Shown here piece after piece: positions 1 to 64,000 of a DNA stretch of 64,000 bases. A program made the position numbers and the translations under genes. Location: the NCBI GenBank assembly GCA_001769505.1, contig MEOF01000006.1, forward strand, positions 62,001 through 126,000. Direction: 5' to 3'. The DNA is from Bacteroidetes bacterium GWF2_33_38 (lineage in GTDB: Bacteria; Bacteroidota; Bacteroidia; Bacteroidales; GWF2-33-38). Numbering within the stretch: position 1 is the first letter of the stretch; each line of letters begins with the position of its first letter. The notes under the pieces were generated by a model. The model was not told the DNA's origin and made no database searches. It saw only the letters and a program-made list of their open reading frames with translations.

Positions 1-2
1 CT

Positions 3-227
3 GATTTAAAAGCAAATCAAAACTTTTTAGAACTTCAAGCACAACTCGAAGGAACAGAAAACAGAATCACCGTTGAACGTATGAAATTTAATGATGTGTC
101 GAAAGATTACAACACGTATATCAAGAAATTCCCAAAAAACTTATGGGCAAGCATGTTTAATTTCGAAGCTAAAGAATATTTCAAAGCACAAGAAGGTGCA
201 GAAAAAGCTCCAGAAGTTAAATTTTAA
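3..227 (+). CDS. LemA family protein, C-terminal part (5' end outside window)
   Basis: An open frame enters from the left edge and gives the last 74 residues of a protein. The pattern of an amphipathic helix (NFLELQAQLEGTENRI), then YN.Y...FP.N and an aromatic-rich end (FNFEAKEYFKA), is typical of the C-terminus of LemA proteins. These are membrane-anchored, periplasm-facing helical-bundle proteins of poorly known function. The gene lies 17 bases before a TPM-domain gene, and LemA genes are commonly found beside TPM-domain genes in Bacteroidota, which supports the call. The start and the N-terminal membrane segment lie outside the window. Confidence 0.85.
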   Translation, partial: DLKANQNFLELQAQLEGTENRITVERMKFNDVSKDYNTYIKKFPKNLWASMFNFEAKEYFKAQEGAEKAPEVKF

Positions 228-244
228 CTCTAGAATTATACCTA

Positions 245-685
245 ATGAAAGCTAAAGAATTCTTTACTCAAGAACAAATAGGAGAACTTAAAAATGCTAT
301 TCGCGATGCCGAATTAAATACATCAGGCGAAATACGATTGCATATTGAAGACCACTCTAAAAAGGACGTTTTAGATCGTGCAACGGATATTTTTGCAAAA
401 CTCAACATGCACAAAACAGAACTTCGAAACGGAGTTCTGTTTTATATTGCTGTTACCGACCGCCAATTCGCAATTTTGGGTGATGTTGGAATCAATAAAG
501 TTGTTCCCGAAAATTTTTGGGATAATATAAAAGAAACAATGCTTGCAAAATTTAAAGAAGACAAATTTGCCGAAGGTTTAACAATCGGTATTAATATGGC
601 TGGCGAACAACTTAAAAAATTCTTTCCTTATCAAAAAAATGATGTAAACGAACTTTCTAATGAGATTTCTTTCGGAAAACAGTAG
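245..685 (+). CDS. TPM domain protein, soluble (YgcG/DUF477-like)
   Basis: The 146-residue product is nearly all one TPM domain (about residues 5-135). It carries the family features FFTQEQIGELKNAIRDAE, SGEIRLHIE and FAILGDVGIN. No signal peptide or membrane segment is visible, so this copy should be cytoplasmic or anchored through partners. TPM domains occur in thylakoid, phosphatase-like and membrane-stress proteins; the biochemical role in bacteria is not settled. It lies between lemA and a second, membrane-bound TPM gene, so the three probably form one operon and act together at the envelope (inference). Confidence 0.85.
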   Translation: MKAKEFFTQEQIGELKNAIRDAELNTSGEIRLHIEDHSKKDVLDRATDIFAKLNMHKTELRNGVLFYIAVTDRQFAILGDVGINKVVPENFWDNIKETMLAKFKEDKFAEGLTIGINMAGEQLKKFFPYQKNDVNELSNEISFGKQ

Positions 686-778
686 CAAAAATTAGTATTT
701 GAAATTTGTCAATTTTTAATAAAATTTTAAGACGAACGTATCAAAACTTGAGCATATAAACACCTTAAAAACAATCGG

Positions 779-1525
779 ATGAAAAAATATACAGTATTAT
801 TTATTTCTCTTTTTATATCTTTTATTGCTCTATCGCAGAATATTCCTGAAAAACAAAATCCCCCCAGATTGGTTAACGATTTCGCAGATATTTTGACCGA
901 TTCAGAAGAGCAACAACTCGAAGCCAAACTGGTTGCTTTTGATAATGAAACATCAGTACAAATCGTAATTGTAACAGTAAATTCGCTTGACGGACAAGAC
1001 AAGGCGATGTATGCTTATACACTTGGAGAGGAATGGAAAGTTGGACAAGAAAAATTTGATAATGGAATTGTTGTTCTAGTAAAACCGAAAACTTCAGATT
1101 CAAAAGGGGAAGCTTTTATTGCAACCGGATATGGAGTAGAACCATTAATCCCCGATGCTACTGCAAAAGAGATTGTCGAAAATGAAATGATTCCTAATTT
1201 CAAAAACAACGATATTTATTTAGGAATTGAATCGGCAACAAATACGTTAATTTCTTTGACTAAGAAAGAATTCTCGTCTGACGAGTACAAAATGAAAAGT
1301 TCGTCAAATACCAAAACGACAGCCATCATAATTTTTATCATTATAGTTATTATCGCAAGTATGTTGTTTAAAAATCGTGGCGGAGGACGCATGGGGGGAA
1401 TAGGAACTGGAGCAGTATTTTTTGGAGGAACAGGCGGTTTTAGTAGTTTTTCAAGTGGTGGCGGAAGTTTTGGAGGTTTCGGAGGAGGAAGCTTTGGTGG
1501 AGGTGGTGCAGGAGGAAGTTGGTAA
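779..1525 (+). CDS. Secreted/membrane TPM domain protein with glycine-rich tail
   Basis: 248 residues: a signal peptide (about 1-20, ending SFIALSQN), a TPM domain (about 27-165, beginning RLVNDFADIL), a hydrophobic segment of about 18 residues near 181-199, and a C-terminal tail of about 48 residues that is mostly Gly, Ser and Phe and ends GGAGGSW. This is the layout of YgcG-type proteins: the TPM domain faces the periplasm and the glycine-rich tail follows the membrane span. It is the third gene of the lemA-TPM-TPM group. The tail is low complexity and may vary in length between strains. Confidence 0.88.
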   Translation: MKKYTVLFISLFISFIALSQNIPEKQNPPRLVNDFADILTDSEEQQLEAKLVAFDNETSVQIVIVTVNSLDGQDKAMYAYTLGEEWKVGQEKFDNGIVVLVKPKTSDSKGEAFIATGYGVEPLIPDATAKEIVENEMIPNFKNNDIYLGIESATNTLISLTKKEFSSDEYKMKSSSNTKTTAIIIFIIIVIIASMLFKNRGGGRMGGIGTGAVFFGGTGGFSSFSSGGGSFGGFGGGSFGGGGAGGSW

Positions 1526-1588
1526 ATAAATTTTCTACATTTTTAGATTTTGTGTAATTTTGTATAATTATTAAAAAAATAAACAATT

Positions 1589-2443
1589 ATGTGCGGAACA
1601 TGCGGATGCGGCGACGATTCAGTAAAAATTACTAAGCCGGGAGAAAAACACACTCACGAACATACTCACAGTCATAAACATGCCGATGGTCATGCACACG
1701 ACCATGAACACATACACTCGCATCATCATGATGAGCATCATACACATGACCATGAACATCCACATAGTCACGACCACAACCATGATCATTCACATAGTCA
1801 TGAAATTAATCTAGAGATAGATATTTTAAAGAAGAATAATCTTTTAGCCGAACGAAATAGAGGTTATTTTGAAGCAAAAAACATATTTGCATTAAACTTA
1901 GTAAGTTCGCCTGGGTCTGGAAAAACAAGCCTTCTAGAACGAACAATTAAAGATTTAGGTAAAGAAATAAAATTATTCGTAATCGAAGGCGATCAACAAA
2001 CATTGAACGATGCTGAAAGGATAATGAAAGCTGGTGCTCCGGCAATTCAAATCAATACTGGAAATGGTTGTCATTTAGATGCAGATATGATAAATAAAGC
2101 CAGTAAGCAGCTTAACATACACGATAATTCAGTTTTGATAATCGAAAATGTTGGAAATTTAGTATGCCCATCAATGTTTGATTTAGGAGAATCGAAGCGA
2201 GTTGTTGTGATTAGCACAACCGAAGGCGAAGATAAACCATTAAAATATCCGTACATGTTCCAATCGTCAGACATTTGCATCATTAATAAAATTGACCTTT
2301 TACCTTATGTTGATTTCAATATAGCCAAAGCAAAAGAGTATGCAATGAAAGTAAATCATCATTTAGAATTCTTCGAAGTATCAGTAAAAACAGGCGAAGG
2401 AATGGATAATTGGTACAAATGGCTCAAAAAAAACATTAAGTAG
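1589..2443 (+). CDS. hypB: Hydrogenase/urease nickel incorporation GTPase HypB
   Basis: 284 residues. The N-terminus MCGTCGCG is the CxxCxC high-affinity nickel motif of HypB. Residues 21-71 hold 26 histidines, a metal-storage stretch as in histidine-rich HypB. The SIMIBI GTPase domain follows, with P-loop SSPGSGKT (106-113), EGDQQT, the metal-site motif NTGNGCHLD (Cys161, His162) and NKID (233-236). HypB loads Ni(II) into [NiFe] hydrogenase, usually with HypA. No hydrogenase, hypA or other hyp gene is in the window; the next gene is yqgE, 5 bases downstream. A TAATTTTG box at 1555-1562 could be its promoter -7 element, but no well-spaced -33 TTG is present. Confidence 0.95.
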   Translation: MCGTCGCGDDSVKITKPGEKHTHEHTHSHKHADGHAHDHEHIHSHHHDEHHTHDHEHPHSHDHNHDHSHSHEINLEIDILKKNNLLAERNRGYFEAKNIFALNLVSSPGSGKTSLLERTIKDLGKEIKLFVIEGDQQTLNDAERIMKAGAPAIQINTGNGCHLDADMINKASKQLNIHDNSVLIIENVGNLVCPSMFDLGESKRVVVISTTEGEDKPLKYPYMFQSSDICIINKIDLLPYVDFNIAKAKEYAMKVNHHLEFFEVSVKTGEGMDNWYKWLKKNIK

Positions 2444-2448
2444 TTTTC

Positions 2449-3036
2449 ATGAATTTAGAGTTCGACATATTTAAAATAAATCACAACAATATAGAACTAA
2501 AACAAGGACGAATTCTTGTTTCTGGTCCTTTTTTACACGATATTTATTTTAGCCGTTCTGTAGTTATATTAACCGAACACAATGAAAAAGGAACTGTTGG
2601 TTTTGTATTGAACAAACCGCTAGAAGTTAGTTTAAACGACCTAATTGAGGATTTTCCTGATTTTAATGCACGTATTTCAATGGGTGGTCCAGTAAATGCT
2701 GACACCATTCATGTATTACACAAATTAGGCAGTCTTGTTCCAGACAGTGTACACGTTATAGACGATATTTTTTGGGGTGGTGATTTTGATGTAATAAAAT
2801 CACTCATTTCGAAAAATCAGGTTTTGCCAAATGAAATATTATTTTTTCTAGGATACTCAGGCTGGACAACGAATCAGTTAGATAAGGAAATTCAAGAAGA
2901 TTCGTGGTTGGTAACTGAATTGTCGTCGAAAGAAATTATGTCATTCAATAAAAAAATTTGGACCAATACGCTCAAAAAACTCGACAACAAATACAAAATG
3001 TGGGAAAACTTTCCCGAAAATCCGAGCATGAATTAA
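2449..3036 (+). CDS. YqgE/AlgH family protein
   Basis: 195 residues of the YqgE/AlgH (DUF179) fold. The diagnostic N-terminal block is present: GRILVSGPFLHD, then VVILTEHNEKGTVGFVLNKP at about residues 37-56. MGGPV and the FFLGYSGWTTNQLDKE block follow further on. The molecular role of the family is not known; AlgH was named for an alginate-regulation phenotype in Pseudomonas. It starts 5 bases after hypB and is probably co-transcribed with it. No signal peptide, so it should be cytoplasmic. Confidence 0.92.
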   Translation: MNLEFDIFKINHNNIELKQGRILVSGPFLHDIYFSRSVVILTEHNEKGTVGFVLNKPLEVSLNDLIEDFPDFNARISMGGPVNADTIHVLHKLGSLVPDSVHVIDDIFWGGDFDVIKSLISKNQVLPNEILFFLGYSGWTTNQLDKEIQEDSWLVTELSSKEIMSFNKKIWTNTLKKLDNKYKMWENFPENPSMN

Positions 3037-3080
3037 GCTTGTCGAAATATTTATAAATTAACAATTTTTATTTTATTTTC

Positions 3081-3674
3081 ATGAGTGAATTTTGGGACAG
3101 CAGATACAGTACCAACGAATATATTTACAGCAAAAATCCAAACCAGTATTTTAAAGAAAAAATCGACTCGCTTTCAGTCGGAAATATTCTATTAATTGCT
3201 GAAGGAGAAGGGCGAAATGCTGTTTATGCAGCCAAAAAAGGTTGGCACGCAACAGCTCTTGATAATAGCAAAGTAGCTAGAGAAAAAGCGTTAAAACTTG
3301 CTAAAGAAAACATGGTCGAAATCGAATACATTTCAAAATCGTACAAGCATTTTGAATTTATAGAAAATTCGTATGATGCAATAGCGATTATCAATTTTCA
3401 TATACCATCGAACGAACGAAAGCGTATGCATGAGAAAATGTGCAACGCCTTACGATTTGGTGGGCACTTAATCATTCATAGTTGTAATAAACGACAAATT
3501 AATTATGGTTCCGGTGGACCAAAAGATGTAGATATTCTATATGATGTTAAAGATATTTTGGAAGATTTTTCTGAATTAAAAACAATCGAAGCTTACGAAA
3601 AAATAATTGAACTTGACGAAGGAAATCTACACAAAGGCAAAGCAGAAATTATCAGATATTTTGGTGTAAAGTAA
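3081..3674 (+). CDS. Class I SAM-dependent methyltransferase (TehB-like)
   Basis: 197 residues. The N-terminus FWDSRYSTNEYIYSKNPNQY matches the TehB/thiopurine-type entry segment. SAM motif I is ILLIAEGEGRNAVYAAKKGW (about 36-55), followed by the acidic LDNS that would bind the ribose. The C-terminal part contains YDVKDILEDFSEL and a conserved-looking GNLHKGKAEIIRYFG. Substrate is unknown; relatives act on tellurite, thiols or small molecules. It has its own intergenic spacing of 44 bases after yqgE and may still belong to that transcript. Confidence 0.82.
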   Translation: MSEFWDSRYSTNEYIYSKNPNQYFKEKIDSLSVGNILLIAEGEGRNAVYAAKKGWHATALDNSKVAREKALKLAKENMVEIEYISKSYKHFEFIENSYDAIAIINFHIPSNERKRMHEKMCNALRFGGHLIIHSCNKRQINYGSGGPKDVDILYDVKDILEDFSELKTIEAYEKIIELDEGNLHKGKAEIIRYFGVK

Positions 3675-4012
3675 TTAGAAAACGCAGATGAAAAAACATG
3701 TTGCAATATGTATTGTTTTTTAGTCTTTTATCCGTAAAAAAGTAAGGTTTATCTAATTTAATTAGCAATAAGTCGTGAAAAATGTTGAATTAATCAAAAG
3801 AAAAACATTAATAGATTTTGAAAATAATTCAACGAAAAAAGCATAAGCTAAATACTTGACTATTTGACATTTAAGTAAGTTGGATTCGATTCGCTTTTCT
3901 CAGCAAAATTTATTTATTTTAACAAAGATTATTTAACTTGCGAGATTAATACAATATATTTAATGTATTGTAGATTTAAATCTTAGTTTTTCTTTATTTA
4001 AAAAATATCAAT
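3675..4012. other. AT-rich intergenic region, upstream of the T9SS protein gene
   Basis: No open frame with coding character is visible. Just upstream of the next gene are a short inverted repeat with 7-base arms (3950-3956 and 3966-3972) and a 12-base palindrome AGATTTAAATCT (3972-3983). These could be a regulatory site or the 5' leader of the gene at 4013. I see no clear TAnnTTTG promoter. Confidence 0.5.
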
Positions 4013-5590
4013 ATGGTAAAGTGGAGTTTTATTCTATCAATTGTATTATTCTCATCAATAGTTGTAAACGCACAAACTTATATATCAGATAATTATGCAT
4101 CGATAGGAGATACCGTATATTTAACAAAATGTGAATTAAATTCTGAGAATAATTACGATACAAGCGGATCAAATTTTACTTGGGATTTTTCAAATGTTGT
4201 TGGACAAAGTCAAGATAGAATTTTGTTTAAAAATCCAACACAAACGGGATTTACAATTTTGCAATATCCATATATTTTTAATTCAAATAATGTAAATTTA
4301 GCATCAAGCGATGGCAAAACTATTGCTATTGGAGGAATTCAACAAACCAATGTAAATAATTATTTAAAAAAAACAACTTCATCTGTTGAGCAACGAGCAA
4401 GTTCATTTGATTTAAGCATAAACGGAACAAGTTTATCAATCAAAAACACCTTTACATCAGCTGATGTTTTGTATAAATTTCCAATAAATTATGGAAATAT
4501 TGATAGTTCAAATGCTGAATATTCTATTTATATTCCAGGGAATATTTATTTTAGACAAACTATTTTGAAAAGAAAAAACTCGGTTGATGGAACTGGAACT
4601 TTAATTACACCTTATGGAACATTTTCCGATGTTTTAAGAATGATTTCAACCGTAAATCAAAGCGATACAATTGCAATAGCAGGAACTGGAATAAAATATG
4701 AATATAATTATAGGGAACTATTATGGTTTTCGGCTTCAAAAAAATATCCTGTAATGATTGTAAAACAAACATTAATTGGAAATTCTTATATAACTGATCA
4801 AATTCAATATTTAGATACTCAGCAATTTTTTCAGCCTGAAGCCCTATTTGCATATGTTCCTCTTTCTCCAAGCATTGGAGATACTGTCCAATTTCAAAAC
4901 TTAAGTTCAAACGCCTATGAATTTTTGTGGGATTTTGATGATATTTCGAGTGGTTCATTAAACACTAGTTCAGAAATAAATCCAACACATATTTTCAATT
5001 CGGCTGATACGTTTAATGTAAAATTGATTTCTACAAATGGCAGTTTGCATGATACAATTGCATTACCTATACTTGTAAATTCTGGATTAAGCCCCATCGC
5101 AAATTTCAATAGCTCTGAAAGTAATATATGTCAATCAAATTCAATTATTTATACTGACGAAAGTGAAAACGCTTCATTTTATCAATGGACTTTTGAAGGA
5201 GGAATACCTTCGGTTTCATTCGAACAGAATCCAAATCCAATTTTATATTTGAATAGTGGTTTTTTTATTGCAAAACTGAAAGTTTCCAATTCAAATGGAG
5301 TAGATTCATTAATCCAAGAAATTCAAGTGATTAATTGCTTAAATCAAGAAAATTTGAATGATAAATCTATTGAAATTTCAGTCAATAATAGCAATAAAAG
5401 CATCTCAATTTCAGGCGTTGAAGGTCGTCTAATTACATATATTCTCAGCATTGACGGAAAAATAGTGGAATCGGAAATTATTAATTCTGGAAATAACAAT
5501 ATTAACATTTCAAAACTTAATAAGGGCGTTTACATATTTTACATGTTGTATAAAAACAATCTCATTACAAAAAAAATTGTAATAGAATAG
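4013..5590 (+). CDS. Secreted PKD-domain protein with T9SS C-terminal sorting domain
   Basis: 525 residues with a signal peptide (about 1-20, ending VVNAQT). Residues about 20-270 form a beta-rich region I cannot assign. Two PKD-like domains follow, near 275-352 (FLWDFDD, then THIFNSADTFNVKLIS) and 362-440 (YQWTFEGG, then FIAKLKVSN). The last 75 residues are a type A sorting domain, with ITYILSIDGKIVES, then NISKLNKGVYIFYM and a final TKKIVIE, as in Por secretion-system tails. The protein should be exported by Sec, then moved across the outer membrane by the type IX system and anchored or released. Its surface function is unknown; PKD domains usually mediate binding. Confidence 0.87.
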   Translation: MVKWSFILSIVLFSSIVVNAQTYISDNYASIGDTVYLTKCELNSENNYDTSGSNFTWDFSNVVGQSQDRILFKNPTQTGFTILQYPYIFNSNNVNLASSDGKTIAIGGIQQTNVNNYLKKTTSSVEQRASSFDLSINGTSLSIKNTFTSADVLYKFPINYGNIDSSNAEYSIYIPGNIYFRQTILKRKNSVDGTGTLITPYGTFSDVLRMISTVNQSDTIAIAGTGIKYEYNYRELLWFSASKKYPVMIVKQTLIGNSYITDQIQYLDTQQFFQPEALFAYVPLSPSIGDTVQFQNLSSNAYEFLWDFDDISSGSLNTSSEINPTHIFNSADTFNVKLISTNGSLHDTIALPILVNSGLSPIANFNSSESNICQSNSIIYTDESENASFYQWTFEGGIPSVSFEQNPNPILYLNSGFFIAKLKVSNSNGVDSLIQEIQVINCLNQENLNDKSIEISVNNSNKSISISGVEGRLITYILSIDGKIVESEIINSGNNNINISKLNKGVYIFYMLYKNNLITKKIVIE

Positions 5591-5712
5591 AAGTTTTAAG
5601 CATTCTCAAAAGATTATTTTGTAAGAATCCGCATCGCTCTTTCGTTTTTGATGAGCAAGATTAAAATGTATTTCTTATCTTTGTTTCGATTCATCTATTT
5701 AGAAGTTTTAAA

Positions 5713-6834
5713 ATGAAATTTGCTGAAATTATTGGACAAGAAGCAAGCAAAAAAAGATTGATTAAATCGGTAAAAGATAATCGAATTAGTCATGCTCAAC
5801 TATTTTTGTCAAGCGAAGGCTCTGGAGCTTTACCTTTGGCAATTGCATATGCTCAATATATTTCATGCGAAAACAAACAAGAAAACGACTCTTGTGGAAT
5901 TTGCAAATCGTGCATCAAATATCAAAAATTAGTTCATCCCGACCTACATTTTGTTTTTCCAATTGTAAAAACTACCAAAAAAAGCATTTGTGATAATTAT
6001 TTGATTGAGTGGCGAGATTTTTTCATGAAACAATCGTATTTTTCATTACAACAGTGGCTCGAAAACATTGAAGCAGATAATAAACAAGGGTTAATCTATT
6101 CGGAAGAAAGCAATGAAATTCTTAAAAAATTGAGTTTCAAAACTTTTGAATCTGACTACAAAATTATGATTATTTGGCTTCCCGAAAAAATGCACACTAC
6201 TGGAGCTAATAAATTATTAAAAATATTAGAAGAACCTTACGATAAAACCATCTTTTTGCTTGTCGCCGAAGATGTTGGTCAAATGTTACAAACAATTATT
6301 TCGAGAACTCAGCTTATCAAAATTCCAACCATCAGCAAGGAAGATGTTAACGAATTTTTGGTACAAAAAATTCAGTTAGATAAAACTACAGCTTTAAATT
6401 TGGCAATTTTATCAGAAGGCAATATCGTAACTGCTCTTAAACTGATAAATTCGACTGAAGAAATCAATGTGAATTTTCAACTTTTTGTTAAAATAATGAG
6501 GTTGACTTATACCAGAAACATTGCAGAGATAAATCAGTTTACCGAAGAAATCAGTAAACGCGGACGCGAAAGACAAAAAAGTTTTTTAACCTATTCTATT
6601 CAAATGTTGCGAAATAACTTCATTCTGAATCAGAAAACTGGTCAAGAAATTCCTCTGACAAGCGACGAAACTGATTTTTCGAAAAAATTCAATGTATTTA
6701 TTTCATCAAATAACATAGCTTCGATAAACGAAGAGTTCTCAAAAGCATATTATCATATCGAAAGAAATGGGAATTCACGATTTATTTTTTTAGATTTAGC
6801 TTTAAAACTCACTAAATTATTGAAACAGAACTAA
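5713..6834 (+). CDS. holB: DNA polymerase III subunit delta'
   Basis: 373 residues. It has the AAA+ clamp-loader layout: FAEIIGQEASKKRL at the start, a Walker A region degenerated to SEGSGAL (34-40) with no lysine, four zinc cysteines (52, 61, 64, 67), then LLKILEEP and ISRTQLIKI, the SRT motif that supplies the arginine finger. Loss of the P-loop lysine is expected because delta' does not hydrolyse ATP; it distinguishes this protein from DnaX. It loads the sliding clamp with delta and tau/gamma. A TATCTTTG box at 5676-5683 is a likely -7 element. holB, a PSP1 gene and gldH adjoin one another in many Bacteroidota. Confidence 0.93.
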   Translation: MKFAEIIGQEASKKRLIKSVKDNRISHAQLFLSSEGSGALPLAIAYAQYISCENKQENDSCGICKSCIKYQKLVHPDLHFVFPIVKTTKKSICDNYLIEWRDFFMKQSYFSLQQWLENIEADNKQGLIYSEESNEILKKLSFKTFESDYKIMIIWLPEKMHTTGANKLLKILEEPYDKTIFLLVAEDVGQMLQTIISRTQLIKIPTISKEDVNEFLVQKIQLDKTTALNLAILSEGNIVTALKLINSTEEINVNFQLFVKIMRLTYTRNIAEINQFTEEISKRGRERQKSFLTYSIQMLRNNFILNQKTGQEIPLTSDETDFSKKFNVFISSNNIASINEEFSKAYYHIERNGNSRFIFLDLALKLTKLLKQN

Positions 6835-6848
6835 AATTTATACCTTTG
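6820..6848 (+). promoter_or_regulatory. Bacteroidota-type promoter for ricT-gldH
   Basis: TTG at 6820-6822, an 18-base spacer, and TACCTTTG at 6841-6848 match the TTG / TAnnTTTG pattern of the Bacteroidota primary sigma factor. It overlaps the end of holB. Transcription would start near 6855, so the reading-frame TTG at 6855 is unlikely to be the start codon and ATG 6864 is preferred. Confidence 0.65.
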
Positions 6849-6863
6849 TGAAAATTGAGAAAA

Positions 6864-7988
6864 ATGGATAAGTATATTTGTTATACAAGAGGTTGTGCTA
6901 AGATTGATGAGAAAATAGAAGATTCGTGCTTGTCAGGAGGTTGTAATAAATTAAATGTTCACGACTGGCTCAAAGGCATTCCTGAATCACCAAGTTCTAT
7001 TTCAAATGTAGTTGAAATTCGATTTAAAAATATTAGAAAAGCATATTATCAAAACGTAAATAATTTAGTTTTAAACATTGGTGATTTAGTTGCTGTAGAA
7101 GCATCTCCAGGTCATGATATTGGAATTGTTTCGTTAACCGGAGAGCTTGTAAAAAAACAATTGAAAAAAAATAATATAGATCCCGACAAACAAGAACTTA
7201 AGAAAGTTTATCGTTACGCTCGTAGCACAGATATTGATAAATGGAAGGAAGCGATGGCGTTAGAAATTCCAACCATGTTGAGATCACGAAAAATAGTAGA
7301 GCAATACAAATTACATATGAAAGTTAGCGATGTCGAATATCAAGGCGACAAAACAAAAGCTATTTTTTATTATATTGCCGACGAACGTGTCGATTTTAGA
7401 GAACTCATTAAAGCCTTAGCCGAAGAATTTAAAATTCGGGTAGAAATGCGACAAATTGGTGCTCGCCAAGAAGCAGGTCGAATTGGAGGAATAGGTCCAT
7501 GCGGAAGAGAACTTTGTTGTACAAATTGGTTAACAAGTTTTGTCTCGGTAACAACCACTTCAGCTCGTCATCAAGAATTATCGCTAAATCCGGTTAAATT
7601 AGCAGGACAGTGCAGTAAACTTAAATGTTGCTTAAATTACGAACTCGACAGCTACCTCGATGCTATAAAAGATTTTCCGAACACAGCACTAGCAATTGAA
7701 ACAAAAGACGGAACAGCCTATCACCAAAAAACCGATGTTTTTAAAAGGCTCTTGTGGTATTCGTTCGACAGAAATAACGCCATGAACATGGTTGCAGTTC
7801 CTGTTGATAGAGTGAAAGAAATTATTTTGCAAAACAAAAAAGGCATAAAAGTCGATAAACTGGTTATTGAAGAAGAGAAAAAAGAACAAAAAATGGACTA
7901 TCAAAATGTTGTAGGACAGGAAAGTATTACTCGTTTCGACGAAAAAAAGAAATCAACTAAAAACCGAAATAAAAAAAGACCTCAATAG
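6864..7988 (+). CDS. ricT: PSP1 domain protein, RicT (YaaT)-like
   Basis: 374 residues from ATG 6864; a TTG 9 bases earlier is in frame but lies at the predicted transcription start. A cysteine-rich N-terminus (Cys6, 11, 22, 27) leads into the PSP1 domain, with GDLVAVEASPGHDIGIVSLT, IGARQEAGRIGGIGPCGREL, CCTNW and GQCSKLKCCLNYE. The clustered cysteines match those of RicT, which with RicA and RicF carries Fe-S clusters and supports RNase Y and sporulation in Bacillus. Its role in Bacteroidota is unproven. The C-terminal tail (about 335-374) is lysine-rich and probably disordered. gldH starts directly after the stop codon. Confidence 0.85.
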   Translation: MDKYICYTRGCAKIDEKIEDSCLSGGCNKLNVHDWLKGIPESPSSISNVVEIRFKNIRKAYYQNVNNLVLNIGDLVAVEASPGHDIGIVSLTGELVKKQLKKNNIDPDKQELKKVYRYARSTDIDKWKEAMALEIPTMLRSRKIVEQYKLHMKVSDVEYQGDKTKAIFYYIADERVDFRELIKALAEEFKIRVEMRQIGARQEAGRIGGIGPCGRELCCTNWLTSFVSVTTTSARHQELSLNPVKLAGQCSKLKCCLNYELDSYLDAIKDFPNTALAIETKDGTAYHQKTDVFKRLLWYSFDRNNAMNMVAVPVDRVKEIILQNKKGIKVDKLVIEEEKKEQKMDYQNVVGQESITRFDEKKKSTKNRNKKRPQ

Positions 7989-8450
7989 ATGAAACTTTTT
8001 ATTTATATCATATTATTGCTATTTTTTTTCACTTCATGCGATACAAATTTAGTGTTTGAAAAATACGAAAAAATTCCTGACATGACATGGAATAAGGAAA
8101 ACATTATAAAAATTGAAGTGAATATTGATGATACCGTAAGTTTGCATAATGTATATATAAACATCAGAAATACAGGACAATACAAGTATAGCAACTTATA
8201 CATTTTCATGAAAGCAGAAGGTGTAAGCAACTCGTTTGAAGATACAATTGACTGTATATTAGCCGATGACAGCGGTCGCTGGCTTGGTGATGGACTTGGA
8301 GATTTGTGGGATAGCCAATATCTTATCCGACAAAACGTTAGATTTCCTAACGCAGGAAAATATACATTTCACTTACAACAAGGAATGCGAGACGATTTGC
8401 TCGAAGATGTTTCTGACGTTGGAATAAGCATCGAAAAATCAATCAAATAA
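7989..8450 (+). CDS. gldH: Gliding motility lipoprotein GldH
   Basis: 153 residues. A lipoprotein signal ends at Cys17 (LLLFFFTSC). The mature part has the GldH pattern: DMTWNKENIIKIEVNIDDT, then NVYINIRNTGQYKYSNLYIF, SGRWLGDGLGDLWDSQ and FPNAGKYTFHLQQGMRDD. GldH is a periplasm-facing lipoprotein needed for gliding and linked to type IX secretion in Flavobacterium; it is also kept in non-gliding members. It begins on the base after the ricT stop, so the two are translated from one message. With the T9SS-tailed protein at 4013 it indicates a T9SS-bearing organism. Confidence 0.92.
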   Translation: MKLFIYIILLLFFFTSCDTNLVFEKYEKIPDMTWNKENIIKIEVNIDDTVSLHNVYINIRNTGQYKYSNLYIFMKAEGVSNSFEDTIDCILADDSGRWLGDGLGDLWDSQYLIRQNVRFPNAGKYTFHLQQGMRDDLLEDVSDVGISIEKSIK

Positions 8451-8460
8451 ATCATATTTC

Positions 8461-9165
8461 GTGGGAAAAGGAAAATTACAACGATTTGCTGAATTGTCGT
8501 CGTATGACAAAGTTTTTCAACCAAGCTTCGATGAACTGCTCAATGCCGATTTTACATACAAAGGAGATTGGAAAAATAAAGTTTTCAAAAATAACAACCC
8601 GATTGTGCTGGAGCTGGGCTGTGGCAAAGGAGAATATGCAATTAATCTTGCTCAAACATTTCCTGAAAAAAACTTCTTGGGTGTCGATATTAAAGGAGCA
8701 AGAATGTGGAAAGGAGCTAAATATGTTTCAGAAAATAAAATCAATAATGTAAGTTTTCTCCGCACATTCATTGAATTTACTCCATCGTGTTTTGAAAAGC
8801 ATGAAATCGACGAAATTTGGATTACCTTCCCCGATCCTCAACTCAAGCAAAGAAGAGCAAAAAAACGACTTACATCGTCGGTGTTTTTAAGCAAATATAA
8901 AGAGTTTTTGGTAACCAATGGAACTATTCACCTTAAAACCGATAGTCGCGAACTTTACGACTATACAATGGCTCTTATCAAACATAATAACTTACCTCTT
9001 TTTGAACATACACACGATTTGTATTCTTCAACACTTGTAAATGAAATACTTTCAATCCGCACTTTTTACGAAACCATGTTTCTTAACGAAAACAAAAAAA
9101 TAACTTATATAAAGTTTGGATTAGGAAAGGTTGAAAATATTGAAGAACCACCGGAAGAAAGCTAG
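8461..9165 (+). CDS. trmB: tRNA (guanine-N7-)-methyltransferase
   Basis: 234 residues from a GTG start. The SAM-binding motif VLELGCGKGEYA is at 49-60, with the acidic end GVDIKGARMW, and the TrmB signature ITFPDPQLKQRRAKKR is at 121-136. It makes m7G46 in the tRNA variable loop. The GTG start is chosen because the next methionine is far inside the fold and the MGKGKLQRFAEL start matches the family. It follows gldH by 10 bases and closes the ricT-gldH-trmB run. Confidence 0.94.
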   Translation: MGKGKLQRFAELSSYDKVFQPSFDELLNADFTYKGDWKNKVFKNNNPIVLELGCGKGEYAINLAQTFPEKNFLGVDIKGARMWKGAKYVSENKINNVSFLRTFIEFTPSCFEKHEIDEIWITFPDPQLKQRRAKKRLTSSVFLSKYKEFLVTNGTIHLKTDSRELYDYTMALIKHNNLPLFEHTHDLYSSTLVNEILSIRTFYETMFLNENKKITYIKFGLGKVENIEEPPEES

Positions 9166-9243
9166 ATATTTGCAAATTGCTCTAAAACTACATTTCGGAA
9201 AGCATTTTCGTTTGGTATTATTCCTTTCTAATGAATAAAATCT

Positions 9244-9267
9244 TTTGTTGGAAAGGATTCCAACAAA
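9244..9267. repeat. Stem-loop, 10-base arms
   Basis: TTTGTTGGAA (9244-9253) and TTCCAACAAA (9258-9267) are exact reverse complements around the loop AGGA. No T-run follows on either side, so it is not a classical rho-independent terminator. Confidence 0.75.
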
Positions 9268-9300
9268 GGCGGAAAAATACTAAAAATAATTGTTATGGCA

Positions 9301-9330
9301 CTTTCCGAAAGTTTTAAAACTTTCGGAAAG
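9301..9330. repeat. Perfect 30-base palindrome
   Basis: CTTTCCGAAAGTTTT followed directly by AAAACTTTCGGAAAG: each half is the exact reverse complement of the other with no loop. The right half is followed by GTTTGGTATTATT, which also follows a nearby copy of TTTCGGAAAG at 9193-9202. Confidence 0.85.
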
Positions 9331-9361
9331 GTTTGGTATTATTAAATTTAACATTTTTTTC

Positions 9362-9391
9362 AAGCAGAGTTTCAATTCCTTTGAACTCTGC
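9362..9391. repeat. Dispersed hairpin repeat, copy 1
   Basis: A 30-base unit starting AAGCAGAGTT and ending GAACTCTGC; GCAGAGTT and AACTCTGC pair as an 8-base stem. It matches 27 of 30 bases with the unit at 11450-11479. Both copies are preceded by a T-run. Confidence 0.75.
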
Positions 9392-9510
9392 GTTCAATTA
9401 CGCAGCGTCCCTTAAAGGAGACACTGCTGGAAAGTAAAGGCGATTTATGCTCATTACATAAATTTAATCTTTTTCATATACCACAAGGCTAAGGCTGGTG
9501 GTAGCTAGGG

Positions 9511-9954
9511 CTAGGGTACGTCCCCTATGTTAGAATAAATTATTTTCCCTTTATCATACACTAATTCCGTCAATGTTTTTGTTGAATTATCAAAATAAAT
9601 CCAAGTCTTATCTTTTATAGGTTTATAATATATGAATTGACTTTGTTCTAATTCACCTGTCAATGGATTTTCGCTTCCTTTTGTCCCTGTATATAAAGAA
9701 TCACTATTACAGTAATTTCCAACAATATATTTTTGACCGTCTAATGTTCTTTTATAAAAAAAACAACTCCCTTTTCTATCAAAAAAAAATATATTATATA
9801 TATTTTGGTCGCATGTATCAATATACATTTCTCCTTCTTTAACATATTCTGGAGAGATAAAACGAGGATATTCAGAAATTTCAATCCTATTTTGACCCCA
9901 AAGTATATTAAGTGACATATGAGTTAATATTACTACGGTATATATTTTTTTCAT
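9511..9954 (-). CDS. Secreted protein of unknown function
   Basis: 147 residues with a signal peptide (about 1-21, ending NILWGQN). I do not recognise the mature part. It is rich in Tyr, Asp and Asn, with a pattern of short beta strands (MYIDTCDQNIYNIFFFDRKG, then FIYYKPIKDKTWIYF), and two Cys that could pair. The gene stands alone, in the accessory stretch between repeat-rich intergenic regions. It could be a small periplasmic or surface protein. No lipobox is present. Confidence 0.6.
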   Translation of the reverse strand: MKKIYTVVILTHMSLNILWGQNRIEISEYPRFISPEYVKEGEMYIDTCDQNIYNIFFFDRKGSCFFYKRTLDGQKYIVGNYCNSDSLYTGTKGSENPLTGELEQSQFIYYKPIKDKTWIYFDNSTKTLTELVYDKGKIIYSNIGDVP

Positions 9955-10155
9955 AATATCATTAATTTATGTTTAATCATTGAATCCATTTGCACTTGCT
10001 AATGTTATCAACACAAACAAGCATTTACCATAAAACTATACAAATATTTCAAATCCTCAAAAAAACAATTCAAAATGTTCCACAATCATAATCATTATCT
10101 TCAGTAAAATAGAATTTTATCTCCGACATGCTCGAAAAATAGTAATTATTTATTG

Positions 10156-11406
10156 CTAACTTCCCGCTATCCAAGCTGTCGAAAATGCAATTTGAAGATT
10201 GTAGCCACCAGTTGGAGCATCTAAATCGAGTATTTCTCCCGCAAAAAATAGATTTTTTACAATTTTCGATTCCATGGTTTCGGGATTTATTTTCTTTAAA
10301 TCAACTCCTCCTGCGGTTATTATCGCTTCTGAAAATGGTCGGGATCCTGTGATTTTAAACCGAATGGATTTCAGCGTATTTCTAATTTTTAATCGCTCTT
10401 CGACCGAAATTTTAGATGCCATTTTCGAAGCATCGATTTGTGTAATTTTTATAAAAAAAGGGATCAGTTGTTTTGGTAACAATTTATTTAAAATCATTCG
10501 ATAATTTTCTTTTTTAAGCGATTCAATATCCCGAGCAATTCTATTATCAAGTTTGGTTTCGCTGAGGGCTGGCTTAAGGTCAATTACCAATTGAACATTT
10601 TTCTTTTCGATTAATGAAGCAACCACTTTTCTACTCAAACTTAGAATGATTGGTCCGCTCACTCCGAAATCGGTAAAATTCATTTCCCCAAATTCTACAT
10701 CTGTAAGTTTTCCTTCGATAAAAATAGTTGCTTTAACGTTTTTTAATTCCAATCCAGCCAATGGTTTAACAATATTTTTGTCAATTTCTAATGGCACTAA
10801 AGATGGAAAAATAGGATTTATTTTATGCCCAAGCGATTTTGCTAGTTTGTATCCATCTCCGGTTGAGCCGGTTGCCGGATAAGAAGCTCCGCCTGTCGCA
10901 ACAATCACTTTTTTTCCATAAAACGAAATACGATTTTCTTTACCATTTTCGATAACGATGGTTTTAACGCCAATTACAGTATCGTTTTTTAACAAAATAT
11001 CGGTAACCTGACAATTTGTTTGAATGGAAACATTTTTCGATTTACACCAATTCGTAAAATTCTTAACTAATTCAACCGCTTTTCCGCTTTCTGGAAATAC
11101 TCTTCCGCCACGCTCAAGAATCGTTTTTACTCCTATGCTGTTAAAGAAATTGATAAGTTCAGTTGAATAAAATTTCGAAAAAGCAGGCTTTAAGAACTCT
11201 CCGTCTGGTTTTACTTTTGCAATAAATTCGTCGAGAGGAATTGAGTTGGTAATATTACAACGACCTTTTCCGGTAATTCCTAATTTTCGACCCAGATAGT
11301 TCATTTTTTCAATGAGCAGTACATTTTTTCCGTTTTCGGCAGAACGCCCTGCTGCCATAATTCCCGCAGCTCCTCCTCCAACAACAATCACATCGTAATT
11401 TGACAT
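10156..11406 (-). CDS. HI0933/BaiN-type FAD-dependent oxidoreductase
   Basis: 416 residues from ATG 11406. The Rossmann motif VVGGGAAGIMAAG (about 9-21) is followed by YLGRKLGITGKGRCNITN, a signature of the HI0933 family, then ATGGASYPATGSTGDGYKLA and a C-terminal FAD contact GEILDLDAPTGGYNLQIA. The family binds FAD and probably NAD(P)H. BaiN acts in bile-acid dehydroxylation, but most members have unknown substrates. The open frame runs 45 codons further upstream, but that part crosses a dispersed repeat (11450-11479) and is not conserved-looking, so the later start is used. Confidence 0.9.
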   Translation of the reverse strand: MSNYDVIVVGGGAAGIMAAGRSAENGKNVLLIEKMNYLGRKLGITGKGRCNITNSIPLDEFIAKVKPDGEFLKPAFSKFYSTELINFFNSIGVKTILERGGRVFPESGKAVELVKNFTNWCKSKNVSIQTNCQVTDILLKNDTVIGVKTIVIENGKENRISFYGKKVIVATGGASYPATGSTGDGYKLAKSLGHKINPIFPSLVPLEIDKNIVKPLAGLELKNVKATIFIEGKLTDVEFGEMNFTDFGVSGPIILSLSRKVVASLIEKKNVQLVIDLKPALSETKLDNRIARDIESLKKENYRMILNKLLPKQLIPFFIKITQIDASKMASKISVEERLKIRNTLKSIRFKITGSRPFSEAIITAGGVDLKKINPETMESKIVKNLFFAGEILDLDAPTGGYNLQIAFSTAWIAGS

Positions 11407-11449
11407 ATTAATTTTTATCAATGAATGGTGTAAATGTACAATTTTTTTT

Positions 11450-11479
11450 AAGCAGAACTTCAATTCCTTTGAACTTTGC
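11450..11479. repeat. Dispersed hairpin repeat, copy 2
   Basis: The 30-base unit matches 27 of 30 bases of the copy at 9362-9391, with the same T-run before it. It lies just upstream of the HI0933-type gene. Beyond the unit the two copies resemble each other only weakly (both keep a GGAG/GGAAG-like segment). Confidence 0.7.
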
Positions 11480-11613
11480 TTGATTAATGCATCATCAATC
11501 AGGAGATGCAGATGGGAAGGAAATAATACTGTATTCGACAACCATCAAATCTGCTTTTTCGCCAAAACTGGCTTGTTTTATACGATTCTAGTTATGAAAT
11601 ATAAGCTGTGGGG

Positions 11614-11919
11614 TTAAAATTTTAGATTTAATGTTTTAGGGTTCATTCTTACATCTCTGAAGCTTGCTATTTCTATGTATTCTTTGTTTATTCGATAATA
11701 TATTTTTAGTTTTTTCTTAACTATAACGTACCTTAACCTCCAATTTTTCCGTTTTACAGTTTTTCCTAAAAACGGCATATTTGTTAGCTGTTTCTTAATT
11801 TTTTCTATTACTTGGTCTGTTTCTATTACTGTTATCTCTCCAAATTTTACAAGTAAATATTCATATAGTTTTTCTTGTTCTTCGCTAGCTCTAACAGAAT
11901 ACCTGATTTGTCTAGCCAT
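11614..11919 (-). CDS. RelE/ParE-type toxin
   Basis: 101 residues with the RelE/ParE layout: MARQIRYSVRASEEQEKLYEYL (helix), KFGEITVIETDQVIEKIKKQL (second helix), PFLGKTVKRKNWRLRYVIV, then LKIYYRINKEYIEIASFRDV, the strand pattern where ParE/RelE toxins end with YRI...I.I..F.D.R. These toxins act on gyrase or on ribosome-bound mRNA; which one applies here cannot be read from sequence. The start codon overlaps the antitoxin stop by one base (TAATG), as expected for a coupled pair. Confidence 0.82.
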   Translation of the reverse strand: MARQIRYSVRASEEQEKLYEYLLVKFGEITVIETDQVIEKIKKQLTNMPFLGKTVKRKNWRLRYVIVKKKLKIYYRINKEYIEIASFRDVRMNPKTLNLKF

Positions 11920-12167
11920 TATTTAAGAAAACTAAATTTGCTTTTTAAATTTTCTCGAACATTTTCGTCTTTCACATACTGACCATTGTCAAGTTGGTTA
12001 ATTCCCTCTTGTATTGCTACTTTATCTTCATTACTTAGTGTATCCCAATGACTCTGTGAAGATTCTGAGTTCAAATCGACAAGTTCGCTTACGGCTTGTA
12101 AAAGTGTTATATCTGAAACCTTTTCTAATTTTTGAAAAAGATTTGATTTATATTCCAATGTTGTCAT
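11919..12167 (-). CDS. Antitoxin partner of RelE/ParE-type toxin
   Basis: 82 residues, lying directly before the toxin gene and overlapping it by one base. The C-terminal half LSNEDKVAIQEGINQLDNGQYV, followed by NVRENLKSKF, is like the toxin-binding tail of many Bacteroidota antitoxins. The N-terminal half (LFQKLEKVSDITLLQAVSEL) is helical and may form the dimer; it does not show a clear HTH. Position and size make the antitoxin role likely. Confidence 0.75.
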   Translation of the reverse strand: MTTLEYKSNLFQKLEKVSDITLLQAVSELVDLNSESSQSHWDTLSNEDKVAIQEGINQLDNGQYVKDENVRENLKSKFSFLK

Positions 12168-12181
12168 AACTACTTTTTTTA

Positions 12182-12213
12182 CAAAGTTAATACTTTTTCT
12201 TACGTAAAATCAA
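12182..12213 (-). promoter_or_regulatory. Promoter of the toxin-antitoxin pair
   Basis: Read on the minus strand: TTG (12211-12213), a 21-base spacer, TAACTTTG (12182-12189). The start codon follows 15 bases below. AAAGT-TAAT-ACTTT overlaps the -7 box as a short inverted repeat and could be the site of autoregulation (inference). Confidence 0.6.
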
Positions 12214-12541
12214 GTCGAATGTTGCTTTATTTTTACAAAATATAGGAATGTGAAGTGGAAACACTTCACAAAAGTAAAAAAAGCAAACATCAACAACACC
12301 GACAAATTAACTTACCCCAAGCTCTATCCCGCTCATGCACACAATGTGTTTCCATACATGTAAAATATTTTTGCAATCGTTTTTTTTAAAACGAATATTT
12401 GCAATGTAAAATTATTACAAAAGCGGCAGCTATTTCTAATTTTGAATATGCTATTGGGTGAAATAATTTATGTAATATTGTAAATTAAATGATTAGTATA
12501 AGAAACTTCCTTTCAATCTTTTTTTTTGCTTAACATCAAAT
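12214..12541. other. Intergenic region with hairpins and the lost signal-peptide start of the next gene
   Basis: A stem with 9-base arms and a GAAA tetraloop is at 12249-12270 (TGTGAAGTG/CACTTCACA). A second weaker hairpin is around 12380-12396 (TCGTTTT/AAAACGA). From 12489 a short frame encodes a typical signal peptide that runs into a 9-T tract and stops; see the frameshift finding. Confidence 0.6.
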
Positions 12542-13075
12542 GTGTTTTGCCAGTTTGTTGTTACTGCAAACGGGGATAGTATTATTATTATAAATGCAGA
12601 CGAAAAAAAGCTAGTTGAGGCAGGAATGCCAGTTCCTTCAATAAAATTATATAATATTGATAACGATACAACTTCATTAGATTCTTTATTTGGTAAATAT
12701 ATATTGCTTAATATATGGCATACTAGATGTGGTTCATGTATAAAAAATATTCCTAATATTGATTCTATTTTGACAAGATATTCAGATGTTATAGTTGTAA
12801 ATATTTCCGTTGATGAAGATTTAAATAAATGGAAGGAAGTTGTAAAAGCTAGAAATTTTAAAGGAGTTCATTTGCTAGGATATTATGAAGACATTCCTAT
12901 TAGATATTTTGTGATGACTAAATTTAAGTTTAAAAATGAGGATGGTATTATTTATGGAATGAACTACCCTCATTATGTGCTAATTGACAAGCAAGGCATA
13001 ATTATGTATAATAATACACCCAATATCAATCCTAAAAACTGGAAGTTTTTTTCAGAAATATTAAAAAAGAAATAG
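12542..13075 (+). CDS. Secreted TlpA/ResA-like thioredoxin-fold protein, N-terminus frameshifted
   Basis: 177 residues as an open frame from GTG 12542. The fold is thioredoxin-like of the TlpA/AhpC-TSA type: AGMPVPSIKLYNIDND, then LLNIWHTRCGSCIKNIPNID with the CxxC at Cys63-Cys66, VVNISVDEDLNKW and HYVLIDKQGIIMY. Such proteins reduce periplasmic disulfides, often in cytochrome maturation. The listed start is probably not real: the same frame is open back to 12497, and with one extra T in the 9-T run (12519-12527) it joins to ATG 12489, giving the signal peptide MISIRNFLSIFFFCLTSN and then VFCQ. The gene may be broken, phase-variable, or carry a sequence error. Confidence 0.8.
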   Translation: MFCQFVVTANGDSIIIINADEKKLVEAGMPVPSIKLYNIDNDTTSLDSLFGKYILLNIWHTRCGSCIKNIPNIDSILTRYSDVIVVNISVDEDLNKWKEVVKARNFKGVHLLGYYEDIPIRYFVMTKFKFKNEDGIIYGMNYPHYVLIDKQGIIMYNNTPNINPKNWKFFSEILKKK

Positions 13076-13111
13076 TGTGTTTATGCTGATTAGACATGAT
13101 TTCATCAAAAT

Positions 13112-13145
13112 TTGAATCCAATTTCATTGATTTATTCTAGCTTTG
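13112..13145 (+). promoter_or_regulatory. Possible promoter of the DMT transporter-lnt pair
   Basis: TTG (13112-13114), a 23-base spacer, and TAGCTTTG (13138-13145), 23 bases before ATG 13169. The spacer is at the long end for this promoter class. Confidence 0.45.
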
Positions 13146-13168
13146 CCTTTCATTTTTTTAACTAGTCG

Positions 13169-14050
13169 ATGAAGTTGATTGATTTAACCAATAGAACTTG
13201 GCAGTGGGTAGTGCTAATTTCATTGGCATTTATTTGGGGAACCTCGTTTATTTTAATGAAACGTGGGCTTGTTTCATTTTCAAATTATCAGGTTGCTGAA
13301 TTACGAATTTTTATTACATTTTTATTTTTCTTGCCTTTAATATTTCGCCATTTCAAAAAAATGAAGCGAAAGCACATTAAGTCGCTTTTGATTGCTGGAT
13401 TTTTAGGGAATGCCATTCCTGCTGTGCTTTTCACAACTGCACAAACTCAAATTAGCAGTTCATTGGCAGGAATTTTAAATTCGACAACACCGATATTTAC
13501 CATGATTGTGGGCGTAATTTTGTACAAAAGTCGTTCTAAATGGCTGAATAATGTTGGTCTTATTATAGGATTGATTGGGGCTATAGGACTTATCATTAAA
13601 GACTTTAGTTCAATTATCGAAGGTACAAATTGGTATGCTTTATTGGTCGTATTAGCGACTTTTTTATATGGAATTAATACAAATGAAGTTAAAGCAAATC
13701 TCGAAGATTTGAACGGAGTGGCTATTTCGGCACTTTCTTTCATGTTTATTGGTCCTGTAGCGGGAATTATGTTGGCATTTTCAGATTTTGAGCCAGTTTT
13801 AGCTACTGAGACTTGGCAAATGAGTTTGTTTTATATTTCGGTATTATCTTTTTTTAGTTCGTTTATTGCTCTCATTGGAATGAATATTTTGATAAAATAT
13901 ACAACTCCGGTATTTGTGTCAACCGTAACTTACATTATTCCAATTTTTGCCATTTTTTGGGGCTTATTCGATGGTGAAATCCTCACCTTAAGAGATTTAA
14001 TTTGGATTCTTGTTGTTATATTTGGAGTGTATTTGGTTAACAAAAAGTAA
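13169..14050 (+). CDS. EamA/DMT family transporter
   Basis: 293 residues with about ten hydrophobic segments in two EamA halves (about 14-145 and 158-290). Family marks are WGTSFILMKRGL in the first helix, LAGILNSTTPIFTMIVGVIL in the fourth, and FVSTVTYIIPIFAIFWGLFDGE in the second half. Members export amino acids or other small metabolites, or move sugar nucleotides; no substrate can be given here. It lies 5 bases before lnt, so the two share a transcript. Confidence 0.88.
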   Translation: MKLIDLTNRTWQWVVLISLAFIWGTSFILMKRGLVSFSNYQVAELRIFITFLFFLPLIFRHFKKMKRKHIKSLLIAGFLGNAIPAVLFTTAQTQISSSLAGILNSTTPIFTMIVGVILYKSRSKWLNNVGLIIGLIGAIGLIIKDFSSIIEGTNWYALLVVLATFLYGINTNEVKANLEDLNGVAISALSFMFIGPVAGIMLAFSDFEPVLATETWQMSLFYISVLSFFSSFIALIGMNILIKYTTPVFVSTVTYIIPIFAIFWGLFDGEILTLRDLIWILVVIFGVYLVNKK

Positions 14051-14055
14051 AAAAA

Positions 14056-15645
14056 ATGGAATTAAAACGATATCAACGAATTTTATTGTCATTAATAAGT
14101 GGTGTTTTGATAAGTTTGCCATGGCTACACGTAGGAATGGGGTATTTTTTACTCTTCGCTTTTGTTCCCTTGCTATTTGTCGAAGATTATATTTATGAAA
14201 ATCGTAAAAAATATTCTTCGTTAAAACTTTTCAATTTATCGTATTTGGGAATATTTACATGGAATGTGTTGGCTCAATGGTGGATTTCGTATGCTACGCT
14301 TTTTGGAGCGATTGCAGCGATGTTTATTAATGCGTTTTTTGTAACAATTGTTTTTTGGATTTTTCATTTAATTCGTCGCAGTTCAGGAACTCGAATCGGA
14401 TATTTGAGTTTTGTGGTTTTGTGGTTGGCATTTGAATACGTACATCTGAATTGGGAATTGTCGTGGCCATGGATTATGCTTGGTCATGGCTTGTCGGGAA
14501 ATATTCATTTGGTACAATGGTACGAATATACCGGCTCGCAGGGAGGAACACTCTGGATTTTAGTTTCAAATTTATTGATTTTTATAAGCATTAAATCATT
14601 TATAACTAACAAGAAATATAAAATACAACTTTCACAATCGCTTGCATTTATTATTATTCCAATCGTAATTTCATTAAGTATTTTTTACTCGTATGTAGAA
14701 AAAGAAAATCCTCGTAATATTGTGGTAGTTCAGCCAAATATCGACCCGTATAACGATAAATTCGGAGGGATTTCTCCTGCGGCTCAATTAAAAATGTTAC
14801 TCGAATTAGCGAAAACAAAAACCAATAGCAAAACCGATTTTATCGTTGGACCTGAAACCGCATTAGTTCGAAATTTATGGGAGGAAAAATTACACGAAAC
14901 GCCCGAATATTACGATTTAAAGAAATTTTTACAATCGTATCCAAAAGCAAAATTTGTTATTGGACTTTCTTCATTACGCGAATACCGCAATGGAGAAGAA
15001 ATATCAGCTACTGCTCGTAAGTTTTACGATGCCGATAAATATTACGATTCATATAATACGGCTATGCTAGTTGATACGACATTAAACATACAACTTTATC
15101 ATAAATCGCAATTGGTTATAGGGGTTGAAAAAATTCCTTTCCCTTCGGTTTTGGGAAGCTTGGCTCTTGACTTGGGAGGTACAGTTGGAAGTCTTGGAAC
15201 ACAAAAAGAACGTACTGTGTTCAAATCGCTTGACGATACTGTAGGAGTTGCTCCTGTTATATGTTATGAATCGGTTTATGGTGAATTTGTGAGCGATTAT
15301 GTGAAAAATGGTGCCGATTTAATATTTATCATCACAAACGACGGCTGGTGGGAAGACACTCCCGGATACAAACATCATTTGAGTTATGCTTCGCTTCGAG
15401 CTATCGAAACCCGCAGAAGCATAGCTCGCTCAGCAAATACCGGAATATCATGTTTTGTAAATCAACGAGGCGAAATTTTACAAGCTACAAATTGGTGGAC
15501 TCCCGATGTTATTTCAGGAGTAATTAACGCAAACAGCGAAATCACATTCTATACAAAAAATGGAGATTATATTGGGAGAATTGCAGGGTTTGTTGCAATT
15601 CTTCTGATTGTGATTAGCTTTGTTAAAAAGTTGATGCGGAAATGA
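14056..15645 (+). CDS. lnt: Apolipoprotein N-acyltransferase
   Basis: 529 residues. The N-terminal half (about 1-215) has six or so membrane segments, with the conserved LNWELSWPWIMLGHGLSGN and QWYEYTGSQGGTLWI. The nitrilase-like half carries the catalytic triad: Glu267 in VGPETAL, Lys350 in LYHKSQLV and Cys403 in VICYESVYGEF; ITNDGWWEDTPGYKHHL is also diagnostic. It adds the third acyl chain to outer-membrane lipoproteins, in line with the many lipoproteins in this window. A hydrophobic C-terminal helix (about 507-526) closes the protein. Confidence 0.95.
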   Translation: MELKRYQRILLSLISGVLISLPWLHVGMGYFLLFAFVPLLFVEDYIYENRKKYSSLKLFNLSYLGIFTWNVLAQWWISYATLFGAIAAMFINAFFVTIVFWIFHLIRRSSGTRIGYLSFVVLWLAFEYVHLNWELSWPWIMLGHGLSGNIHLVQWYEYTGSQGGTLWILVSNLLIFISIKSFITNKKYKIQLSQSLAFIIIPIVISLSIFYSYVEKENPRNIVVVQPNIDPYNDKFGGISPAAQLKMLLELAKTKTNSKTDFIVGPETALVRNLWEEKLHETPEYYDLKKFLQSYPKAKFVIGLSSLREYRNGEEISATARKFYDADKYYDSYNTAMLVDTTLNIQLYHKSQLVIGVEKIPFPSVLGSLALDLGGTVGSLGTQKERTVFKSLDDTVGVAPVICYESVYGEFVSDYVKNGADLIFIITNDGWWEDTPGYKHHLSYASLRAIETRRSIARSANTGISCFVNQRGEILQATNWWTPDVISGVINANSEITFYTKNGDYIGRIAGFVAILLIVISFVKKLMRK

Positions 15646-15743
15646 ATAACATGACATTAATTTTACTGCTGCTGTCGGAATAATTTTCATAAAGAAGAAA
15701 TTTAACGTTAACATTCTTTTATCACTTTGTCCTTTATAAATAA

Positions 15744-15811
15744 CATAAAAAGACCTCCAAGCTTATTAAAACTATGGAGGTTTTCGGTTTTAGAAGACTT
15801 ACTTCTTTTAC
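15744..15811. repeat. Direct repeat with terminator hairpin, copy 1
   Basis: About 68 bases containing ACCTCCAAGCTTATTAAAA and the pairing TGGAGGT, then a T-run and CTTCTTTTAC. The stem is ACCTCCA (15753-15759) with TGGAGGT (15775-15781). Nearly the same sequence returns at 17057-17122. It lies after lnt and is a plausible rho-independent terminator of that operon. Confidence 0.8.
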
Positions 15812-15838
15812 TTTCTTAGAAAATTTTATATTTTTTGA

Positions 15839-15973
15839 TTAGATTTGTATAATATACTTGTTGGTAATTACATCAACAAAGATGGAATAAATGGTATTTT
15901 GCTAAAAATAGAAGAATTTACTCTTTATATTATAGAGCAACAAAAGCAAATAGATGAGTTAAAAAATAATTAA
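15839..15973 (+). pseudogene. Remnant of a secreted/tail-fibre-like protein C-terminus
   Basis: An open stretch of 44 codons with no start, ending at TAA 15971-15973. Its translation contains LVGNYINKDGINGILLKIEE and ends IIEQQKQIDELKNN. A short coiled coil of the form L..KIEE.TLY.IEQ.K.I..LK is common at the C-terminus of Bacteroidota secreted and S74-type tail-fibre proteins. Nothing of the rest of such a gene is present. It therefore looks like a 3' scrap, left directly after terminator copy 1. Identity is a guess from pattern only. Confidence 0.4.
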
Positions 15974-15987
15974 GAACAAATTTTAAA

Positions 15988-17016
15988 ATAAATATTATCA
16001 AACACTTTGTAACAATATTTTTAATTTTTCATAACCTTTCCGTTTCTTTCGGACAAGGGAGTGTTGTTGAGCCGCTTTCTAATAGATTCAATTGGTGTGA
16101 GAATCAAAAAGTTGGTTGTAAATGTAACGAAAATGCAGATTTTTGGAGAGCGATTATCAATGACGATTATGAAAAATATCATCCCAAGAAAAAATACACT
16201 GTTGATAGTAGCCTATACAGAGATTTTAATCCAGATACTGTTTTTGAATATTTAATAAATAGCAAAAATTTATCTCAGCATTTTGATAGTATAGTTAAAT
16301 ATTCAGATGATACTTTTAGAGTTCGATTATCATCTTTATTATACAACTACTTTTATAAAATACCGGATGCTTTTTGCAATCAAAGATGTAGAACTGTTCT
16401 TAAAAAGCAAGACGATTGGTCAGTTGATAAATATCAGGAAGAACTTGAAAAATTTAGAAAAGATTGTAGTATTATAGGGATAGTTGAAGACGCACTAATA
16501 TCTTTATCAGAGTATGTTTTATTGGAGACAAATAGAAACTTTCTGAAAGATGTTATTGCCAAATCTTGTAGTAATGGTCTTATTTCAAAGGCATCAATAG
16601 CTTTAATAAAGCATAACGAAAAAGAACTTGCTTTCAGTAGTCTAAAAGAATTGTGGCATAATAAAAATAGCGAATCATACATATATCGGTTTCATGAAGG
16701 ATTTAAAAAGTTAAATAATAGCGATGGCGTTGCTTTTTTAAAATTTGCCGCTCAGGATTCAATTATATGTGTGAGTTTTGATGCTTGTGTAAAATTAATA
16801 GAAATGGGATATAAAGATTATTCAAAAACAATTATCGAAAAACATTTAAAAGGGAAATATAGTCTGATTAGTATTGACTTGCTTTTAAGATATTATTATA
16901 ATCAAGAAACGATAGCTTTGGTTACAGACCATCTTAATAATTCTATGGACGAAGAATTAAAATACTGTGGCGAATTATTATTAAAAAAATATAAATTTAA
17001 AATCAAAGATTATTAA
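15988..17016 (+). CDS. Secreted helical-repeat-like protein lacking a standard start codon
   Basis: The frame is open from 15970 to 17016 without a stop, but has no ATG, GTG or TTG before 16522. Read from the ATA at 15988 it gives 342 residues. They begin with a clear signal peptide (NIIKHFVTIFLIFHNLSVSF, then GQ), so the true start is near 15988 or the ATT at 15994. The mature N-terminus has four Cys (WCENQKVGCKCNENADF plus a later RCRTV Cys). The C-terminal half is helical and HEAT-like (ALIKHNEKELAFSSLKELW, then DACVKLIEMGYKDYSKTIIE). I do not recognise the family. Either the start codon was lost, or a rare start is used, or there is a sequence error. It sits between two terminator repeats. 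Confidence 0.6.
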   Translation: MNIIKHFVTIFLIFHNLSVSFGQGSVVEPLSNRFNWCENQKVGCKCNENADFWRAIINDDYEKYHPKKKYTVDSSLYRDFNPDTVFEYLINSKNLSQHFDSIVKYSDDTFRVRLSSLLYNYFYKIPDAFCNQRCRTVLKKQDDWSVDKYQEELEKFRKDCSIIGIVEDALISLSEYVLLETNRNFLKDVIAKSCSNGLISKASIALIKHNEKELAFSSLKELWHNKNSESYIYRFHEGFKKLNNSDGVAFLKFAAQDSIICVSFDACVKLIEMGYKDYSKTIIEKHLKGKYSLISIDLLLRYYYNQETIALVTDHLNNSMDEELKYCGELLLKKYKFKIKDY

Positions 17017-17056
17017 TCTTAGGAAATATATTGTTTACAAAAAACTGACATATACC

Positions 17057-17122
17057 CATAAAAAACCTCCAAGCTTATTAAAATCTTGGAGGTTTTTGGG
17101 TTTTAAAAGATTCTTCTTTTAA
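17057..17122. repeat. Direct repeat with terminator hairpin, copy 2
   Basis: AAAAACCTCCAAG (17061-17073) pairs perfectly with CTTGGAGGTTTTT (17085-17097), a 13-base stem with A and T runs on both sides, so it can terminate transcription in both directions. It separates the plus-strand gene ending at 17016 from the minus-strand gene ending at 17132. The loop and flanks match copy 1 at 15744-15811. Confidence 0.85.
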
Positions 17123-17131
17123 CAAAATAAA

Positions 17132-17701
17132 TTACACGTTTAATCTATCTTTAAAGGGTTCGAATGTCATAAAATCAGCATGGTGAACAACAAAAGCTTC
17201 GGTGGTTCGCTTTATCATGTCGCCTTCTCCGGCGTGTGCCGCAATGATATGACAAACTTCGGCAGGAACTCCGCACATTTCGGCTAATGAAACTCCCGAA
17301 AACGGATGTCGTAAATATTTTCCATACTTTCCCTGAACTGATTTTCCATCTTTCATTTCGTATTCTAACAATTTTCCAACATCGGCTAAAATTGCTCCCG
17401 AAATTAGTACGTCCATATTGCAAGTTAATTCACCGCGGTACATTTCGTTCATTTTTTGTCCTGCATCGCGGGCAATGTGTACAACCGAACGTTTGTGATC
17501 CATAAATGTTACTTTTAAATCGGGTCCGCAAAGTAAGGTAAATGGGATTTTATTCAAATCATCGGGTGTCAATACACTTTTTTGTAAAGCCAATGCCCAA
17601 GTGTCAGTGGTTTGTTTGCGTAATTCAGCATTTTTAATCCAATCCAATTCGGGCCACAATTTTTTAGCTTTATCAATAAATTCTTGCTTAATTTCTATCA
17701 T
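17132..17701 (-). CDS. HD-domain-like protein with altered metal motif
   Basis: 189 residues with the HD-superfamily layout: FMDHKRSVVHIARDAG (His69, His75), ISGAILADVGKLLEYE (101-115), RHPFSGVSLAE (His132), HIIAAHAGEGD (His151, His156) and HHADFM (Asp176). The central motif, normally HDxGK, reads ADVGK (106-110), so the first metal-binding His is Ala. Other His residues are kept, so the protein may still bind a metal or be a catalytically changed member. It starts 10 bases after the isocitrate/isopropylmalate-type dehydrogenase gene and must be co-transcribed with it; a shared substrate pathway is likely but unknown. Confidence 0.82.
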   Translation of the reverse strand: MIEIKQEFIDKAKKLWPELDWIKNAELRKQTTDTWALALQKSVLTPDDLNKIPFTLLCGPDLKVTFMDHKRSVVHIARDAGQKMNEMYRGELTCNMDVLISGAILADVGKLLEYEMKDGKSVQGKYGKYLRHPFSGVSLAEMCGVPAEVCHIIAAHAGEGDMIKRTTEAFVVHHADFMTFEPFKDRLNV

Positions 17702-17711
17702 AATTTAAAAA

Positions 17712-18908
17712 TTAAAGTTTTGCAATAACAGCTTGTGCCATTTGTGATGTAGAAGCAGCTCCTTTTTCAACAACGTCAGCTTTTCCTGTCATTTTCATCA
17801 TATCGTAAGTTCGAACTTTTCCTTCTGCAATAACTTCTGCAACGGCCTTACGAATTTTTTTAGCAATTTCTTGTTCATTGATAAAATCAAGCATCATACA
17901 AGCCGATTCAATCATGGCTATTGGGTTCACGATTGAAACTTTAAAATCGGCATATTTAGGAGCCGAACCGTGTGTTGGTTCAAATACGCCAATTCCTGTT
18001 TCGGGATTAAATTGTGCACTTGCAGCAAAGCCTAAACCTCCAATTAAACCTGCAAATCCGTCAGAAGCTATATCTCCAAACATATTTCCAGCAACGATTA
18101 CTCCGTAATCTTCAGGATTTTTGGTTAACCACATCATTTGAGCATCAATGTTTGTGTTCCATAATTGAATGTTGCTGTAATCGGCTTTTTGCATTTGTTG
18201 TGCCATTTTGTACATCATTCCAGATGTTTCGCGAATTACATTTGGCTTTTCGCAAACGGTTACTGATTTATACCCGTATTTTTTAGCATGTTCGAAAGCT
18301 GCTCTCAAAATTCTTTCGGTATATTTTTTTGTAAAAATACGTGTCGAAATAGAAATATCTTCTTTTGGACACCAACCAAAGTTTTTCTTGAATTTTGGGT
18401 GGGTCATCATTGCATCGTAAACTTGTGCTGGAGGATTGCTCCACTCAACACCACCGTACAAACCCTCTGTATTTTGACGGAAAATAACCACGTCAACCTT
18501 TGGTTCTTCGATTTCGTTTCCTTTGCCTCTTCTGATAAAATTTAATGGATTTCCGGTGTAAGAACAGCATGGACGCATACAAATATCCAATCCGAAATGT
18601 TGACGTAAACCAACGATTGGACTAGCATAAACTAGATTTTTTTCTTTCAATTCGGGAGCTAACTCGTTGAATGCATCGTCTTTAGGTTTTGATGTAATTG
18701 CTCCAAACAACGCAATTTTATGTTTTTCCAATAAATCTATTGTACGTTGAGGAAGTGGATTTCCTTCTTTGCACCAAAATTCCCATCCTATATCTCCTTC
18801 AACATAATCAGCTTCAAATCCGGCTGCAGTTAATACTTTTAATGTTTCTTCTAACACTACTCTACCGATACCATCTCCTGGCATGGTTACAATTGTTCGT
18901 TTTGCCAT
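17712..18908 (-). CDS. Isocitrate/isopropylmalate dehydrogenase family enzyme
   Basis: 398 residues of the beta-decarboxylating dehydrogenase family. Conserved parts seen: VTMPGDGIGRVVLEETLKVL at the start, substrate arginines in GLRQHFGLDICMRP, the FRQNTEGLYGG segment, the Lys/Asn site in VCEKPNVIRETSGMM, the metal-binding VAGNMFGDIASDGFAGLIGG and the cofactor motif FEPTHGSAPKYADF. It oxidises and decarboxylates a 2-hydroxy-3-carboxy acid. The usual REN/RE of the substrate loop is RQN here, so isocitrate, isopropylmalate, homoisocitrate or tartrate cannot be chosen from sequence. No leuC, leuD or aconitase gene is nearby; the partner is an HD-like gene. Confidence 0.88.
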   Translation of the reverse strand: MAKRTIVTMPGDGIGRVVLEETLKVLTAAGFEADYVEGDIGWEFWCKEGNPLPQRTIDLLEKHKIALFGAITSKPKDDAFNELAPELKEKNLVYASPIVGLRQHFGLDICMRPCCSYTGNPLNFIRRGKGNEIEEPKVDVVIFRQNTEGLYGGVEWSNPPAQVYDAMMTHPKFKKNFGWCPKEDISISTRIFTKKYTERILRAAFEHAKKYGYKSVTVCEKPNVIRETSGMMYKMAQQMQKADYSNIQLWNTNIDAQMMWLTKNPEDYGVIVAGNMFGDIASDGFAGLIGGLGFAASAQFNPETGIGVFEPTHGSAPKYADFKVSIVNPIAMIESACMMLDFINEQEIAKKIRKAVAEVIAEGKVRTYDMMKMTGKADVVEKGAASTSQMAQAVIAKL

Positions 18909-18950
18909 AATTTTAATTTTAAATTTTGTCCTTGTTAAATTTAATTATCA

Positions 18951-18979
18951 CAAATTTATACTCATTTTCATTATTTCAA
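18951..18979 (-). promoter_or_regulatory. Promoter of the dehydrogenase-HD operon
   Basis: On the minus strand: TTG (18977-18979), an 18-base spacer, TAAATTTG (18951-18958). It lies 42 bases above the start codon, in the divergent interval shared with pepD. Confidence 0.6.
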
Positions 18980-19034
18980 TCTTTTTTTTAATAATTTTAA
19001 GACATAAAAAATTCAATAAATTTAAAACACAAAT

Positions 19035-20492
19035 ATGAATACTTTTAAAAGTTTGAATCCCGAGATTGTATGGACATATTTTGAGCAAATATGCCAAGTT
19101 CCACGTCCATCAAAAAAAGAAGAAAAAATAATAAAATTTCTTCAAGATTTTGGAAAAAAACATAATCTCGAAACGAAGGTTGATAAAGCGGGAAATGTTT
19201 TGATTAAAAAAAATGCAAGTAAAGGCAACGAAAAAATGAAAACAGTATTGTTGCAAAGTCATATGGATATGGTTTGCGAAAAGAATAACGATACGGTTTT
19301 CGATTTTGATAATGATTCAATCATTCCTTTTGTTTCGGGCGAATGGGTAAAGGCAAAAGGAACTACGCTTGGAGCTGATGACGGAATTGGAATGGCAGCT
19401 CAAATGGCAATACTAGCATCAAACGACATTGAACATGGTGCAATAGAATGTTTATTCACGGTTGACGAAGAAACCGGATTAACGGGAGCTTTTGCGTTGG
19501 AAGAAGGATTTTTAAATTCAGATATTTTGTTAAATCTAGATTCAGAAGACGAAGGTCAGATTTTTATTGGTTGTGCAGGTGGAGTTGATACAGTTGCTAC
19601 TTTCGACGATGAATCAGAATCGGTACCATCGAATCATATCGCATACCGAATTGATGTAAAAGGTTTGCAAGGAGGGCATTCGGGCGACGAAATACATAAA
19701 GGATTAGGAAATTCGAACAAAATTTTAAACCGTTTTTTATGGGAAAATGAAGACCATTTTGAATTGAGACTTTCTGTTTTCGATGGTGGTAATTTGCGTA
19801 ATGCGATTCCCCGCGAGGCTTATGCAATTGTAACCGTTAACGAAAAGTTAAAGAACGAATTTATTGCAGAGTTCAAAAAATATTCATTAAGCATTAAAGA
19901 TGAATTTTCGGTTACCGAACCTAAAATGGAGTTAACCATTAACGAAACTTCCTTACCTAAAAATGTAATTGATGAAAATACTCAGTTCAATTTGTTTAAT
20001 TCTTTGTATGCTTGTCCTCACGGAGTTTATGCATGGAGTGCTAAAATGCCGGGTTTGGTTGAAACATCAACCAATTTAGCTTCGGTCAAGTTTAAAAATA
20101 ATAAAATTGAAGTTACGACAAGCCAACGAAGTTCGGTAAATTCAGCAAAAGAAGACATTGCAAATATGGTAGAAAGCGTTTTTACACTTGCAGGGGCAGA
20201 TGTAAAACATGGTGAAGGATATCCGGGCTGGGCTCCAAACCCAGATTCTGAAATCCTGAAAATTTCGGTTGCTTCGTACAAAAAACTATTTGGGAACGAG
20301 CCGGAAGTCAGAGCTATTCATGCGGGCCTAGAGTGTGGTTTGTTTTTAGAAAAGTATCCAAAACTTGATATGATTTCTTTCGGTCCTACAATTAAAGGAG
20401 CTCACTCTCCTGAGGAGCGGATTAATATAAAAACTGTTGAAATGTGGTGGGCACATTTGCTCGATATTTTAAAATTAATTCCTAAAAAATAA
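19035..20492 (+). CDS. pepD: Aminoacyl-histidine dipeptidase (beta-Ala-His dipeptidase)
   Basis: 485 residues of the M20C family. Metal ligands are visible in QSHMDMVCEK (His76, Asp78), LGADDGIGMA (Asp115) and the acidic pair in TVDEETGLTGA (Glu145, Glu146); the C-terminal His is in IHAGLECGLF. The insertion between lobes, KGLQGGHSGDEIHKGLGNSN, is also typical. The cytoplasmic enzyme cleaves Xaa-His and other dipeptides. It is divergent from the dehydrogenase gene and ends in its own terminator. Confidence 0.95.
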   Translation: MNTFKSLNPEIVWTYFEQICQVPRPSKKEEKIIKFLQDFGKKHNLETKVDKAGNVLIKKNASKGNEKMKTVLLQSHMDMVCEKNNDTVFDFDNDSIIPFVSGEWVKAKGTTLGADDGIGMAAQMAILASNDIEHGAIECLFTVDEETGLTGAFALEEGFLNSDILLNLDSEDEGQIFIGCAGGVDTVATFDDESESVPSNHIAYRIDVKGLQGGHSGDEIHKGLGNSNKILNRFLWENEDHFELRLSVFDGGNLRNAIPREAYAIVTVNEKLKNEFIAEFKKYSLSIKDEFSVTEPKMELTINETSLPKNVIDENTQFNLFNSLYACPHGVYAWSAKMPGLVETSTNLASVKFKNNKIEVTTSQRSSVNSAKEDIANMVESVFTLAGADVKHGEGYPGWAPNPDSEILKISVASYKKLFGNEPEVRAIHAGLECGLFLEKYPKLDMISFGPTIKGAHSPEERINIKTVEMWWAHLLDILKLIPKK

Positions 20493-20510
20493 AATTAACA
20501 TCTTTATTGG

Positions 20511-20545
20511 AAAGCCTTGCAGATTTTTTTTGCAAGGCTTTTTTA
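20511..20545 (+). terminator. Rho-independent terminator after pepD
   Basis: AAAGCCTTGCA (20511-20521) pairs with TGCAAGGCTTT (20531-20541), followed by T residues. It is 18 bases after the pepD stop. Confidence 0.88.
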
Positions 20546-20663
20546 TTTACAAAAAATAAAGACTTACTTTTTTTTAGAAAAATTTTCATATTGATTTATG
20601 GAAAAAATAAACTCTTGTATCATATGTGTGAAAAAGAAATTATTAATCTAAAATTAAACTATT

Positions 20664-22595
20664 ATGAAAACACTAATTTTTTTATTTGCAATGATGACAG
20701 GAACCTATTTTTCTGTAAACATCGACAATTTGAGTTTAACCAGTACAGAAACTGGAATATTAAAAGGGAAAATAACTGACAAATTTTCGGGAACTGGAAT
20801 TTCAGGAGTTGACATTTCGGTATTTGCGAATTCTAAAAACATTGCTTCGTGTAAATCCGATTTGCAGGGTAAGTTTACAATCAACAATCTCCCAAAAGGA
20901 ACTTATGTAATTATGATTTCGCATACCAATTACAAAAAAGATGAGCGAAAAATCGTAATTGAAACCGACAAAGTCTCGAGTTTAAATCTCAGCTTAGAAC
21001 CAATTGCAAAAGAAAGAGAAATTTTAAAAAATGAAGACGAATCGAAAATAAGCTTATGTGAAACAAAGACTGTTTTATGTGATATCCCGAATGCCTCAGT
21101 TGCAAAAGAAAAATGCGGAAAAAGAGCCGATTACGATATGGCAGCAATGTCGATTGGTGGATATGCAGAAGATTTATATAGTGAACAGTTTAATACCGAG
21201 TCGTATGATGTGATTAATGAGAATAATTACAAAGAAGTTTTAAACGATCCGCTATCAACATTTTCGATTGATGTAGATAGAGCATCGTATTCAAATGTCC
21301 GACGTTTTGTAAACCAAAGCACTCTACCTCATAAAGATGTGGTAAGAATTGAGGAAATGATAAATTATTTCGATTATAATTATCCACAACCTAAAAATGG
21401 CGACCCCTTTTCGGTTAATTTAGAGATGAACAATTGTCCGTGGAACGAAGATCACAAATTAGTTTTGGTAGGCTTGCAAGGTGAAAATATTAAGAGCGAG
21501 AAAATACCTGCAAATAATTTAGTTTTTTTAATTGATGTCTCAGGTTCAATGGCTGATGCAAATAAGCTCCCATTGTTGAAAAATGCTTTTAAAATTTTGG
21601 TAGATAAACTTCGTCCTCAAGATAGGGTTGCTATTGTGGTATATGCGGGAGCTGCTGGTTTAGTTTTGGAACCAACATCGGGAAACGAAAAAGCAAAAAT
21701 ACTTGAGGCTCTAGACAGACTTAACGCAGGTGGTTCAACTGCTGGCGGTGATGGAATTAAACTAGCTTACAAGGTTGCAAAAGAGAGTTTTATTGCTGAA
21801 GGAAATAACAGAGTGATTTTGGCAACCGATGGCGATTTTAATATTGGTGCTAGTAGCGATGCCGAAATGGTAAGTTTAATCGAAGAAAAAAGAAACGATG
21901 GCGTTTTTCTAACCGTTTTGGGTTTTGGAATGGGAAATTATAAAGATTCAAAAATGGAACAAATTTCAAATGCTGGAAATGGAAACTATTCGTACATCGA
22001 TAATATTATGGAGGCAAATAAAATTTTTGGAAAAGAACTTTGGGGAACGCTTTATACCATTGCCAAAGATGTGAAAATTCAAATTGAGTTTAATCCTAAT
22101 CAAGTAAAAGCATATAGATTAATAGGTTATGAAAACAGAATGTTAAATAAGGAGGATTTCAATAATGATAAAAAAGATGCTGGAGAAATAGGCAGTGGAC
22201 ACACTGTTACAGCTCTATATGAAGTGATTTTAGCTAATTCAAAAGAACAAGTCAATAAGGTTGACCCACTCGAATATCAAACCAATAATGTGGTAAATAG
22301 CGATAATTTAATGACTGTTAAATTGCGTTACAAGAAACCGAATGAGGACGAAAGTATTCTGATTGTTAAACGAGTTTCAAAAGAAGATTTAGAAGTAGGC
22401 GAGGGAAGTGGAAATTTTAATTTTGCAGCATCGGTTGCTGAGTTTGGGATGTTGCTTCGCGATTCTGAACACAAAGCAAATGCTTCGTTCGGGCAAGTGT
22501 TAGCTTTGGCAAAGCAGTCGAAAGGGAATGATGAAAATGGTTATAGATCAGAGTTTATTAAACTTGTCGAAACAGCGAGTTTATTATCAAGATAG
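20664..22595 (+). CDS. von Willebrand factor A domain protein (YfbK-like) with carboxypeptidase-like N-terminal domain
   Basis: 643 residues. A signal peptide-like start is followed by a carboxypeptidase-regulatory-like beta domain (about 31-113, GTGISGVDISVFANSKNIAS). Then comes the vWF_A N-terminal domain (LSTFSIDVDRASYSNVRRF), the vWA domain with a complete MIDAS motif DVSGS at 291-295, and a DUF3520-type C-terminal domain (NNVVNSDNLMTVKLRYKKPN). Such YfbK-type proteins are cell-envelope proteins; the vWA domain binds a divalent metal and a protein partner. No lipobox is present. The function is unknown. It is convergent with the RRM gene and shares a palindromic terminator with it. Confidence 0.88.
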   Translation: MKTLIFLFAMMTGTYFSVNIDNLSLTSTETGILKGKITDKFSGTGISGVDISVFANSKNIASCKSDLQGKFTINNLPKGTYVIMISHTNYKKDERKIVIETDKVSSLNLSLEPIAKEREILKNEDESKISLCETKTVLCDIPNASVAKEKCGKRADYDMAAMSIGGYAEDLYSEQFNTESYDVINENNYKEVLNDPLSTFSIDVDRASYSNVRRFVNQSTLPHKDVVRIEEMINYFDYNYPQPKNGDPFSVNLEMNNCPWNEDHKLVLVGLQGENIKSEKIPANNLVFLIDVSGSMADANKLPLLKNAFKILVDKLRPQDRVAIVVYAGAAGLVLEPTSGNEKAKILEALDRLNAGGSTAGGDGIKLAYKVAKESFIAEGNNRVILATDGDFNIGASSDAEMVSLIEEKRNDGVFLTVLGFGMGNYKDSKMEQISNAGNGNYSYIDNIMEANKIFGKELWGTLYTIAKDVKIQIEFNPNQVKAYRLIGYENRMLNKEDFNNDKKDAGEIGSGHTVTALYEVILANSKEQVNKVDPLEYQTNNVVNSDNLMTVKLRYKKPNEDESILIVKRVSKEDLEVGEGSGNFNFAASVAEFGMLLRDSEHKANASFGQVLALAKQSKGNDENGYRSEFIKLVETASLLSR

Positions 22596-22609
22596 GAATA
22601 TTATAAACA

Positions 22610-22640
22610 AAAAAAACAGGCTTTAAGCCTGTTTTTTTTA
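22610..22640. terminator. Bidirectional terminator
   Basis: ACAGGCTT and AAGCCTGT form a palindromic stem, with an A-run to the left and a T-run to the right. It ends both the vWA gene (plus) and the RRM gene (minus). Confidence 0.85.
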
Positions 22641-22689
22641 ATATCGTTCGGTTTTAATATTTTTTCAAATAACAAAACAAAAAGATTTT

Positions 22690-22992
22690 TTAGTCACGAC
22701 GTCTGTTAAAACTTCTTCTGTCGCCACGGTCTGGTCTTTCCGATCTTTCTTGTTTTTCTTGAGCAACGCTAACTTTAATGTTTCTTCCACCTATGTCAGC
22801 ACCGTTAAGGTTCTCGATAGCAACATTAGCTTCTGATGCATTTGCCATTTCAACAAAACCAAAGCCTTTGCTTCTTCCTGAGAATTTGTCAGTGATGATT
22901 CTAACTGAAGTTACTTCACCATACTCTTCAAAAATTTCTTTTAATTCATCTTCAACTAAGTTAAAGTTAAGATTTCCAATGTAAATGTTCAT
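22690..22992 (-). CDS. RNA-binding protein, RRM family
   Basis: 100 residues. A single RRM covers about 1-80, with RNP2 as IYIGNL (3-8) and RNP1 as KGFGFVEM (42-49). The tail is charged and rich in Arg, Asp and Glu. Single-RRM proteins are common in Bacteroidota and bind single-stranded RNA widely; in Bacteroides they act as global post-transcriptional regulators. RNP aromatic residues are intact, so RNA binding is likely. Confidence 0.95.
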   Translation of the reverse strand: MNIYIGNLNFNLVEDELKEIFEEYGEVTSVRIITDKFSGRSKGFGFVEMANASEANVAIENLNGADIGGRNIKVSVAQEKQERSERPDRGDRRSFNRRRD

Positions 22993-23027
22993 AAATTATA
23001 AATAAAATTAAAAAATAATTAACGCAT

Positions 23028-23057
23028 CAAATGTACATTTTTTTACATAATAAACAA
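23028..23057 (-). promoter_or_regulatory. Promoter of the RRM gene
   Basis: On the minus strand: TTG (23055-23057), 19-base spacer, TACATTTG (23028-23035), 35 bases above the start codon. Confidence 0.65.
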
Positions 23058-23133
23058 ACATTTTATTTAAAATTGAGTATTAAAAAGGAAGAAAAGTGAA
23101 ACATAGATTAAATGCAAAGAGTATAATAAAGTA

Positions 23134-23751
23134 CTATTTGATTTTTTCATACGTTCTATATCCTACATGGTTTATTTCAAAACCGCTTTCATTTTTATAT
23201 GTATTATCTGTTTTAATAACAAGTTTATTATTCCTCAATTCATCTACATATAATAAACTACCGTTATTAAGTTCCCCAGTATAAAAATTTGAATACTTCT
23301 CATTTATTTTGTCAATCTCAAATTTTTTTCCAAATAGAATTATTGCTTCTTTCTTTTTTACTTCCAATTCATTTGATTTTGTTGACCACATCCAGCCACC
23401 TTCTATTGTATATAGAGTATCCTCGATTTCTTCACTAAGATTGTACAAACCGTCATCTTCAAATACAATGCTTAAATTATATTTCGTTTGGTACGTTTCA
23501 ACATCGTTTGACCATGATGACGTGTACTTTTCTGTAATGTAAGAGTTACTGTAACTATATTCAATGTATAAATGGTCTCCTAAATATGTAATATCTCTAT
23601 TTTCAGAGACTTCAACAAGTTCCCATTCACCTTTTAGTCTAGAGGTTCTTGAAATTAAAGAAATAAAAGGATCATTTTCGCCCTTTTTGCAATCAACTAA
23701 CAATAGTATTACGATACTTGCTGTTATGATGAGATAAATTCTTTTCATCAC
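23134..23751 (-). CDS. Lipoprotein of unknown function, lipocalin-like
   Basis: 205 residues. The signal ends at Cys21 (ILLLVDCKKG), so it should be lipid-anchored. RLKGEWELVEVSENR, then GLYNLSEEIEDTLYTIEGGW and LVIKTDNTYK give the strand pattern of lipocalin-like proteins, in which a start KG.W.L is followed by beta strands. The function is unknown. A short inverted repeat TGTTATA/TATAACA sits above the start (23771-23790) and could be an operator or part of a promoter. Confidence 0.7.
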   Translation of the reverse strand: MMKRIYLIITASIVILLLVDCKKGENDPFISLISRTSRLKGEWELVEVSENRDITYLGDHLYIEYSYSNSYITEKYTSSWSNDVETYQTKYNLSIVFEDDGLYNLSEEIEDTLYTIEGGWMWSTKSNELEVKKKEAIILFGKKFEIDKINEKYSNFYTGELNNGSLLYVDELRNNKLVIKTDNTYKNESGFEINHVGYRTYEKIK

Positions 23752-23856
23752 GAATTATTTTAGAACACAATGTTATAGAAATATATAACATATGCAAAAC
23801 AAAGTTGAATATTTTTAAGTTTTTTTTGATGAGAAGTCGTGAAAGTAGAAATTTTG

Positions 23857-25842
23857 CTAATCCACACGTTTCAAAACCAAAGCACTTCTACTTGGTAAAT
23901 ACAATTTTAACCAATCTTTTTTCATTGCTTTTACAGTAAAAATTTCACGGTAATCGTCGTTTCTATCAAAACCTGCAAATTGAATTGCATCGCTGTCGAG
24001 AACAATTTTATATTTTCCGGCATCAATTTCAAAACCATAATCAGTAAACGATTTGTCGGGATTAAAATTGAAAGCAAAAACTAAATTTCCTCGTTTGAAA
24101 ACCAAAATTTGGTCGTTATTGTTTTGGTCAATTGCAAAAGGTTCGAATTTCAACACATCTTCACGTTTAATTAATTGAACCATAGCTAAATCAAAATTAT
24201 TCAAATATTGATATTTTAATGATAAATCATCAACTAAATTCCATTGACGGCGTGCGTGATGATGGCTCCAATCGTTTCCTTCGCGAGGAAAATCAATCCA
24301 TTCGGGATGTCCAAATTCATTTCCCATAAAATTCAAATATCCGCCACCACTTGTTGCCAAAGTTGAAAGTCGAATAAGTTTGTGAATTGCAATTCCGCGG
24401 TCAACTTTCAAATCGGAAGTATTTACGTTCATCGATGTGTACATTTTATCTTCAAGCAAATTGAATATCAGCGTTTTATCGCCCATCATTGCTTGGTCGT
24501 GACACTCGGCATAATTTATAGTTTTTTCTTCTTTTCGTTTGTCGGTTAAATGATAAAACATATCGCCAACATGCCAATCTTCGTCTTTTTTCTCTTTCAA
24601 AATTTTCACCCACATATCGGCAACTCCCATCGACATTCGGAAATCGAAACCCATTCCGCCATCGTCAATTTTTGAAGCCAAACCTGGCATTCCGCTCACA
24701 TCTTCGGCAATCGTAATTGCATTTGGATTTACTTCGTGAATTAAAGCATTTGCCAATGTTAAATAGGTAATTGCATCGTTATCTTGAGTTCCATCGAAAT
24801 AATCGTTGTAATTTAAAAAATCTTTATACAAACCGTGATGGTAGTACAACATACTCGTAATTCCATCGAAACGGAAACCATCGAAATGGAATTCGCTCAA
24901 CCAATATTTGCAGTTCGAAAGCAAGAAATGTAGAACTTCATTTTTTCCATAATTGAAAATTTTAGAATCCCACAAAGAGTGATTTCCTCTATCACCTCCG
25001 TGAAAATATTGATATTCAGTTCCATCCATCAAACCCAAACCTTCGTTTACGTTTTTAACAGCGTGAGAATGAACCAAATCTAAAATTACTGTAATTCCCA
25101 AACCGTGAGCTGTGTCAATTAATTCTTTCAACTCATCTTGATTTCCAAAACGTGACGATGGTGCGAAAAAACTCGAAACTTGATAACCAAACGAACCATA
25201 ATATGGATGTTCTTGAATTCCCATAATTTGGATGCAATTGTAGCCAAGTTTTGCTATTCGGGGCAACACATTTATGCGAAAATCAACATACGTATTTACG
25301 TGTCCGTGAATGCTCGACATTCCAATATGAGTTTCGTAAATTAGTGGATTATCGTTGCGTTTTGGAATTGGATTTTTCCACTGATATTCGCTTTCGGGAG
25401 CCCAAACTTGAGCTGTAAATAATTTTGTTTCAACGTTTTGAACAACTCTTCGAGCATAAGCCGGAATGCGTTCACCTTCGCCATTTCCCCATCGTACAAA
25501 AAGTTTGTAATTTGTTAAATGTTGAAGTGTTTGCAATGGAATTTGAAGTTCGAAATTTCCAGAATCTCGGCGAGTAAAAATGTATTCAATTCGAGGTTTC
25601 CAATCAGAAAAATCGCCAATTAAAAACACTTCTGAAGCATTTGGCAACCATTCACGTAAAATCCAACTATCGTTTGTTTTGTGCAAACCATAATACAAAT
25701 ATCCGTTGGCATAATCGCCAAAATTCATGGTGGTAGCACAAAATTCATTGTATTTATTTTTAAATAAATTATATCTACGTTCAATTTCACGTTGATAAGG
25801 AATTAATCCTTCATCGTTCTTGATTAAATTTAGTATTTCCAT
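23857..25842 (-). CDS. glgB: 1,4-alpha-glucan branching enzyme, eukaryote-like type
   Basis: 661 residues of a GH13 branching enzyme. The order is an N-terminal helix, a CBM48 domain (about 55-140, LREWLPNASEVFLIGDFSDW), the catalytic barrel and a C-terminal all-beta domain. The nucleophile is Asp326 in GFRFDGITSMLYYHHG, the acid/base is Glu380 in TIAEDVSGMPGL and the third site is His448-Asp449 in AECHDQ. FRFDGITSMLYYHHG and NFMGNEFGHPEWIDFPREGN are the forms seen in eukaryotic glycogen branching enzymes rather than in E. coli-type GlgB. It makes alpha-1,6 branches. No other glycogen gene is nearby. Confidence 0.95.
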   Translation of the reverse strand: MEILNLIKNDEGLIPYQREIERRYNLFKNKYNEFCATTMNFGDYANGYLYYGLHKTNDSWILREWLPNASEVFLIGDFSDWKPRIEYIFTRRDSGNFELQIPLQTLQHLTNYKLFVRWGNGEGERIPAYARRVVQNVETKLFTAQVWAPESEYQWKNPIPKRNDNPLIYETHIGMSSIHGHVNTYVDFRINVLPRIAKLGYNCIQIMGIQEHPYYGSFGYQVSSFFAPSSRFGNQDELKELIDTAHGLGITVILDLVHSHAVKNVNEGLGLMDGTEYQYFHGGDRGNHSLWDSKIFNYGKNEVLHFLLSNCKYWLSEFHFDGFRFDGITSMLYYHHGLYKDFLNYNDYFDGTQDNDAITYLTLANALIHEVNPNAITIAEDVSGMPGLASKIDDGGMGFDFRMSMGVADMWVKILKEKKDEDWHVGDMFYHLTDKRKEEKTINYAECHDQAMMGDKTLIFNLLEDKMYTSMNVNTSDLKVDRGIAIHKLIRLSTLATSGGGYLNFMGNEFGHPEWIDFPREGNDWSHHHARRQWNLVDDLSLKYQYLNNFDLAMVQLIKREDVLKFEPFAIDQNNNDQILVFKRGNLVFAFNFNPDKSFTDYGFEIDAGKYKIVLDSDAIQFAGFDRNDDYREIFTVKAMKKDWLKLYLPSRSALVLKRVD

Positions 25843-26025
25843 AATTTAAATATAGACAATTAATCCGATTTAATTCACGATTTTGTTTGTATTTTGACAA
25901 GAAAAACAATGTTGGGGAAGTTATTTGTAATAAGAATGATAAGCATTTTAGAAGCCAAGAAAAAAATTAAGAATTTGGTCAATAGTAAAATGTTTGTTGT
26001 TGAGATTAATGCTAACGGTTGTCGC

Positions 26026-26060
26026 TAAAAAACGTCGCAACCATGAGGGATTGCAACGTC
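26026..26060 (-). terminator. Terminator after the lipoprotein gene at 26104
   Basis: ACGTCGCAA (26032-26040) pairs with TTGCAACGT (26051-26059), with one G-T pair. On the minus strand it is followed by a run of T. It lies about 45 bases below the stop codon at 26104. Confidence 0.7.
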
Positions 26061-26103
26061 TTTTGAACTGTTATCTTTGCCTGTGCTTGATTTATCAATA
26101 TGT

Positions 26104-26844
26104 TTAATATTCTTTATAGTTTGTTTCATCAAATCTATTATATTCTAGAATCTTGACTTTATTACAATAATTAACAACCATATCAAAATTTGCAATTTTT
26201 TCAACTGGAGTAACAATTTTTTGCATTTCCCATGTGTCATATTGAATTGATAATAAATAAACATCTCTATATTTTGTCTTGCGAATTGTCAATAATGCTT
26301 TTTTTGATTGGGATTTTTGTTCAATGGTTCTTAATTCAATTTTTATTCTGTCTTTGCTGTTTTCAACAACTTTAGATAATGCATCTACGTCAGGCTCAAC
26401 CGCATAAAAATTTAATGACTTATCTGCAATTTCAAACCTTGGGGTAATTCCATCACAACTATAATAGACCACAAATTTATTATTAAGTTTTTCAAGGGTA
26501 ATCCATATTTTTGGAAAATTCTCTATATTCAAGGGTTTCAATTTATAATCTCTTGAAATTTCACTTAAATAATAGTTAACACCACTAGAATCAAAATCAT
26601 TAGGTTTCCAATTAAGAATTTCCTGATAAAAAATGGAATTTCTTGTCGTATCAATAAAAAGTTGATGATTATTTAAGTCAAGATTTTTTGGATTATTTCT
26701 TTCTAAAATTGTATCAATAACTAATTCTTCTATAGTTCCATTATTTGCAGATACAACTGAATCAGTCTGGGTTTTGATATTTTCAGTCATTGATGTCTGA
26801 CATGAAACTAAAAGCATGGTTGTTAATTGTAATAATATTTTCAT
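26104..26844 (-). CDS. Lipoprotein of unknown function
   Basis: 246 residues. The lipoprotein signal is short and ends at Cys15 (TTMLLVSCQ). I do not recognise the rest. It alternates charged helices and beta strands (IWITLEKLNNKFVVYYSCDG, then IKIELRTIEQKSQSKKALLT) and ends with a Tyr- and Asn-rich segment. The gene stands alone, 117 bases below the mannoside operon, with a terminator after it. Confidence 0.6.
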   Translation of the reverse strand: MKILLQLTTMLLVSCQTSMTENIKTQTDSVVSANNGTIEELVIDTILERNNPKNLDLNNHQLFIDTTRNSIFYQEILNWKPNDFDSSGVNYYLSEISRDYKLKPLNIENFPKIWITLEKLNNKFVVYYSCDGITPRFEIADKSLNFYAVEPDVDALSKVVENSKDRIKIELRTIEQKSQSKKALLTIRKTKYRDVYLLSIQYDTWEMQKIVTPVEKIANFDMVVNYCNKVKILEYNRFDETNYKEY

Positions 26845-26961
26845 AACCTCTTTGGTTCTATTTTTCCTAACAATTGCATATACATAATGGGTATAATATA
26901 CTTATTAATTGGGCTGTATATATGAACTTTTTGCTAAGCATTTTTTGTTGGGATAAACGAA

Positions 26962-27348
26962 CTACACCTCAACCTTTTTCATCAATAAACTCAATGTATT
27001 TTTGACTTTAATCAATGCAGTAACATTTTTTTCGATATACTCATCGGCACCGTGTTTCATGCATTCTTCGTACATTTCTTCTTCTCTGTTTGACGAAAAC
27101 ATGATAACATACGCATCTAAATAAAGTTTTTTTATTTTTTTCAGAACTTCTATTCCGTTAATTCCGCCAAGGTTGTAATCAAGAATTACTACATCTGGTT
27201 TAATGTCGAGATGCTTGAGGCAAATCTCTCCATTAACAAAAATGTGATAATTACTAAGGTTGAGTTTAAGGAGTTGGTATTTAATGAGCGAGATAAATAT
27301 CGGCTCGTCTTCGACTATAAATATTGTTATTTCGTTGTTTTCAACCAT
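26962..27348 (-). CDS. Single-domain response regulator (CheY-like)
   Basis: 128 residues, a receiver domain with no output domain. The acidic pair is Glu13-Asp14 in FIVEDEP, the phosphoacceptor is Asp57 in VVILDYNLGG, Ser85-Ser86 sit in MFSSN, and Lys107 sits in YIEKN. All functional residues are present. It begins 2 bases after the GH92 stop codon and so is co-transcribed and probably translationally coupled to the mannoside operon. No histidine kinase is in the window, so the partner is unknown; a role in sugar-dependent signalling is inferred from position only. Confidence 0.92.
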   Translation of the reverse strand: MVENNEITIFIVEDEPIFISLIKYQLLKLNLSNYHIFVNGEICLKHLDIKPDVVILDYNLGGINGIEVLKKIKKLYLDAYVIMFSSNREEEMYEECMKHGADEYIEKNVTALIKVKNTLSLLMKKVEV

Positions 27349-27350
27349 AT

Positions 27351-30275
27351 TTATTCAATAATTATCTCATCAACAAATATAAACGATTTTCCTCCAAATC
27401 CCGCATGCCATTCGGGAATATTTCCAACGTTTTTGGCAAATATTTTAATATATCTTACGTCTTTAGGATATAAATTTACAACAAAGTCTTTGGTAATCAG
27501 TGAATAATCGTTATTTTGAATTTCGTTTTTGATTGTCCATATTTTTGTAAAATTTTGACCATCGGACGAAATTAGTATGTCAACGTATTTTGGCATCCAA
27601 ATCCAAGACCGAATATCTTGTAAAAAACCAGCTCCGAATTTCGATATACTTTTTGTTTCGCCCAAATCAACAATGGCTTCAAAATCTGTATCTTGATAGC
27701 CTTGCCAATTTCCTAGTTTGAAATTTGTTGTTCCTCTGATTTGATCTATTAATCCGATGTCTCCTCCTGCAGAATATTGTGGATTATAAGGATTTATGAT
27801 TCTGATTGAACGATTCTTGCTTATTTTATAGAGTTTACAAGTTTCTACCTTGCTTTTTTTATTTCCGATATACGATATCGCTTTTATTTCGACATTTTTA
27901 TTAATTAAAAGAGGCTTAGTGTATAATGTTGATGATTCGTTTGGTATGCTGCCATCTGTTGTATAGAAAGTTATAACATTTTTGATTGGGGTGTTGATAG
28001 TAATATCTTGCGAATCAATAAAAACTTTGTTATTGTACTCGAAATACGGATTTGAAATAATTTCTGACGAAGAATTGATTGAAGATGGCAAATCTGCGTC
28101 TGTTAATTTCATCGATTTATTTGCAGTATTCGTCATTTCAAAAACGATATGACCTCCTTCTAAAATATCACGATGTGTAATATATGTTTTTGTATATTTT
28201 TTTGAGTTAAGTTCCGTTGATTCAATATAAAAGTTTTCATCATTGATATTTTTTGCATCAATTACGAATTTTTTACCGTTTTCTAAATTGATGGTAATTT
28301 TTTCAAATAAGGGACTTCCTATAATGTACTCGTTACTTCCAGGACATACAGGATAAAATCCCATTGCACTTAAAACATACCATGCCGACATTTGTCCACA
28401 GTCTTCATTTCCGCATAAACCGTTAGCATCAGATGAATACAATTTTGTTAATATTTCGTGTACGTATTGTTGAGTTTTCCAAGGTTCTTTAGCATAAGAG
28501 TACAAATAAGCCATGTGATGACTGGGTTCGTTTCCGTGGGCGTATTGTCCTATTAATCCAGTAATGTCAACTTGTTGTCGACCTGATGTATGAGATGATG
28601 TTGTGAACAGAGAATCTAGTTTTTTAGTAAAATAATTATTTCCGCCATGTAAGTTTATTAGTCCTTTTACATCGTGAGGAACATAAAAGCTATATTGCCA
28701 CGAGTTTGCTTCGGTATAATGATTATTGACTTCTGATGGATTAAATGGAGAATACCATTTGCCATTTTCTTTTGCCCGCATAAATTTGGTTTCGGGGTCG
28801 AACATATTTTTATAAGATTGTGCTCTTACCATATAATATTCGTAATCCTCTTTTTTGTTTAATTTTTTTGCCATTTGAGCAATACACCAATCGTCGTAAG
28901 CGTACTCTAATGTTTTTGAAACCGACTCATGTTCTTTATCCGATGGAATATAGCCGTATTCTTTATATGAATCCAATCCCAAATGGTTGAGCATGCTGCT
29001 ATTTTTTATTGCTTCATATGCTTTGAGTGAATCAAAATTATCGATTCCTTTTAAAAATGCATCAGCGATTACTGAAACAGAATGATATCCAATCATACAA
29101 TCGGTTTCATTTCCTGCAAGTTCCCATATAGGAAGTCTTCCTCCTTCCTCATATTGTTTTATGAATGTGTTTATAAAATCATTCGTACGTTGAGGCTCAA
29201 TAATCGTAAGCAGAGGATGAGCTGCTCTGTATGTATCCCAAAGTGAAAATACGGTATAATAATTTGAATTTTCAATTCGATGAATCCGTAAATCTCTTCC
29301 GCGATATTTTCCGTCAACATCATTAAAAATATTTGGGTGAGTAGCTGTATGGTAGAGTGCTGTGTAAAAAACTTTTTTATATTCTTCTTCTCCTTCAACA
29401 TCGATTTTACTTAAATACGATTTCCATTCCAATGTTGCTTTATCTTTACACATATTGAAATTCCATTCGGGATTTTCATTCTCTAAACTTTGTTTTGCAC
29501 CTTCAATACTTACGCTGGAAATACCAACTTTTGACATTAGGGTTTTATCATTTTCCTCGAAAGATAAAACGAGTTTTACATTTTTTCCTTCGTGTTTTGT
29601 CGAGTCAAGAATTAGCGAATCGTTTATATAAAAATAGCTTTTACGAATCGGTTTTGAAAGTTTACTGTAAAAATAAATGTGTTGTTCGGCTGCCCAAGCT
29701 TTTGAAATTCGATAGCCACAAATCGTAGAATCATTTATAATTTCAATTTTCGATTCCAACACTTCATCTCGATGGTTTAAATCGATAAGCAAATATTGTT
29801 CTGCATGATCCGGAAAACTATATGAATGAAATCCTGAACGAGCAGTAACGGTAAATTCGCAATTAATTTGATTTTTCAATTTTACGGAATAATAACCGGG
29901 ACTTGCTTTTTCGTTGTTGTGGTTAAATGATGAAGATATTTTGTTGTATGTTTTACTCTTGTCGAAATTTGTTGTTGGCATAAATAAAATGTCGCCATAA
30001 TCGGAACACCCGGTTCCACTTAGATGCGTATGGCTGAATCCATATATGATGCTGTCAGAAAAATGATAAGCAGAGCAGCCATCCCAGCCTGATAATCGAG
30101 TGTCGGGGCTGAGTTGAACCATACCGAATGGGAGCGTGGCTCCCGGAAATGTGTGTCCGTGTCCATCAGTCCCAACCAATGGATTTACGTAAAGCGTTAA
30201 ATCTACATTTTCCTCATGTGTTGAACATGATGCAATAATTAAAAAAAATGAAATGTAAAACAGTATTTTCTTCAT
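27351..30275 (-). CDS. GH92 family alpha-mannosidase, lipoprotein
   Basis: 974 residues from ATG 30275. The signal ends at Cys18 (FFLIIASCS), so the enzyme is lipid-anchored, probably outside or at the outer membrane. The GH92 module covers about 25-720, with NPLVGTDGHGHTFPGATLPF, DTRLSGWDGCSAYHFSDS, SLWDTYRAAHPLLTIIEP, then GNEDCGQMSAWYVLSAMGFY near the C-terminal part, where the catalytic acidic residues lie. A chitobiase C-terminal-like domain (about 790-840) and an F5/8-type C-like domain (about 860-974) follow. GH92 enzymes are calcium-dependent exo-alpha-mannosidases acting on yeast mannan or high-mannose glycans. The frame runs 38 codons further, but the lipoprotein signal fixes the start. 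Confidence 0.94.
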   Translation of the reverse strand: MKKILFYISFFLIIASCSTHEENVDLTLYVNPLVGTDGHGHTFPGATLPFGMVQLSPDTRLSGWDGCSAYHFSDSIIYGFSHTHLSGTGCSDYGDILFMPTTNFDKSKTYNKISSSFNHNNEKASPGYYSVKLKNQINCEFTVTARSGFHSYSFPDHAEQYLLIDLNHRDEVLESKIEIINDSTICGYRISKAWAAEQHIYFYSKLSKPIRKSYFYINDSLILDSTKHEGKNVKLVLSFEENDKTLMSKVGISSVSIEGAKQSLENENPEWNFNMCKDKATLEWKSYLSKIDVEGEEEYKKVFYTALYHTATHPNIFNDVDGKYRGRDLRIHRIENSNYYTVFSLWDTYRAAHPLLTIIEPQRTNDFINTFIKQYEEGGRLPIWELAGNETDCMIGYHSVSVIADAFLKGIDNFDSLKAYEAIKNSSMLNHLGLDSYKEYGYIPSDKEHESVSKTLEYAYDDWCIAQMAKKLNKKEDYEYYMVRAQSYKNMFDPETKFMRAKENGKWYSPFNPSEVNNHYTEANSWQYSFYVPHDVKGLINLHGGNNYFTKKLDSLFTTSSHTSGRQQVDITGLIGQYAHGNEPSHHMAYLYSYAKEPWKTQQYVHEILTKLYSSDANGLCGNEDCGQMSAWYVLSAMGFYPVCPGSNEYIIGSPLFEKITINLENGKKFVIDAKNINDENFYIESTELNSKKYTKTYITHRDILEGGHIVFEMTNTANKSMKLTDADLPSSINSSSEIISNPYFEYNNKVFIDSQDITINTPIKNVITFYTTDGSIPNESSTLYTKPLLINKNVEIKAISYIGNKKSKVETCKLYKISKNRSIRIINPYNPQYSAGGDIGLIDQIRGTTNFKLGNWQGYQDTDFEAIVDLGETKSISKFGAGFLQDIRSWIWMPKYVDILISSDGQNFTKIWTIKNEIQNNDYSLITKDFVVNLYPKDVRYIKIFAKNVGNIPEWHAGFGGKSFIFVDEIIIE

Positions 30276-30286
30276 CTTGTTGAATG

Positions 30287-31246
30287 TTACTTGTTTAATT
30301 CGTTCCAGCACAAAGCCGCACTTCCTAGAACAGCAGTCATATTTCCTTTTAATCCTGATTCGAGTATTTTGACAGTTCCCGTGAAACAAGTCAATAAGTT
30401 TTCGTTAAACGATTTAATCGTTGGTTTGAATATGAAATCTCCCGATTGTGCAAGTCCTCCAAATAGAAATATTGCTTCGGGGCTTGTTATTGCAACCATA
30501 TTTGCAAGGCTTAGTCCAAGCATTTCGCCGGTAAACTCAAATGCTTCAATGGCGAGTTTGTCTCCATTTTTGGCTGCATCGAAAATATGTTTAGATGTGA
30601 TTTCGTTGATGTTGTAATTTCTTAATTCCGATTCAACCGTTTTGTTTTCGAGGAGTTCAATCATTGTTCGGGTTATTCCGGTTGCAGAAACATATGTTTC
30701 GAGGCAACCTTTTCTTCCACATCCGCATTGGCGACCGTCTTTTACAACGGTTGTATGTCCAAGTTCTCCGGCGAAACCACTATAACCATATAAAACGTTT
30801 CCATTGGTTACGAATCCGCTTCCTAAGCCCGTACCAAGCGTTATTACAACGAATTCTTTCATATTTTTTGCTCCACCAAACAACATTTCTCCAATTGCAG
30901 CAGCATTTGCATCATTGGTAATATAAGTAGGAACCTTGAATGCTTGCTCTACAATCTGTTTTAGTTTTATTGTTCCATGCCAGTTTAAATTTGGAGCGTT
31001 TTCAACTATCCCAGTGTAATAGTTTGCATTTGGGGCACCAATGCCAAAACCAATTATTTCTACGTCTTTATTCTTTGTTATTAAATCGCTTATATTTTTC
31101 ACAAAAATTGTAAAGTAATCTTCGAAGCTGTTGCCTTGTTTGGTCGAAAACGAAATGTTTTCTGTGCATTCTCCGTCCTTATTAACTAAACCAACAACCG
31201 TGTTTGTGCCTCCAATATCTATTCCGATAACCATTTGTTGTTTCAT
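30287..31246 (-). CDS. ROK family sugar kinase
   Basis: 319 residues. The ATP-binding motif DIGGTNTVVGLV is at 10-21 and the catalytic Asp112 sits in ITNDANAAA. The ROK signature follows: Glu161/His164 in GELGHTTVV, then the zinc cluster Cys174, Cys176, Cys181 in QCGCGRKGCLE. It phosphorylates a hexose, and the mannosidase context suggests mannose or glucose. It starts 21 bases after the MFS permease stop and ends 11 bases before the GH92 start codon. Confidence 0.93.
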   Translation of the reverse strand: MKQQMVIGIDIGGTNTVVGLVNKDGECTENISFSTKQGNSFEDYFTIFVKNISDLITKNKDVEIIGFGIGAPNANYYTGIVENAPNLNWHGTIKLKQIVEQAFKVPTYITNDANAAAIGEMLFGGAKNMKEFVVITLGTGLGSGFVTNGNVLYGYSGFAGELGHTTVVKDGRQCGCGRKGCLETYVSATGITRTMIELLENKTVESELRNYNINEITSKHIFDAAKNGDKLAIEAFEFTGEMLGLSLANMVAITSPEAIFLFGGLAQSGDFIFKPTIKSFNENLLTCFTGTVKILESGLKGNMTAVLGSAALCWNELNK

Positions 31247-31267
31247 AATTTTTTATCTTAAATTTGA

Positions 31268-32650
31268 TTAATTCGGTAATTCTTTAATTTTATATCCTTT
31301 CAATCCGAAATATGCAATATAAATGTATGCTAAAAGAGGGATAATGAATGAATATTGAATCCCAATTTTATCGGCTAAATATCCTTGAATAATTGGTAAA
31401 GTTGCTCCTCCAACAATCATCATTATTAAAAGTGATGAGCCCTGAGAAGTAAACTTGCCAAGTTTTGCTATCGATAAAGTAAAGATATTTGACCACATTA
31501 TTGAGTTGAAAATACCAACTCCTAATATTAACCACATTGCTAAGTAACCGTTAGTAAATATAGCCGTAGCGATAAATGCTATTGCTAAAAGGCTGAATAT
31601 GAATAGAGTTCTACTTGTTTTTGATTTTCCGGCTATAAATGCAAAGAATGAAATTAAGATGTTGAAAACGTAAAATATAACAGTATTCAGGCTAATTCCG
31701 CTTTTTGCGTATGCAGATAAATAAATTATAAAAAATGCAGCAACAGCACTGACAATCATGTAGGCATACATTAAATGTTTTTTGTCGAATTTTGATAATG
31801 ATATGGCTCCCATAAATCGTCCAATCATTAAACCTCCCCAATAAAAAGCAACAAATGTACTTGCTTCATTTTCGGTTAAACCTGTAATATTGTCGAGTCC
31901 GATAAAACTAATTAGAATACTTCCGATTCCTACTTCTGCACCAACATACATGAAAATGGCAATCATTCCTAGTTTTAAATGTCTGAATTTTAATGCTCCA
32001 AGTCCTTTTACTATTTCCTCTGATTTGTTAATGTGAGGCAGTTTCGTGAATGTTATGATTAAAGCAATTAAGATAAATACGACTGTGAATATTAAATATG
32101 GAATTTGTACCGAATTTGAATTAGATGAATCGGAGTTTGCAAAATATTTAAAAATTAAAAAACCTCCGATTAAGGGTGCTATTGTTGTTCCAAGTGAATT
32201 GAAACCTTGAGCAAGGTTTAATCTTCCCGAAGCGGTTTTTTCATCTCCAAGTATCGAAATGTATGGATTGGCAGCAATTTGTAGCATCGTAAATCCTAAT
32301 CCTATAACAAATAATGCCGAAAGAAAGAACCCATAAGACTTAATTTCAGAAGCGGGATAAAACAGACTCGTGCCAATAGCGGATAAAACAAGCCCAACGA
32401 TAATTCCTCGTTTATATCCAATCTTATTAATAGGATCTCCGTAGTTTGACGATACAAAAAAATAAATAATTGAACCAACGAAATATGCACCAAAAAACGA
32501 AAACTGAACTAACATGGCTCTAAAGTGAGTAAGTTCAAATATCTTTTTCATATGTGGAATTAAAATGTCGTTCATACAAGTCATAAAACCCCACATAAAA
32601 AATAAAGATGTTATTACGAAAATTGCGGCTGTATTTTTTTTAGTACTCAT
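31268..32650 (-). CDS. FucP/GluP-type MFS sugar transporter
   Basis: 460 residues with about 12 membrane segments. The family start LFFMWGFMTCMNDILIPHMK, then FELTHFRAMLVQFSFFGAYF is specific to the FHS group (FucP, GluP). GLGFTMLQIAANPYISILG in helix 4 also fits. These are proton-coupled importers of fucose, glucose, galactose or related sugars. It follows the regulator gene by one base and precedes the ROK kinase. Import of the freed mannose across the inner membrane is the likely role. Confidence 0.93.
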   Translation of the reverse strand: MSTKKNTAAIFVITSLFFMWGFMTCMNDILIPHMKKIFELTHFRAMLVQFSFFGAYFVGSIIYFFVSSNYGDPINKIGYKRGIIVGLVLSAIGTSLFYPASEIKSYGFFLSALFVIGLGFTMLQIAANPYISILGDEKTASGRLNLAQGFNSLGTTIAPLIGGFLIFKYFANSDSSNSNSVQIPYLIFTVVFILIALIITFTKLPHINKSEEIVKGLGALKFRHLKLGMIAIFMYVGAEVGIGSILISFIGLDNITGLTENEASTFVAFYWGGLMIGRFMGAISLSKFDKKHLMYAYMIVSAVAAFFIIYLSAYAKSGISLNTVIFYVFNILISFFAFIAGKSKTSRTLFIFSLLAIAFIATAIFTNGYLAMWLILGVGIFNSIMWSNIFTLSIAKLGKFTSQGSSLLIMMIVGGATLPIIQGYLADKIGIQYSFIIPLLAYIYIAYFGLKGYKIKELPN

Positions 32651-32651
32651 A

Positions 32652-33665
32652 TTATTTATTTGTTGATTCTCTTAGAATTAGTTCTGTTGATAATTCTTTG
32701 TGTGTAACTTTATTGCTTGCTCGTTGAATATTTTTAATCAAAATTTCAAAAGATTGTTTGCATATCTTTTCAATTGGTTGTCTGATTGCACTTATTGAAG
32801 TATATGTGTATTCAAAAACATCAATATCATCGAAACTGATTACGGCAATATGTTTAGGAATGTTTATTTTTAGGGATTTAATTATTGGGAGCGACTTTAG
32901 AGCTAAGGTATTATTTGCGAAAAATATACTATCAACTTTTTGCGTTATTAAATCAGTAATTGCATTTTTAATGTGTGTATCGTTAAATTCAAATGGTAAA
33001 TATTTAATAAGTGAGTTATTAACTTTTAATTTGTTGCTTTTCAATGCGAGTTTATATCCCTCTAATCTGTCATTTAACGAAGATATGTGTTGAGGTCCTA
33101 GAGTTATAAAACCTATATTGGAATGCCCTCTTTTAGCTAAAAGGCTTGTTCCTTCAAAACTTCCTTCAATATTATCAACACCTATATAATTGAATTCTCT
33201 ATTATTAAAATGTCGATCAATCAAAACAAAAGGAAAGTTTTTTTCTTTTAATTCAAAGAAAATGTCGGGAGAATAAAGGGTTGAGGAAATAATTAGCCCA
33301 TCAACTCCCTTGTTTAATAATATGTTAATTAGCTTTTCTTCTTTTTCGGGTTTTTCATCAGAACTGCAAATGATGATATTATAATTATTTAAGTATGCTA
33401 AATTTTCGACGGTTCGTGCAAGTTTCGAATAAAAAGGATTCGAAATATCCGAAACAATGAGTCCAATCGTATTAGATTTTCCAATTCGAAGTCCTCTCGC
33501 AAAGTTGTTTGGGGTATAATTTAGTTCTTTTGCTTTTTCAATAACTTTTCGTTGAGTTTCACTACTTATTCCCGTTTCATTACCCTTGTTATTTAATACC
33601 AACGAGACAAGTGTTTTGGAAACACCTAGAATTTTTGCAATGTCGTTAAGTTGAGTTTTTTTCAT
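32652..33665 (-). CDS. LacI family transcriptional regulator
   Basis: 337 residues. The N-terminal HTH is LNDIAKILGVSKTLVSLVLN (6-25) and the hinge includes YTPNNFARGLRIGKSNTIGL, followed by a periplasmic-binding-protein-like effector domain (NPFYSKLARTVENLAYLNNY, then SFDDIDVFEYTYTSISAIRQ). It is first in the operon with MFS permease, ROK kinase, GH92 and response regulator, which are all downstream and spaced by 1 to 21 bases, so it most likely controls itself and the others. A palindrome lies directly above it. Confidence 0.95.
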   Translation of the reverse strand: MKKTQLNDIAKILGVSKTLVSLVLNNKGNETGISSETQRKVIEKAKELNYTPNNFARGLRIGKSNTIGLIVSDISNPFYSKLARTVENLAYLNNYNIIICSSDEKPEKEEKLINILLNKGVDGLIISSTLYSPDIFFELKEKNFPFVLIDRHFNNREFNYIGVDNIEGSFEGTSLLAKRGHSNIGFITLGPQHISSLNDRLEGYKLALKSNKLKVNNSLIKYLPFEFNDTHIKNAITDLITQKVDSIFFANNTLALKSLPIIKSLKINIPKHIAVISFDDIDVFEYTYTSISAIRQPIEKICKQSFEILIKNIQRASNKVTHKELSTELILRESTNK

Positions 33666-33669
33666 ATTA

Positions 33670-33677
33670 CAAATATA
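33670..33677 (-). promoter_or_regulatory. -7 box of the mannoside operon
   Basis: On the minus strand TATATTTG, which fits TAnnTTTG, ends 5 bases before the lacI start codon. The transcript would therefore have a very short leader. No good -33 TTG is seen, because the operator occupies that place. Confidence 0.5.
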
Positions 33678-33680
33678 AAT

Positions 33681-33710
33681 ATAAATATCTAAAACGGTTT
33701 AGATATTTAT
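33681..33710. promoter_or_regulatory. LacI-family operator palindrome
   Basis: ATAAATATCTAAA (33681-33693) and TTTAGATATTTAT (33698-33710) are exact reverse complements around the centre ACGG. AAACGGTTT-like centres are typical for LacI-family sites. It lies directly above the -7 box of the lacI gene and overlaps the promoter, as expected for an autorepressor. Confidence 0.75.
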
Positions 33711-33842
33711 ATAAATGTTTTAATATTTTGATAATGAGATATTAAGCACATAATGTTTTTGCGTGTTTATTCGATAGATTAATTAGAAATATTAAGTTTT
33801 ATTGCTTTTTTTGACGAAAGACATAAAATTTCTGCGTTGGTG

Positions 33843-33872
33843 TTGTAATAAAGAAAAAATGTCTTACCTTTG
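33843..33872 (+). promoter_or_regulatory. Promoter of the ribosomal protein operon
   Basis: TTG (33843-33845), a 19-base spacer and TACCTTTG (33865-33872) match the Bacteroidota promoter pattern well. rpsL begins at 33916, leaving a leader of about 37 bases. Confidence 0.75.
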
Positions 33873-33915
33873 CGTTCCGTTTTATGGAAAAAAAATGTAA
33901 TTTAAATAGTTATAT

Positions 33916-34296
33916 ATGCCGACAATACAGCAGTTAGTAAGAAAAGGAAGAAAACAAGTTGTAACAACAAGTAAATCTCGAGCATTGGATTCTTGTCCAC
34001 AAAAAAGAGGAGTTTGTGTGCGTGTCTATACTACTACACCAAAAAAACCTAATTCAGCAATGAGAAAAGTTGCAAGGGTTAGATTAACAAATGGGAAAGA
34101 AGTTAACTCATATATTCCTGGAGAAGGACATAATTTACAAGAACACTCAATAGTCCTTATACGTGGAGGTAGGGTGAAAGATTTGCCAGGCGTTAGGTAT
34201 CACATTGTTAGAGGAGCCTTAGATACATCAGGCGTTGAAGGTCGAACACAAAGACGTTCAAAATATGGAGCTAAAAGACCAAAAGTAAAAAAATAA
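33916..34296 (+). CDS. rpsL: 30S ribosomal protein S12
   Basis: 126 residues with the invariant [19 protein letters not shown], then [20 protein letters not shown] and [13 protein letters not shown]12 lies at the decoding centre and is the target of streptomycin-type resistance; the PKKPNS Lys (equivalent to K42) and the PGVRY segment (near K87) have the sensitive-type residues as far as can be seen. It is the first gene of the str operon and the whole r-protein cluster. Confidence 0.98.
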
Positions 34297-34315
34297 TATT
34301 TAGAAGTTTTTAGAA

Positions 34316-34792
34316 ATGAGAAAATCAAAACCAAAGAAGAGGATATTATTGCCAGATCCTAAATTTAATGACAAATTAGTAACAAGATTTGTTAACGATT
34401 TAATGTCAGATGGTAAGAAGAGTATTGCATATGAGGTTTTTTATGGAGCGATGGATATTGTTAGCACTAAGATGAAAGAAAGTGGTTTAGCTCCAGTTGA
34501 AATTTGGAAAAAAGCTTTAGAAAATATTTCTCCTGCTGTTGAGGTTAAAAGTAGACGAATTGGTGGTGCAACATTTCAAGTACCAATGGAGATTCGCCCT
34601 GATAGAAGAACCTCTATAAGTATTAAAAATATGATTTTATTTGCAAGAAAACGTTCTGGACGTTCAATGGGAGAGAAATTGGCTGCTGAAATTATGGCTG
34701 CTTATAATGAAGAGGGTGGAGCTTTCAAGAAAAAAGAAGATACTCACAGAATGGCTGAAGCAAACAAAGCTTTTTCTCATTTTAGATTTTAA
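34316..34792 (+). CDS. rpsG: 30S ribosomal protein S7
   Basis: 158 residues, beginning [19 protein letters not shown] and containing [21 protein letters not shown]7 starts assembly of the 30S head by binding the 3' domain of 16S rRNA and contacts E-site tRNA. Length and order (rpsL-rpsG-fusA) are as in most bacteria. Spacing to rpsL is 19 bases. Confidence 0.98.
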
Positions 34793-34819
34793 TAAAATAG
34801 AAGGACAAGAGTAGTGTTA

Positions 34820-36922
34820 ATGGCAGACTTAAAATATACAAGAAACATTGGTATCATGGCTCACATTGATGCCGGTAAAACAACTACTACAGAAAGAATT
34901 CTGTATTATACCGGCATTAATCACAAAATTGGTGAGGTTCATGAGGGTACTGCCACAATGGATTGGATGGCTCAAGAACAAGAGCGAGGCATTACCATTA
35001 CATCAGCTGCCACTACTACTTATTGGAATGCTAATAAAAATAAATACAAAATAAATATCATCGATACTCCAGGACATGTTGACTTCACAGTAGAAGTTGA
35101 ACGTTCGCTGAGAGTTCTAGATGGGGCTGTTGCTGTTTTTTGTGCAGTTGGAGGAGTTGAACCGCAATCAGAAACTGTATGGAGACAAGCAAATAAATAC
35201 AATGTTCCACGCATCGCTTTTGTAAATAAATTAGACCGTTCTGGTGCTGATTTTTTCAATGTTGTAAGCCAAGTTAAAGAAAAGCTTGGAGCAAATCCTC
35301 TTCCTATTCAAATTCCTATCGGAATTGAAGAAGACTTTAAAGGAGTGATTGATTTAATAGAAAATAAGGCTTATATTTGGAACACAGAGGATTTAGGAGC
35401 AACATATACCGTTGAGGAAATTCCATCTGATCTAGTCGAAGAAGCGAACGAGTGGAGAAGTAAACTAATTGAAAGCGTTGCAGAATTTAGTGACGATTTG
35501 CTAGAAAAGTTTTTCGAAAATCCTGATTCTATCGAATCGGAAGAACTTATAGCAATAATTAGAAAAGCAACCTTAGAGTCTGCAGTCGTTCCTATGTTAT
35601 GCGGAGCTGCTTTTAAAAATAAAGGAATACAAAAATTATTAGATGCAGTAGCAAATTATTTGCCTAGTCCAGCTGATATTGAAGTAATAAAAGGAATTAA
35701 TACTAAAACAGAACAAGAAGTGAAATTAGTTGCTTCAGCTTCTGAGCCATTAGCCGCTTTGGTTTTTAAAATTGCTACCGATCCTTATGTTGGTCGATTG
35801 GCATATTTAAGAGTATATTCGGGAACAATTAACACGGGTGAAAGCGTATTAAATGTTAGGACTGATAAAAAAGAAAGAATTTCTAGAATTTTTCAGATGC
35901 ATGCAAATAAGCAAACAGCTAAAGAATTTGTCGAAGCAGGTGATATTTGTGCAATTGTTGGATTTAAAGATTTAAAAACAGGAGATACCTTATCCGATTC
36001 AAAACGAATTATTACGCTTGAATCTATTGATTTTCCTGAGCCCGTTATAGGCTTGGCAATTGAACCAAAAGTTCAAGCTGATGTTGAAAAGTTAATGCTT
36101 GCATTAGATAAATTAGCAGATGAAGATCCTTCATTTAAAATTAAGTACGATAATGAATCTGGTCAGACCATTATTAGTGGAATGGGAGAGTTGCATTTAG
36201 AAATTTTAGTTGATCGATTAAAAAGAGAATTTCATATCGACTGTAATCATGGAGCTCCGCAAGTTGCTTATAAAGAAGCTATCACAAAGTCTGTTGAGCA
36301 TAGAGAAGTGTTTAAAAAACAATCAGGGGGAAGAGGTCGATTTGCAGAATTATTAATCAATGTTTCGCCTGCTGAAAAAGGAGAAAAGGGATTAGTTTTT
36401 AAAAATGAATTAAAAGGAAACAATATACCAAAGGAATTTGTACCCTCTATAGAAAAAGGATTAAAGGATGCAATGAACAATGGGGCTTTAGCAGGATTTA
36501 GTGTTGATAGCGTTAGAGTAACTTTATTAGATGGAGCTTATCATACGGTTGATTCAGATGCTCTTGCATTTGAAATTGCAGCTAAATTTGCTTTCAAAGA
36601 CGCTTGTAAAAAAGCCAATCCTGTACTTCTTGAACCAATCATGAAAATTGAAATTATAACTCCTGAAGATTATATGGGAGACGTAATTGCAGATTTAAAT
36701 AAAAGAAGAGGTAAGGTTGAAGGAATGGAGTCGAGGTTAGGCAATAGGGTGATTAAAGGGAGAGTTCCGCTAGCCGAAAATTTTGGATATGTTACCGTAT
36801 TAAGAACAATAACTTCAGGAAGAGCTACTTCATCAATGGAATTTTCACATTTTGAAGAAGTTCCTGCACATTTAGCAAAAGAAGTTGTTGATAAAACGTT
36901 TGGAAAATTATTATTTGTTTAA
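34820..36922 (+). CDS. fusA: Elongation factor G
   Basis: 700 residues from ATG 34820. An in-frame GTG 6 bases earlier (34814) gives two more residues and is nearer to an AAGGA at 34801-34805, so the start is open by two codons. The GTP-binding motifs are intact: [34 protein letters not shown] and [12 protein letters not shown]. Domains II to V follow, with [19 protein letters not shown] and domain IV FDSV-type segments. It catalyses translocation. No tuf gene follows, which is usual in this phylum. Confidence 0.98.
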
Positions 36923-36934
36923 TTATATAATCAG

Positions 36935-37240
36935 ATGAGTCAGAAGATTAGAATAAAATTAAAGTCTTACGATCATAATTTAGTGGATAAGTCAGCGGAA
37001 AAGATCGTTAAAACTGTTAAAGCAACGGGAGCTGTTGTAAGTGGTCCGATACCATTACCAACACATAAAAGAATTTTCACAGTTTTGCGTTCGCCGTTTG
37101 TTAACAAGAAGGCTAGAGAACAGTTTCAACTTTGTTCATACAAAAGATTGTTAGATATCTATAGCTCAACAGCTAAAACTATCGATGCACTAATGAAGTT
37201 GGAATTACCTAGTGGTGTTGATGTAGAAATTAAGGTTTAA
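36935..37240 (+). CDS. rpsJ: 30S ribosomal protein S10
   Basis: 101 residues, beginning [20 protein letters not shown] and containing [21 protein letters not shown]10 (NusE) works in the 30S head and with NusB/NusG in antitermination. It follows fusA by 12 bases without a promoter that I can see, so the str and S10 genes seem to form one transcription unit. Confidence 0.98.
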
Positions 37241-37257
37241 TTGTAAATTTTTTAAAA

Positions 37258-37875
37258 ATGCTAGGAATTATAGGCAAAAAAGTAGGAATGACCTCTATCT
37301 ACACGGAAGCAGGTAAAAATATTGCATGCACAGTAGTTGAATGTGGACCGTGTGTTGTTACTCAAGTTAAAACTGTAGAAACCGATGGATACAATGCTGT
37401 CCAAATTTCTTTTGATGATAAAAAGGAAAAGCACAGCACTAAATCTGAGATAGGTCACTTTAAAAATGCATCTACCACTCCTAAAAGAAAAGTTCTTGAA
37501 ATAAGAGATTTTGGTAAAGAAGTTAAAGTTGGAGACATTCTAACGGTTGAGATGCTAAATGAAGGTGCTTGGGTTGATGTTGTTGGAACTTCTAAAGGTA
37601 AAGGGAATCAAGGCGTTGTTAAACGTCACGGTTTTGCTGGAGTTGGGGATAAAACTCACGGACAGCACAACAGATTGCGAGCACCAGGTTCGTTGGGAGC
37701 TTCGTCATGGCCTTCAAGAGTTTTTAAAGGAATGAGAATGGCAGGAAGAATGGGCGGAGATAGAGTAAAATTCCTTAACTCAAGAATAGAAAAAATATTA
37801 CCTGAAAATAATTTGGTTTTATTAAGTGGACCAATACCTGGTTCAAAAGGATCATATATAACAATTGAATTCTAA
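37258..37875 (+). CDS. rplC: 50S ribosomal protein L3
   Basis: 205 residues. The start [15 protein letters not shown] and the loop [20 protein letters not shown], followed by [18 protein letters not shown], are the L3 features that reach the peptidyl transferase centre. Its stop overlaps the rplD start by one base (TAATG), which suggests translational coupling. Confidence 0.98.
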
Positions 37876-38504
37876 TGAAAGTTAAAGTATTAAACATAGA
37901 CGGAAAAGAGACTGGTTCAACAGTTGAATTGAACGATTTAGTTTTTGGGATTGAGCCCAACGATCATGCTATTTATCTTGATGTAAAACAATTTTTAGCA
38001 AATAATCGACAAGGAACTCATAAAGCTAAAGAAAAGGGAGAAGTAAATGCAAGTACTAAAAAAATTAAGAGACAAAAAGGTACTGGAACAGCTAGAGCTG
38101 GTAGCGTTAAGTCTCCCGTATTTGTTGGAGGAGGAAGAGCATTTGGACCACGACCACGTTCTTATAGATTTAAATTAAATAAAAAGCTTAAAGTCTTAGC
38201 AAGACAATCAGCTCTTGCTTACAAAGCAAAAAATAATAACATTATTATTTTAGAAGATTTTTCCTTCGATCAAGTTAAAACTAAAAATTTTGTTGAATTG
38301 AAGAAAAATTTAAAAATATCTGATAATAAATCACTTTTAGTTTTATCAGAACCAAATAATAATGTATATTTGTCTTCCCGAAATTTAAACGGAAGTGAAG
38401 TTGCAACTGTTTTAGAATTAACAACTTATAACATTATGAAATCAACGTCATTGCTCTTAACTAAAAGTACAGTTGACGTTTTAAACGAAATGTTAGTAAA
38501 ATAG
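37875..38504 (+). CDS. rplD: 50S ribosomal protein L4
   Basis: 209 residues with the extended loop KGTGTARAGSVKSPVFVGGG, then RAFGPRPRSYRFKLNKK, which lines the exit tunnel. In enterobacteria L4 represses the S10 operon; whether this happens here is unknown. Confidence 0.97.
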   Translation: MKVKVLNIDGKETGSTVELNDLVFGIEPNDHAIYLDVKQFLANNRQGTHKAKEKGEVNASTKKIKRQKGTGTARAGSVKSPVFVGGGRAFGPRPRSYRFKLNKKLKVLARQSALAYKAKNNNIIILEDFSFDQVKTKNFVELKKNLKISDNKSLLVLSEPNNNVYLSSRNLNGSEVATVLELTTYNIMKSTSLLLTKSTVDVLNEMLVK

Positions 38505-38512
38505 AAGTTAAA

Positions 38513-38803
38513 ATGAGTGTTTTAGTTAGACCAATAGTAACAGAAAAAATGACAAAGCAGGGAGATTCCCTAAACCGATACGGTTTTGTTGTCAGTAAAA
38601 AAGCAAATAAACTGCAAATAAAAAAAGCAGTTGAGGATATGTATAGTGTATCTGTTGATGATGTTAACACAATGATTTATGGTGGAAAAGCAAAATCTAG
38701 ATTCACTAAAACAGGAGTTCAAAAAGGTAAAACAAATGCTTATAAAAAAGCTGTTGTTACTTTAGTTGATGGAGATAAAATAGATTTTTATAGCAATATT
38801 TAA
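38513..38803 (+). CDS. rplW: 50S ribosomal protein L23
   Basis: 96 residues, beginning [20 protein letters not shown], with the family end [21 protein letters not shown]23 lies at the tunnel exit and docks SRP and trigger factor. Standard S10-operon position. Confidence 0.97.
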
Positions 38804-38808
38804 ATAAG

Positions 38809-39633
38809 ATGGCAATAAGAAAGTTAAATCCTGTAACACCAGGACAAAGACGTAAAGTTGTTAGTTCATTTGACGATATTACTAGCACTACTCCCGAAAA
38901 ATCATTGGTTCAATCAATGAGCAAAACTGGAGGAAGAAATAATACTGGTAAGATGACTATGAGATATATTGGTGGTGGACACAAGAGAAGATATAGATTG
39001 ATTGATTTCAGAAGAGAAAAAGATGGAATGTCTGCTGTTGTTAAAACTATCGAATACGATCCTAATAGAACTGCACGAATTGCATTAGTCAGCTATGCCG
39101 ACGGAGAAAAGAGATATATTGTTGCACCAAATGGTTTGAAAGTTGGTCAAGTAATTTTATCAGGAAAAGAAGCTTCTCCAGATTTAGGCAATACATTGTA
39201 TTTAGAAAATATTCCTCTTGGAACGATTGTTCATAATATAGAATTACGTCCTGGTCAAGGAGCTGTTATGGCTCGAAGTGCCGGAAGTTATGCAACATTG
39301 ACTTCAAGAGAAGGAAAATATGCAATTGTAAAATTACCATCAGGAGAAACTCGTAAAGTTTTAATTTCATGCAAAGCAACAATTGGAACGGTTTCTAATG
39401 CTGAGCATTTCTTAACAAACTCTGGTAAAGCAGGAAGAACAAGGTGGAATGGAAGAAGACCAAGAGTTAGAGGTGTTGCGATGAATCCAGTTGACCACCC
39501 AATGGGAGGAGGAGAAGGAAGATCTTCAGGAGGACACCCTCGTTCTAGAAAAGGTTTACTAGCCAAAGGATATAAAACTAGAGCTCCGAAGAAAGATTCG
39601 AATAAATATATTGTAGAAAGAAGAAGAAAGTAA
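38809..39633 (+). CDS. rplB: 50S ribosomal protein L2
   Basis: 274 residues. The C-terminal [20 protein letters not shown] contains the histidine important for peptidyl transfer, and the N-terminal part has [20 protein letters not shown]. Standard length and position between rplW and rpsS. Confidence 0.98.
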
Positions 39634-39654
39634 ATTTAGCTTAATAGAAATATT

Positions 39655-39921
39655 ATGAGTAGATCATTAAAAAAAGGACCATTTATCGATTATAAACTTG
39701 AAAGAAAAGTTATAAAGATGAATGAATCAGGCAAGAAAACAGCAATTAAAACATGGGCAAGAGCTTCGGTTATACCACCTGATTTCGTTGGTCTTACAAT
39801 TGCAGTTCATAATGGTAATAAGTTTATTCCAGTGTATGTTACTGAAAATATGGTTGGACACAAATTAGGAGAATTTGCACCAACACGTACTTTTAGAGGA
39901 CACGCAGGAAGTAAGAGATAA
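39655..39921 (+). CDS. rpsS: 30S ribosomal protein S19
   Basis: 88 residues: [19 protein letters not shown] at the start and [20 protein letters not shown] at the end. S19 binds in the 30S head with S13. Confidence 0.98.
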
Positions 39922-39950
39922 TATAGTTCTTAGAAATTGAAAAATAGATT

Positions 39951-40355
39951 ATGGGAGCAAGAAAAAGAAATATGGCGAACCAAATGAAGGATGAAAGAAA
40001 AGCTAAAAGTTTTTCAGTACTGAATGATTGTCCTAGTTCGCCAAGAAAAATGAGATTGGTTGCTGATATGGTTCGAGGAATTGAAGTAAATAGAGCACTT
40101 GACATGTTAAAATTTAGTTCTAAAGAAGCTTCACGCAAAGTTGAAAAACTTTTATTGTCAGCAATTTCGAATTGGCAAAATAAAAACGAAGGACAACGAT
40201 TAGAAGATAGTAATTTATATGTTAAAGAAATTTTCGTTGACCAAGGAAGAACTCTTAAAAGATTAAGACCTGCACCACAAGGAAGAGGTTATCGTATTAG
40301 AAAAAGATCGAATCACGTTACATTAGTATTAGAAAGTAAACAAAACAACAATTAA
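39951..40355 (+). CDS. rplV: 50S ribosomal protein L22
   Basis: 134 residues. The start [20 protein letters not shown] is the Bacteroidota form; [19 protein letters not shown] and the tip loop [16 protein letters not shown] are conserved. The hairpin of L22 lines the exit tunnel. Confidence 0.97.
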
Positions 40356-40366
40356 TATAGTATTAG

Positions 40367-41065
40367 ATGGGACAAAAGTGTAATCCAATAGCAAACAGAT
40401 TGGGAATCATTAAGGGATGGGATTCTAATTGGTACGGAGGAAAAGATTATTCTACAAAATTAGTTGAAGATACTAAAATTAGAAAATATTTAAACGCTAG
40501 ACTTGCTAAAGCAAGTGTTTCTAGAATAATTATTGAAAGAACTTTAAAACTTGTTACAATTACTGTAAATACCGCTAGACCTGGTATTATTATCGGAAAA
40601 GGTGGTCAAGAAGTAGATAAACTTAAAGAAGAATTAAAGAAAATCACTAGCAAAGAAGTTCAAATCAATATTTTTGAAATCAAACGTCCAGAACTCGATG
40701 CTGTATTAGTTGCTGCAAATGTTGCTAGACAAATTGAAGGTAAAATTTCTTACAGAAGAGCGATTAAAATGTCAATAGCTTCTACCATGAGAATGGGAGC
40801 TGAAGGAATTAAAATAATGGTATCTGGTAGAGTTGGTGGAGCAGAAATGGCACGTTCTGAAATGTATAAAGAAGGAAGAACGCCTCTTCATACTTTTAGA
40901 GCAGATATTGATTACCATTTAGCTGAAGCTCAAACTTCATATGGATTAATAGGAGTTAAAACTTGGATTTGTAGAGGCGAAGTTTATGGAAAAAGAGATT
41001 TATCTCCAAACTTTGGACTACAACAAGCAAAAACAAAGACGTTTACAAAAAAAAGAAAAAAGTAA
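40367..41065 (+). CDS. rpsC: 30S ribosomal protein S3
   Basis: 232 residues with the KH domain ([19 protein letters not shown]) and the C-terminal [20 protein letters not shown], then [21 protein letters not shown]3 forms part of the mRNA entry channel. Confidence 0.98.
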
Positions 41066-41083
41066 TTTTTAAATTATAGATAG

Positions 41084-41506
41084 ATGTTACAACCGAGGAA
41101 AACTAAGTTTAGAAGGCATCAAAAAGGCAAAATGAAAGGTCTCGCTCAGCGAGGTAATCAGTTAGCATTTGGTTCTTTTGGAATAAAGGCACTTGAAACT
41201 ACTTGGATTACAAGTAGACAAATAGAAGCTGCAAGACAAGCGGTAACACGTTATATGAAACGTGAAGGAAATATATGGATAAGAATATTCCCGGATAAAC
41301 CTATAACTAAAAAGCCTGCTGAAGTACGTATGGGTAAAGGAAAAGGAGCTCCAGAGGGATTTGTTGCACCAATTACACCAGGTAGAATGATTATTGAAGC
41401 TGAAGGAGTGCCATTGGAGGTTGCAAAAGAAGCGTTGAGATTAGCAGCTCAAAAATTACCTATAGCTACAAAATTTGTAGTAAGAAGAGATTATGTAGAA
41501 AATTAA
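41084..41506 (+). CDS. rplP: 50S ribosomal protein L16
   Basis: 140 residues, beginning [19 protein letters not shown] and containing [21 protein letters not shown]16 organises the A site of the 50S subunit. Standard place between rpsC and rpmC. Confidence 0.98.
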
Positions 41507-41519
41507 TGCTTAGTATATA

Positions 41520-41720
41520 ATGAAAACATCAGAAATAAGAGAATTAACTACAAAAGAATTAGCAGAAAGAGTTGAAGAGGAGAAAGGAATGTTTGCAAAG
41601 ATGAAAATTAATCACGCAGTATCTCCTCTAGAAAATCCTTTAAAAATTAAGCATGCTAGAAAACAAATTGCGAGGTTGATGACGGAGTTGAATAAAAGAA
41701 CATTGACTGAAAAACAGTAA
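41520..41720 (+). CDS. rpmC: 50S ribosomal protein L29
   Basis: 66 residues, two helices: TSEIRELTTKELAERVEEEK and PLENPLKIKHARKQIARLMT. It lies at the tunnel exit near L23. Confidence 0.96.
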   Translation: MKTSEIRELTTKELAERVEEEKGMFAKMKINHAVSPLENPLKIKHARKQIARLMTELNKRTLTEKQ

Positions 41721-41735
41721 AGTAATATTTGAACG

Positions 41736-41993
41736 ATGGAAAACAGAAACTTGAGAAAGGAGCGTATAGGCATAGTGGTTAGCAATAGAATGGACAAGTC
41801 TATTGTTGTAGCTGTGAACATGAGAGAAAAACATCCAAAGTATGGAAAGTTTGTTCATAAAACCTCAAAGCTATATGCTCATGATGAAAAAAATGACTGT
41901 AACATTGGTGATACAGTTAAAGTAATGGAAACAAGACCATTAACTAAATCAAAACGTTGGAGATTAGTAGAAATAATTGAAAGAGCTAAATAA
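41736..41993 (+). CDS. rpsQ: 30S ribosomal protein S17
   Basis: 85 residues, beginning [20 protein letters not shown], with [20 protein letters not shown]. It is an early 16S rRNA-binding protein of OB fold. Confidence 0.97.
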
Positions 41994-41995
41994 TT

Positions 41996-42364
41996 ATGAT
42001 ACAACAAGAATCTAGATTAACAGTTGCCGATAATAGTGGAGCAAAAGAAGTTTTGTGTATACGGGTATTAGGCGGAACAAAAAGGAGATACGCTAGCGTC
42101 GGTGATATAATCGTCGTTACAGTTAAGAATGCAATGCCAGCAGGAGATATTAAAAAAGGAACAGTATCTAAAGCAGTTGTTGTTAGAACCAAAAAAGAAA
42201 TTAGAAGACCAGATGGTACATATATTAGATTTGATGATAATGCAGTTGTTTTATTGACTGCAACAGGAGAATTAAGGGGTACGCGTATATTTGGTCCAGT
42301 AGCTAGAGAATTAAGAGAAAAACAATACATGAAAATTGTTTCGCTCGCACCAGAAGTGTTATAA
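41996..42364 (+). CDS. rplN: 50S ribosomal protein L14
   Basis: 122 residues: [19 protein letters not shown] at the start and [20 protein letters not shown] at the end. It starts 2 bases after the rpsQ stop. L14 forms part of the intersubunit bridge and binds the RsfS silencing factor. Confidence 0.98.
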
Positions 42365-42385
42365 ATCGAGAAAATAAAGAATAAT

Positions 42386-42712
42386 ATGGGTAAGAAATTA
42401 CACATCAAAAAAGGAGATACCGTAGTAGTTTTAGCTGGAGACTCAAAAGGTCAGCAAGGAAAGGTATTAGAAGTTATAGTTAAAAAGGATAAGGCTATAG
42501 TTGAAGGTGTTAATATGGTATCGAAACACACAAAACCAAATGCAGCAAGTCCGCAAGGAGGAATAATCAAGAAAGAAGCTCCAATTCATGTTTCTAACCT
42601 TATGTTAGTTGATCCAGCAACTGGAAAAGCTACAAGAACTGGAAGAAAAATAGATGAGAAAACAAGCAAATTGGTGCGTTATTCTAAAAAATCAGGAGAG
42701 GAGATTAAGTAA
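42386..42712 (+). CDS. rplX: 50S ribosomal protein L24
   Basis: 108 residues with the KOW motif [20 protein letters not shown] and [20 protein letters not shown]. It initiates 50S assembly. Its stop overlaps the rplE start by one base. Confidence 0.97.
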
Positions 42713-43257
42713 TGAACTATACACCACAACTTAAGAAAAAGTATAAAGAGGAAATAATTCCTACTTTAAAAAATGAGTTCAAGTATAAAAGCGTAATGCA
42801 AGTACCGAGACTCGAAAAGATAGTTATAAATCAAGGTTTAGGACAAGCAATTGCTGATAAAAAACTAATTGATATATCAGTTGAGGAAATTTCTGCAATT
42901 ACAGGACAAAAGCCAATTCAAACTCTATCTAAGAAGGATATATCAAACTTCAAATTAAGAAGAAAAATGCCTATTGGTATTAAAGTAACCCTTCGACAAG
43001 ATAAAATGTATGAATTTCTAGAAAGACTTGTTAGCGTTTCTTTGCCTCGTATTAGAGACTTCAAAGGGATTAATTCAAAACTTGATGGCAAAGGTAATTA
43101 CACCTTGGGTGTATCAGAGCAAATTATATTTCCGGAAATAGATATTGATAAAATACATAAGATAATTGGAATGGAAATTACTTTTGTAACATCAACAAAT
43201 TCTGATGAGGAAGCAATTGCGTTGTTAAGAGAGTTTGGTTTACCATTTAAAAAATAA
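42712..43257 (+). CDS. rplE: 50S ribosomal protein L5
   Basis: 181 residues with [20 protein letters not shown], then [20 protein letters not shown] and [21 protein letters not shown]5 binds 5S rRNA. The TAATG overlap with rplX suggests coupling. Confidence 0.98.
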
Positions 43258-43265
43258 AGTACAAT

Positions 43266-43535
43266 ATGGCGAAAGAATCAATGAAAGCCCGCGAGGTTAA
43301 GCGTAAGAAGTTAAGTGATAAATATGCTGAAAAAAGGGCAAAGCTAAAAGCAGAAGGGGATTACGTAGGATTAAGCAAATTACCAAAGAATTCATCACCT
43401 GTTAGACAACACAATAGGTGTAAATTAACGGGAAGACCTAAAGGTTATATGAGACAATTTGGTATTAGTAGAATTACATTCAGAGAAATGAGTTCTGCAG
43501 GATTAATACCTGGAATTACAAAAGCTAGTTGGTAG
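43266..43535 (+). CDS. rpsN: 30S ribosomal protein S14, zinc-independent type
   Basis: 89 residues, beginning [20 protein letters not shown], ending [18 protein letters not shown]. The long form with [20 protein letters not shown] has only one Cys in the core and no CxxC pairs, so it is the zinc-free (C-minus) kind. Confidence 0.97.
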
Positions 43536-43557
43536 AAAAAATAATAAAATTAGAGAT

Positions 43558-43953
43558 ATGACAGATCCAATTGCAGATTATTTGACAAGAATTAGGAACG
43601 CTATGAAAGCGAAACATAAAATAGTTGAAATTCCTGATTCAAATATTAAGAAAGAAATTACTAAAGTATTATTCAATAAAGGATATATTTTAAGTTACAA
43701 GTTTGAAGATAGCGATGTTCAAGGTATTATAAAAATTGCGTTGAAATATCACCCAATTACTAAAGTTCCTGCTATAAAAGGGTTAGATAGAGCAAGTAGA
43801 CCAGGTTTAAGGAAATACGTTGGGATTGACTCAATACCAAGAGTTTTAAACGGTTTGGGTGTTGCAATTCTTTCTACTTCTAGAGGAGTTATTACCGATA
43901 AAGAAGCAAAGGAATTGAGAGTTGGTGGTGAAGTATTATGTTATGTTTACTAA
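43558..43953 (+). CDS. rpsH: 30S ribosomal protein S8
   Basis: 131 residues: [20 protein letters not shown] at the start; [20 protein letters not shown] at the end. S8 binds central 16S rRNA and in enterobacteria represses the spc operon. Confidence 0.98.
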
Positions 43954-43956
43954 ATT

Positions 43957-43965
43957 AGAAGGAGA
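43957..43965 (+). promoter_or_regulatory. Shine-Dalgarno sequence of rplF
   Basis: AGAAGGAGA ends 6 bases before the rplF start codon at 43972. Good anti-16S sequences like this are rare upstream of the genes in this window, so it stands out. Confidence 0.5.
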
Positions 43966-43971
43966 AATATA

Positions 43972-44529
43972 ATGTCACGGATAGGGAAATTATTAATAAA
44001 TATACCAACTAAGGTTGAAGTATCAGTTAGCCCTGAGAATATCGTTACTGTTAAAGGTCCACTAGGAACTCTTTCGAGGGAAGTTAATAAAGATATTGTT
44101 ATAAAAATTGAAGATGGTAAAGTACACGTTGAAAGACCAACTGACGAGAAGAATCACAGAGCTATGCACGGGTTGTATAGAGCTTTAATTAACAATATGG
44201 TTATAGGTGTTTCTGAAGGTTATACAATTAAACAAGAATTAGTTGGCGTTGGTTATAAAGCTACAAATACAGGTCAAATTTTAGAACTTGCATTAGGATA
44301 TTCGCATGAAATTCATTTTCAATTACCCGATGAAATAAAAGTTGAAACCGTAACTGAAAGAAGAAGTAATCCGATTATTACTTTAAAAAGTATAGATAAA
44401 GAATTAATAGGTAAAGTTGCAGCCAAAATCAGATCATTACGCAAACCAGAACCATACAAAGGTAAAGGTATTAAGTTTGTTGGTGAAGTGTTAAGAAAGA
44501 AAGCTGGAAAAGCTGCAGGTGTTAAATAA
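43972..44529 (+). CDS. rplF: 50S ribosomal protein L6
   Basis: 185 residues, two L6 domains. It begins MSRIGKLLINIPTKVEVSV, and the end contains SLRKPEPYKGKGIKFVGEVL and RKKAGKAAGVK. L6 supports the sarcin-ricin loop region. An unusually clear Shine-Dalgarno lies before the start. Confidence 0.98.
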   Translation: MSRIGKLLINIPTKVEVSVSPENIVTVKGPLGTLSREVNKDIVIKIEDGKVHVERPTDEKNHRAMHGLYRALINNMVIGVSEGYTIKQELVGVGYKATNTGQILELALGYSHEIHFQLPDEIKVETVTERRSNPIITLKSIDKELIGKVAAKIRSLRKPEPYKGKGIKFVGEVLRKKAGKAAGVK

Positions 44530-44544
44530 GTAATATAAAATTTT

Positions 44545-44904
44545 ATGTCGTTAACAAAACTAGAAAGAAGGCAAAGAATTAAACTTCGTATCAGAAAAAG
44601 AATTTTCGGTACAGAAAATAAGCCTAGATTGTCTGTCTTTAGAAGCAATAAGCAGATTTCGGTTCAAATAATTAATGATTTAGATGGAAAAACTCTAGTA
44701 TCGGCTTCATCTTTATGCAAAGAAGTGTCAGAAACTAAAGGTGTTAATAAAATTCAACAAGCAAATCTCGTTGGAAAATTAATTGCACAAAGAGCTTTAG
44801 ATAAAGGAATCGTTGAGGTTGTATTTGATCGTAATGGTTATTTATATCATGGTAGAATAAAATCTTTAGCAGATGCTGCTAGAGAGGGAGGATTAAAACT
44901 TTAA
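44545..44904 (+). CDS. rplR: 50S ribosomal protein L18
   Basis: 119 residues with [20 protein letters not shown] and [20 protein letters not shown]. It binds 5S rRNA with L5. Confidence 0.98.
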
Positions 44905-44913
44905 TAGGGAATT

Positions 44914-45429
44914 ATGACAACAAGTATCAGAAGAGTAAAAACAAGCGATCTAGAGTTAAAAGATAGATTAGTTGCTATAAATAGAGTAACCAAAGTTACA
45001 AAAGGGGGTAGAACTTTCAGTTTTTCAGCAATTGTTGTTGTTGGAAATGAAGATGGAATCGTAGGATATGGTTTAGGTAAGGCAAATGAGGTAACTACTG
45101 CAATAGCAAAAGGTGTTGAAGATGCAAAGAAAAATCTAATTAAAGTTCCAGTTTCAAAAGGAACTGTTCCTCACGAACAACTTGCGAAGTTTGGTGGTGC
45201 AGAAGTTTTTATTAAACCTGCTTCTCATGGAACAGGAGTAAAAGCTGGTGGTGCAATGCGTGCTGTTTTGGAAAGTGCTGGTGTAACCGACGTTTTGGCA
45301 AAATCAAAAGGTTCTTCAAATCCTCACAACCTAGTTAAAGCTACAATTGCAGCATTATTGGAAATGAGAGATGCTTATACTGTGGCTCAACAAAGAGGAG
45401 TTAATCTTGAGAAAGTATTTAAAGGATAA
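44914..45429 (+). CDS. rpsE: 30S ribosomal protein S5
   Basis: 171 residues: dsRNA-binding N-terminal domain ([20 protein letters not shown], then [10 protein letters not shown]) and a C-terminal domain with [21 protein letters not shown]5 takes part in decoding fidelity and mRNA unwinding. Confidence 0.98.
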
Positions 45430-45445
45430 TTTTAATTAAAAGATG

Positions 45446-45625
45446 ATGGCAAAGATTAGAGTAAAGCAAGTAAAAAGCAAGATAGGAAGTACCCAAAGAC
45501 AAAAAGATACCTTACAAGCACTAGGTTTAAGGAAAATTAGTCAAACTATTGAAGTAGAGGCTACTCCCCAGATATTAGGAATGGTTGCAAAGGTAAGACA
45601 CCTAGTTGAAGTAACAGAATTGTAG
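45446..45625 (+). CDS. rpmD: 50S ribosomal protein L30
   Basis: 59 residues from ATG 45446, MAKIRVKQVKSKIGSTQRQK; an ATG directly before it is in frame and could also be used. The end VAKVRHLVEVTEL is typical. Confidence 0.96.
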   Translation: MAKIRVKQVKSKIGSTQRQKDTLQALGLRKISQTIEVEATPQILGMVAKVRHLVEVTEL

Positions 45626-45651
45626 TATTAACAAAAGTATAACTTAAAGAT

Positions 45652-46098
45652 ATGGATTTAAGTAGTTTAAAGCCAGCAGAAGGATCTGTAAAAAATAGTA
45701 AAAGAATTGGTAGAGGTCAAGGCTCTGGAAGAGGAGGAACGTCTACAAGAGGTCATAAAGGAGCTAAGTCAAGATCTGGATATTCAAGAAAAAAAGGTTT
45801 TGAAGGCGGTCAAATGCCTATGCAAAGACGATTACCAAAGTTTGGATTTACAAATATTAATCGAAAAGAATATAAGGTGTTAAATCTAAATGTATTACAA
45901 GAATTAGCTGAGAGAGGAAACTTAACTTCAGTTAATATCGAGATGTTAATTGAACATGGATTAATCACCAAAAATAGTTTAGTTAAAATTTTAGGAAACG
46001 GTAGTTTGTCCCTTAAATTAGAAGTTCAAGCTCATGCATTTTCAAAATCTGCTGTAGATGCTATCGAAGCACAAGGTGGTGTTGCAGTAAAATTATAA
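45652..46098 (+). CDS. rplO: 50S ribosomal protein L15
   Basis: 148 residues with the Gly/Arg-rich RIGRGQGSGRGGTSTRGHKG and FEGGQMPMQRRLPKFGFTN. A late-assembling protein that touches many parts of 23S rRNA. secY follows 4 bases after its stop. Confidence 0.98.
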   Translation: MDLSSLKPAEGSVKNSKRIGRGQGSGRGGTSTRGHKGAKSRSGYSRKKGFEGGQMPMQRRLPKFGFTNINRKEYKVLNLNVLQELAERGNLTSVNIEMLIEHGLITKNSLVKILGNGSLSLKLEVQAHAFSKSAVDAIEAQGGVAVKL

Positions 46099-46102
46099 GT
46101 TG

Positions 46103-47440
46103 ATGAAAAGATTTATTGATACTATAAAAAATATTTACAAAATTGAGGAATTAAGATCTAGAATCTTAACAACACTCGGTATATTGTTGATTTATAGATT
46201 AGGTTCTTTTATCGTAATACCTGGTATTGATCCAACTCAATTAGAAGGTCTTCAAAGACAAACTTCTGATGGATTGATGGGAATGTTGAATATGTTTTCG
46301 GGCGGTGCATTTGCTAATGCTTCTATTTTTGCATTAGGTATCATGCCTTATATTTCTGCATCAATCGTGATTCAACTTTTGGGTATAGCAATCCCATATT
46401 TTCAACGTTTACAACGTGAAGGGGAGAGCGGACGAAGAAAAATTAATCAAATTACAAGGTACTTGACAGTTATAATTACTGGTTTTCAGGCTCCGAGTTA
46501 TTTAGCTAATTTAACTGCTCAATTGCCAGAATCAGCGTTCTTATTAACAGGAACTTTCTTTTGGATTTCGTCAATTGTAATGTTGGTGGCTGGTACTATC
46601 TTCGTAATGTGGCTGGGTGAAAAAATTACTGACAGAGGAATTGGGAATGGTATTTCTTTAATAATCATGATTGGTATCATAGCAAGATTCCCATTCGCAA
46701 TCGTTGCTGAATTTGTGTCTCGATTAGACGAAGGAGGAGGACTGGTTATGTTCCTTGTTGAAATAGTTGGACTGCTTGTTATCATTGCTTTTGCCATAAT
46801 GCTTGTGCAAGGAACACGAAGAATACCGGTTCAATATGCAAAAAGAATTGTTGGAAACAAACAATACGGTGGAGTTAGACAATATATTCCACTTAAAATC
46901 AATGCCTCTGGGGTAATGCCAATCATTTTTGCACAAGCAATCATGTTCGTTCCTTTATCTTTAGCAGGTTTTGCAAGTTCAGATGCTATGACTGGTTTCG
47001 CTGCTGCATTTTCTGATTATACAGGATTTTGGTACAACTTTACATTCGCTTTACTGATTGTTATTTTTACATATTTTTATACGGCTATTACAGTTAATCC
47101 TGTTCAAATGGCAGATGATATGAAAAAGAATGGCGGTTTTATTCCAGGCGTTAAACCTGGAAAGAAAACAGTTGAGTTTTTAGACTCTGTTATGTCAAGA
47201 ATAACATTTCCAGGATCATTGTTTTTAGCATTTGTTGCAATTATGCCTGCATTTGCAATGATAGTTGGAGTAAATAATCAATTTGCACAGTTTTTTGGAG
47301 GAACTTCGCTTTTAATTTTAGTTGGAGTTGTTTTGGATACTTTGCAACAGATAGAAAGCCATTTATTAATGCGTCATTATGATGGATTAATGAAGAGTGG
47401 TAGAATCAAAGGTAGATCTGGGAATACTGCATCTATTTAA
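46103..47440 (+). CDS. secY: Protein translocase subunit SecY
   Basis: 445 residues with ten hydrophobic segments. TM1/plug part: RLGSFIVIPGIDPTQLEGLQ, then GGAFANASIFALGIMPYISA; loop Q.YGGVRQYIPLKINASGVMP; the cytoplasmic loop NPVQMADDMKKNGGFIPGVK; end HYDGLMKSGRIKGR. The start is taken as ATG 46103; a TTG just before it is in frame. SecY forms the channel with SecE and SecG, not in this window. Confidence 0.97.
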   Translation: MKRFIDTIKNIYKIEELRSRILTTLGILLIYRLGSFIVIPGIDPTQLEGLQRQTSDGLMGMLNMFSGGAFANASIFALGIMPYISASIVIQLLGIAIPYFQRLQREGESGRRKINQITRYLTVIITGFQAPSYLANLTAQLPESAFLLTGTFFWISSIVMLVAGTIFVMWLGEKITDRGIGNGISLIIMIGIIARFPFAIVAEFVSRLDEGGGLVMFLVEIVGLLVIIAFAIMLVQGTRRIPVQYAKRIVGNKQYGGVRQYIPLKINASGVMPIIFAQAIMFVPLSLAGFASSDAMTGFAAAFSDYTGFWYNFTFALLIVIFTYFYTAITVNPVQMADDMKKNGGFIPGVKPGKKTVEFLDSVMSRITFPGSLFLAFVAIMPAFAMIVGVNNQFAQFFGGTSLLILVGVVLDTLQQIESHLLMRHYDGLMKSGRIKGRSGNTASI

Positions 47441-47456
47441 GAAAAAACGTTCTTTG

Positions 47457-48230
47457 ATGATCTTTTACAAAACAGATGAGGAGATTGAATTACTCAGAGA
47501 GAGTAGTCTGTTGGTATCGAAAACTTTAGCACAGTTAGCTAAAGAAATTAAGCCGGGAGTTAAGACAATTACTCTCGATAAGATTGCTGAAACTTTTATT
47601 CGTGACCATAAAGCTATTCCGGGATTTCTAAATTATAGAGGATATCCTAATACTTTATGTATCTCGGTAAATAGTCAGGTAGTGCACGGAATACCATCAG
47701 AATATGAGTTGAGAGAGGGAGATATTATTTCGATTGACTGTGGAACTATTTTGAATGATTTTTATGGAGACTCAGCTTATACATTTGCCGTAGGCGAAAT
47801 TAGTGAAGAAAAGAAAAGACTTCTGAAAATAACAAAAGAAAGTTTATACAAAGGTCTTGAAAATGCTGTAGTTGGCAATAGAGTTGGAGATATCAGTAGT
47901 TCTATTCAGTTACACGCTGAAACAGCCGGATATTCTGTTGTAAGAGAACTTGTTGGTCATGGTATTGGTAAGAGTTTACACGAGAAGCCTGAAGTTCCAA
48001 ATTTTGGAAAAAAAGGTTCTGGTATAAAGCTTCAACATGGAATGGTTATCTGTATCGAACCAATGATAAATATGGGGCGAAAGGAGATAATAGAAAGTGG
48101 TGATGGTTGGACAATTAGTACGAGAGATGGTAAACCTTCTGCACATTACGAGCATCAGGTAGCTATAAAGAAGGATAAAGTTGATATTTTATCAAGTTTT
48201 GAAATCATTGAAAAGGAATTAAATAAATAA
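47457..48230 (+). CDS. map: Methionine aminopeptidase, type I
   Basis: 257 residues from ATG 47457. The frame is open 20 codons further into the end of secY, but [19 protein letters not shown] is the family start. Metal ligands: [19 protein letters not shown] (two Asp), [20 protein letters not shown] (His), CIEPMI (Glu) and the last Glu in [10 protein letters not shown]. Removes the initiator methionine. Lies after secY as in many bacteria. Confidence 0.97.
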
Positions 48231-48243
48231 ATTTATAGTATCT

Positions 48244-48462
48244 ATGGCTAAACAGCCTTCTATAGAACAAGATGGAACGATAATAGAAGCATTGTCAAAC
48301 GCAATGTTCAGAGTTGAACTTGAAAATGGACACGTAATAACGGCTCATATTTCAGGAAAGATGAGAATGCATTATATTAAAATTTTACCGGGAGATAAAG
48401 TTAGAGTTGAAATGTCTCCATATGATTTAACAAAAGGAAGAATAACATTTAGATATAAATAA
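48244..48462 (+). CDS. infA: Translation initiation factor IF-1
   Basis: 72 residues of OB fold: [20 protein letters not shown], then [20 protein letters not shown] and [17 protein letters not shown]-type end (here [14 protein letters not shown]). It closes the A site during initiation. 13 bases after map. Confidence 0.98.
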
Positions 48463-48479
48463 TTTAATAGTGATATAAA

Positions 48480-48596
48480 ATGAAAGTCAGGGCATCAGTA
48501 AAGAAGCGTTCAGCTGATTGTAAAATTGTACGAAGAAATGGTAAATTGTACGTTATTAATAAAAAAAATCCTAAGTTTAAACAACGTCAAGGATAA
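48480..48596 (+). CDS. rpmJ: 50S ribosomal protein L36, zinc-independent type
   Basis: A 38-residue gene: [20 protein letters not shown], then [18 protein letters not shown]. The start and end are the L36 consensus. Only one Cys remains (Cys14) of the usual CxxC...C...H zinc set, so this is the zinc-free type. It lies between infA and rpsM as in most bacteria. Confidence 0.97.
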
Positions 48597-48632
48597 TTAA
48601 TTAACTTTGTAATTTTTTAATAAGAATTTAAT

Positions 48633-49010
48633 ATGGCTAGAATAGCAGGGGTAGACATACCGAACAACAAAAGAGGTGAAATATCTCTTACTTACATTTA
48701 CGGAATAGGAAAGAGTACTGCTCAACGTATATTGAGCACAGCAGGAGTTGATAGAGATATTAAAGTACAAGATTGGACTGATGATCAATTAGCAAGCATA
48801 AGAAGTGCAATTTCTACAACATGTAAAATAGAAGGAGAATTAAGATCAGAAGTACAATTAAATATAAAACGCTTACTTGATATTGGATGTTATCGAGGAA
48901 TTCGACACCGTTTGGGTTTACCTGTAAGAGGACAAAGAACTAAGTGTAACGCTAGAACCAAAAGAGGTAAGAAACGTACTATTGCAAATAAAAAGAAAGC
49001 GACTAAATAA
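48633..49010 (+). CDS. rpsM: 30S ribosomal protein S13
   Basis: 125 residues: [20 protein letters not shown] at the start, [20 protein letters not shown] near the end. Forms bridges between the 30S head and the 50S subunit. First of the alpha-operon genes. Confidence 0.98.
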
Positions 49011-49020
49011 TTAAGATTTT

Positions 49021-49410
49021 ATGGCAAAGAAGTCAAAAGTAATTAGAAAAAAAGTAGTTAAGATTGAAGCGTTAGGACAGGCTCATATTCATGCGTCTTT
49101 CAATAATGTTATCGTTTCTTTAACAAATAACGAAGGTCAAGTAATAAGTTGGTCATCTGCTGGAAAAAACGGATTTCGGGGTTCTAAAAAGAATACTCCA
49201 TATGCAGCACAAACTGCAGCAGAAGATTGCGGAAAAACAGCTTATGACTTAGGTTTAAGAAAAGTTAAGGTTTATGTTAAAGGGCCTGGTGCTGGTCGCG
49301 AATCGGCAATTAGAGCTATTAGCGGTTGTGGAATTGAAGTGTTGGAAATAGTTGATGTTACCCCAATGCCTCATAATGGATGCAGACCTCCAAAAAGAAG
49401 AAGAGTTTAA
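49021..49410 (+). CDS. rpsK: 30S ribosomal protein S11
   Basis: 129 residues with [20 protein letters not shown], then [20 protein letters not shown] and the end [16 protein letters not shown]. Platform protein of the 30S subunit, near the mRNA exit. Confidence 0.98.
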
Positions 49411-49457
49411 AAAACTGTTATAGTTAAGAAGTTAATAATAAATTAATAGATCAATAG

Positions 49458-50066
49458 ATGGCAAGATACATTGGACCAAAATCAAGGATTGCAAGAAAAT
49501 TTGGTGAGCCGATATTCGGACCGGATAAGGTTTTAGAAAAGAAAAATTATCCTCCAGGACAACACGGCACTTCAAGAAGAAGGAAAAAATTATCTGTATA
49601 TGGAGTTCAGCTTAAAGAAAAACAAAAAGCTAAATACATATATGGTGTATTAGAAAAACAATTTTCTAACTTATTTGAGAAAGCTGTTAGCAAAAAAGGT
49701 ATTACAGGTGAAGTATTATTACAACTTTTAGAGTCAAGGTTAGACAATGTTGTATTTCGTTTAGGAATTTCTCCTTCTCGTAATGGTGCAAGACAATTAG
49801 TTTCGCATAGGCACATCATAGTTAACGGAAGTGTTGTTAATATACCATCTTACCAAGTTAAAGCTGGTGACGTTGTAGGTGTTAGAGAAAAATCAAAATC
49901 GTTAGAAGTAATTACAAATTCGATATCGTATAGTAATTCATCTCGATTCCCTTGGTTACAATGGGATTCAGAAACAGTTGCTGGTAAATTTGTAAAACAT
50001 CCAGAAAGAGACGAAATACCAGAAAACATCACAGAACAATTAATCGTAGAATTATATTCTAAATAA
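49458..50066 (+). CDS. rpsD: 30S ribosomal protein S4, zinc-independent type
   Basis: 202 residues, beginning [20 protein letters not shown], with [20 protein letters not shown] and the S4 RNA-binding domain [20 protein letters not shown]. The N-terminal Cys cluster found in zinc-type S4 is absent. Confidence 0.98.
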
Positions 50067-50091
50067 ATTAGATAAAGCACATTATATAATT

Positions 50092-51084
50092 ATGGCAATA
50101 CTAGCGTTTCAAAAACCGGATAAAGTTATAATGGTTGAAGCCGACGAAAAGTACGGTAAGTTTGAATTTCGTCCTCTTGAACCAGGTTATGGTATCACTG
50201 TAGGAAATGCTTTAAGACGAATATTATTATCATCACTTGATGGTTATGCTATTACTTCAATTAAAATAGAAGGCGTTGATCACGAATTTTCAACAATCAA
50301 AGGAATTATTGAAGATGTTACCCAAATAATATTAAATCTTAAAAAAGTTCGCTTTAAAAAACAAATTGACGAGGTGGATAATGAAAAAGTTTCTGTAGTA
50401 ATTTCTGGTCAAGAAGTTTTTAGAGCAGGTGATATTGGAAGATTTTTAACTGGTTTTAAAGTATTAAATCCTGATCAAATTATTTGTAATATGTCAACTG
50501 GAGTAAAATTCCAAATGGACATTGCAATTAATAAAGGAAGAGGATACTTGACAGCAGAAGAAAATAAATCTCCAAATGTTGAATTTGGAACTATACCCAT
50601 CAGTTCAATTTTTACTCCGATAGTGAATGTAAAATATGCAATCGAAAACGTAAGGGTTGAACAAAAAACTGACTATGAAAAGTTAGTCATGGAAATTCAA
50701 ACAGATGGTTCGATACATCCCAAAGAAGCTCTTAAAGAAGCTGCAAAAATATTGATTTATCATTTCATGTTGTTCTCAGATGAAAAAATTACGTTAGATT
50801 CTGACGAAAAATATGCAAACGAAGAATTTGACGAAGAAGTACTTCACATGAGACAACTTCTTAAAACTAAATTAGTTGATTTAGATTTGTCAGTAAGGGC
50901 ATTAAATTGCTTAAAAGCGGCTGAGGTTGAAACATTGGGAGATCTTGTAGTATTCAATAAAAATGATCTGTTAAAATTCCGAAACTTCGGTAAAAAATCG
51001 TTAACCGAATTAGAAGATTTGTTGACCAATATGAGTCTTAACTTTGGAATGGATATCAGTAAGTATAAATTAGACAAGGAATAA
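50092..51084 (+). CDS. rpoA: DNA-directed RNA polymerase subunit alpha
   Basis: 330 residues. N-terminal dimer domain: [20 protein letters not shown], then [20 protein letters not shown]; linker about 235-245; C-terminal domain with [20 protein letters not shown] and [17 protein letters not shown], the part that binds UP elements and activators. It is at the usual place between rpsD and rplQ. Confidence 0.98.
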
Positions 51085-51089
51085 TAGAA

Positions 51090-51563
51090 ATGAGACACGG
51101 TAAGAAATTAAATCATTTGAGCAGAACAAGCTCGCATAGAAAAGCTATGTTAGCTAATATGGCAGTTTCATTGATTACACACAAAAAAATCAGTACAACT
51201 GTTGCAAAAGCAAAAGCACTAAGAACATACATAGAGCCGCTGATTACTAAATCTAAAGACGATTCAACACATTCTAGAAGACTTGTGTTCAGTCATCTTC
51301 AAGATAAAGAAGCTGTTACAGAATTATTTAGAGATATTGCGTCGAAAGTAGCTAGCAGACCAGGTGGATACACTAGAATTTTAAAAACGGGTTTAAGATT
51401 AGGAGATAATGCGGATATGTGTATTATCGAACTTGTCGATTATAACGAAAATATGTTGGCAGCTAAAGAACCTAAAAAAGCAGTAAAAGTCAAAACACGT
51501 AGAGCTTCAAAGAAGAAAGTTGATACTACTGTTGCTTCAAAAGAAAGCGATTCGAAAGAATAA
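51090..51563 (+). CDS. rplQ: 50S ribosomal protein L17 with long Lys-rich tail
   Basis: 157 residues. The L17 core (1-120) begins [20 protein letters not shown], with [20 protein letters not shown]. It ends in a charged tail of about 30 residues ([20 protein letters not shown] and onward) that is longer than in E. coli and probably disordered. Last gene of the cluster, followed by a strong terminator. Confidence 0.97.
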
Positions 51564-51588
51564 GTCAATCTTTAATAAAAAAAATATT

Positions 51589-51621
51589 AAGGGATAAAGT
51601 AAAGCTTTATCCCTTTTTTTA
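51589..51621 (+). terminator. Terminator of the ribosomal protein operon
   Basis: AAGGGATAAAG (51589-51599) pairs with CTTTATCCCTT (51605-51615), followed by a T-run. It ends the long transcript that begins with rpsL. Confidence 0.92.
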
Positions 51622-51667
51622 TTTCAAACAAAAAAATATTTTTAACTTTATGAAAATTTATTACTAA

Positions 51668-52960
<1,293 letters not shown>

Positions 52961-52982
52961 TGTTTAATCGAATATTTCATTA

Positions 52983-53014
52983 AGGGCTATCATTTTTGGT
53001 AGCCTTTTTTTCTT
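52983..53014 (+). terminator. Terminator after eno
   Basis: GGCTATCA (52985-52992) pairs with TGGTAGCC (52997-53004), with one wobble pair, followed by a long T-run. Confidence 0.85.
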
Positions 53015-53021
53015 TTTTTAT

Positions 53022-53744
53022 ATGAATTTTAAGACATTACTCATATCACAAGTTCTTTTTATTCTAATAATTTCTGGCTGTGCTGTTTATTATCCACAAG
53101 TTACACCGCCAAACCTGATAAATAAAAAGGGAGATTTGAACGTACAAGGAGGAGGAACATTATATAGTCCATATATGTATCCCGATGGTGTTTATGGAAG
53201 TGCGAGTTATGGTATTAATAGTTTTATTTCGAGTCAGGTTTATTCAAGTTATAAGATTTTTTCAGGAGCAAATTTTGAAGGTAATATCAGTCTGTATAAA
53301 AATATAACACCCAAAATTTTTGTTAGTGGTACAGTGGGTTATTCTTATGGATTCAATAAAGTCGAAATGTGGAATATGAAATATGGAGACTATACATGGA
53401 AAGGAAATTACAATCTTCAATTTGGAAAAATTATTTTTTCAAAAACATCTAAATTATTTGAATGGGGAACTCAATTGAAAATTGGTGTTTTATCTCCAGA
53501 TTATACCAAAAAATATAATGGAGAGAATGATGAAATAATCGTAAAAAATGTAAATCAAAATGGCATATCTTACGAGCCAGGTTTTTTCGTGAAATATAAT
53601 TCATCTAGCCGAATGGAGTATTATGTTCAATTATCAGCTTGTTATATTGAACCAATAAATAAACCAGATTATTATACCTTACCTTATTGGTATTTTGGGA
53701 ATGTGGGTTTTGGTGTGAGCTATAAACTAAATAAGTCCGAATAA
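53022..53744 (+). CDS. Outer-membrane-type lipoprotein, beta-rich
   Basis: 240 residues. The signal ends at Cys20 (LILIISGCAV), a lipobox. The mature protein alternates short aromatic beta strands (LYKNITPKIFVSGTVGYSYG, SSRMEYYVQLSACYIEPIN), ending VGFGVSYKL with an aromatic pattern like outer-membrane barrel strands. Size is small for a full barrel (about 12-14 strands). I do not recognise a family; its role is unknown. It starts only 8 bases after the eno terminator. Confidence 0.65.
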   Translation: MNFKTLLISQVLFILIISGCAVYYPQVTPPNLINKKGDLNVQGGGTLYSPYMYPDGVYGSASYGINSFISSQVYSSYKIFSGANFEGNISLYKNITPKIFVSGTVGYSYGFNKVEMWNMKYGDYTWKGNYNLQFGKIIFSKTSKLFEWGTQLKIGVLSPDYTKKYNGENDEIIVKNVNQNGISYEPGFFVKYNSSSRMEYYVQLSACYIEPINKPDYYTLPYWYFGNVGFGVSYKLNKSE

Positions 53745-53777
53745 TAATTTCAAATTTTATAAAATCTAAGTTTAAAA

Positions 53778-55625
53778 ATGGCATACAATTCACTTCAAGA
53801 ATATATAAATAAATTAGATTTAAAAGGTGAACTTTTACGAATTAAAGAGTTTGTTAATCCCGAATTACAAATTACTGAAATTACCGATAGAATTTCAAAG
53901 CAAAAGGGTGGAGGAAAAGCTCTTTTGTTTGAAAATACAGGAACAAAATTTCCTTTGCTTATTAATTCTCTTGGCTCCGAGAAGAGAATGGCTATGGCAC
54001 TTGGAGTTGAAAAGTTGGAGGAAATTCCTGCAGAAATTGAACAAATCGTTTCTTCATTTTCGAGTGCAGGAGATAGTTTTTTCGACAAATTGAAAGTTTT
54101 ATCTAAACTTAAAACATTTTCAAGTTGGTTTCCTAAATTAAAAAATGGAAAAGGTGTTTGCCAAGAAGTAATTATTAAAAATCCAGATTTAACAATTTTG
54201 CCGATATTGAAATGCTGGCCATTTGATGGAGGTCGATTTATAACTTTACCATTAGTACATACTAAAGATCCAAAAACGGGTAATCGTAATTGTGGAATGT
54301 ATCGAATGCAAATTTTTGATAAGCAAACAACAGGAATGCATTGGCACATGCACAAAACAGGCGAACGTCATTATCAAGAATATAAAAATGCAGGCATAAA
54401 ACAGATGCCGGTTGCAGTTGCTTTAGGTGGCGATCCTATTTATACCTTTTGTGCTACGGCTCCCTTGCCCGATAATGTTGATGAATATTTATTTGCAGGC
54501 TTTTTACGCAAAAAGAAAGTCGAGCTTGTAAAATGTATTACTCAAGACATTGAGATTCCTTCCGATGTTGATATAGTAATCGAAGGTTTTGTTGATACCG
54601 AAGAACCTAAATTTATTGAAGGTCCTTTTGGCGATCACACTGGATTTTACTCACTTGAAGATTATTATCCCAAATTTCATGTAACTTGTATTACTCATCG
54701 GAGGAATGCTGTGTATCCAGCAACGATTGTCGGGATTCCTCCTCAAGAAGATGCATATATAGCCGAAGCTACCGAAAAAATATTTTTACCTCCAATTAAA
54801 ATATCTCTTGCACCCGAAGTTATTGATATGCATTTGCCTGTTGCTGGAGTTGCTCATAATATTTGTGTCTTGAAAATTCATAAATCTTACCCAGGACAAG
54901 CCATAAAAGTTGCAAACTCGATGTGGGGGGCAGGGCAAATGATGTTCAATAAAATTATGATTATTGTCGATAAAGAGATCGATATATTTAATTACGATAA
55001 ACTTGCTCAAATTATTGCTGAAAAAGTTGATGTTTCTAAAGATATTTATTTTGGCAACGGACCTTTAGACGTTCTCGACCATTCTTCAACCGAGTTTGCA
55101 TTTGGAAGTAAGATTTGTATTGATGCAACAAATATAACGTCAAATATTAAACACGAAAATTCAAAATTTGATGCGAAACATTATCTAGAAATAGTAGCAT
55201 TTAATTCCCTTGATTTGTACACAACGCTAATGATTTCGTTGAAAGAAAATATCGATAAGAAAAGTTTCATCAACAAATTGAAATTAGACAAAAATATTAG
55301 TCAATATAAGTTTATCGCACTTGTTAACGAAGGTGTTGATATTAATGATTTTTTTACTGTAATTTGGCAAGTTTCTGGAAATATTGACCCCAAAAGAGAT
55401 ATTTATCAATTAACTAACTCGTTAATTGTTGATGGAACAATCAAGGTTAATGATGATAATTTTTTTAGAGAATGGCCTAATGTTGTGACATCGGACGAAA
55501 AAACGATTAAAGAGATTGATGGCATGTGGGAATTGTTGCATATAGGCTCATTTATTGAATCTCCGTCCTTAAAATATAAACCACTTGTTAAAAATATTGG
55601 AGTCAAAGTCAATAAAACGAAATAA
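53778..55625 (+). CDS. UbiD-family decarboxylase
   Basis: 615 residues of the UbiD/MenD-like carboxylyase family. Features: LQEYINKLDLKGELLRIKEF at the start, then KCWPFDGGRFITLPLVHTKD and the core block FIEGPFGDHTGFYSLEDYYP, VTCITHRRNAVYPATIVGIP (HRR..-.YPATIVG) and VLKIHKSYPGQAIKVANSMW. These enzymes need prenylated FMN made by UbiX and decarboxylate 3-octaprenyl-4-hydroxybenzoate or aromatic acids, or act in menaquinone synthesis by the futalosine pathway (MqnL-like). The substrate cannot be chosen here; no ubiX or other menaquinone gene is in the window. Confidence 0.88.
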   Translation: MAYNSLQEYINKLDLKGELLRIKEFVNPELQITEITDRISKQKGGGKALLFENTGTKFPLLINSLGSEKRMAMALGVEKLEEIPAEIEQIVSSFSSAGDSFFDKLKVLSKLKTFSSWFPKLKNGKGVCQEVIIKNPDLTILPILKCWPFDGGRFITLPLVHTKDPKTGNRNCGMYRMQIFDKQTTGMHWHMHKTGERHYQEYKNAGIKQMPVAVALGGDPIYTFCATAPLPDNVDEYLFAGFLRKKKVELVKCITQDIEIPSDVDIVIEGFVDTEEPKFIEGPFGDHTGFYSLEDYYPKFHVTCITHRRNAVYPATIVGIPPQEDAYIAEATEKIFLPPIKISLAPEVIDMHLPVAGVAHNICVLKIHKSYPGQAIKVANSMWGAGQMMFNKIMIIVDKEIDIFNYDKLAQIIAEKVDVSKDIYFGNGPLDVLDHSSTEFAFGSKICIDATNITSNIKHENSKFDAKHYLEIVAFNSLDLYTTLMISLKENIDKKSFINKLKLDKNISQYKFIALVNEGVDINDFFTVIWQVSGNIDPKRDIYQLTNSLIVDGTIKVNDDNFFREWPNVVTSDEKTIKEIDGMWELLHIGSFIESPSLKYKPLVKNIGVKVNKTK

Positions 55626-55702
55626 TTGTTTTATTATTTTTAATGTAAAATCGATAGTCGATTATTCGTTTTTTTACGATTTAGTGTTAAATTAGCGAAA
55701 TA

Positions 55703-58700
55703 ATGACAGTGAAAATACATACATTATCTTTCCTTTTATTTTGCGTGTTGAGTTTCAACTCGATTTTTCTTTATTCCCAAAAACCAAGTATTACGTTCGA
55801 GCGTTTGGGAATCGATCAAGGATTGTCGCAAAGTTCTGCCAATTGTATTTTAGAAGATGAAAATAACTTTCTATGGATTGGAACGCAAGAAGGTTTAAAT
55901 AAATATTACGGACAAAATTTTTGTTTTGAAATATTTAAGCACGACTTAGTTGACACGAATTCAATTTCGGATATTTGGGTTTACGATATTGCTCAAGACA
56001 AAAATGGGAATATTTGGATTGCAACTAGATATGGACTCAACATGCTAAATCCCAAAACGAGAAAAATCAAACGATATTTTCAAGATATAAATGAAATATC
56101 TTCATTATATAATAATGAAGTTTTCAGCGTATTTGTAGATAGCAAAGGTGGGGTCTGGGTAAAAACAAACGATGTTCTTAGTTTGCTTGATACTACAAGT
56201 GGGAAATTTACTCATTACGAACATTATGTAAATTATTTTAATACACGTTCACAAACTCGATTTCCGATTATTGAAGATAAAAATGGCTTGATTTGGTATG
56301 GCACTGTTGATGGATTAAATAGTTTTGATAGAAATTTTGAACAATCGAAACGATATAAATTTGATTCAGCTAATCCTTTTAGTTTGAGTAATAATTTTGT
56401 AACTGCAATTTTTGAAGACAGTAAGGGTACATTATGGGTTGGAACTCAAGATGGATTGAATAAATTTAACAAAAAGAAAAAAACATTTGAACGATATTAT
56501 AATATTCCTGGAAATGAAAATAGCCTTGTTAATAATTCTGTTAAAGCTATTGTCGAAGATAACAATGGGATGATTTGGGTTGGTACAGACGGAGGACTTA
56601 GCATTTTAGATTTGGGAAATAATAAATTTTACAATTATCGAAATCAAGCCAATAATCCAACAGGATTAAGCAATAATGAAATTTTATCATTTTATAAAGG
56701 TAGTTCCGATATTATTTGGATTGGAACTAATGGTGGGGGAATAAATAAAGTTGATTTAAAGAGAAAAAAGTTTGAAATTTATAGAAGAGAAGCTGGAGAA
56801 AATACCTTAAATTTTTCAAGTAATGTAATTGCTTCATTTTTTATTGATAGAGATTCTTTACTTTGGGTTGGTACATATGGAGAAGGATTAAATATTTATA
56901 ATCGAAAAACAGGACATATTGATATTTATTCAAAAAGTACAAATCCTGCAATTGTAGATGATTACGTTCATGCCATTGGCGAAGATAGTGACGGAAAAAT
57001 TTGGATTGGAACACGAAATGGGATAAATATTTACGATCAAGAAAAAAAGACATTTTCATTAATTCAGGACTATATTCCAACCACAGCAAAGCATCTCAAT
57101 TTAAATAGCAATCGTATTTATTACTTTTTGGAAGATCGTAATAAAAACATGTGGATTGCAAGTGAACGAGGATTAATTAAAATTAATGTCAAGACAGAGG
57201 ATATCAAAATTTACAGGAAAAACTTTAGAGATTCTCTCAGTCTGTGTGATGATAGGGTGTATTCCATAATTGAAGATAACGAAGGGTTCTTGTGGATTGG
57301 AACTACAAATGGCTTAAACAAATACGACCCGAAAAAGGATGTGTTTTATCAGTATAAAAGTAAACTAAACTCAGTAAATACAATCAGCCATAATACTATT
57401 TATTCTGTTTTTGAAGATTCTGAAGGGATTATTTGGATTGGAACAGCAGGGAGTGGATTAAATAAATACGACAAAAAATCAGATACTTTTGTCTATTATA
57501 CTGAGAAAAATGGACTTCCAAATGGAACTATTTATGAAATTGAAGAGGACAATAATGGGGATTTGTGGTTTAGTACTGGAAGAGGGCTAGCTAAACTCGA
57601 TAAAAAAACAAACACCATTTCTTCGTTCACAAATGATGACGGACTTCAAGGGCTTGAGTTTAATAATGGAGCAAACTTCAAAAGCAAAGATGGGGAACTT
57701 TTTTTTGGTGGAACAAATGGCTTCAATTCTTTTTATCCTGAACTCATTAAATACAATGAAAATAAACCAAAGACAGTTTTTACATATTTTGAAAAAACTA
57801 GTACTGATGGTGGACTTAGCAGAATGTATTTAGATGATATTAAAGAAATTCATTTGTCTTACAAAGACCATACATTTAAAATATTTTTTGCAGCTCTTGA
57901 ATATACAAAACCTGAGAAAAATAGCTATATGTATATGATGGAAAATTTAAAAGACGAGTGGATTAGTTTAGGAACTCAATCTTTTAAAACCTTTTCGAAT
58001 ATTCCTCCAGGAGAATATATTTTTCATCTTAAATCGTCGAATAACGATTTAGTATGGAACGAAGAACCGATTTCCATTAAAATTATTATTGAACCTCCTT
58101 TTTGGCAAACAAAGTGGGCTTATGTTCTTATTATATTAATTGTTGTCGGAAGTATTTATTATTTTATTGAAGTTAGAACTCGTAAATTAAAAGCAGCAAA
58201 TCATATCCTCAGAGAAAAGCAGTCGGCAGCTCTTGAGATTGCCCGACAAAAAGAAGAATTAACAGTTAAAAATAAGAATATTACCGATAGTATTAACTAT
58301 GCAAAACGAATTCAAGAAGCTATGATGCCGTCGGAGTATTTATTTAATAAATTGCTTCCAGAATCATTTATTTTGTATAAACCCAAAGATATTGTAAGTG
58401 GCGATTTTTATTGGATAACTGAGAAAAATAATAAAATATTTGTTGCTGCGGTTGATTGTACTGGTCATGGCGTTCCTGGTGCTTTTATGTCGATAATAGG
58501 GTTTGATTTACTCAGAAACATTACTAAAGAACAAGGAGTTGAAGAGCCAGCACAAATTTTAAATTTATTGAACGAAGGCGTTACCGAAACTTTTGTAAAA
58601 AATGCTGATAACCAGCAGGTAAAAGATGGAATGGACATTGCACTTTGTGTTTACGATAAAGAAAATAGCGTTGTCGAATTTGCAGGAGCATTAAATCCAT

Positions 58701-59041
58701 TTTTCTTGATTCGTGATAACGATATTATCAGTATCAGAGGAAATCGGTTTTCGGTTGGAATGGTTGACAAAGGAGTGCAGCATAAGTTCGAAAAACATGT
58801 TATTCCTGTGAAAGAAGGTGACGTTATTTATATCTTTTCTGATGGCTATGCTGATCAGTTTGGAGGTCCTTTTGGTAAAAAATTCAAATATTCTAGATTT
58901 AGACAACTTTTACTAACCGTTCACAGTTTGCCAATGAGAAAGCAAAAAGCATTCTTAGATGAAAATATTATTTCATGGATGGGAGAACTTGAACAAGTTG
59001 ATGATATTCTTGTCATTGGATTTAGAATCAATAAATTATAG
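55703..59041 (+). CDS. Two-propeller sensor with Y_Y_Y domain, membrane span and SpoIIE phosphatase
   Basis: 1112 residues: a signal peptide (about 1-25), then about 14 blades of the two-component-regulator propeller type, each with a W[IV]GT..G.N..-like motif (WIGTQEGLNKY, WVGTYGEGLNIY, WIGTAGSGLNKY), which would make two seven-bladed propellers. A Y_Y_Y domain ends near 795 and a membrane span is at about 802-824 (WAYVLIILIVVGSIYYFIEV). A coiled coil follows, then a SpoIIE/PP2C phosphatase (about 864-1112, DIVSGDFYWIT, FVAAVDCTGHGVPGAFMS, YIFSDGYADQFGG). It has no histidine kinase. It senses an outside ligand and dephosphorylates a target inside, probably an anti-sigma antagonist; neither is known. 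Confidence 0.9.
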   Translation: MTVKIHTLSFLLFCVLSFNSIFLYSQKPSITFERLGIDQGLSQSSANCILEDENNFLWIGTQEGLNKYYGQNFCFEIFKHDLVDTNSISDIWVYDIAQDKNGNIWIATRYGLNMLNPKTRKIKRYFQDINEISSLYNNEVFSVFVDSKGGVWVKTNDVLSLLDTTSGKFTHYEHYVNYFNTRSQTRFPIIEDKNGLIWYGTVDGLNSFDRNFEQSKRYKFDSANPFSLSNNFVTAIFEDSKGTLWVGTQDGLNKFNKKKKTFERYYNIPGNENSLVNNSVKAIVEDNNGMIWVGTDGGLSILDLGNNKFYNYRNQANNPTGLSNNEILSFYKGSSDIIWIGTNGGGINKVDLKRKKFEIYRREAGENTLNFSSNVIASFFIDRDSLLWVGTYGEGLNIYNRKTGHIDIYSKSTNPAIVDDYVHAIGEDSDGKIWIGTRNGINIYDQEKKTFSLIQDYIPTTAKHLNLNSNRIYYFLEDRNKNMWIASERGLIKINVKTEDIKIYRKNFRDSLSLCDDRVYSIIEDNEGFLWIGTTNGLNKYDPKKDVFYQYKSKLNSVNTISHNTIYSVFEDSEGIIWIGTAGSGLNKYDKKSDTFVYYTEKNGLPNGTIYEIEEDNNGDLWFSTGRGLAKLDKKTNTISSFTNDDGLQGLEFNNGANFKSKDGELFFGGTNGFNSFYPELIKYNENKPKTVFTYFEKTSTDGGLSRMYLDDIKEIHLSYKDHTFKIFFAALEYTKPEKNSYMYMMENLKDEWISLGTQSFKTFSNIPPGEYIFHLKSSNNDLVWNEEPISIKIIIEPPFWQTKWAYVLIILIVVGSIYYFIEVRTRKLKAANHILREKQSAALEIARQKEELTVKNKNITDSINYAKRIQEAMMPSEYLFNKLLPESFILYKPKDIVSGDFYWITEKNNKIFVAAVDCTGHGVPGAFMSIIGFDLLRNITKEQGVEEPAQILNLLNEGVTETFVKNADNQQVKDGMDIALCVYDKENSVVEFAGALNPFFLIRDNDIISIRGNRFSVGMVDKGVQHKFEKHVIPVKEGDVIYIFSDGYADQFGGPFGKKFKYSRFRQLLLTVHSLPMRKQKAFLDENIISWMGELEQVDDILVIGFRINKL

Positions 59042-59065
59042 ATTTTAGGATATTTTTCATGAAAT

Positions 59066-60700
59066 TTATTTTTTCTCCAAATCTCTCAAATGTTCCATTT
59101 TTTTGCGTTCCAAAAATTCACGAATTCCTTCGAGATGTTCTTTTACTCGTTTTTTGCCAAATTCGTAAACTTTGCTAACCAAACCATCGAGAAAATCGCG
59201 GTCGTGCGAAACTAAAATTATAGTTCCATCAAAATCCATTAAAGCTTGTTTTAAAATGTCTTTTGTTCGCATATCTAAGTGATTTGTAGGCTCGTCGAGA
59301 ATTAACAAATTCACTGGTTCTAACAATAATTTTATCATTGCTAAACGTGTGCGTTCGCCACCCGAAAGAACTTTTACTTTTTTGTCCCAATCGTTTTGAC
59401 CAAACATAAAAGCTCCTAAAATATCTTTAATTTTTGTACGAATATCGCCTTTCGCAATATCATCAATGGTTTGAAAAACAGTTAAACTTTCGTCCAATAA
59501 TGCAGCTTCGTTTTGCGAAAAATATCCAATCATCGAATTATGACCAAGAGTTAACGTTCCGTCATAATTAATTTCGCCCATAATTGCTTTCACGAAAGTT
59601 GATTTTCCTTCACCATTTTTACCAACAAAAGCAACTTTTTCACCTCTTTGAATGGTTATTGAAGCGTTGGCAAAAACCAAATGCTCGTCGTATTTTTTAC
59701 CAAGATTTTCGGTAATTACCGGATAATTTCCCGAACGTGGCGATGGTGGAAATTTCAAACGCAAATGCGAAGTATCAATTTCATCAACTTCCAGAATTTC
59801 AAGCTTTTCGAGCATTTTCACACGTGATTGAACTTGCAAAGTTTTTGAATAAGTTCCACGAAAACGTTCAATAAATTCCTGATTATCGGCAATCATTTTT
59901 TGTTGTTCTTCGAATGCTTTTTGTTGATGTTCTCGACGTTCTTTGCGAAGTTCGAGATATTTTGAATAATTTACTTTGTAATCGTAAATTCGTCCCATTG
60001 TAACTTCAATTGTTCGGGTTGTGATATTATCAACGAAAGTTCTATCGTGCGAAATCACAATTACAGCTTTTGCACTTTCTACCAAAAAATTCTCCAACCA
60101 TTGCACCGATTCAATATCCAGATGATTTGTTGGCTCATCTAGAAGAATTAAATCGGGATTTTGAAGCAGAATTTTTGCCAATTCAATTCGCATTCGCCAA
60201 CCGCCACTAAATTCGCTTGTTTGACGAGTAAAATCAGCACGTTCAAAACCTAAACCAATTAATATTTTTTCAACTTCGGCATCAAAATTCAATTCTCCGT
60301 GACTATAAAGTTTTTCGCTTAAAGCCGAAACATTTTCAATAATTGCATAATATTCGTCTGATTCATAATCGGTGCGGATTGTAAGTTGATGATTTAATTC
60401 GTCAATTTCGGTTTGCATTTTCAAAACTTGAGCAAAAGCTTGCGATGCTTCTTCAAAAACTGTTCTATTATTTTCGGTTAACAAATGTTGAGGCAAATAT
60501 GCAATTATAGCATCTTTGGGGGCAGAAACTCTTCCGAAATTAGCTTTTTGTGCTCCTGCAATTATTTTTAAAAGTGTTGATTTTCCTGCTCCATTTTTTC
60601 CCATTAGAGCAATTCTATCTTTTTCGTTTACTACGAATGAAATATCTTTAAAAAGTGTTGAACCGCTAAAGTCAACGCCAAGTCCGTCAATTGAAATCAT
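59066..60700 (-). CDS. ABC-F family ATPase
   Basis: 544 residues from ATG 60700, with two ABC domains and no membrane part. Walker A motifs are GKNGAGKSTLLKI and GKNGEGKSTFVKA; signature motifs are SGGWRMRIELAK and SGGERTRLAM; Walker B parts are LILLDEPTNHLD and LLILDEPTNHLD. A linker with long charged helices lies between. ABC-F proteins bind the ribosome E site, resolving stalls or protecting it from antibiotics; the Uup/EttA/YbiT-type class is not decided here. A TACCTTTG box lies at 60725-60732 and rules out a longer frame start at 60727. Confidence 0.93.
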   Translation of the reverse strand: MISIDGLGVDFSGSTLFKDISFVVNEKDRIALMGKNGAGKSTLLKIIAGAQKANFGRVSAPKDAIIAYLPQHLLTENNRTVFEEASQAFAQVLKMQTEIDELNHQLTIRTDYESDEYYAIIENVSALSEKLYSHGELNFDAEVEKILIGLGFERADFTRQTSEFSGGWRMRIELAKILLQNPDLILLDEPTNHLDIESVQWLENFLVESAKAVIVISHDRTFVDNITTRTIEVTMGRIYDYKVNYSKYLELRKERREHQQKAFEEQQKMIADNQEFIERFRGTYSKTLQVQSRVKMLEKLEILEVDEIDTSHLRLKFPPSPRSGNYPVITENLGKKYDEHLVFANASITIQRGEKVAFVGKNGEGKSTFVKAIMGEINYDGTLTLGHNSMIGYFSQNEAALLDESLTVFQTIDDIAKGDIRTKIKDILGAFMFGQNDWDKKVKVLSGGERTRLAMIKLLLEPVNLLILDEPTNHLDMRTKDILKQALMDFDGTIILVSHDRDFLDGLVSKVYEFGKKRVKEHLEGIREFLERKKMEHLRDLEKK

Positions 60701-60724
60701 TTTTGAAATTTTTGAATAAGGCGA

Positions 60725-60732
60725 CAAAGGTA
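60725..60732 (-). promoter_or_regulatory. -7 box of the ABC-F gene
   Basis: On the minus strand TACCTTTG, fitting TAnnTTTG. Transcription would start close to 60718, so translation must begin at 60700. No well-placed -33 TTG is seen. Confidence 0.5.
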
Positions 60733-60774
60733 ATGAAAAGAAGCATAAACATTTATTGAAAATGCGAACTGTAA

Positions 60775-60816
60775 AAATAAAAAGCCAAAAGAATTACAAA
60801 CGAATTCTTTTGGCTT
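60775..60816 (-). terminator. Terminator after lpdA
   Basis: AAGCCAAAAGAATT (60782-60795) and AATTCTTTTGGCTT (60803-60816) form a perfect 14-base stem; on the minus strand a T-run follows. It sits between the lpdA stop and the ABC-F promoter, so it separates the two genes. Confidence 0.9.
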
Positions 60817-60836
60817 GATAAGAGTTAAATATAAAG

Positions 60837-62225
60837 CTAAATATGAATTACTTCTCCATAAGCGGCGGCGGCGGCTTCCATAATTGCTTCCGACATGGTT
60901 GGATGAGGATGAATTGTCTTAAGCAACTCGTGTCCAGTAGTTTCTAGTTCGCGAGCGACTACTAATTCTGCAATCATTTCGGTAACATTTAGACCAATCA
61001 GATGAGCTCCAAGTAATTCTCCGTATTTTGCATCAAAAATAAGTTTTACAAATCCGTCTTTATTTCCTGCTGCACTAGCTTTTCCTGATGCTGTATAAGG
61101 AAATTTTCCTATTTTTATTTCGTAGCCGGCTTCAATAGCTGCTTTTTCTGTCATTCCAACTGATGCAACTTCAGGGGTTGTGTATGTACAGCCTGGAATA
61201 TTTTTATAATTCACGGGCTTAGGTTCAAGTCCTGCGATTTTTTCAACGCAAACAATACCCTCTGCTGATGCAACATGGGCTAATGCCGGCCCATGAACAA
61301 TATCTCCAATTGCATAAATTCCTTTAACATTGGTGCGGTAGAAATCGTCAACTTTTACCTTTCCTTTTTCAAGTTCGATACCAACATCTTCGATGCCTAT
61401 TCCTTCGAGATTTGGAGTTACGCCAACTGCTGAAAGTACTATGTCTGCTTCAATAATTTCTTCTCCTTTTTTTGTTTTAATCTTTACATTGCATACATTA
61501 TTTTCAATATTTACTGACTCAACAGATGATTCGACCATGACTTTTATTCCGATTTTTTTCAACGAGCGTCCCAATTGCTTGGCAACTTCCTCATCTTCTA
61601 GAGGAACAATGGTTGGCATAAATTCAACAAGTGTAACATCTGTTCCCATAGAGTTGTAAAAAAATGCTAATTCCGTCCCAATTGCTCCCGAACCAACAAC
61701 AAGCATTCGTTTTGGTAAGGAGGGCAATGTTAAAGCTTCACGGTATCCAATTATTTTTTTTCCATCTTGAGGTAAATTCGGAATTTGTTTTGAGCGAGCC
61801 CCTGTTGCTAAAATTATATGTTCTGCTTCAATCAATTGCTTTTCACCATTATTATTTACTTCAATGGTTTTATTACTGATTAGCTTACCAAATCCTTGAA
61901 TGACTTCGATTTTATTTTTCTTGAACAAATATTGAATTCCTTTGTTCATTCCATCAGCAACAGCTCGACTTCGCTGAATTACTTTTTCAAAATCGGCTTT
62001 TACTTCTCCGTTAACTGAAATTCCATATTCGTCGGAATGTTTCATATAATCAAAAACTTGAGCGCTTTTCAGTAGTGATTTTGTTGGAATACAGCCCCAA
62101 TTGAGACAAATTCCGCCTATTTCAGCTTTTTCGACAACGGCTACTTTTTTCCCTAATTGTGCTGCTCTAATTGCCGCAACATAACCTCCTGGTCCACTTC
62201 CGATTATTATAATATCAAAATTCAT
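60837..62225 (-). CDS. lpdA: Dihydrolipoyl dehydrogenase
   Basis: 462 residues. FAD motif IIIGSGPGGYVAAIRAAQLG at 6-25; redox-active disulfide Cys40-Cys45 in GGICLNWGCIPTKSLL; NAD motif MLVVGSGAIGTELAFFYNSM; the catalytic His in HPHPTMSEA near the C-terminus (439-447). It is the E3 part of pyruvate, 2-oxoglutarate or branched-chain dehydrogenases, or of the glycine cleavage system. Stands alone here; no E1 or E2 gene is nearby. Confidence 0.96.
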   Translation of the reverse strand: MNFDIIIIGSGPGGYVAAIRAAQLGKKVAVVEKAEIGGICLNWGCIPTKSLLKSAQVFDYMKHSDEYGISVNGEVKADFEKVIQRSRAVADGMNKGIQYLFKKNKIEVIQGFGKLISNKTIEVNNNGEKQLIEAEHIILATGARSKQIPNLPQDGKKIIGYREALTLPSLPKRMLVVGSGAIGTELAFFYNSMGTDVTLVEFMPTIVPLEDEEVAKQLGRSLKKIGIKVMVESSVESVNIENNVCNVKIKTKKGEEIIEADIVLSAVGVTPNLEGIGIEDVGIELEKGKVKVDDFYRTNVKGIYAIGDIVHGPALAHVASAEGIVCVEKIAGLEPKPVNYKNIPGCTYTTPEVASVGMTEKAAIEAGYEIKIGKFPYTASGKASAAGNKDGFVKLIFDAKYGELLGAHLIGLNVTEMIAELVVARELETTGHELLKTIHPHPTMSEAIMEAAAAAYGEVIHI

Positions 62226-62599
62226 CTTTTGTTGAGTATTAAAAGTTTTATAAAGTTATTGAGTTAGTTTTTTAAGGTTTATAAAGTTCGTAAGGTTAAG
62301 GCATATTTAATTAAAAGTGTTGTATATCTAGTTGTTGCGAGCAAATATTTACATTTTAGTCCAACAATCAAAAATAAATGCAATTTATATTAATTCTTAA
62401 TAGACATAAAAGTCATTAGCGACAAAGTTAAGACAATTTAAAATTTGCACAAACATTTACTTTCATTAATTAAAGAGCAAACTCACACTTTTCATTCAAA
62501 AAAGCGAAATAAAACATTAGCAAAAACAATAGCTAGAATTTGGTCGAAAACTGGAACTTGTGTTACTACATTTGTAGAGACAAAAAAACAAAATGATAA
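62226..62599. other. Intergenic region with lpdA promoter
   Basis: Apart from the promoter at 62423-62452 I see no gene or clear structure. A short plus-strand open frame begins in it (62445) but runs into the minus-strand metallophosphoesterase and looks like a shadow. Confidence 0.55.
62423..62452 (-). promoter_or_regulatory. Promoter upstream of lpdA
   Basis: On the minus strand: TTG (62450-62452), 19-base spacer, TAACTTTG (62423-62430). The leader to the lpdA start is about 190 bases, which is long. Confidence 0.6.
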
Positions 62600-63835
62600 T
62601 CAATTTTTCAAGGTTATAACTGTAATTTCTGGCCAAATACCGACTCTTCCAGAGAAACCAATAAATCCAAGTCCACGATTTACATACAAATATTGATTAT
62701 TTTCTTCGTACAAGCCTGCCCATAAAGGATATTTAAACTTAACTGGACTCCATCGAAAACGTCCAAATTCAAATCCCATTTGCATTCCGTGTGTATGACC
62801 CGAAAGAGTTAACAGAATATCGGTTTTTTCTTTTACTTGTTCAGTCCAATGAGTTGGGTCGTGGCTCATTAGTATTTTGGCATCGATGTTTTCGATATTT
62901 TCAAGAGCCATATTCAAATCGCCATGAGCAGGAAATGGAGGCAATCCCCAATTTTCGACTCCTAAAATTGCAATTTTAGCACTATCCTTTTCAATAATTA
63001 TCGATGAATTTAGCAATAAATTAAACCCTATTTCCTCTTCAATTTTATATAGATTTTCGAGATTTTTCTTTTTTTTATCAACACTTTTCCATTTATAATA
63101 TTCGCCATAATCGTGATTTCCCAGCACTGAATATGTCCCGTGTTTTGCCGACAATTTTTTGAGTATTGATTTAAATTCTTGCACCTCGCTTGCAAAATTA
63201 TTCACTAAATCACCTGTAAAAAGAATTAAATCCGGCTTTTGTGCATTAATCAGATCAATTGCTTTTTCAAGTTTCGAGGGATTGTTTCTGAAACTGCCAA
63301 TGTGCAAATCTGAAATCTGAACTATTTTGAAATCGTTAAATTCTTTTGGAATTTTATTTGATTGAATTGTTATGGGATGAATTGTGTATTGATATTTCCC
63401 GAAAAATATTCCGTACAAAGCTAACACAAGAGTGAGAAAACCTGAAATTATCCCAATCTTGCTTATAAAAAACAGTCTGATTCCATTCGAAAAAATATAC
63501 TTACTCGAAACATATATTAAGTCTTCAATCAGATGAAATGTTATAAATGAAAGTTTTGATAAATAAACAACTATCACAAGACTTGCTACGAAAAAAAACA
63601 TTGAGTATGACTTGGCTAAATCAATTTTGTCGAAAAAAATAAAAATAAGTATTAATGACAAAATTACTAATGAAGTGAAAGTCCATGAGGCAATTTTAAA
63701 AATTCGTTCAAATTTTAGAACATTAAATTCATTAGCAAGTTCTTTTATACCTTTCATTGAATATAAATCGATAGCTAAAAGAATGGTTGAAAGGAGTAAT
63801 ATTGGAATCATTATTCGTAAGTATAAGTTCATCAT
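62600..63835 (-). CDS. Membrane-anchored metallophosphoesterase
   Basis: 411 residues. The N-terminal part (about 1-145) has four hydrophobic segments. A calcineurin-like domain follows with the five motifs: ISDLHIGSF (about 173-180), FTGDLVNNF, LGNHDYGEY, LMSHDPTHW and SGHTHGMQMGFEFG. The active site probably lies in the periplasm or on the inner face; the family (YaeI/LpxH-like, with an N-terminal membrane anchor) hydrolyses phosphoester bonds, sometimes in lipids, but the substrate here is unknown. Confidence 0.9.
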   Translation of the reverse strand: MMNLYLRIMIPILLLSTILLAIDLYSMKGIKELANEFNVLKFERIFKIASWTFTSLVILSLILIFIFFDKIDLAKSYSMFFFVASLVIVVYLSKLSFITFHLIEDLIYVSSKYIFSNGIRLFFISKIGIISGFLTLVLALYGIFFGKYQYTIHPITIQSNKIPKEFNDFKIVQISDLHIGSFRNNPSKLEKAIDLINAQKPDLILFTGDLVNNFASEVQEFKSILKKLSAKHGTYSVLGNHDYGEYYKWKSVDKKKKNLENLYKIEEEIGFNLLLNSSIIIEKDSAKIAILGVENWGLPPFPAHGDLNMALENIENIDAKILMSHDPTHWTEQVKEKTDILLTLSGHTHGMQMGFEFGRFRWSPVKFKYPLWAGLYEENNQYLYVNRGLGFIGFSGRVGIWPEITVITLKN

Positions 63836-63957
63836 TTTTAATTTGTAAATATATAAACAGGAACGGTAAAGACTAGCATAAAAATAATTTCTGTAAAAAT
63901 AAAAAAGTAAAATTTGAAAAAAAATATTAAATTTGCTAATCAGAAAGTATATTTAAC

Positions 63958-64000
63958 ATGATAAAATTCATTTTATTAATCTTGTTATCAGTGATTTATG
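63958..64000 (+). CDS. Start of a gene leaving the window
   Basis: ATG at 63958 begins a hydrophobic stretch (MIKFILLILLSVIY) that has the look of a signal peptide or first membrane helix. Only 14 codons are inside the window, so the identity is unknown. Confidence 0.45.
   Translation, partial: MIKFILLILLSVIY

Follow-up and report, generated by a model that had tools for sequence, protein, structure and literature searches.

A 342-codon frame for a putative secreted helical protein with no standard start codon at its front in Bacteroidetes bacterium GWF2_33_38

An open frame of the forward strand (15988-17016, 342 codons and a stop) carries a coding signal in both of its halves, has no ATG, GTG or TTG at its front and lies among promoter-like and hairpin repeats. 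We regard it with high confidence as a gene, either now or until very recently. The reading that we tentatively prefer is that of a genuine gene, specific to this lineage and encoding a secreted alpha-solenoid of ~342 residues, the standard start codon of which would have been lost very recently. All positions refer to the window, the whole stretch of 64,000 nucleotides that was analyzed (contig MEOF01000006.1, positions 62,001 to 126,000).

The open frame and its predicted protein

The first-pass annotation had described the frame 15970-17016 as open but devoid of a standard start at its front, and this holds, as the run spans 348 codons without a stop. Near-cognate codons are found in frame at the front of the ORF (ATA 15988, ATT 15994 and ATC 15997), the first two being the candidate starts. 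A codon scan confirmed that the first ATG, GTG or TTG in frame is the TTG at 16522-16524 (residue 179 counted from 15988), the start that an automatic caller would be expected to choose, giving a protein of 164 aa; the first ATG comes only 278 codons into the open frame. The nominal probability of 178 codons without a standard start is ~3e-4. No particular cause has to be invoked for this lack, however, because start-free runs of 201 and 171 codons are also found within two ordinary genes of the window.

At the local base composition, where one stop per 11 codons is expected, 342 open codons would arise by chance with a probability of ~4e-15, and the five other frames contain 16-51 stops each. 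Codon usage, scored after training on 34 long genes from the window and compared with base shuffles, gave z values of 3.0 for the N-terminal half, 3.7 for the C-terminal half and 4.4 for the whole. The absolute codon score is 0.026, against a mean of 0.159 for core genes and 0.05-0.10 for AT-rich accessory genes of the same genome. Both the open frame and the coding signal extend upstream of the first standard start, as they should in a gene with a non-AUG start. The stop-free length and the codon usage show both halves to be coding, so that the product under which the gene evolved must have had ~342 residues and a start near 15988-15994, and the intact frame together with the coding signal over all 342 codons indicates selection as one protein.

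It is therefore very unlikely that the gene is just the 164-residue part from TTG 16522, even if this is the first standard start and the choice of automatic callers. The 178 codons that precede this TTG are free of stops (chance ~3e-8 at the local stop rate) and carry the coding signal of z=3.0; starting there would, as previously claimed, cut away half of what is a real coding frame, and the signal peptide would be forfeited. The predicted solenoid, in a model of low confidence, also continues unbroken through this point.

The probable Sec signal peptide, (M)NIIKHFVTIFLIFHNLSVSFGQ, is encoded by 15988-16050 of the forward strand (its last residue may fall on either side of the cut); it contains the most hydrophobic 15-residue stretch in the protein and ends in SFGQ. 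It had been called near-ideal, which is slightly strong: the signal is good and its hydropathy is the highest in the chain, but it contains H and N. The chain that follows contains Cys, and the earlier description of a secreted, Cys-containing, helical protein is supported. Secretion would follow from the signal peptide.

AlphaFold2 modeling of the single mature sequence predicted an uninterrupted series of ~20 helices (pTM 0.53, mean pLDDT 61.6), which makes a secreted helical solenoid protein a reasonable guess. The Pfam, NCBIfam and PHROG profiles, repeat families included, gave no match to the protein, although profiles of such repeats are weak. A PDB sequence search returned matches with E 0.025 or worse only and no convincing relative of solved structure, and Foldseek with the predicted model returned nothing with E below 0.02. 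VIA-align ranked the Integrator subunit 7cun_G first (Z 10.2; 249 residues at an rmsd of 7.6), and the scores of importin, adaptin and PP2A scaffolds were almost as high; for helical repeats, Z values below a level of ~13 may reflect a merely common arrangement.

Flanking DNA

The gene lnt (14056-15645, Pfam LNT_N and CN_hydrolase) lies upstream of the ORF. Behind it is a hairpin repeat (15748-15791), the twin of a hairpin found after the ORF (17060-17103, -18.1 kcal/mol, z -4.1). The two are 86% identical, which would fit insertion of the gene along with a copy of a terminator. The downstream copy is a probable bidirectional terminator, at which transcription of the ORF would probably end and which the convergent HD-domain gene (17132-17701) probably shares. 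An Rfam search gave sub-threshold matches only, located at this downstream hairpin.

A copy of a dispersed repeat occupies 15812-15886 of the forward strand, with a Bacteroidota-type promoter, TAGATTTG, followed by the hairpin TTGTTGGTaattacATCAACAA. The TAGATTTG element fits TAnnTTTG, the -7 consensus of Bacteroidota. The genome has at least eight other copies, with examples on contigs C60, C49, C27, C26, C68 and C5, the layout being the TAGATTTG element, then a TTGTTGGT...ACCAACAA hairpin, with a TTG element ~20 bases ahead in most copies. The dispersed repeat is often placed just ahead of accessory genes and may act as a portable promoter. An integron attC site was considered for the hairpin of the repeat and discarded on its core motifs, which are not those of attC. 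A sigma-70 promoter scan was also tried and its output set aside as AT-rich noise.

In our case the repeat-borne promoter (~15812-15850) and its 5' hairpin lie ~110-180 bases upstream of the front of the ORF, and transcription would probably begin there. Behind five of the eight other copies examined, a co-oriented ORF of 100 aa or more has its ATG 87-218 bases past the repeat start. Counted from the repeat start at 15812, ATA 15988 is 176 bases away and TTG 16522 is 710 bases away. The match with the other copies favors a start near 15988 over 16522, and this distance, together with the upstream coding signal, supports the earlier placement of the start near 15988-15994.

Between the repeat and the ORF, another frame of the forward strand holds the remnant of a surface protein's C-terminal tail (LLKIEEFTLYIIEQQKQIDELKNN and a stop, 15902-15973). 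This relic ends just before the ORF and shares 71% identity across 24 residues with the tail end of a 313-aa protein on contig C34. We considered a programmed -1 frameshift from the relic frame, the stop of which is at 15971-15973. The sole slippery run is A AAA AAT (15961-15967), and the frameshift was rejected because a slip there would land on TAA 15967-15969, before the ORF frame opens.

Further away, a gene for a secreted thioredoxin-like protein (12489-13075) has its ATG (12489) and the start of its signal peptide out of frame with the rest (12497-13075). The frame break spans a run of nine T (12519-12527), which could be a phase-variable tract, decay or a base error.

Lost start, rare start or base error

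No homologue of the protein was found in its own genome, in 99 relatives, or in viral contigs, phages and plasmids, nor in genomes sampled from the phylum (395), the order (393) and the class (395), which overlap in part and amount to ~1,200 sampled genomes altogether. The same result was obtained with a collection of 84,980 species genomes, in a search sensitive to close relatives only. A weak match in the own genome (E 0.003) to a 222-aa protein on contig C31, with a coiled-coil-like C-terminal half, was judged to be chance. The same applies, given the number of genomes, to a match in one further genome (G182; E 2e-4, 29% identity), which overlaps the end and the stop of a hexosaminidase-like ORF. 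Among the genomes searched we found neither relatives with an intact N-terminus nor relatives beginning at residue 179 (16522). In the two genomes of the sister genus, lnt is present but no such gene follows it. By sequence comparison the gene appears lineage-specific and was seen in no other organism searched. The ancestral start is accordingly not visible, which counts against the reading of a lost start. The first-pass annotation had offered three options, a lost start, a rare start and a base error.

A base or assembly error that deleted the start from the record, the cell having an ordinary one, is unlikely. The genome is a draft in 70 contigs, and the out-of-frame ATG over the nine-T run of gene 12497-13075 is the pattern expected from homopolymer errors. 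However, the genome is of good quality (99.1% complete, 0.06% contamination), 34 longer genes in the window run without interruption for at least 200 codons, and the start region of our ORF holds short A/T runs only.

We then turned to infC as a control for rare starts. The product of infC, translation initiation factor IF3, is essential, and its rare AUU or AUA start is an autoregulatory device. The infC of this genome (contig C53, ~84959-85462, minus strand) has an ATA start 8 bases past AGGAGG, with no ATG, GTG or TTG ahead of the conserved core. Among 27 readable infC genes from this genome and its relatives, 13 have no standard start before the core, and ATA occupies the start position in 11 of those 13, mostly behind a GGAGG-like sequence and with the sister genus included. 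Initiation at AUA is thus very probably genuine in this lineage and conserved as an option.

This gives weight to a second reading, possible but less probable than a recent loss, in which the gene is alive and AUA 15988 (or AUU 15994) serves as a rare start and thereby limits expression, in the manner of the IF3 autoregulation of infC. The frame is fully intact, and a good signal peptide results from either codon. On the other hand, no GGAGG-like ribosome-binding site precedes ATA 15988 or ATT 15994, although genes of Bacteroidota often do without a Shine-Dalgarno-type site, and rare starts are known from very few genes. We consider improbable the broader proposal that a species-specific secreted solenoid is routinely translated from AUA or AUU without a Shine-Dalgarno site and that near-cognate starts are in ordinary use in this lineage beyond infC, such genes being missed or clipped by annotation.

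Of recent loss of the standard start and regular use of a rare one, the former is slightly favored. The signal peptide begins exactly at the point that lacks a start, ATA 15988 lies at a distance from the repeat seen with other copies, and the ATA and ATT are without the GGAGG found at the infC start. The neighborhood is worn, as seen in the surface-protein tail relic, the twin hairpins and the out-of-frame ATG of gene 12497-13075, and in the sister genus lnt is not followed by any such gene. The missing ribosome-binding site and the worn neighborhood speak for loss, the undamaged frame and the infC control for use. Any loss must have been very recent because the 342 codons contain no stop or frameshift, lesions that are usual in older pseudogenes but need not be present in a very young one. 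The ORF would then be either a young pseudogene or a gene weakly expressed from AUA 15988 or AUU 15994.

If the start was lost, gene death has been caught before further damage; if translation does begin at a rare start, secreted proteins of this lineage are missed or shortened by automatic annotation. Either way, one orphan gene is affected.

Comparison with known systems

The fold predicted by the model, with helix pairs along the whole chain, would resemble HEAT/ARM-type alpha-solenoids. It differs from them by the low confidence of the model, the generic nature of the structural matches and the lack of a Pfam repeat family.

The hairpin half of the dispersed repeat belongs to a palindromic family of many Bacteroidota, plus Chlorobiota and Ignavibacteria. 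Across 80 fetched loci, only 3 of 105 palindrome copies lie inside long frames, compared with 61% of random positions. Four related copies (CTGTTGGTGTTATCACCAACAG...CTTGTTGGTGATAACACCAACAAG) are nevertheless found in frame within one FAD-linked oxidase/Fe-S gene of the same genome (contig C11, ~30200-32300), adding peptides such as ASVGVITNRQNELVGDNTNKG and SVGVITNRQNELVGDNTNKG. These in-frame copies resemble the Rickettsia palindromic elements. A literature search with the terms used found only general REP work and no published description of a palindromic repeat in Bacteroidetes. The repeat, found four times in frame in a single oxidase gene, could prove of greater interest than the start-less ORF and merits a separate study.

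The closest parallel to the ORF itself would be infC, an ordinary gene that also lacks ATG, GTG and TTG at its front and has ATA there in the same genome and in relatives. The two differ in that infC has a GGAGG and is conserved, whereas the orphan ORF has no GGAGG before its candidate starts.
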